From a virus, in IMG/VR virus record IMGVR_UViG_3300037493_004433, positions 1 to 24,206 of that record: 24,206 nt of DNA. One strand, given 5' to 3'. Every line of letters starts with the position of its first letter. Position 1 is the first letter of the stretch. The notes beneath the pieces were generated by a model that saw only the letters and a program-made list of their open reading frames with translations, did not search any database and was not told where the DNA came from. Shown here one piece after another: positions 1-24,206 of the stretch. Position numbers and translations under genes: made by a program.

Positions 1-72
1 ATAAAAGTTATTGTGCAATACCTTGTAACGTTCCAATAAGTGAGCCATTCCTACATCTGTTGTTTTAGTCAC
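1..72 (-). CDS. small hypothetical protein, cut by the window edge
   Basis: A GTG-started reading frame of 24 codons runs off the left edge without a stop. Its visible peptide begins MTKTTDVGMAHLLERY. The GTG overlaps the last codons of the upstream 31-codon gene in another frame, the same tight packing seen across this early block. No family is recognised. It may be a real tiny early gene, but only its N-terminus is visible, so the call rests on context and frame continuity. Confidence 0.4.
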   Translation of the reverse strand, partial: MTKTTDVGMAHLLERYKVLHNNFY

Positions 73-160
73 GTTCTTCCCATACTCCGTATGCAAATTC
101 TTCAATCTCAGCACCTTCACTCCACGCTACTATTTCGTCATGCCATTTATGCTTAGTCAT
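65..160 (-). CDS. 31-residue hypothetical early protein
   Basis: A short ATG reading frame (MTKHKWHDEIVAWSEG...) ends at TAA. It is preceded by a good Shine-Dalgarno sequence (GAAGGAG, 7 bases before the ATG). It overlaps the end of the upstream gene by 8 bases, which suggests coupled translation. The product is small, acidic and rich in Trp and Glu. I recognise no family. The strong ribosome site is the main support. Confidence 0.5.
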   Translation of the reverse strand: MTKHKWHDEIVAWSEGAEIEEFAYGVWEERD

Positions 161-377
161 TACCCTTCTCCTTCAACAGAAAATGGGGCGTGGGCCGTGG
201 TAAGCGGACAATGTTATCTGAATGCAGACGATATTTACTTCCCATTTGCTCCTTGAGCCGTGCTACTTTACGCTCGCGTAATGCGATAGCGGCATGAAGC
301 TCAGCATCGGGCAATTGCACCTGTGCAAGATCTATTAAATACATGGTATTTTCCTTTTCTAACTTTCTATTGAACAT
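153..377 (-). CDS. hypothetical protein of about 74 residues
   Basis: The frame is open from a TTG at 392, but the ATG at 377 follows GGAGCG at a normal distance, so I prefer it. A second ATG at 344 also has an acceptable ribosome site (AAGGAA), so the protein may be 63 residues. The product has an acidic N-terminal half, a basic helix-forming centre (ALRERKVARLKEQMG) and a Pro-rich end. No function is recognised. It is the first gene downstream of the 378-619 regulatory region and probably starts the last leftward unit in the window. Confidence 0.6.
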   Translation of the reverse strand: MFNRKLEKENTMYLIDLAQVQLPDAELHAAIALRERKVARLKEQMGSKYRLHSDNIVRLPRPTPHFLLKEKGND

Positions 378-388
378 TTTATTTCGCT

Positions 389-400
389 CCAATTAATTGG
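389..400. promoter_or_regulatory. perfect 12-bp palindrome CCAATTAATTGG
   Basis: CCAATTAATTGG reads the same on both strands. It lies between the putative promoter at 412-439 and the start codon at 377, in the expected 5' leader. That placement suits an operator near the start of transcription. The binding protein is unknown. Confidence 0.45.
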
Positions 401-411
401 AATGAGTGAAT

Positions 412-439
412 AGAATAACATTTTTTTATACTTTGTAAA
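412..439 (-). promoter_or_regulatory. putative sigma-70-type leftward promoter
   Basis: On the minus strand, TTTACA (-35, at 434-439) and TATTCT (-10, at 412-417) are 16 bases apart. The -10 box is preceded by TG one base upstream, an extended -10 pattern. Transcription would start near 405 and enter the gene at 377. The -35 box lies in an 18-bp palindrome, as expected for a repressible promoter. The call is by sequence similarity only. Confidence 0.45.
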
Positions 440-451
440 GCATACTTTACA
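434..451. promoter_or_regulatory. 18-bp inverted repeat overlapping the -35 box
   Basis: TGTAAAG and CTTTACA form perfect 7-bp arms around a 4-base centre (CATA). The left arm contains the -35 hexamer of the putative promoter at 412-439, so a dimeric repressor bound here would block it. The winged-helix protein (1623-2153) and the ribbon-helix-helix-like protein (2917-3102) are local candidates. That pairing is inference. Confidence 0.45.
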
Positions 452-563
452 TTTTGTCAGTTACGTTGCCAATGAGTAACACTATTTGTGTGTAATATTT
501 CGTGTATTTTTCTACACAAACTTTTTTGTCTGTTACGAATTAAACTCAAAAAAGTGATATACC

Positions 564-587
564 AACATCCGCCAAAACATCCGCCAA
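564..587. repeat. two tandem 12-bp direct repeats (iteron-like)
   Basis: The 12-mer AACATCCGCCAA occurs twice with no gap (564-575 and 576-587). It sits in AT-rich non-coding DNA, three bases from the triple palindrome at 591-620. Iteron-like repeats next to palindromes are typical of replication-initiator or regulator binding regions. Here this is inferred from arrangement only. Confidence 0.55.
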
Positions 588-590
588 TTT

Positions 591-620
591 GTATATACAA
601 TGTATATACATTGTATATAC
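591..620. repeat. perfect 30-bp palindrome made of three GTATATAC units
   Basis: GTATATAC, itself a palindrome, occurs at 591-598, 602-609 and 613-620. The spacers are AAT and ATT, so the whole 30 bp is also a perfect palindrome. The 11-bp period puts the three sites on nearly the same face of the helix. The last base overlaps the stop codon of the 29-residue gene at 620-709. A cooperative operator or part of an origin is more likely than a terminator, because the hairpin would be AT-only in its core and no U-run follows on the minus strand. Confidence 0.6.
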
Positions 621-709
621 TATTTACTTTTTTCCAGTATCGTAGCGTTCTTTTTCATCTGTGTAAGAAGCAATAAAAACCGAAGCTCTTCTATTTCTGC
701 GGGTGTCAT
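620..709 (-). CDS. 29-residue hypothetical peptide
   Basis: A short frame starts with an ATG overlapping the TGA of the upstream membrane-protein gene and ends with a TAG touching the 30-bp palindrome. The peptide begins MTPAEIEELRFLLLLTQMKK, an amphipathic helix-like sequence. The ribosome site is weak (GGAAA), so expression would depend on coupling to the upstream gene. No family is recognised. Confidence 0.4.
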   Translation of the reverse strand: MTPAEIEELRFLLLLTQMKKNATILEKSK

Positions 710-858
710 ACGCTATTTCCATTAAAAAGCTCATACATACCAAAGCCTATAGCAACACAGGCAATAAATAGTAGTGTCATTACAATCACGGCAGCTCTAT
801 CCCCACTACGAGGGCATTCACAGGATCGCCCTTGGTGGCATTCTTTATCACATGGCAT
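706..858 (-). CDS. 50-residue Cys-rich single-pass membrane protein
   Basis: An ATG frame with a very good Shine-Dalgarno sequence (AGGAGG, 6 bases before the ATG). The N-terminus MPCDKECHQGRSCECP carries four cysteines (C3, C7, C13, C15). A basic and polar stretch follows, then one hydrophobic segment at about residues 22-42 and a short polar tail. The gene starts inside the upstream gene and its stop overlaps the next ATG. The Cys cluster could bind metal or face the cytoplasm next to the membrane anchor. Function is unknown; candidates are host membrane modification or superinfection exclusion, but nothing in the sequence decides. Confidence 0.6.
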   Translation of the reverse strand: MPCDKECHQGRSCECPRSGDRAAVIVMTLLFIACVAIGFGMYELFNGNSV

Positions 859-1000
859 CTTTATCCTCCTCAGTGGGTTTGATAGGGATGTCGTCTAGTT
901 TAACTGACCAGTCAATTTCACCATATCCCTTGTCAAACTTGTCATTCTCATTAATCTTGGACTGGATTTTATCTCCAGTAATATCATTTCTTGCTACCAT
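848..1000 (-). CDS. 50-residue acidic hypothetical protein
   Basis: The frame begins MVARNDITGDKIQSKI, an N-terminus I associate with small uncharacterised phage proteins, and ends ...DKDAM. It starts inside the end of the 87-residue gene upstream and overlaps the start of the small membrane-protein gene. GGGAG lies about 10 bases before the ATG. The product is soluble and charged, with no membrane segment. Function is unknown. Confidence 0.6.
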   Translation of the reverse strand: MVARNDITGDKIQSKINENDKFDKGYGEIDWSVKLDDIPIKPTEEDKDAM

Positions 1001-1257
1001 GCTACTCTACTCCCTTCTTCTACGTGTTCATCAAAAGAATCAACTGCATCTTGCCCTTGCATCTTAAGTGTATAGTACTCTTTCAATGCATCCTCGTGAA
1101 GGCCCGCGAGCCGTGAGAATTTAAACGCGTACACTTCAGCAAATGCCAACAACAATGAAGAAGGAACTTGCTCTTCATTTTCTGCTAGGGCCTGTAGGTC
1201 ATCTACCACGGTCCAACAATCCATAATACTTTCTTCCATGTCTGTATATATGCTCAT
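994..1257 (-). CDS. 87-residue acidic hypothetical protein
   Basis: ATG start with AAGGAA 6 bases upstream. The product is strongly acidic and predicted mostly helical (DMEESIMDCWTVVDDLQALA at the N-terminus, then a helical centre and an acidic tail). It resembles small hypothetical proteins of phage early regions, but I cannot name a family. Its stop overlaps the next gene, consistent with one polycistronic early transcript from the promoter near 3130-3159. Confidence 0.65.
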   Translation of the reverse strand: MSIYTDMEESIMDCWTVVDDLQALAENEEQVPSSLLLAFAEVYAFKFSRLAGLHEDALKEYYTLKMQGQDAVDSFDEHVEEGSRVAW

Positions 1258-1267
1258 TTCTTGTTCC

Positions 1268-1426
1268 TTAAATGTCGTTTGCTATTTCAAGCTCGACGAT
1301 GTCAATCTCGGTAAGTTTGTCGTTGGGTAGTTTAACCATTGCAGTAGTAGGGAAGTGGCCTACACTAATTACTTCTACAACACATCCACCCTTACTCCAC
1401 CACATCCATTGATATAAATGATTCAT
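1268..1426 (-). CDS. 52-residue hypothetical protein
   Basis: An ATG frame beginning MNHLYQWMWWSKGGCVVEV and ending at TAA. The N-terminus is aromatic (five Trp or Tyr in ten residues). The rest looks like a small beta-rich domain with an acidic C-terminus (TEIDIVELEIANDI). It fills the gap between two other small genes exactly, which supports it being real. No family is recognised. Confidence 0.55.
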   Translation of the reverse strand: MNHLYQWMWWSKGGCVVEVISVGHFPTTAMVKLPNDKLTEIDIVELEIANDI

Positions 1427-1440
1427 TTTATTTAGTTTCA

Positions 1441-1623
1441 TTATTGTTCTCTTTTTCCATTTGCCACGTCGCGGGCGTCTCGTTCGGCTTCTTTTTGAAA
1501 CCGTAGGTATATATTTTCAATAAGTATTCCAATAGATAAATACTCAGTATCAGGCATACTTTTAACAATGCCCGACACTGCCTGGCCAAAGGCACCTGCG
1601 TTTTTCTCATCTAGTTTATCCAT
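1441..1623 (-). CDS. 60-residue hypothetical protein
   Basis: The frame is open from a TTG at 1629, but the ATG at 1623 is preferred because it sits in TAATG with the stop of the upstream winged-helix gene and has AGGAA at a good distance. The protein starts MDKLDEKNAGAFGQAV and ends with a charged helix (FQKEAERDARDVANGKREQ). It is soluble, of unknown function, and translationally coupled to the DNA-binding protein before it. A longer overlapping frame at 1428-1610 has much less natural composition and is rejected. Confidence 0.6.
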   Translation of the reverse strand: MDKLDEKNAGAFGQAVSGIVKSMPDTEYLSIGILIENIYLRFQKEAERDARDVANGKREQ

Positions 1624-2153
1624 TACCAATTCCTAAACATACTCATACTACTGCCCATGGCCACGCTAGAATTGCGGCGGCTTTTCTTTTCTTTCTTCAT
1701 GGTAAAGTCAGACTGAGGGCGTCGACTGTTGTAATAAATGGTGGTGTTGTTGTCCACCTTTACAACAGTAGGGTTTGTACGTTCGGATTTAGGTAAATGA
1801 TCTTCGTTGTCCGTGAAGCATGGTCCTTGGGCCTTGCGCAATTCACGTTTTTCCTTGTTAGCATCCGCACGGGCCTTTATCTCAGTCAGGTCCTTACCTA
1901 TATACATCCTACCTGTGGTAGTAAAAGTACACATGGATCGTTTGGCAACGCTACAAAAAGCATGCGCATCGGCTATTTTCAGATAGCTTTGTTCTACAAG
2001 CTTCTTAAGAAGGTTATGCATCTGCATTTTAGTAATATTAAGAACACTGCATAGCTCATTACGGGTCAAGGGCCTGTTCTGAAGCATGCCAATAATCTTT
2101 ACCTTATTCAGTTCTGATTCAATAAAGATATCAGTACGGGACTGGGTGACCAT
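1623..2153 (-). CDS. winged-helix DNA-binding protein, likely phage transcriptional regulator
   Basis: The frame is open from an ATG at 2180, but the ATG at 2153 has the better ribosome site (AAGGAAG) and a normal overlap with the preceding gene, giving 176 residues. Roughly residues 8-70 look like a winged helix: a first helix (ELNKVKIIGML), a helix-turn-helix (LTRNELCSVLNITKMQMHNL, the second helix being the recognition helix) and a wing that may include SMCTFTTTG. The second half is charged and disordered-looking, with a conserved-looking C-terminus (GSSMSMFRNW). Known winged-helix proteins of this kind act as transcription regulators. Targets could be the local palindromes; that is inference. 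Confidence 0.6.
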   Translation of the reverse strand: MVTQSRTDIFIESELNKVKIIGMLQNRPLTRNELCSVLNITKMQMHNLLKKLVEQSYLKIADAHAFCSVAKRSMCTFTTTGRMYIGKDLTEIKARADANKEKRELRKAQGPCFTDNEDHLPKSERTNPTVVKVDNNTTIYYNSRRPQSDFTMKKEKKSRRNSSVAMGSSMSMFRNW

Positions 2154-2319
2154 TTTTCTTCCTTTCCTTAAGCATTGCATCCGCTTGAATGTACGCTAAT
2201 TCAGCACAAGTACTGGCGCTATAGTTTTTTTGAAACATTAATCCTATCATTGCACCTATCGCAAATACATCCCGATAGTTTATATCGTCTACATCATCCT
2301 TGGGCGTCTTTGGGGACAT
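2131..2319 (-). CDS. 62-residue hypothetical protein
   Basis: ATG start with AAGAAGAG upstream. The acidic N-terminus (MSPKTPKDDVDDINYRD) is followed by a fairly hydrophobic helix (VFAIGAMIGLMFQ) and a helical stretch ending in a basic tail. The hydrophobic part is short for a full membrane span. It overlaps both the small membrane-protein gene upstream and the winged-helix gene downstream. No family is recognised. Confidence 0.55.
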   Translation of the reverse strand: MSPKTPKDDVDDINYRDVFAIGAMIGLMFQKNYSASTCAELAYIQADAMLKERKKNGHPVPY

Positions 2320-2422
2320 GGGTCTCTTCTTTCTGTATAGTGGGTTGAGGGTCGGGAGGAGTGAAATATGCTGCGGCCACTCCGATAATAATACCTGTTA
2401 AAGCGGAAAGTAAATAGCTCAT
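2294..2422 (-). CDS. 42-residue small membrane protein
   Basis: The ATG overlaps the TGA of the upstream gene (ATGA). The first 20 residues (MSYLLSALTGIIIGVAAAYF) form one clear hydrophobic segment, followed by a Pro-rich, polar tail (TPPDPQPTIQKEE...). It could be a single-span inner-membrane protein with a short tail on one side. It is shorter than most annotated genes, so it is easy to miss. Function is unknown. Confidence 0.5.
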   Translation of the reverse strand: MSYLLSALTGIIIGVAAAYFTPPDPQPTIQKEETHVPKDAQG

Positions 2423-2646
2423 GATGAGTCCTTAGTAAAAAAGTCAGCTTCATTAAGAACAGGCTTAGAAGTTGCAGTTTTGAACATGTCTATTTGCTCG
2501 TGTAAGCCCTCGAAGGATTCAGATAGGATAGTGGCATCTGAATAACCTGATAAACCACCGTCTTTATTGTAAAATACTTCTTTAATTTCGTAGTATTCGC
2601 CCATTGCTTCATCATTAAAACGTACTACTCTGTGATTCCAAGTCAT
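2419..2646 (-). CDS. 75-residue hypothetical protein (MTWNHRV type)
   Basis: The frame runs back to a TTG at 2688, but the ATG at 2646 has AAAGGA at a good distance and gives the familiar-looking start MTWNHRVVRFNDEAMG. The fold looks like a small antiparallel sheet (YYEIKEVFYNKDGGLSGYSD) followed by a helix and an acidic tail. I have the impression that similar small proteins are common in phage genomes, without a known function. It lies in the leftward early unit. Confidence 0.6.
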   Translation of the reverse strand: MTWNHRVVRFNDEAMGEYYEIKEVFYNKDGGLSGYSDATILSESFEGLHEQIDMFKTATSKPVLNEADFFTKDSS

Positions 2647-2660
2647 AATAAGTCCTTTCA

Positions 2661-2933
2661 TTAGGTTTTTAAGTATTGTTTCTTCCAAGTGATTCTTTTT
2701 TCTACTATTTCATCTTCTAAATCAATAATCTCTGAGTCAGTGAGAGTATCAGTGATATTAACCACCCTACTCTTTTCTGATTTAAGATTAAATAGCTTTA
2801 GTTTTACTTCAATAATTTCTATTTGTTCGGGGATATAAGAATAATTATCTTCTGGGGTACCATAAATCTCAGGAAGTACCTTATATCGAACAATAACACG
2901 CTGAGAACGTGTAGTTTCAATTGCGCCGGCCAT
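2661..2933 (-). CDS. 90-residue hypothetical protein
   Basis: ATG start overlapping the end of the ribbon-helix-helix-like gene by 17 bases. The N-terminal half looks beta-rich (QRVIVRYKVLPEIYG) and the C-terminal half acidic and helical with a basic end. No family is recognised. Its place as second gene after the early promoter suggests an early host-interaction or regulatory role, which is inference only. Confidence 0.6.
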   Translation of the reverse strand: MAGAIETTRSQRVIVRYKVLPEIYGTPEDNYSYIPEQIEIIEVKLKLFNLKSEKSRVVNITDTLTDSEIIDLEDEIVEKRITWKKQYLKT

Positions 2934-3102
2934 TATTCTGCTCCTCTAAAAGCTTATTAAACTCGCGTTCAATAAGGTCCATAGCGGCTTGTCCGTTGGA
3001 AATATCATAGTACTCGGCTATTTCTTTGAGCATTGCGTAAGACTTTGATCGAATAATCAAAGTAGCCCATGCAGTGTCTCTTTGTGATGGCGATTTTGCC
3101 AT
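2917..3102 (-). CDS. ribbon-helix-helix-like small DNA-binding protein (putative)
   Basis: A 61-residue product. After a short polar N-terminus comes a strand (ATLIIRSKSY) followed by two helices (MLKEIAEYYDIS, then NGQAAMDLIEREFNKLLEE). That order and size fit the Arc/MetJ-type ribbon-helix-helix fold, whose dimers bind operators through the strand. It is the first gene after the promoter at 3130-3159, with a strong Shine-Dalgarno sequence (AAAGGAG) that lies in a leader hairpin. A repressor of early genes is plausible. The assignment is by pattern and not certain; a plain small helical protein is the alternative. Confidence 0.5.
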   Translation of the reverse strand: MAKSPSQRDTAWATLIIRSKSYAMLKEIAEYYDISNGQAAMDLIEREFNKLLEEQNNGRRN

Positions 3103-3111
3103 ATAAGTTCT

Positions 3112-3127
3112 CCTTTCTATTGAAAAG
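3112..3127 (-). promoter_or_regulatory. 5' leader hairpin pairing with the Shine-Dalgarno sequence
   Basis: In the leftward transcript, CUUUUC (3122-3127) can pair with GAAAGG (3112-3117) around an AAUA loop. The stem is five Watson-Crick pairs and one G-U, and the 3' arm is part of the ribosome site of the gene at 3102. The same stem with a different loop is at 10939-10957. It may limit translation or protect the mRNA 5' end. Confidence 0.5.
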
Positions 3128-3129
3128 AC

Positions 3130-3159
3130 ACTGTATCATAAGCTTTTATATTAATGCAA
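3130..3159 (-). promoter_or_regulatory. leftward sigma-70-type promoter of the early block
   Basis: On the minus strand, TTGCAT (-35, 3154-3159) and TACAGT (-10, 3130-3135) are 18 bases apart in the 65-base gap between the polymerase stop and the gene at 3102. The promoter at 10960-10988 uses the same TTGCAT and nearly the same -10, followed by the same GTCTTTTC start region, which makes both more credible. Confidence 0.55.
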
Positions 3160-3167
3160 GTACTTTT

Positions 3168-5834
3168 TTATTGGGCCTCACCCCATGAATTACCAATTTC
3201 GACATCCACTTTACTTGGGACCTCTAATTCAACAGCGGTACGCATGATTTCTGCGGCTTGTAGGGCCTCGTCACGATTCTTAACTGACACGGCAACCTCA
3301 TCATGCACCTGTAAAAGAAGACGGAAGCCTGCTTTATGTAGTGCAACCATGGCCGCTTTAGTCTGGTCAGCTGCAGAGCCTTGTATTAAACGGTTCAAAC
3401 CTTTGTACGTACCCGCACGCTTGATCCTTGGTCCGTATTCCGAGACGGCTTGTTCGTAAGGAAGTGCCTTGTTCACGCCCCATGCTATCGGCTCCCATAA
3501 TGGGAAGCGACATTTACGCCCTAGAAGGGTGCGAATAGCGCCGTTAGAAGAGGGTTTTTCAATACGACGCATGACCGCGTCGACTGTACCTTTTAAAAAG
3601 GGTACCTTTTGATGAAACGCTGCAATTAACTCACCAGCTTCGTCCACAGGAAGGTCCAATTGTCCTGCTAATTTGTTCTTGCCCATGCCGTACATCATTC
3701 CCAAAGAGCAGTTAGACACTAAAACTCCTGATACAGTGAAACGATTTCGGGGTCCGGCATTTAAGATGTCGTATACTTTTTCGAGTTTCTTCGATTCAGA
3801 TTGTTCTCTCGATACGTTGCCAAGCGAATATTGCCCCGTTGGTATCCCATGTCGTTGTTGATTCGGTCGATGGTTTTCCCCACCCAACTGCTCTCCGGGG
3901 CAATTTCCAACAAGTAGTCCACCAATTCTTTTACCGAAGAGAATTCGCAGGTAATGCCCCTGCCACCATAGTTCTTCCACCCCGCGTTTTTTTGGTTTGT
4001 GCAGCGTTGAAAAACCTCCGTTGCCCTTCTTGCCAACCGTTTCAACCCCTCCGAATCCACCAATAAATGGCCCTTCTCCGCATGTTGCTTGCGCATAGTG
4101 CATGGTCGGCACATGGTTGACTTGCCACTTTTGAGGTTGTCCAAGAGCTTCCAGTCCTCGTTCCCACAAGCGCACTGCACTTTCGCATACTGATGCTTGC
4201 CACGACGCTGTATTTCGCGGCTCACCACGGTCCACGTACCGAACTGCTTGTTCAGTATTTCCAGTGAAAACAAGTTCATCCAGTCTTGATGCTGCGACCC
4301 CGAAAGAAATTTTCCCTGATTCGACTGTCCAGACGTCATGGTCCGGTGTTGCCGTGAGATTGCCATACGTAATCACCTCTTTCTCGCCCATAAATGCCAC
4401 GCCATCGTGACTTACCCATTCTACCCCATCCCATACCATATCGTCCAGTGTTATTTCTTCAATCGCCACAAGTCCATGATCAGTTAAAACAAGCTGGCCT
4501 TCTGCAATACAAGTCTTTGCTTCTTTACGTGAAATACCTGCAGCGGTGGCCACGATTTGGTAGAAATCTGTATCTGGATCAGCACGGTAGGCTTGCACCA
4601 CATTGTCCACACCAGGCAGGTCCAGAAGGCTGGCATAATGAATCAAGATCCGTGGCTCTTGAGAAGAGAAGTCGTTCGCGGCCCATAGCTCGCCTTCCTC
4701 CGGAAGGAATAAGGAACGTACTAAGGGGCCAATGACCTCATGACGAGCGGGAACTTGTTGAAGGTTAGGTTGTGACATAGACAGCCTGCCTGTGACTGTT
4801 CCACCGTCGTCAGAGCGTAGTTGATTAACATGTGGATGTATGCGTCCATCGGCCGCAGAAAAGTCCAGGTAGGGCTGTAGGAACGTTCCGTGGGTCTTGT
4901 TTAGCTCGCGTGCTTCTACAATCATCTTAGCAATAGGATGTGCATTACTATCCAAGAAAGATTTAGTAAAACTGGGTGCGCCGGTTTCGGTCCGAGGGTA
5001 TTTGATATGAAGCTTATCAAATGCATTAGCTATACTGGTCGCGGCCCAGATGTCGACGTGATTGCCTACTTCTTTCTTAATACTCATAAGGAACTGTTGT
5101 TCTTGGCGTTTCATATCTTTAATAAGCTTCTCGGCGTTCTCTCGATCAAAGCGAACACCTTTAAACGTAAGGTCAATAAGGATGGGTAGCATCTCTGTCT
5201 CAAGACCAAAGATGGATTCCACTTCTTCCCTGCGTAATAGTGTCTGAAGGTGATGCCAAAGCTTTAAGGTCAATGCCGCATCTTGCTCCGCGTAATCACC
5301 TACGTACATGGCAGGCAACTTCCATAGCTCTTTCTTAGGATGTACACCGAAGTCTGCAGCTGCGTCCTTAAGTCCTTGTTCGGATTTAATTTCTTTTAGC
5401 ATGTCAAAACCTAGGCTATTCAGTGAAAAAGAAAAACGGTTCTCGTCCACAATTGCCGCGGCGAGCATAGTATCAATGATGCGTCCGTTGACTTCAAAAC
5501 CTGTTGCTTTTAGCCAGCCTGTATCGTATGCCGCGTTGTGCATAACCTTGTCGCAAGGTAAGGCTAAGGTCTTCTTGACCCAGCGCTCTACAATGCCTTT
5601 ATCTAGATTGCCTCCCCCTTGATGTGCTACGGGGAAATAACCCTTCCATCCATCCACGGCAAACGCGTAGCCGACGATAAAGCCATCTTTACGAGGCCAG
5701 CCTGGTCCGAACTTCTCCATGTTGGGGTCGCATGTCTCCAAGTCGATTGCGATTTCAGTCGCTTGAGACAGGTCCGGAAAGCTATTTGGAGGAAGCCATT
5801 CAGATGAAGTGGGGAATAATGATCTAGGTTTCAC
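3168..5834 (-). CDS. family A DNA polymerase with 3'-5' exonuclease domain, interrupted by an intein
   Basis: Replicative phage DNA polymerase of 888 residues, 621 after removal of the intein. Exonuclease motifs: D31-x-E33 (IDLETC), N100...D104 (HNAAYD) and Y181...D185 (YAEQD). Polymerase motif A is NDFSSQEPR with D388; motif B is R436KEAKT441 continuing after the intein as C709SLGMMYG; motif C is H844DE846. The residue matching E. coli Pol I Phe762 is L711. The intein (442-708) cuts the O-helix between the positions matching Pol I 759 and 760, so the enzyme should be inactive until splicing. The GTG start overlaps the helicase TGA (GTGA), so translation is probably coupled; AAAGG is 9 bases upstream. 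Confidence 0.95.
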   Translation of the reverse strand: MKPRSLFPTSSEWLPPNSFPDLSQATEIAIDLETCDPNMEKFGPGWPRKDGFIVGYAFAVDGWKGYFPVAHQGGGNLDKGIVERWVKKTLALPCDKVMHNAAYDTGWLKATGFEVNGRIIDTMLAAAIVDENRFSFSLNSLGFDMLKEIKSEQGLKDAAADFGVHPKKELWKLPAMYVGDYAEQDAALTLKLWHHLQTLLRREEVESIFGLETEMLPILIDLTFKGVRFDRENAEKLIKDMKRQEQQFLMSIKKEVGNHVDIWAATSIANAFDKLHIKYPRTETGAPSFTKSFLDSNAHPIAKMIVEARELNKTHGTFLQPYLDFSAADGRIHPHVNQLRSDDGGTVTGRLSMSQPNLQQVPARHEVIGPLVRSLFLPEEGELWAANDFSSQEPRILIHYASLLDLPGVDNVVQAYRADPDTDFYQIVATAAGISRKEAKTCIAEGQLVLTDHGLVAIEEITLDDMVWDGVEWVSHDGVAFMGEKEVITYGNLTATPDHDVWTVESGKISFGVAASRLDELVFTGNTEQAVRYVDRGEPRNTASWQASVCESAVRLWERGLEALGQPQKWQVNHVPTMHYAQATCGEGPFIGGFGGVETVGKKGNGGFSTLHKPKKRGVEELWWQGHYLRILFGKRIGGLLVGNCPGEQLGGENHRPNQQRHGIPTGQYSLGNVSREQSESKKLEKVYDILNAGPRNRFTVSGVLVSNCSLGMMYGMGKNKLAGQLDLPVDEAGELIAAFHQKVPFLKGTVDAVMRRIEKPSSNGAIRTLLGRKCRFPLWEPIAWGVNKALPYEQAVSEYGPRIKRAGTYKGLNRLIQGSAADQTKAAMVALHKAGFRLLLQVHDEVAVSVKNRDEALQAAEIMRTAVELEVPSKVDVEIGNSWGEAQ
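3761..4366 (-). CDS. HNH homing endonuclease gene nested out of frame inside the intein
   Basis: A complete 201-codon gene in the +1 frame relative to the polymerase. The N-terminal region has LNKQFGTWTVVSRE (about 37-50) and a zinc-ribbon-like pair (C65AC67 and C86RPC89). The C-terminal part is a phage HNH domain: NYGGRGITC (132-140), TIDRINNDMGYQRGN (165-179) and the terminal RLATYRENNLNRRN. Its frame is closed by a TGA three codons before the ATG, and AGAGGTGA lies 6 bases before the ATG, so independent translation is expected. The ATG is formed from the Y490-G491 codons after intein block B; the TAA is formed from the L691-N692 codons in block F. It probably cuts the intein-free polymerase gene to drive homing (inference). 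Confidence 0.9.
   Translation of the reverse strand: MAISRQHRTMTSGQSNQGKFLSGSQHQDWMNLFSLEILNKQFGTWTVVSREIQRRGKHQYAKVQCACGNEDWKLLDNLKSGKSTMCRPCTMRKQHAEKGHLLVDSEGLKRLARRATEVFQRCTNQKNAGWKNYGGRGITCEFSSVKELVDYLLEIAPESSWVGKTIDRINNDMGYQRGNIRLATYRENNLNRRNSKKYTTS
4373..4380 (-). promoter_or_regulatory. internal ribosome binding site for the nested HNH gene
   Basis: AGAGGTGA on the minus strand is a near-complete match to the consensus Shine-Dalgarno sequence, with an ideal 6-base spacer to the ATG at 4366. It lies within intein codons, and its last TGA is an in-frame stop of the HNH frame. It fixes the HNH start and argues against a frameshift product. Confidence 0.75.
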
Positions 5835-7336
5835 AGTCTAAAGCCTTTACGTTCGTTTTTAGGTAGGACAATATGCAGAGCTTGACGGGCACGTGTAATT
5901 CCCACGTATAGTAAGCGATTTACATCGTCAGCATTTTTCTCATACTCGTTTGCAAATTTAGAGGATAGGTCCGTGAGCAATAAGACATTGTCTGCCTCCC
6001 CTCCTTTTGCTCCGTGAATCGTGGACAGTTTAATGTTAACCTTGCCCATAAGCTTCGTGCCACGCCGTAAAAGCGCCACGATATAGTCACGTTTCTCTTC
6101 CCCTATCTTCGTCAAGGCTTCATGCCATATTGCATTGGTATCAAGGCCATGGTGTTTAATAAGATAATCCATTGTAAACATGCCTTCTGGGTCAAGATCC
6201 CTTAGCATTTTGTGTCCCCGTTTGATATAATTGGAATCGAGATGCTTATATACCTGCTTGACCACAGGGAAAGGGACTTCTTTACCCCGACGAAGTGTTT
6301 CCCACCCCATCACCGCAGTCATCACGGCTTCATTAATGCTCCGATGTCCTTGGCGCTCGAACATCAAACCTTGTGACTTAATCCAGTTATGCATATCATT
6401 TAATAAATAGTTGGTAGACGCAAGAATTAACCATTCCCCTTGTGATATGTCTACATGTTCAAAGTCATTGTAAAACTTTACCTCACCTTCATATTCACGG
6501 GGATTCCATGTCTTAGGCTGGCGTACACGAATACGATTGACCACAACATTAGCTAAGGCGTGTACTTTAGCTGGGACACGATAGGATTGATCCAGTACGG
6601 TGATGTCCCCTTCAAACCCTAGAAAGCTATTGACATCCGCTCCCGCCCAGTTATACACAGCTTGGTCATCATCCCCTGCCAAGAAAGACCGCTTGGCCCG
6701 TGAGGCAAGCTCCGCGACCAAGCGCCATTGTAGGCGGGACAAGTCTTGCGCCTCATCCACAATGAGCACTTCTAAGCTAGGTAGACGATGTGCTTCTTCT
6801 ACTATACGTTCTAGCAGGTCAGTAAAGTCTAGTAAAGAATTAGCCTCCTTGTATTGTCGGTAGGCACGTTCTACGTATTCAAAGTGATACCATTCGATAT
6901 CCATTTGGCTACGGTTATAGTGAGTGCGAAGGTCGACGCCACGGATACGAGCGATGTTAATCTCATTGAGTATGGGATTGTCTACCCTCACCATGAAGTC
7001 TTCCTCGCCATTTTCAATACCTAATTCAATACCAGCTTCTTTAGCGAACTCTCTAAAGTGCTCAGGCTTCATCATATCTTTGATACCAATACCTAAGCAT
7101 CGGTAAGCCAGACTATGAAGTGTTCTGAACCATGGAAAATCTATCTCAGGATTTAGCTGAGGGAATTTCTCTACTGCGCGTTCTTTTGCTTCAGTAGCCG
7201 CTTTGCGTGTAAATGCAAAGTAGCCCATCTCTGCAGGATGAATGCCGCTATCTAATTCCTGCTGAACTACGTTCAATAGAAAGGTAGTTTTGCCTGATCC
7301 TGGTCACGGAGGGCCAAAAACTTTACGAATAGTCAT
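5831..7336 (-). CDS. UvrD/Rep-type SF1 helicase with an in-frame TGA in the Walker A motif
   Basis: From a TTG at 7276 the frame gives 481 residues (numbering used here) with SF1A motifs: Ia FTRKAA (22-27), Ib TLHSLA (52-57), II DEAQD (174-178), III GDDDQAVYNWAGAD (201-214), IV SYR, V STIHGAKGGEADNV and VI YVGITRARQAL (457-467). Motif I is missing. It lies upstream in the same frame: an ATG at 7336 with a strong ribosome site (AAGGAGG) starts MTIRKVFGPP, then TGA at 7304-7306, then PGSGKTTFLL. Removing six bases (TCACGG on the plus strand) would restore a canonical GPPGSGKT. So the gene is either broken, read through, or carries a sequence error. The stop overlaps the polymerase GTG. It would unwind DNA for replication if intact. 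Confidence 0.85.
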
Positions 7337-7378
7337 TGACCCTGCCTCCTTTCCTTAATACAGGTTCAGTAGTCATGT

Positions 7379-7630
7379 TTAAGCGTCAAGGTCTTCAAGG
7401 ATAGGCCACATGATAATAGGTGTTGTTTCACCTACATATGCACCTACTATATTAAAGTCGATGTACTCGATCGCTTCTTCCTCAGTCATGCCATCTTGCG
7501 CTACCATGGCCTCTACAATCGTAGGGCCATCGTAGATAGCACGTTCAACAAGCATGTTGCCATGCCATGTCAGGCACCTGCCAATTAAGGCAAAGTCATA
7601 ATTATCAATTGTTAAGGTATCGTCGTTCAT
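7379..7630 (-). CDS. 83-residue acidic hypothetical protein
   Basis: The ATG overlaps the TAA of the primase gene (TAATG), so translation is coupled. The protein is very acidic (N-terminus MNDDTLTIDNYDFALIG; DGMTEEEAIEYIDFN near residues 46-60) and appears to be a compact helical domain. Its place between primase and helicase suggests a replication accessory role, but no family is recognised. Confidence 0.7.
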   Translation of the reverse strand: MNDDTLTIDNYDFALIGRCLTWHGNMLVERAIYDGPTIVEAMVAQDGMTEEEAIEYIDFNIVGAYVGETTPIIMWPILEDLDA

Positions 7631-9234
7631 TAGAATGGGCTCACTTTCTTCATTTCAGGAGTTACAAAAGGAGAATCCTGTCTGTCAAATCTAGGTAAGC
7701 ACCACACACGTGTGGTTCTGCCCTTCAAGGAAAGACTTACAGGGTCTCCGCCTAGTTCGCGCATACGTTGCGCCATCTTTGGAGTTGAAAGTCCAGTGAA
7801 GTTATTACGCTTCAAGTGAGCTTCCAAATCCTTGATTCGGAAATATACTTTGCCTTCATCATCGCTGCACCAGGGACGTCCTAGTAAAATCTCGTCGCGG
7901 TCCATGGCCTGTTGTAGGTGGGTACAAAACTCTTCTACAAGGTCCATGAAGCGTCCCGTAATGCTTGTGTCATCTGACGCTTCAGTAATCTGCTCTAGCT
8001 CCACCATTTCTTTCAGCAGGCCATTAAGCACCCCTTCCCAGTCTTGCTTACGTAAAGTAGGGGGAAGCGTATTAATCTTATCAATACACGCCTTTTGGAA
8101 AGCCATCTGATTAAACAGGCTTTCTGTCTCAAGCTCAATACGTTTACTGTTCACATCTAAGAACCATAATGGCGGCTCGGAGTTGTATTTGGATAGTGAG
8201 CCCATTTCTGGAGCATCAGGAGCATCTCCTCCAATACCAAACTTACGAGTTCGGCAAATGCCCGCATTGCAAAAAGAATTAATAGGGGCATCTTTGCATT
8301 TATATTTATAATCTTTCTTCTGCAACTGCTTGACAATAATCTGTAGTTCACTCATTCCTAGCGGAGGACCGAAATATTTCTGATTATATTCCATCAGCTT
8401 GTCTTCCCATCCCATAGCATGTACCCTTTTTAGGTAAATGCCAATATTGAACAGTCCATTGTTGCGAGTTCCTTCCGGAAATCCTTGCGCACATAAAGCT
8501 TGCATGCAAGGAGGGCCATCTTTGATTGGATTTTCGGCTTCCTTCGGTTCTTCGGGAAAAACCAATTTATCGGCTTGCACAAAGCGGCCGTAGAGCTCAT
8601 AAAACTCATCAAGTGAGGCCGCAGTACCATCGTCCTTGATTGCGTAGCGGAAGCCCTCATTACCTGCGAAATAGGGCAGGTTGAGGAAATTACCTGTGTC
8701 TCCACGCTCTACAAGTATCTCAGATTGCTTAGGAAAGATCTCCCGACCCGATTCTCCGAGTAATCCGGCACATGCCTTAAGATATCGTTGCATTTCCCCC
8801 GCGGGGATAGGGTCTTTTGTAAATAGGAATACGTGAGCGCCACCTGACTTACTACGGCAAACGACAAGAGGCAAATTAAGTTTGCGCACTTTCGTCACAA
8901 GGCCTAGATGGTCAAGAGGATATTGGTCGATGTCAATACATCCCCAAATACAACTGTTGTCTGCTCGAATAGGGATGATACCTAAGCTGGGTTCTACACC
9001 ATTAAGGTGATCTATCCAAAGGTTGTCAGTAGGTGGCTTACGAATAACCATAGCCTTGCCTGCCTGTTTACCATTATCTTTAGATTTTTCAATCTTGTAA
9101 GTACCATATGCAATATCTAGCCCGGTAAATATTGCTTTGAATTGTGTTATATCAGTCATTCTATCTTTCTCAAATAAAGATGGGGTACTCGCTACGTCTG
9201 TGCACTGCGGTGTCGACTTGACAGTGTATGTCAC
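7630..9234 (-). CDS. archaeo-eukaryotic-type primase (AEP / prim-pol like)
   Basis: A 534-residue protein from a GTG at 9234. An ATG at 9159 (residue 26, MTDITQFKAIFTGL) with GAGAAAG upstream is an equally good start. AEP catalytic motifs: D101-I-D103 (WGCIDIDQY), S130GGAH134 (motif II) and NLPYFAG (185-191). Downstream, PPCMQAL, a GTRNNGLFNIGIYLK helix and a Cys set (C243, C313, C322, C327) resemble the C-terminal zinc region seen in viral AEP primases. About residues 360-534 form a helical tail with a possible winged-helix end (RMRELGGDPV). It should make primers, and perhaps extend them, for the family A polymerase encoded downstream. Confidence 0.82.
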   Translation of the reverse strand: MTYTVKSTPQCTDVASTPSLFEKDRMTDITQFKAIFTGLDIAYGTYKIEKSKDNGKQAGKAMVIRKPPTDNLWIDHLNGVEPSLGIIPIRADNSCIWGCIDIDQYPLDHLGLVTKVRKLNLPLVVCRSKSGGAHVFLFTKDPIPAGEMQRYLKACAGLLGESGREIFPKQSEILVERGDTGNFLNLPYFAGNEGFRYAIKDDGTAASLDEFYELYGRFVQADKLVFPEEPKEAENPIKDGPPCMQALCAQGFPEGTRNNGLFNIGIYLKRVHAMGWEDKLMEYNQKYFGPPLGMSELQIIVKQLQKKDYKYKCKDAPINSFCNAGICRTRKFGIGGDAPDAPEMGSLSKYNSEPPLWFLDVNSKRIELETESLFNQMAFQKACIDKINTLPPTLRKQDWEGVLNGLLKEMVELEQITEASDDTSITGRFMDLVEEFCTHLQQAMDRDEILLGRPWCSDDEGKVYFRIKDLEAHLKRNNFTGLSTPKMAQRMRELGGDPVSLSLKGRTTRVWCLPRFDRQDSPFVTPEMKKVSPF

Positions 9235-9257
9235 AGCATCCGCTTTCCCCCAAACAC

Positions 9258-10028
9258 TTAGAAGGGTAAGTTTTCTTCTCTTGCTGCTTCGTCTTGATGT
9301 TTAACTTTCACATCACCTGAGCTAATAGACTGTGCAAATAGTTTAGCGGTTTGGTAAACGCTCGCATCTTCCACTGAACTTACACGTTCAACTTCCCAGC
9401 CGAACCACTTACCTTTATCGTTAGACTCACCAACAGTGCTAAGACGATATACTTGGCTATACATAGGAGGCGTGTATAAACCATTTTTACCATTCAATTT
9501 AACAGACATCATCATTGAATTCCACTTACGTGATTTCTTCAACTGAGTTGATTTCATCACAATCAATGCTGGGCTAGGAGTACCATTGGCATCCAATACC
9601 ATTACATAATGATTGGCAGTGTTTTCAATGTAATTACCATTATCTAAATAGTCACGATTCTCACCTGTCTCACGATGTGTCTTAGACAAGATATCGCTAG
9701 TGCTAGGATAGATATTGATAGGTGCGCCTGAACCGCTACCACGTGGTGCCCACTCTATGTACTGACGGACATAGGCTGTAGGAACAACAAGGATGCCTTT
9801 CTTACCATCATACAACTCACCTGTCACGCTGTTGTATACCATACCTGGTAGTGCGCCATCTACTTCACCCACTTCAGGTGAAGTGTTTGTTAATAGACGT
9901 AAAAATGGAAGCGCAAAGTCTTCCTGATTCATATTGTCAAATCCGCTTTGTGCGTCTTCTTCAAATGAAGAACCTAATACTAAGGCAGTAGTGCCTTTTA
10001 CTTCTGCTATTTCTGATTTAGTAGCCAT
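9258..10028 (-). CDS. ssb: putative single-stranded DNA-binding protein
   Basis: A 256-residue protein with a beta-rich body and the acidic-hydrophobic C-terminal tip EENLPF, a hallmark by which SSBs recruit partners. The body (FALPFLRLLTNTSPEVGEVD near 38-57, then GKKGILVVPTAYVRQYIEW) resembles phage proteins often annotated as SSB or gp2.5-like, though I see no direct OB-fold signature. It lies directly before the primase gene. AAGGA is about 9 bases before the ATG. It would coat ssDNA at the fork and contact helicase or polymerase. An unrelated replication accessory protein is the alternative. Confidence 0.6.
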   Translation of the reverse strand: MATKSEIAEVKGTTALVLGSSFEEDAQSGFDNMNQEDFALPFLRLLTNTSPEVGEVDGALPGMVYNSVTGELYDGKKGILVVPTAYVRQYIEWAPRGSGSGAPINIYPSTSDILSKTHRETGENRDYLDNGNYIENTANHYVMVLDANGTPSPALIVMKSTQLKKSRKWNSMMMSVKLNGKNGLYTPPMYSQVYRLSTVGESNDKGKWFGWEVERVSSVEDASVYQTAKLFAQSISSGDVKVKHQDEAAREENLPF

Positions 10029-10048
10029 GATGCTTTATCCTTTTTTCG

Positions 10049-10603
10049 TTATGCTGATTTAATTACTGCTTTTTGGCCAATGTATGCGCCGAACAATTCG
10101 CTGGGGAACTCGTTACCGCGTTCAACCTGCTCCTTAACCCATGCTTTTAAGGTCATAGGTTCTATCTTCTCGGCTTGATCAGCAGGGTAGCCAGTCTCGC
10201 CAAGTAGATTCAATAGACGGGCACATAGCTCGTCTTCGCCACGTCCAAAGCGGACACTGACAGTGTTCTTAATAATGTCATCAAAACCGTGGTCCCTGAG
10301 CCATTGGTAGGCTTCGGCTCTACGTGCTTCTGAAATCGATGCACTATAGAAGGCTTTAATTTCAATGGATGACCCATCTTCCATACGGAACGCTTTCATG
10401 CCCATACCAGCTAAAGCCTCTGGAATAGATTCCTCGGTCAATTTACGGTACTGCTCTTTACGTTCTTTAAATACAGTTTCTAGGTCAAGAATTTCTTTCT
10501 CTAAATGCTTTGCACGTTTTGCTAGATTAGCGATGCCTTGAATATCATCGTCTTTAACCTGAAGCGCACCTGCGTCTTCCTCAAATATATTCGTCAAACT
10601 CAT
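10049..10603 (-). CDS. 184-residue coiled-coil protein of the replication module
   Basis: ATG start with GGAG 6 bases upstream, overlapping the preceding gene by 23 bases. Residues of about 25-60 form a coiled coil (LAKRAKHLEKEILDLETVF...). A central beta-alpha region and a C-terminal helix with LKAWVKEQVERGNEFPSELF follow. I think similar proteins occur beside phage SSB and primase genes without known function; an annealing, Gam-like or loader role is possible but not shown. Confidence 0.7.
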   Translation of the reverse strand: MSLTNIFEEDAGALQVKDDDIQGIANLAKRAKHLEKEILDLETVFKERKEQYRKLTEESIPEALAGMGMKAFRMEDGSSIEIKAFYSASISEARRAEAYQWLRDHGFDDIIKNTVSVRFGRGEDELCARLLNLLGETGYPADQAEKIEPMTLKAWVKEQVERGNEFPSELFGAYIGQKAVIKSA

Positions 10604-10928
10604 CTATTTCTCCTTTCTTGGGGAACAAATCAACCTGAATTGGAATGTAACGTTTTTCTAGTTTATCCCATTTCAAGCACTTAAATCTACCATTATTTTT
10701 ACTTGCTGCAATAGCACTGATAATCCCAATGGCAGTAGGGTCACCTATAAAGAGGAGATAATCCTCATCAGTAAACTTTTCTAATTTACGTTGAATCCTA
10801 CGAACAGTAGGATACACCGAAAATGCAATTTGTGCATTAGGTGGCAATATTGTTTCTATGTCTCCATAGTTTAAAGCGGACGTAATGTTATGTGAACCCG
10901 TCTCAGAGACGACAAAAACTGTTGGCAC
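10581..10928 (-). CDS. 115-residue hypothetical protein, first gene of the replication unit
   Basis: GTG start with GGGAG 7 bases upstream. The sequence looks like a small alpha/beta domain: strand MPTVFVVSET, strand AQIAFSVYPT, helix VRRIQRKLEKF, strand YLLFIGDPTAIGIISAIAA, then a basic stretch and an acidic tail. I have the impression that similar proteins occur in other phages with no assigned function. It directly follows the promoter at 10960-10988. Confidence 0.7.
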   Translation of the reverse strand: MPTVFVVSETGSHNITSALNYGDIETILPPNAQIAFSVYPTVRRIQRKLEKFTDEDYLLFIGDPTAIGIISAIAASKNNGRFKCLKWDKLEKRYIPIQVDLFPKKGEIDEFDEYI

Positions 10929-10938
10929 TTTATTTCTC

Positions 10939-10957
10939 CCTTTCTATATTCGAAAAG
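10939..10957 (-). promoter_or_regulatory. 5' leader hairpin pairing with the Shine-Dalgarno sequence
   Basis: CUUUUC (10952-10957) can pair with GAAAGG (10939-10944) around a 7-base loop (GAAUAUA). The stem is identical to that at 3112-3127 while the loop differs in length, and the 3' arm touches the ribosome site of the gene at 10928. Conservation of the stem alone suggests a function in the RNA. Confidence 0.5.
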
Positions 10958-10959
10958 AC

Positions 10960-10988
10960 AGTGTACACTTCAGGTAATGGGAATGCAA
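10960..10988 (-). promoter_or_regulatory. leftward sigma-70-type promoter of the replication unit
   Basis: TTGCAT (-35, 10983-10988) and TACACT (-10, 10960-10965) on the minus strand are exactly 17 bases apart. The -10 box is half of the palindrome AGTGTACACT (10960-10969), so a TACACT also reads rightward toward the SNF2 gene. The rightward -35 match is poor. It shares hexamers and start region with the promoter at 3130-3159. Confidence 0.6.
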
Positions 10989-11011
10989 CCCCTTAACTAG
11001 AAAGAAAGACT

Positions 11012-12466
11012 ATGACAACTGAATTTTTACATAACTATCCGTTTAAGAATAAACCATTTTTACATCAAGAAGCTTATCTAGAGCGCTTTTGGAACCATCG
11101 TGTGGCAGCGCTATTTGCTGACATGGGTACCGGAAAAAGCTTTATGGTCATCAATAATATAGCCATGTTATATGACCAAGGCAATATAAATGCTGTATTA
11201 ATTGTCGCACCCAAGGGCGTATATCGTAACTGGCTGGATACTGAAATACCTAAGCATTTACCTGCGCATGTAGTATTTAGGATGGCTATATGGAACCCGT
11301 CGCCTAAGAAAGCAGAGAAAGAAGCGATGGATAGATTGTTTGAAGTGACGGAAGATTTGAAAATCCTAATCATGAACATTGAGGCGTTGTCCACGGAGAA
11401 AGGTGTTAAATACGCGGGCCGCTTTCTTATGTCACATGAAGCCTATATGGCCATTGATGAAAGTACTACCATTAAAACACCCACGGCTGCGCGGGCCAAG
11501 AACGCTGTCAAAGTAGGCAAGTTTGCTAAATACCGTCGCATTATGACGGGGTCGCCCGTAACAAAGAGTCCCATGGACCTCTACCAGCAATGTGCCTTCT
11601 TGTCGGAAGACTGCCTAGACGCCCGTAGTTTCTACGCTTTCCAAGCGCGGTACGCGGTCACAGTAGAACGAAGCCTTGCCTCTCACTCCTTTAAGCAGGT
11701 AGTAGGATACCGTCATTTGGATGAGTTACAAGAGAAAATCAATCGATTTGCTTTTCGAGTGACTAAAGAGGAATGCTTAGACTTGCCTGCTAAGATGTAT
11801 ACAAAAAGAGAAGTAGACCTAACTGAAGAGCAGATTAAAGCGTATAACGAAATGAAAACCATGGCGCTGGCACTGTTTAAAGAAGGCATGGCCTCTACCG
11901 TCAATGCGCTAACACAGATCATGCGCTTGCATCAGATTGTATGTGGTCACTTAAAACTTGATGATGGCACTATAAAGGAATTACCTAATAACAGAATAAA
12001 AGAGCTACTTAATATTGTCGAAGAGACCAGTGGCAAGATTATTATTTGGGCTAATTATCGCCATGATATTGAGGCAATTAAGATTGCACTGCAAAAAGAA
12101 TATGGAATGAATTCGGTCGCCACGTACTATGGCGATACGGTATCAGAGGACAGACAAAAGATTGTCATTGAATTTCAAGACCCTGATTCAGAGCTCCGCT
12201 TCTTTGTAGGCAACCCTAGAACAGGCGGATACGGCTTGACCTTGACAGCAGCTAGTGTGGTCGTGTACTTCAGCAATAGCTTTGACTTGGAAGTACGCTT
12301 GCAATCAGAAGATCGTGCGCACCGTATTGGACAGACAAAGAATGTTACATACATTGACTTGATATCCCCTAAAACAGTAGATGAGAAGATTGTACAAGCC
12401 TTACGGGCTAAAATTGACATTGCAACCCAGGTAATGGGAGAGGAGCTAAAAGAATGGTTGATCTAA
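11012..12466 (+). CDS. SNF2-type SF2 helicase/ATPase
   Basis: A 484-residue DNA-dependent ATPase with both RecA-like lobes: Walker A DMGTGKS (37-43), Ia VAPKGVYRNW, Walker B region AIDES with D149-E150 (DEST in place of DEAH), motif III TGSPV (179-183), motif V GGYGLTLTAA (404-413) and motif VI QSEDRAHRIGQ (431-441). Family members translocate on dsDNA or remodel protein-DNA complexes. The gene is transcribed opposite to everything else here and overlaps the following nuclease gene by 13 bases, so the two products probably act together in recombination, end processing or replication. GAAAG before the ATG is a moderate ribosome site. Confidence 0.92.
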   Translation: MTTEFLHNYPFKNKPFLHQEAYLERFWNHRVAALFADMGTGKSFMVINNIAMLYDQGNINAVLIVAPKGVYRNWLDTEIPKHLPAHVVFRMAIWNPSPKKAEKEAMDRLFEVTEDLKILIMNIEALSTEKGVKYAGRFLMSHEAYMAIDESTTIKTPTAARAKNAVKVGKFAKYRRIMTGSPVTKSPMDLYQQCAFLSEDCLDARSFYAFQARYAVTVERSLASHSFKQVVGYRHLDELQEKINRFAFRVTKEECLDLPAKMYTKREVDLTEEQIKAYNEMKTMALALFKEGMASTVNALTQIMRLHQIVCGHLKLDDGTIKELPNNRIKELLNIVEETSGKIIIWANYRHDIEAIKIALQKEYGMNSVATYYGDTVSEDRQKIVIEFQDPDSELRFFVGNPRTGGYGLTLTAASVVVYFSNSFDLEVRLQSEDRAHRIGQTKNVTYIDLISPKTVDEKIVQALRAKIDIATQVMGEELKEWLI

Positions 12467-13161
12467 TTCCAATTAAAAAGTTATATAAATATAAAACATT
12501 ACAGCGGATAGACGCTCCCGAAGGTCGTCGTTATGTATATGGTGAACAGAAGCTTGCTAGCGTAACGACTATTCTATCCAAGACTAAAGACCTGTCTCAT
12601 CTTGACGCGTGGGCCGCGAGGGTTGGTGCGTCAGAAGCGGACCGTATAAAGAATGACGCTGCTACCGTAGGTACGCACATGCATAGCGTGATGGAGCGCA
12701 TGATAGCCTATCGCAACTTACCACGGCCCACGAACTGGCTGATGTGCAAGGGCTATGAGATGGGGTATAGGTTAATCAATACCTACTTTAGAAATATAGA
12801 TGAGATATGGGGCTCGGAAGTATCCTTGTACTACCCGGATAAATATGCAGGGACCACGGACTTAGTGGGCGTGTATCGCGGGAAGCCCGCCATTATTGAC
12901 TTTAAGCAAAGTGTCAGACCTAAGAAGCGTGAGTGGATTGACGATTATTTTCACCAGTTGGCGGCGTATGCACTAGCGCATGACATTATTCATGGCACTA
13001 ACATTGAAAATGGAGTAGTGCTTATGGCAATACAAGACGGCACGACCGTGGAGTATTCCACGGCCGGCCAGGAGTTTGTACGATATAAAGAAGAGTGGTT
13101 AAGACGCGTCGAGAAGTATTACGCCATGGAAGAAATACTATCCATTGGGAATAAAGACTGA
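12454..13161 (+). CDS. PD-(D/E)XK nuclease, RecB/Cas4-like exonuclease
   Basis: A 235-residue protein with the nuclease core in order: GTHMH with H75/H77, E122 (SEVSL), D136 (AGTTDLVG), D149-F-K151 (IIDFKQS) and the RecB-type Gln motif HQLAAYALA (Q168). This pattern is typical of phage exonucleases for recombination, host DNA degradation or DNA maturation. GAGGAG lies 8 bases before the ATG, inside the end of the SNF2 gene, showing tight coupling. Its 3' end runs 43 bases into the end of the convergent virion gene. Confidence 0.9.
   Translation: MVDLIPIKKLYKYKTLQRIDAPEGRRYVYGEQKLASVTTILSKTKDLSHLDAWAARVGASEADRIKNDAATVGTHMHSVMERMIAYRNLPRPTNWLMCKGYEMGYRLINTYFRNIDEIWGSEVSLYYPDKYAGTTDLVGVYRGKPAIIDFKQSVRPKKREWIDDYFHQLAAYALAHDIIHGTNIENGVVLMAIQDGTTVEYSTAGQEFVRYKEEWLRRVEKYYAMEEILSIGNKD
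13046..13063. other. perfect hairpin near the convergent gene ends
   Basis: CCGTGGA and TCCACGG flank a 4-base loop (GTAT), a GC-rich 7-bp stem within the nuclease gene. It lies 56 bases past the stop of the leftward virion operon. No U-run follows on either strand, so it is not a classical intrinsic terminator. It could still slow polymerase or protect mRNA ends from both directions. Confidence 0.3.
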
Positions 13162-16100
13162 AGCATTTTACGGCTTGAAGACTGCTCCGCAGGTCCTTGA
13201 GGCGTGGTCATTGACACAGGGCCCGGTGCTGGTGCGGCTGGAGCAGGTGCTGCAGGAGCCTTAGGTTTTGTTCCACGCGTTTGAGCAGTAGGTAATGAGT
13301 CTAAGGAACGACGAGAAGAAGAAGGCTGGTCAATGTACTGTAGACTTGGCCGTGGTTTCTCTGCAGGCGGCATGGGCTCATCATCTTGCTCAGCAAAGTT
13401 TAACCCTGCCGCTATACCATAAGCATGCAATTGACGGGAAATCTGAAACTTTTCCTGTTGCGTTACACCCCGTTTAAGTAAAAGTGCCATCAACTGCGGA
13501 TCTTGAGTAGCTTTTTCAATAATACCACGCACCATAAAGGTAGGCATTTTATCAAACTGCTTACGAATGAACTTAGATCCCGCAGAAGAAGCAACTAAGC
13601 TGTTGCCTCCTGGGGTCAATGCTGTTCCTAGTTTTGCACCAGTAACACGTAATGCAAGTTCAGTTACGGCATCCGCACCCTTAATAACATCGTCTGTCAA
13701 CTGGTTATTTTTCATTGCTTTTTCAATCTTAAGCATAGGAACCGTTAACTTACGAAGGTTTTTAGCTTCGGTCATTGTAATAGCGTTCTGACTACGTAGG
13801 ATGTTAAATAATGAAGGTTGGCCAGGTGCAATAGGGCTAAATAAAGCTTTATCAAATGCAGCCGGACTAAAGCCTGCCTCACCACCTGCCTTGATAAAAG
13901 CATAATCATAAATACTTGCTTTTAAGCCTTCAAGTGCATCTTGACCACCTGATTTAGCCAATGTAACAATGTTTCTAAAGCTTTTAACCGGATAGCGCCC
14001 ATTTAGAGCATCTGTAATGGCTGAAGTAGGGTTCTCAAATTTAAGTACTTGGGCAAAAGCAGCCTGTTGCGCCATTGTTTTACGGGCAACACTATTGGTT
14101 TGTTCCATTGCACGGAAGGCGTTCTCTGCTTTTACAGCGTCGCTAAGGTCACTGGTTATTTGTAACCTATCTAACATAGCTTTATTTTCAGCTACAAAAG
14201 TAGATAGTGTTTTAGGATTAACACGGCCCGTAATGGGGTCAATGGATTTGGCAGCAGCTAGGCGCAATGCACGACCTTGTGCGTCCCTGATAGAGACTAC
14301 ACCTTGTTTAGATAGATTTGCGGTGCTTTCTAAAGCCTTAGCCTGTGCGCTGTTTTTACCAAACTTAGCCACAGCATCGTCATATTGAGCGCCCATCATT
14401 CCCACAGCATCTTCAATATCAGCCATGCGATGAGCCGTCACGTCTGCTCCGCTGCCAAAGGCTCTTGCTACAATAAGCTCAGGAGGAAGTTTTTCAGCAC
14501 CTTTTTTATTTACGGCGACTAGATCACCTGCATAAGAACGAGTAAAGTAATCGTTTAAAGTACGGGAGAATTGACGTGCTTTATCATAAGCAGGGTTCTT
14601 CATTGCAGACAAGTCATCTAATACAGACTCTGCCATACGGCCATAAAAGCCTGCATTCGAGATATCGCCCTTAGAAGACGCGTCACGTGCAAAGGCCAAC
14701 AAATCACTACGTATGTTAATTAAATCTTGTACATCTGTCTTTTTAAATACAGAGGCTACTTTTTTACCTTGTTGAACAGTTAGGTATTCAGCTGGAACAA
14801 TACCTGTTTCTAAAAATTCTTTAGTCTGTTTACCAGCAGCATACCTAGTAATAGCATCATCCGTAATACCCATTCTACTCATGATGGATTTTACTTCAGC
14901 AGGCATTCTATATTTAAAACGCTCTGGCGTCATTGACGTAGCGATATCTAAGAACGAAGTGCCTGTATTAGTTGGTTCAACAGTCTGTAACGCTATTGTC
15001 TTTTGGCCTTTAACGATTTTATTACGGAAAGAACCTTTAAAGGCATCTAACCATAATGCTTTTTCTTGGATACGCGCGTCTCCTAGTGCACGTTCAGTTT
15101 CAGAACGAACAATCTGACCGATTTCTGCACGGGCAGAAGGAGTGTCTTTAGATATTTTAGAGATTTTAAAGGCAGCATCTGCATCTGCAAGTGCCATACG
15201 CCCATCTAATAGAGCTTCAAACCTAATTGATTCTAGTTCAGCGGCTTTAGTTAAAGCGGCAGGGGTACCAATATCCCTAAGTTTCGCTACTAGTACTTCA
15301 TAGGCTTGAATAGAGTCGGTGCCCATTTTAGACACTTCGGCACCATATTTAGAATTACCACGCGCCAAGGTTGTTTCAAGCATTTGTAATGCAGGTTCAC
15401 CTGTTTTTTGAGCAGCGGATACCTTGACTCCTGCGGGGGAAGCTGTTTCAAGCGCTCGGATAAGAGCAGGGATATCTGTACCTGTATTATCTAATAAGGT
15501 ATATAAAGAGTTTGCAGCACGAGCCTCACGTGAGCTAGGAGACATACTACTCATCATCGTTTTTGTAAAATCTTTAACCGCACCCGTAGCACTTACTAAG
15601 AATCTACCTGGACTAAAGAATCCCCCTACAACTTCTGCACCAAAACGAGGGCCTGCTTGACCTGGAAAATAGGATTCTGACGCACCTCCCGCAACACCTG
15701 CACCCACTCCACCCATCAACTCCGATACTAGATAGGATTTAGGGTACTTACGAGCAGCTTCTCCTATACCTGACATAAAGCGTGCTACACGATTGGCATT
15801 CATTACAGGAATACCAAATGCAACGGGAGCAGCGCCAATTGATTCACCGAAAGTCTTTCCTCCCTCGCGGTATGGGATTAGTTCCTCACGGGGCACGTCT
15901 GGATATAATTGGTCTACGTTTTGAGTAGCTAACATCCCTGCGGTTAAACCTAGTCCAAAACCCACTGCACCTGCAATAGGTTTAGCAAAAGGTCCTACAC
16001 CAGGCAGGACAGGAGGAGTCAAGGCAGTTGCAGTTCTGGCTCCGGCTAAAGCAGTCCCCATCGTGGTACCACCTTGTATGACGCCTATTTGAGTACCATA

Positions 16101-16277
16101 GCCTATCTCACGCATTTTCTCCTCACCAGTAGGCTCTGTAGAAATTGCAATATCTTCTATAGAAGGGCCTTGTGTAGGATCGCCCCCACCATTGACTAAC
16201 TGGTCTATCTTTCCTGGATCACTAATAGGAGACGCGATATCCTCAATAGAAAGAGTAGGGCGTGTTGGATCTTCCAT
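13119..16277 (-). CDS. large virion protein, probable internal/ejection protein
   Basis: About 1052 residues from the ATG at 16277, which sits in TAATG with the upstream stop and has GAGGA at a good distance; the frame is open from 16310. The N-terminus is acidic (MEDPTRPTLSIEDIA). A Gly/Ala-rich hydrophobic region (about 60-150) with repeated small-residue segments may interact with membrane. The long middle is charged and helical, and the C-terminus is Pro/Ala-rich and low complexity. I see no lysozyme or transglycosylase motif. In short-tailed phages a very long helical protein here is usually an internal virion (ejection) protein; that is inferred from length, composition and position. 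Confidence 0.7.
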   Translation of the reverse strand: MEDPTRPTLSIEDIASPISDPGKIDQLVNGGGDPTQGPSIEDIAISTEPTGEEKMREIGYGTQIGVIQGGTTMGTALAGARTATALTPPVLPGVGPFAKPIAGAVGFGLGLTAGMLATQNVDQLYPDVPREELIPYREGGKTFGESIGAAPVAFGIPVMNANRVARFMSGIGEAARKYPKSYLVSELMGGVGAGVAGGASESYFPGQAGPRFGAEVVGGFFSPGRFLVSATGAVKDFTKTMMSSMSPSSREARAANSLYTLLDNTGTDIPALIRALETASPAGVKVSAAQKTGEPALQMLETTLARGNSKYGAEVSKMGTDSIQAYEVLVAKLRDIGTPAALTKAAELESIRFEALLDGRMALADADAAFKISKISKDTPSARAEIGQIVRSETERALGDARIQEKALWLDAFKGSFRNKIVKGQKTIALQTVEPTNTGTSFLDIATSMTPERFKYRMPAEVKSIMSRMGITDDAITRYAAGKQTKEFLETGIVPAEYLTVQQGKKVASVFKKTDVQDLINIRSDLLAFARDASSKGDISNAGFYGRMAESVLDDLSAMKNPAYDKARQFSRTLNDYFTRSYAGDLVAVNKKGAEKLPPELIVARAFGSGADVTAHRMADIEDAVGMMGAQYDDAVAKFGKNSAQAKALESTANLSKQGVVSIRDAQGRALRLAAAKSIDPITGRVNPKTLSTFVAENKAMLDRLQITSDLSDAVKAENAFRAMEQTNSVARKTMAQQAAFAQVLKFENPTSAITDALNGRYPVKSFRNIVTLAKSGGQDALEGLKASIYDYAFIKAGGEAGFSPAAFDKALFSPIAPGQPSLFNILRSQNAITMTEAKNLRKLTVPMLKIEKAMKNNQLTDDVIKGADAVTELALRVTGAKLGTALTPGGNSLVASSAGSKFIRKQFDKMPTFMVRGIIEKATQDPQLMALLLKRGVTQQEKFQISRQLHAYGIAAGLNFAEQDDEPMPPAEKPRPSLQYIDQPSSSRRSLDSLPTAQTRGTKPKAPAAPAPAAPAPGPVSMTTPQGPAEQSSSRKMLQSLFPMDSISSMA

Positions 16278-18244
16278 TATTTTGTCCTCATTGGGGTAGT
16301 GCCATTCCATAAGAATTCAACATTAGGACCTAATTTAGCGGCCTCTTCTACTGAATATATTTTGGGGGGCAAATCAAGTATCTTCAGCGCATTTTTCATT
16401 TCTTCTAAACGAGTAGCCACTGTTTTACGTAATTCTACAGGAAGATTAGGTGTTTGTAATTGTTGTTCAGCAAGATCTCTTTCTTGTTCAATAAAGGCGC
16501 CTACACCGATTAACCTATTACGCAAAGCAGCCGGGTCATCAAAAAGCTGTGGATTAAGTCCCAAGTCGGATTTAATTTCTTCGCGCTCTGAATTACCAAA
16601 TCTATCCGTAGTCCGCAAGGCAGATACTACGCCATTAATAGCAGTCTCAGCATATGCACGAGCTTGTGTGACCGCAGGAAAGGAACCCCCTTGGCCAGGG
16701 ATTCTTGCAGCACCTGCTTGTAAGGCCGATACAGGACCCGTCATTGAGCCTGATAATTTCCATAGGGAGGATGTAGGAAGGACAGCCGTAGGCTGAGCAA
16801 CAGGAGCAACAGGGGCAACAGGTGTTTTAGTACTACGTTCATAGGATAAAAGTGCCTGTTGTGCTTCTACATTACCCTTTTGCGCAGCTGTCTGTAAACT
16901 AGCTAATTCATCCGCAGGAAGTTCGCCACCTGTCCAAGAAGGAGGCACTTCAACACTAGAAGGAGCTACTTTAGGTGTCATACCAGATAGCGTATTACGC
17001 GCCGTAATAGATGTTTTAACATACTCAGGAAGTTGAGGTGTTCTAGTTTCTATGTTTCCAGTGTATGTATTAGTAAATTGAGTAGGAGTCTGGATAATTT
17101 GTAATGCAGACTCAAACTTGCGTGTGTTTTCCTCACTTAAAGTGCCATTGGCATACGCGGGAGCGAATTTATACAAGGTAGTTTGTGCAACGCCTTCTAC
17201 TCCAGCACCAAAACCTTTATCAGTATCTTTCATGCTTTGTTTAAATACATCTTTCCACATGGAACGTTGGCTATTAATCAGCTTAGTATTCTCACCACGA
17301 ATATCTTGAATGTCTTTTTCAGTCGCTTGAAGAGCAGCCATTTTGACAGCCCGTTTATTTTTCTCAATGTCAGCCGTTATTGCGCCCATTGCAGTTGGAA
17401 GCGTACGAACAGCACCTGCTAAGCGAGCCGCTTGAGAACCTTGAAGAGGACGACCTTGGTCATCCACATTGGCAGCATAATTAAAAGCACGATTACCTAA
17501 CTCAAACAAAATTTGTGCTTGAGACTGTTTAGGGTCTACACCAAGTAGTTGTTCATACAGTGGGACACGAGATTCCATGCCCGCTCTTAAGTCAGGCACT
17601 TTAAGAGGCTTTTGAGACATTTCTTGCTCTACCATATACTGAGACGCGGCTTTCCAGTCAGCAGGGTAGGTATATGAGGATGTATCTGTAGTCGGGGTCA
17701 CGCCATCCTCGTCGGTCCCGTCGCTAAAATGCTGTACGTATCCACCACGAGCCATGGTCATTGGTTCTTGAGCCATTGCTCCTTGGTCCGTGGCCAATGC
17801 ACCGATGCCACCCATACTTGCCTCAGGAGGCATTGGCATGCCTTCAGGGGCCATTTCTGGCATACCCTGTGGCATTGGAGCAGGTGGAATACCTCCTTGT
17901 GGAGGCATAGGCACTGCTTGTTGTTGAGCAAATACTGGTTGTAGTAAGGCAAGCACGTCTTCTGGGGTATCCGCCGCAGCGTTGTAACCCACTAAATCAG
18001 CAAGCTCCTCGACCCGCGCATCGATAGAGCGCATGTCACCACGAAGGTTATTCATTAAGATTTCAGGTGAATTAGGACGACGATCCGCTACTTTCGTCGC
18101 TTCGTTATCGTCCATTTCGTATTCGTCTTCACTGTCATCTTCTTCCATGGAATCCATAAAACCTTGCATGATTCCCACGTTTTCTACGTCAGTCTCATCC
18201 GTTGGCTTTTTAAACATAGGTCGATCTGATATTTTAGCTTTCAT
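16277..18244 (-). CDS. 655-residue virion-associated protein with Met/Pro-rich segment
   Basis: ATG with AAGGAAA upstream. The N-terminal 55 residues are very acidic (SMEEDDSEDEYEMDD). A helical segment follows (RRPNSPEILMNNLRGDMRSI, 55-74), then a Pro/Met/Gln-rich linker (about 107-146), then the short motif MARGGYVQHFSDG (164-176) and a mostly helical remainder with Ala/Pro-rich spacers. No enzyme motif is visible. Its place between two other large low-complexity proteins in one operon suggests an internal or tail-associated virion protein. The stop overlaps the next start. Confidence 0.65.
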   Translation of the reverse strand: MKAKISDRPMFKKPTDETDVENVGIMQGFMDSMEEDDSEDEYEMDDNEATKVADRRPNSPEILMNNLRGDMRSIDARVEELADLVGYNAAADTPEDVLALLQPVFAQQQAVPMPPQGGIPPAPMPQGMPEMAPEGMPMPPEASMGGIGALATDQGAMAQEPMTMARGGYVQHFSDGTDEDGVTPTTDTSSYTYPADWKAASQYMVEQEMSQKPLKVPDLRAGMESRVPLYEQLLGVDPKQSQAQILFELGNRAFNYAANVDDQGRPLQGSQAARLAGAVRTLPTAMGAITADIEKNKRAVKMAALQATEKDIQDIRGENTKLINSQRSMWKDVFKQSMKDTDKGFGAGVEGVAQTTLYKFAPAYANGTLSEENTRKFESALQIIQTPTQFTNTYTGNIETRTPQLPEYVKTSITARNTLSGMTPKVAPSSVEVPPSWTGGELPADELASLQTAAQKGNVEAQQALLSYERSTKTPVAPVAPVAQPTAVLPTSSLWKLSGSMTGPVSALQAGAARIPGQGGSFPAVTQARAYAETAINGVVSALRTTDRFGNSEREEIKSDLGLNPQLFDDPAALRNRLIGVGAFIEQERDLAEQQLQTPNLPVELRKTVATRLEEMKNALKILDLPPKIYSVEEAAKLGPNVEFLWNGTTPMRTK

Positions 18245-18253
18245 GGTATTTCC

Positions 18254-19396
18254 TTAGAATAAACCGGCTTTACTTGCCGCAGCAGCTGTGGTAACACCCC
18301 CTACTACAGTCCCTAGTGCTGACTGTAGTGGAGAAGCAGAAGGAGCACTAGCTGAAGTCAGTGTCATTTGTGAAGAAGGAGCGCCTTTGTATATATCAGA
18401 CACAAACGCTAGTTGCTGATAAGGCGTCATCGCTTCTTGCAAACGAGTAGCACGAGACGCGTCTAGTTGCGCTTGAGCATTTTGTTGTTCAAGAGCACCA
18501 ATACCTGATAGTAATGACACGTCGGCGGTGTTTAGTTGCTGACCGGCTTGACCTAAGGTGGCTTGTTGCATGCCCATGGTGCCCATGCTGCTGCCTAACT
18601 GACCTAACGTAGAAGCACGTTGAGTGCCTATACCTGCTTCTTGTGCGGCTAATGACCCTATTAAACCGGCACCGGCTTGTCCCAACTGTGCTTGCGCAAG
18701 TTGTTGTTGACCAATTGTAGTGCCCGCTGCCAATTGACGTTGACGCTCTTGTTCAAAGGTTGTCATGCCGGCTGCTTGGGCTTGGTTATAATTAGCCGCA
18801 TAGTCTTGGAATGTACGCTGTGACATTAAGTCTTGAAGATTTCGTTCTTGTTCTGCGCGTTGAACACCTTCACGGGTACCTCCGAATGCGCCTGCACGAA
18901 CAGCTTGCGCTGCAGTACCTTGCGCTGCAATGTCTCCCTGCCTACGCATTTCCCCCAATGCTTTTTCCGTTACCTGTGTTTGGTAAGGATTCATAAACTG
19001 CTGTGCAGTAGCTGGATTGTACCCTGCCATGCTTTGGCCCAGAATGCCTTGTGAAGGGGCAAGATTAGCTTGTTCGTATTGTTGCGCCTCTGTCTGCGCT
19101 TGTTGGAACTGAGGAGCGACATTCATCGCACCTAATATACCTGCTCCTTGGGACGCGAGCTGTTGTCCTTGTGTTACGCCCGCAGTACCGGCAGCCATAT
19201 AAGGCTTCCATTGACCAATGCCCTGTCCCGCAAGTCTAGCCGCTTGCCCTTGAGTAGCAGAAAGCTGTGCGGCTTCTACTGCAGGAAGGTTTAACGGTGT
19301 GCCATAAAGACCTTGCGCTTTTTGTAATAGACCTAGTTTATAGGCCTCAATTTCGGGAGCTTCCCGTACTATCTGGGTACTGATATCTTCGGCCAT
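18254..19396 (-). CDS. 380-residue Gln/Ala-rich helical virion protein
   Basis: The composition is dominated by Gln, Ala and Gly in long predicted helices (for example QQLAQAQLGQAGAGLIGSLA). A more complex centre contains FMNPYQTQVTEKALGEM and GAFGGTREGVQRAE at about 135-180, which I think recurs in virion proteins of aquatic phages. There is a hydrophobic Ala-rich C-terminus. No catalytic motif is seen. Low complexity, helicity and operon position suggest an internal core or ejection protein. GGGG precedes the ATG, which is next to the upstream TAA. Confidence 0.65.
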   Translation of the reverse strand: MAEDISTQIVREAPEIEAYKLGLLQKAQGLYGTPLNLPAVEAAQLSATQGQAARLAGQGIGQWKPYMAAGTAGVTQGQQLASQGAGILGAMNVAPQFQQAQTEAQQYEQANLAPSQGILGQSMAGYNPATAQQFMNPYQTQVTEKALGEMRRQGDIAAQGTAAQAVRAGAFGGTREGVQRAEQERNLQDLMSQRTFQDYAANYNQAQAAGMTTFEQERQRQLAAGTTIGQQQLAQAQLGQAGAGLIGSLAAQEAGIGTQRASTLGQLGSSMGTMGMQQATLGQAGQQLNTADVSLLSGIGALEQQNAQAQLDASRATRLQEAMTPYQQLAFVSDIYKGAPSSQMTLTSASAPSASPLQSALGTVVGGVTTAAAASKAGLF

Positions 19397-21436
19397 TTAT
19401 TTCCCCTTAGCCTCAAGTTGTTTCATTATAGCGTACATGCGTTTAGCACCTTTTCTTCGTGATCCTTTGCCCATGGCCCGTACTGCTCTGGCCGTAAATA
19501 CAAACTCGCCATCTGATAGCATTGCTGGAACAGAATCAGAAGTCCCTGTGCCCGGACCGTCAATAGGACCGTTTTTACGAGGGAAGTCTTCTAATGAGGC
19601 AATACCACCAGCAGCCAGTCTAGCTGTTGGGTAGGAAGACGGTGCCCTACTGTAGATGTTAGCGTAGGGGTCTCCTTGATATTTAGTCGTGTCCACTTGT
19701 CCTGGGGAATACATATCATTATAAGGATTAGCCGCATAGGTAGTGCTTCCACCACCATAAGTAAGGCCATAGGTCGACGGATCACGTGCTAACAAGTCTT
19801 TTCCTGTTGTATTAAATTCGTCAATATTTGAAGGAGGCGTTGCAGGAATAGGTTTAAATGCACCACCTAAATAGGCTGCACCTAGACCAACCCCTGCTAT
19901 AGGGCCGTAAGTAGACAATAGACCTGGAGAGGCCGCTTTAAACGCTGTTTCATATGCTGCTGTCTGCATGGCTGGAGTAGCAGTAGGCAGCTTAGCCACG
20001 AGGTTATTTACTGCATCCACGCCCGCTTGTTGTGCAGATACAGCACCTCGCTGTGTAATAGCAGAAGGAGAGATAGTATCGTATGCCTTAGATAGCATGT
20101 TCTTAGTGGTATCTAACGCATTAGAGGCGGTGTTCATGATTCCACCCCCTCCTGATGTTGCGGGGGAAATGCCAGCAGTGGTATTTGAAAAGTTTATACC
20201 AGGAGCACCACTGTAGGCCGGTGTGGTAGCAGGGGCTGCTGTTAATATATTGTAATCAGGGCCGGTGTAATTAATAGGCGCAGGTGTAGGGGTATATCCT
20301 CCTAGGTTCTGTATCCCACCCAGACTAGGTGAAGCCGACACAGGAGGAGATACCTGTACAGCGCCACCGGGTTGTGTAATGTCAAACACGTCTGGTTGGT
20401 AAGAAGAGGTAGTGGCCGAAACCGCATCTGGTCCTACCGTGCCAAGCGATGGAACTGGTTCTACTACTGGCACTGCGCCAGTAGGAGGCGCAGTAGATGC
20501 CGCCGCGGCTGAAGGGGTAAAGGCATATGTCACTAGTCCTGCCGCGACACCTGATATTGCACCACCTTTAATTGCTTGACCTAGTTTTTGACCAGAAGCA
20601 AGATTGACAAGAGTACTACCTGCAAAGGTATTTACACCCATTGCAGTCGCGCCTGTAAGTCCCATACCACCGGCTAAGTTAAACCCGGCAGGACCCATGA
20701 AATATACAGCGGCTGCTGTAAGTATAATTTTACCAATAGGGCTTTGTGCAATCTTCTTTACTACTTTTGCCACTGTCTTCACTACTTTTACCGCGACTTT
20801 AAATACTTTACCTACGGCTTTTTTAATTTTCTTAAAAAACCCAAACTCAGGTAAGCCTGTGTCAGGGTTGATGGTACCACTGCCGCCTCGATTACGAAGC
20901 ATACGCATTTCTTCAGGTGTAATGTGCGCGAGCATTGTATCGCCACCACGGCCCATCTTTGATAATTCTTGTGAAATTGTTTTAGCATTAATAATGCCGC
21001 CATCTGCGAAGGCAGGAACCGCAGGAGCGGCGGGTTCTTTATTAATGTCTAATTGGTCTAAGGCAAGATTTAATGCGGCAAAGTAAGCAGGGTCAAACTG
21101 CTCTGGGAGAACTTCTTCAGGCACGCCTTCTGCAATAAACTCTGCACGGTCTTCTGCGTAAGTTTCAGGATTAGCTAGGATGTTATCCACCATCAACTGA
21201 AATGCGTCAATCACTTCTGCGGGTAATTTCATCGCTGCCAGTTCGCGAATGAACTGGTCCGTCATCGCAGGATCCGCTTCCGCCATTCCACCTAATATGT
21301 CTCTGCCGAATTCACGAGGGCTATTCTTAGCATAGCTCTCAACAACTGGACTGAACTTAGAGGGGTCTATTTGACCGCCCATATCCTGTGGTTGCCCCTC
21401 TTGGAGGCCCATAATACCTTGCATTTCTTCTGCCAT
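19397..21436 (-). CDS. 679-residue virion protein with Lys-rich amphipathic and membrane-like segments
   Basis: ATG with a good ribosome site (AGGAAAGG). Domains: an acidic helical N-terminus (1-135); a short motif AFADGGIIN (142-150); a Lys/Val amphipathic stretch (201-228, FKKIKKAVGKVFKVAVKVVK); a hydrophobic Gly/Ala region (235-305) that could insert in membrane; a Pro/Ser/Thr-rich disordered middle; and a C-terminal domain with SDSVPAMLSDGEFVFTARAV and a basic end. The C-terminal motif is one I associate with tail or tape-measure-like proteins of aquatic phages. A role in DNA ejection or channel formation is inferred from the membrane-active features. Confidence 0.65.
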   Translation of the reverse strand: MAEEMQGIMGLQEGQPQDMGGQIDPSKFSPVVESYAKNSPREFGRDILGGMAEADPAMTDQFIRELAAMKLPAEVIDAFQLMVDNILANPETYAEDRAEFIAEGVPEEVLPEQFDPAYFAALNLALDQLDINKEPAAPAVPAFADGGIINAKTISQELSKMGRGGDTMLAHITPEEMRMLRNRGGSGTINPDTGLPEFGFFKKIKKAVGKVFKVAVKVVKTVAKVVKKIAQSPIGKIILTAAAVYFMGPAGFNLAGGMGLTGATAMGVNTFAGSTLVNLASGQKLGQAIKGGAISGVAAGLVTYAFTPSAAAASTAPPTGAVPVVEPVPSLGTVGPDAVSATTSSYQPDVFDITQPGGAVQVSPPVSASPSLGGIQNLGGYTPTPAPINYTGPDYNILTAAPATTPAYSGAPGINFSNTTAGISPATSGGGGIMNTASNALDTTKNMLSKAYDTISPSAITQRGAVSAQQAGVDAVNNLVAKLPTATPAMQTAAYETAFKAASPGLLSTYGPIAGVGLGAAYLGGAFKPIPATPPSNIDEFNTTGKDLLARDPSTYGLTYGGGSTTYAANPYNDMYSPGQVDTTKYQGDPYANIYSRAPSSYPTARLAAGGIASLEDFPRKNGPIDGPGTGTSDSVPAMLSDGEFVFTARAVRAMGKGSRRKGAKRMYAIMKQLEAKGK

Positions 21437-21523
21437 GTTTAACCTTTCCTAAATACATAAATGGCCTCACAGGGCCGCACCTTAGTAAAGAAGGCGAAGA
21501 TGTTGTAATTATGAGCTATTTTA

Positions 21524-21862
21524 CTAGCTTCTGTCTACCAATAATGCTGAAACAGTTACGTCTAACCCCGTTGCAGATGATGTTATTTTTAATATATCCG
21601 TTGATTCCAGTATCAAAGGACCCGCTACTTTTCCTGCTAATAAGTCTAGGTATGAGTTGGCAGCTACTGCTAAGGCAGGTGCAACTGACACTGTTCCCGT
21701 CCCAAGAGGGGAAAATGCTGCCGTTACATTAATGGAACCCCCTGTAGCATTAGCTACAATAATAGACTTTACAATAGCCGTTGTTGCCGCGGGTACCGTC
21801 AATAGGTTCTCTGTGGTCGCCCCTGTAAATGCTTTGAAATAACGTTTATATAGGTTTGCCAT
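21524..21862 (-). CDS. 112-residue small virion protein, beta-rich
   Basis: ATG overlapping the upstream stop (TAATG). After a basic start (MANLYKRYFKAFTG) the sequence is rich in Thr, Val, Ala and Ser in alternating strands (TTENLLTVPAATTAIVKSII; LDLLAGKVAGPLILESTDIL), like a small jelly-roll or Ig-like domain. I think similar proteins occur in aquatic phage structural operons. Its place beside the 620-residue tail protein suggests a tail or decoration component. It is followed by an 87-base gap that holds no gene. Confidence 0.6.
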   Translation of the reverse strand: MANLYKRYFKAFTGATTENLLTVPAATTAIVKSIIVANATGGSINVTAAFSPLGTGTVSVAPALAVAANSYLDLLAGKVAGPLILESTDILKITSSATGLDVTVSALLVDRS

Positions 21863-22038
21863 TAATTTCCATAAAACCAGGCTAACGCCTCGCTCTTATC
21901 CTCGGTTATGTTAGGGGTGTAATTGCTATTAAGCTGCAATATAACCTGCTCTATTGAACGTATCAACTGGTTTATTTGGTCAGGGCTATACTGTAATGCT
22001 GCCGCGTTAGGTAGACGAACGTTATTGATTTTACTCAT
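21862..22038 (-). CDS. 58-residue hypothetical structural-operon protein
   Basis: The frame is open from a GTG at 22086, but the ATG at 22038 overlaps the TGA of the upstream gene (ATGA) and gives the natural start MSKINNVRLPNAAALQYS. The product is one or two helices (PDQINQLIRSIEQVILQLNS) and a polar tail ending EALAWFYGN. It may be a small connector or chaperone between two structural genes. Function is unknown. Confidence 0.6.
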   Translation of the reverse strand: MSKINNVRLPNAAALQYSPDQINQLIRSIEQVILQLNSNYTPNITEDKSEALAWFYGN

Positions 22039-23897
22039 CGTAGGCCATCCGGTTGAGTATCCACGCGCAACGTACCGAAGCGCCACTTACTGTCCAGCGT
22101 GTTACTTTCCATGCTGACAGATATCTGTCTGCCACGCGCTCTTGTGTCCACTTTTTCTATAGTAGGATTGATTACATACGGATCAAGCGAGCTAGGACTG
22201 GCTGTGGCTGAAGGGAATGCACGAAGCAGTAGTCGCATTGTAATATCCCCTACAAAGTTGTTGAAGTCAGGAATAAAACGTTTCATAAACAGCATTTGAT
22301 CACCGTCGCCGATATCAAAATAACCAGATTTTAAGAACGCCGTAATAGGTTGGTCAACCGCATTGACACCTATTTCTTGGTAGTACAATACAGAACGCCC
22401 TGCTGAGAGGCCGTTTACAGTGTTGCCTATAGGAGTTTCAGTACTGGTCAAGAAGTACTCTGACGCAATAGGGTATCCATATGCTCCGGTGTCAACCCAA
22501 GCGGTTCTTGGCATAGTACCAATAGCCCATGTGCCCTCTAAATAGTCATAGGTAACGTACCTATCAATGTAATCTGATGTAAAGGAGCAATACCACCATG
22601 TGACTTCGTTGTGTTCAGCGTTAACGCCAATATGAACCTTAGGGCCTTGTATCTTATTCAAGTCCTTAAATACATAGTCCTGAACGGTACACGGTATTTT
22701 CTTAACGGTACCATCAAACAAGTAGAACGCGCCTTGGCTCATCCACATGGCCACGCCGTTAACATCTGCTGCTGCGTGGGCCCCGATCAATCCACAGTTA
22801 GACCCTAATTGAGAGAACCCAAAAGTGTACGGAGGACCTACGTATTGCATTCCATGCAAAGAGGTATCCGTTAAAATAAGAATCTGGCCACGTGAACGTA
22901 AGGCCGACACAATATGACTACCGTCCGTGAGCCGTTGTCCGCCGGCCGTGTTGGTTGCAGTAGCGACAAAGTCCGCGATGTTTTCTTGGTCAGAGAAGCG
23001 CACAAACATAGGGTCCTGAGAAGTGGAAGTGCCTATGACATCCTCTGTACCAAAGCACACAAGATGACGATCAGGCGTAGAGACTAATGCGTATTTACTT
23101 TTTGTTGGTGCACCGGCTATCTGTGCAGCAGGGGTTGCTCCGCCTACACTGGTATCCCACAGGTATGTGCCACCGTCTACCAGTTGACATACAACGTCCT
23201 CGCCATAACTATCCAACTGCCATACGCGAGAATTTAAAGAATTACCCGTTATAGCAGAAGGGCTACGTGGTGTGCCCCAAGTAGAAAGGCCCCAGGTGCC
23301 TATGCCCCAGCCTAAGTCAAAAAAGCTTACATCCACCCCTATGCTGATTTGATACAAGATATCGGCTGTACCTACAAGGTTCGCGGTGCTAGTTGCATTG
23401 ACCGCGGCTTTAATGGTGTAGGTAGAAGCACTTAATACTTCTTGTACTTCATATTCGCCTTCTAACGTAGCATTAGGAATTCCGCCTGGATTACCTGTTA
23501 CGTTAGAGATAATAATAAAATCACCCTGTTGAATAGCAAGGGTAGTATCCGTGACCGTGACTATGTTGGTGCTTATTACAGTCGAAAAGACGGCCGTAGT
23601 GGTCGTTTCCTTGACGGGGGTAATGTCATACCAATCACCACTTTGTTGTACATATAGTTTTTTAGTGGTGCCTACCATGATATAAGGAGCACCTGACAGG
23701 GCATCCCAAGTAAAGACCTCACTCACTATTCCAATGAAATACTGCTCGGTTTCAAGGAAGTACTGCCAGCCTCCTACCTTCTCAGGTAGACCGTCTTGAA
23801 AGCGTACATAGTCACCATCCACCCAGCCGCCTTCAGCGCCATATTCGGTGTTTTGTTTGTCTATCCCAGGTTTTAGTACAAGTTTTAAAAGAGGCAT
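22035..23897 (-). CDS. 620-residue tail protein, probably beta-rich
   Basis: ATG start next to the spanin stop. The N-terminus (MPLLKLVLKPGIDKQNTEYG and then GGWVDGDYVRFQDGLPEK) is one I associate with tail-associated proteins of aquatic podoviruses. The body is a succession of short strands with Trp/Gly turns (for example WGIGTWGLSTWGTPRSP near 200), suggesting a beta-propeller or tail-hub fold. No enzymatic motif is seen. It heads the visible part of the leftward virion operon. A tail-hub or nozzle-like role is inferred, not shown. Confidence 0.7.
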   Translation of the reverse strand: MPLLKLVLKPGIDKQNTEYGAEGGWVDGDYVRFQDGLPEKVGGWQYFLETEQYFIGIVSEVFTWDALSGAPYIMVGTTKKLYVQQSGDWYDITPVKETTTTAVFSTVISTNIVTVTDTTLAIQQGDFIIISNVTGNPGGIPNATLEGEYEVQEVLSASTYTIKAAVNATSTANLVGTADILYQISIGVDVSFFDLGWGIGTWGLSTWGTPRSPSAITGNSLNSRVWQLDSYGEDVVCQLVDGGTYLWDTSVGGATPAAQIAGAPTKSKYALVSTPDRHLVCFGTEDVIGTSTSQDPMFVRFSDQENIADFVATATNTAGGQRLTDGSHIVSALRSRGQILILTDTSLHGMQYVGPPYTFGFSQLGSNCGLIGAHAAADVNGVAMWMSQGAFYLFDGTVKKIPCTVQDYVFKDLNKIQGPKVHIGVNAEHNEVTWWYCSFTSDYIDRYVTYDYLEGTWAIGTMPRTAWVDTGAYGYPIASEYFLTSTETPIGNTVNGLSAGRSVLYYQEIGVNAVDQPITAFLKSGYFDIGDGDQMLFMKRFIPDFNNFVGDITMRLLLRAFPSATASPSSLDPYVINPTIEKVDTRARGRQISVSMESNTLDSKWRFGTLRVDTQPDGLR

Positions 23898-23898
23898 T

Positions 23899-24206
23899 TT
23901 ACTTACCCATTAATTCATTATTTTCGTGCCAGTCTATGAGTGCGTTTAGCTGATCGCGTATCTGTTTATACTGCTCGAAGTTTTCGATGACATTGGTAAG
24001 GACTTCGGTATCAGTGGCACTGGCTGTGCTGGGCGTTTCAGTAGTTCCTGTGGGGGCTGTGGGCAAGTCGCTGGTGAGAGCACTGTTCCACACGCTGAGA
24101 GCAGCACTGTCAGCAAAGCAAATTCGGTTATCCGTAACATGAGGCACCTTACCTTTCAAAGTTCTATACTTAATTACTTGCTCGGCTTGTTGTGTTTCAA
24201 ACTTTA
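23899..24206 (-). CDS. Rz-like i-spanin, C-terminal part, cut by the window edge
   Basis: The frame stays open to the right edge, giving 101 visible C-terminal residues; the TTG at 24159 is only an internal codon. The visible start QQAEQVIKYRTL is coiled-coil-like, followed by VTDNRICFADSAALSVWN, which matches the usual C-terminal pattern of Rz-like inner-membrane spanins. The expected N-terminal membrane anchor lies outside the window. The last 55 residues extend past the usual motif and overlap the nested lipoprotein gene. With it, this protein should fuse inner and outer membranes at lysis of a Gram-negative host. Confidence 0.7.
   Translation of the reverse strand, partial: KFETQQAEQVIKYRTLKGKVPHVTDNRICFADSAALSVWNSALTSDLPTAPTGTTETPSTASATDTEVLTNVIENFEQYKQIRDQLNALIDWHENNELMGK
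23946..24140 (-). CDS. Rz1-like o-spanin lipoprotein nested in the i-spanin gene
   Basis: A 64-codon gene in the +1 frame of the Rz-like gene. Residues 1-16 form a lipoprotein signal (MLRITEFALLTVLLSA) with lipobox LLSAC, so C17 should be the lipidated residue. The mature part is Pro-rich (CPQPPQELLKRPAQPVPL), as in Rz1. AAGGTG lies 4 bases before the ATG. A lipid-anchored outer-membrane subunit that pairs with the i-spanin is expected from the family, and it implies a Gram-negative host. Confidence 0.75.
   Translation of the reverse strand: MLRITEFALLTVLLSACGTVLSPATCPQPPQELLKRPAQPVPLIPKSLPMSSKTSSSINRYAIS

What the first reader, a model, noticed from the sequence alone, without database searches (positions are those of the whole stretch)
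3761..4366. Homing endonuclease gene encoded out of frame inside an intein
Seen directly: the polymerase frame has a full intein (blocks A, B, F and G) while the DNA between blocks B and F encodes a 201-codon HNH protein in the +1 frame, with its own ideal Shine-Dalgarno sequence (4373-4380). Its ATG is made from block-B-adjacent codons and its TAA from the L-N codons of block F. Known inteins normally carry the endonuclease in frame as one fused protein, or lack it. Here splicing and homing functions appear to be split between two overlapping genes, so the nuclease could be made without passing through polymerase translation and splicing. I cannot recall an established description of this arrangement, but I could not search for one.
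Basis: partly seen in the sequence, partly recalled or inferred. Interest (0 to 1): 0.95.

Follow-up and report, generated by a model that had tools for sequence, protein, structure and literature searches.

The report
Nuclease gene hidden inside an intein
In this phage's DNA polymerase gene, the DNA of a self-removing protein insert (an intein) also encodes, in a second reading frame, a separate DNA-cutting enzyme of the kind that spreads such inserts, and the same double coding recurs in well over a hundred related phage and prophage polymerase genes.

Summary
Confirmed, and much wider than one window. The family-A polymerase ORF (3168-5834, -) carries a complete Hint intein (3711-4511). Within it a 201-aa HNH protein (3761-4366) lies in the +1 frame. 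Two compensating sequencing errors are excluded. Among 167 distinct related Hint-N sequences from phages, IMG/VR and GTDB genomes, 119 have an uninterrupted intein with HNH in +1, 20 in -1, 13 are HNH-less mini-inteins, 7 have the intein split into two ORFs with HNH between, and none carries HNH in frame. The HNH frame is under purifying selection (omega 0.06-0.23); the polymerase frame across it is not (about 1 or more), except that stops are avoided (window P about 1e-4; freestanding HNH relatives always have stops there). The HNH start, built from a Tyr codon, is TAT in 49 of 59 loci against 24 expected. AlphaFold gives a confident Hint fold with a disordered spacer, and a confident HNH fold. 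Best reading: one stretch of DNA makes a cis-splicing intein and, by internal initiation, a free HNH homing endonuclease. Splicing, cleavage and homing are inferred. The nearest published case, the ShiLan domain, has an out-of-frame HNH but no intein. One relevant preprint could not be read.

The parts
3168..5834 (-). Phage family-A DNA polymerase precursor (exteins plus intein), 888 aa
   Evidence: Pfam DNA_pol_A E 8e-53 and exo1; intein-free relative DSL-LC04 71% identical
4512..5834 (-). N-extein, ends ...SRKEAKT
   Evidence: Empty-site relatives read ...RKQAKT|IGLGLMYG
3168..3710 (-). C-extein, starts CSLGMMYGMGK
3711..4511 (-). Intein, 267 aa, Cys1 to Asn267
   Evidence: Hint blocks A, B, F, G aligned with relatives; Foldseek hits are solved inteins, probability 1.00
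4266..4511 (-). Hint-N half (residues 1-82), blocks A and B (block B TATPDHDVWT, 4326-4355)
   Evidence: AF2 pLDDT 95-98
3792..4265 (-). Frame-0 spacer (intein residues 83-240): stop-free, predicted disordered
   Evidence: AF2 pLDDT about 42-60; omega about 1.2 for window pairs; stop avoidance P about 1e-4
3711..3791 (-). Hint-C half (residues 241-267), blocks F and G, ends VSGVLVSN|C
   Evidence: AF2 pLDDT 95-96
3761..4366 (-). HNH endonuclease gene in the +1 frame, wholly inside the intein, 201 aa
   Evidence: phrog_374 E 2.7e-26; AF2 mean pLDDT 89, core above 93; omega 0.09-0.23 against its clade; PacI HNH nuclease best structural match, Z 6.2 over residues 101-196
4364..4366 (-). HNH start ATG, formed by the Tyr TAT codon plus the next G
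   Evidence: Same offset (+145 from intein Cys) across the +1 class; TAT 49/59 against 24.4 expected, P 8.6e-13
4373..4382 (-). Shine-Dalgarno-like AAAGAGGTGA encoded by Lys-Glu-Val codons
   Evidence: family-wide stronger than synonymous expectation, Wilcoxon p 2.7e-6
4373..4375 (-). TGA stop in the HNH frame two codons upstream of the ATG
   Evidence: Sequence; stop within 2 codons upstream in 64 of 95 relatives, always inside the intein
3761..3763 (-). HNH stop TAA, formed by block-F Leu-Asn codons TTA AAT
   Evidence: Sequence
4100..4174 (-). Codons of the four invariant cysteines (C65, C67, C86, C89), probable zinc site
   Evidence: Invariant in 61 relatives
3788..3976 (-). HNH-domain core (residues about 131-193)
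   Evidence: Invariant columns Y133, R136, G137, I138, D167, R168, Y175, N179, R181

Best explanation
The intein stretch carries two overlapping genes. Read in the polymerase frame it encodes a cis-splicing Hint intein whose halves flank about 160 residues of disordered spacer; the spacer only has to stay free of stop codons, because it leaves with the excised intein. Read in the +1 frame, from an ATG and Shine-Dalgarno lying in Hint-N codons, it encodes a free-standing zinc-site HNH nuclease, made by internal initiation on the polymerase mRNA. The nuclease probably cuts intein-free polymerase alleles, so that repair copies in the intein together with its nuclease gene. Shown computationally: anatomy, conservation, selection on the HNH frame, preservation of an open polymerase frame, start-codon constraint. 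Inferred: splicing, internal initiation, cleavage and homing.
For: Out-of-frame HNH in 139 of 139 distinct HNH-bearing uninterrupted inteins, 119 in +1 and 20 in -1, none in frame. HNH omega 0.06-0.23 against about 0.8-4.6 in the polymerase frame of the overlap; half of differences fall at HNH third positions. HNH protein 60-74% identical to the window's clade, spacer 32-46%. Polymerase frame stop-free: window P about 1e-4 by synonymous permutation; 33 dereplicated loci each P 0.0005-0.19. Controls: 35 freestanding HNH relatives have stops in both other frames and split-intein loci have 9-28 stops in that frame. Start-forming Tyr is TAT in 49/59, expected 24.4 (P 8.6e-13); SD stronger than synonymous expectation. 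HNH frame upstream of the ATG is always closed inside the intein. AF2: Hint halves above 95, spacer mostly below 60; HNH core above 93. Patchy presence: polymerases about 92% identical lack the intein. No Rfam match, so no group I intron found.
Against: No experiment shows splicing, HNH translation, cleavage or homing. The window's own SD is not stronger than chance given its protein (p 0.44); 10 of 59 relatives have TAC and need another start. Hint ends Ser-Asn rather than His-Asn. NG86 does not model overlapping frames, so omega values are rough. The catalytic His of classic HNH enzymes was not identified; conservation points to a D-R/Y/N-x-R variant. The 'uninterrupted' set was chosen because Hint-N and Hint-C share one ORF; the per-locus P values and the split and freestanding controls address this but do not remove it.
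Confidence: 0.85

Rival explanations
1. Two compensating indels (sequencing or assembly errors) shifted an ordinary in-frame HNH domain out of frame.
For: It would explain a single case; one contig (L276) does show such a one-base frameshift.
Against: Same frame offset in over a hundred independent sequences from named phages, IMG/VR and GTDB; no in-frame homologue.
Confidence: 0.01
2. The nuclease is made by programmed ribosomal frameshifting as a fusion of the polymerase N-part and Hint-N with HNH, not as a free protein.
For: +1 and -1 shifts occur in phages; Hint-N and HNH overlap by about 40 nt.
Against: In 64 of 95 loci a +1-frame stop lies within two codons of the ATG, leaving almost no room for a shift; start codon and SD are conserved at synonymous sites. 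Slippery sites were not tested, and for the -1 class the case is weaker.
Confidence: 0.06
3. A self-splicing intron carrying the HNH gene sits inside the intein and is removed from the RNA.
For: HNH genes of this family occur freestanding, and related ones elsewhere lie in introns (general knowledge).
Against: No Rfam match at E up to 1 over 3000-5900; an intron would not need the polymerase frame kept stop-free, yet it is.
Confidence: 0.02
4. The HNH is real but no longer a homing enzyme for this site; it was domesticated or only acts elsewhere.
For: Cleavage specificity unknown; the window's intein clade is no more similar than its exteins, so recent transfer is not shown.
Against: Strong purifying selection, mini-inteins that have lost HNH, and patchy presence fit a homing cycle.
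Confidence: 0.12

Closest known systems
ShiLan domain in actinobacteriophage DNA methylases (Arsenault, Gosselin, Gogarten 2025, PMC11855218)
   Same: HNH endonuclease in another frame of an insertion that stays open in the host frame; patchy, probably homing
   Different: No Hint domain and no splicing; GTG start without detectable RBS; methylase host. Here a full intein flanks the HNH and the start has an SD encoded in Hint-N.
Canonical large inteins with a nested homing endonuclease domain (e.g. PI-SceI, PI-PfuI)
   Same: Endonuclease coding lies between blocks B and F, the usual insertion point (PMC6801210)
   Different: There the endonuclease is in frame and fused; here it is a separate overlapping gene and the in-frame peptide is a disordered spacer
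'Fractured genes': split inteins with a homing endonuclease gene between the halves (Dassa et al. 2009, title cited in PMC3229294; content from memory)
   Same: Separate endonuclease gene linked to an intein; related loci here (L089, L100, L104, L107) look just like this
   Different: In the window intein and polymerase are still one ORF and overlap the nuclease in another frame
Group I introns with HNH ORFs
   Same: Endonuclease gene out of frame with the host gene, with its own start
   Different: No intron found; host frame open; removal would be at protein level
Phage HNH endonucleases of PHROG phrog_374, and PacI
   Same: HNH core and paired cysteines; PacI best structural match (Z 6.2)
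   Different: Freestanding relatives have stops in both alternative frames

Membership tests
Inteins (Hint, Cys1 / C-terminal Asn / Cys+1) | Blocks A, B, F, G at the ends of an in-frame insertion in a conserved host site | tested here: met
   empty-site polymerases
Inteins | Hint fold | tested here: met
   AF2 pLDDT above 95 for both halves; Foldseek hits to solved inteins, probability 1.00
Inteins | Penultimate His before terminal Asn | tested here: not met
   Window and its clade have Ser (LVSN); most other relatives have His. Common but not strictly required in inteins (general knowledge), so it does not exclude membership
Inteins | Protein splicing | not testable with these tools
   Needs expression
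Inteins with in-frame endonuclease domain | Endonuclease in the same frame as Hint | tested here: not met
   0 of 167 distinct Hint-N loci
HNH endonucleases (phrog_374) | Profile match | tested here: met
   E 2.7e-26; Pfam HNH profiles do not match the window protein
HNH endonucleases | Catalytic HNH residues and metal-dependent cleavage | tested here: inconclusive
   Invariant D167-R168, N179, R181 and Y133; PacI structural match Z 6.2; catalytic His not identified
Homing endonucleases | Cuts the empty allele of its own insertion site | not testable with these tools
   Only patchy distribution seen
ShiLan-type hidden HNH insertions | Out-of-frame HNH with the host frame open | tested here: met
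ShiLan-type hidden HNH insertions | No intein splicing domain | tested here: not met
   Full Hint present
Fractured genes (split intein plus endonuclease) | Intein halves on separate ORFs | tested here: not met
   Window is one ORF; met in L055, L074, L083, L089, L091, L100, L104, L107
Group I intron | Conserved intron RNA | tested here: not met
   No Rfam match at E up to 1

The most novel reading that the evidence does not exclude
Freestanding HNH genes have repeatedly colonised inteins of phage family-A polymerases in alternative frames (at least +1, -1, and a second +1 lineage). This 'overprinted' intein is a stable state that keeps splicing and homing on separate proteins, and it is the intermediate from which natural split inteins with an intervening endonuclease gene arise once stops accumulate in the unused spacer frame and Hint-C gains its own start.
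Probability: 0.5. Interest if true: 0.9.

Novelty: new variant of a known kind. Interest (0 to 1): 0.8.

Why it matters
It adds to the two textbook states of inteins (endonuclease fused in frame, or none) a third: two overlapping genes, one splicing, one cutting. It is present, unannotated, in phages that can be grown, including Salmonella and E. coli phages, and would mean that many 'intein with no recognisable endonuclease' entries hide one. It also offers a concrete path from contiguous to split inteins, whose origin is debated. It makes a clean test possible of how overlapping genes arise when one frame only has to avoid stops.

Tried and rejected
In-frame HNH homologues: sought in viral contigs, GTDB genomes and named phages; none found. 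The two apparent 'in-frame' calls were an HNH gene lying downstream of the intein (L272) and a one-base frameshifted contig (L276). Group I intron: no Rfam match. Mini-inteins as an SD/start control: unusable, since most keep the ATG and SD, probably by descent. The window's HNH as a single query in viral contigs found nothing; alignments were needed. Foldseek against PDB gave no significant hit for HNH; the VIA-align second look gave PacI. Pfam did not recognise HNH or Hint in the window. The preprint 10.1101/2025.01.02.630785 on non-canonical intein architecture and Dassa 2009 are not held.

Full report
WHAT IS THERE. On the minus strand, ORF 3168-5834 encodes a phage family-A DNA polymerase (Pfam DNA_pol_A and 3'-5' exonuclease). 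It is interrupted after ...RKEAKT by an in-frame intein whose Cys codon begins at 4511 and whose last Asn codon ends at 3711; the C-extein resumes with CSLGMMYG. Intein-free relatives read ...RKQAKT-IGLGLMYG at the same place. The second ORF, 3761-4366, lies wholly inside the intein in the +1 frame and encodes 201 aa that match the phage HNH family phrog_374 with E 2.7e-26.

CHANCE. Holding the HNH protein constant and permuting its synonymous codons gives on average 7.3 stops in the polymerase frame and a probability of about 1e-4 of none; with the extein's codon usage the mean is 14.8 and the probability 5e-5. The third frame has 7 stops.

RELATIVES. Phage tblastn with either frame returned the same polymerase genes, with HNH offset from the polymerase frame. 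Six named-phage examples were verified by reading frames: Gardnerella vB_Gva_AB1 and a Streptococcus phage in +1; Vibrio 97.13, EBPR siphovirus 2, Pseudomonas MR14 and Salmonella LDDK01 in -1. The E. coli phage fPoEco01 also has the -1 offset by its coordinates, with HNH unannotated. Scans with HNH alignments, with the Hint-N alignment in IMG/VR and in GTDB genomes were classified by profile. After collapsing identical Hint-N DNA, 167 distinct sequences remain: 119 uninterrupted with HNH +1, 20 uninterrupted with HNH -1, 13 mini-inteins of about 100-160 aa, 7 with Hint-N and Hint-C on different ORFs and HNH between, 7 truncated, 1 frameshifted contig, and none with HNH in frame. The Hint-N searches were not biased towards out-of-frame HNH, so in-frame examples with a similar Hint-N should have surfaced.

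SELECTION. Between near relatives the HNH frame has omega 0.06-0.23 while the polymerase frame in the same DNA gives about 0.8-4.6; window pairs give 0.09-0.23 against 1.0-1.6. About half of all differences lie at HNH third positions. The window's HNH is 60-74% identical to its clade while the spacer is 32-46%. These simple estimates do not model overlap, but the contrast is large. The polymerase frame is therefore not conserved in sequence, only kept open. In 33 dereplicated loci the chance of openness is 0.0005-0.19 each. Freestanding HNH relatives have stops in both alternative frames, and split-intein loci have 9-28 stops in that frame, so openness is not a property of the HNH sequence itself.

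INITIATION. In the +1 class the start lies 145 nt after the intein's first base. It is formed by a tyrosine codon (TAT-G), preceded by a Shine-Dalgarno-like stretch in Lys-Glu-Val codons, often AAGGAGGT. TAT is used in 49 of 59 dereplicated loci against 24.4 expected from extein codon usage (P 8.6e-13), and SD strength exceeds synonymous expectation (Wilcoxon p 2.7e-6). The window's own SD (AAAGAGGTGA) is ordinary by that test (p 0.44). Of 95 loci with this ATG, 64 have a +1-frame stop within two codons upstream and none has the frame open beyond the intein start, which disfavours a fusion by frameshifting. For the -1 class the start (usually at +77 or +92) has weaker ribosome-site evidence.

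STRUCTURE. AlphaFold2 on the intein gives pLDDT above 95 for residues 1-80 and 241-267 and mostly 42-60 for the spacer; Foldseek finds solved inteins with probability 1.00. On the HNH frame, mean pLDDT is 89, the core 93-98, and the first 30 residues, coded over Hint-N, are low. The best structural neighbour is the HNH restriction enzyme PacI (Z 6.2 over residues 101-196). Four cysteines and D167-R168, N179, R181 are invariant.

EVOLUTION. In a tree of 129 HNH proteins the -1 class is one clade (98/85), most +1 members form a second that includes the window, and a further +1 lineage at another polymerase site (Caulobacter GB2A, Shewanella SFCi1 and others) is nested among freestanding HNH proteins. 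This suggests several origins; the root is not fixed and bootstrap values are rough. The split cases fall in three places. In L100 and L104/L107 Hint-C begins with its own start just after a GGAG- or GGAA-type site (e.g. aaaaaaggagaagaaATG), the form expected of natural split inteins. The nested, overprinted state is thus a plausible intermediate between contiguous and split inteins (inference). In the window's own lineage, 78 of the 80 closest polymerases lack a detected intein, including ones about 92% identical, as expected of a mobile or often-lost element.

MECHANISM. Most likely the polymerase precursor splices out the 267-aa intein, spacer included, while internal initiation on the same mRNA yields a free HNH nuclease that promotes homing. 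The first half rests on a complete Hint fold and a frame kept open; the second on selection and start-site constraint. Splicing, translation, cleavage and homing are untested.

LITERATURE. Ten searches of the held library found one close precedent, the ShiLan domain: an out-of-frame HNH in a phage methylase insertion that stays open but has no splicing domain (PMC11855218). No held paper that these searches found describes it inside an intein. A preprint by the same group on non-canonical intein architecture (10.1101/2025.01.02.630785) is not held and may cover this; novelty is graded with that in mind.

Noticed in passing
L055, L074, L083, L089, L091, L100, L102, L104, L105, L107: Polymerase genes split at the intein: N-extein plus Hint-N ORF ends in a stop, Hint-C plus C-extein sits on a separate ORF (in several with its own start and SD), HNH gene between.
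   Followed up: partly
window 3168-5834; L279, L280, L282, L284: Polymerases about 92% identical to the window's in the N-extein lack the intein; 78 of 80 closest relatives have no detected intein.
   Followed up: partly
window clade; L009, L129 against L010, L121, L122, L126, L128: Within one polymerase clade very similar inteins occupy two sites about five residues apart (KT|C and KTIGLGL|C).
   Followed up: no
window 3711-3716 and clade: Intein ends Ser-Asn instead of His-Asn in the window's clade (LVSN|C).
   Followed up: no
L203, L204, L205: Inteins of Caulobacter GB2A, Shewanella SFCi1 and APSE phages at another polymerase site also overlap an HNH frame not shown in the annotation.
   Followed up: partly
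L202 (Streptococcus phage Javan422): Shortened intein with a decayed HNH remnant in the +1 frame: an intermediate on the way to a mini-intein.
   Followed up: partly
L053, L060: Uracil-DNA glycosylase domain fused N-terminal to the family-A polymerase that carries the intein.
   Followed up: no
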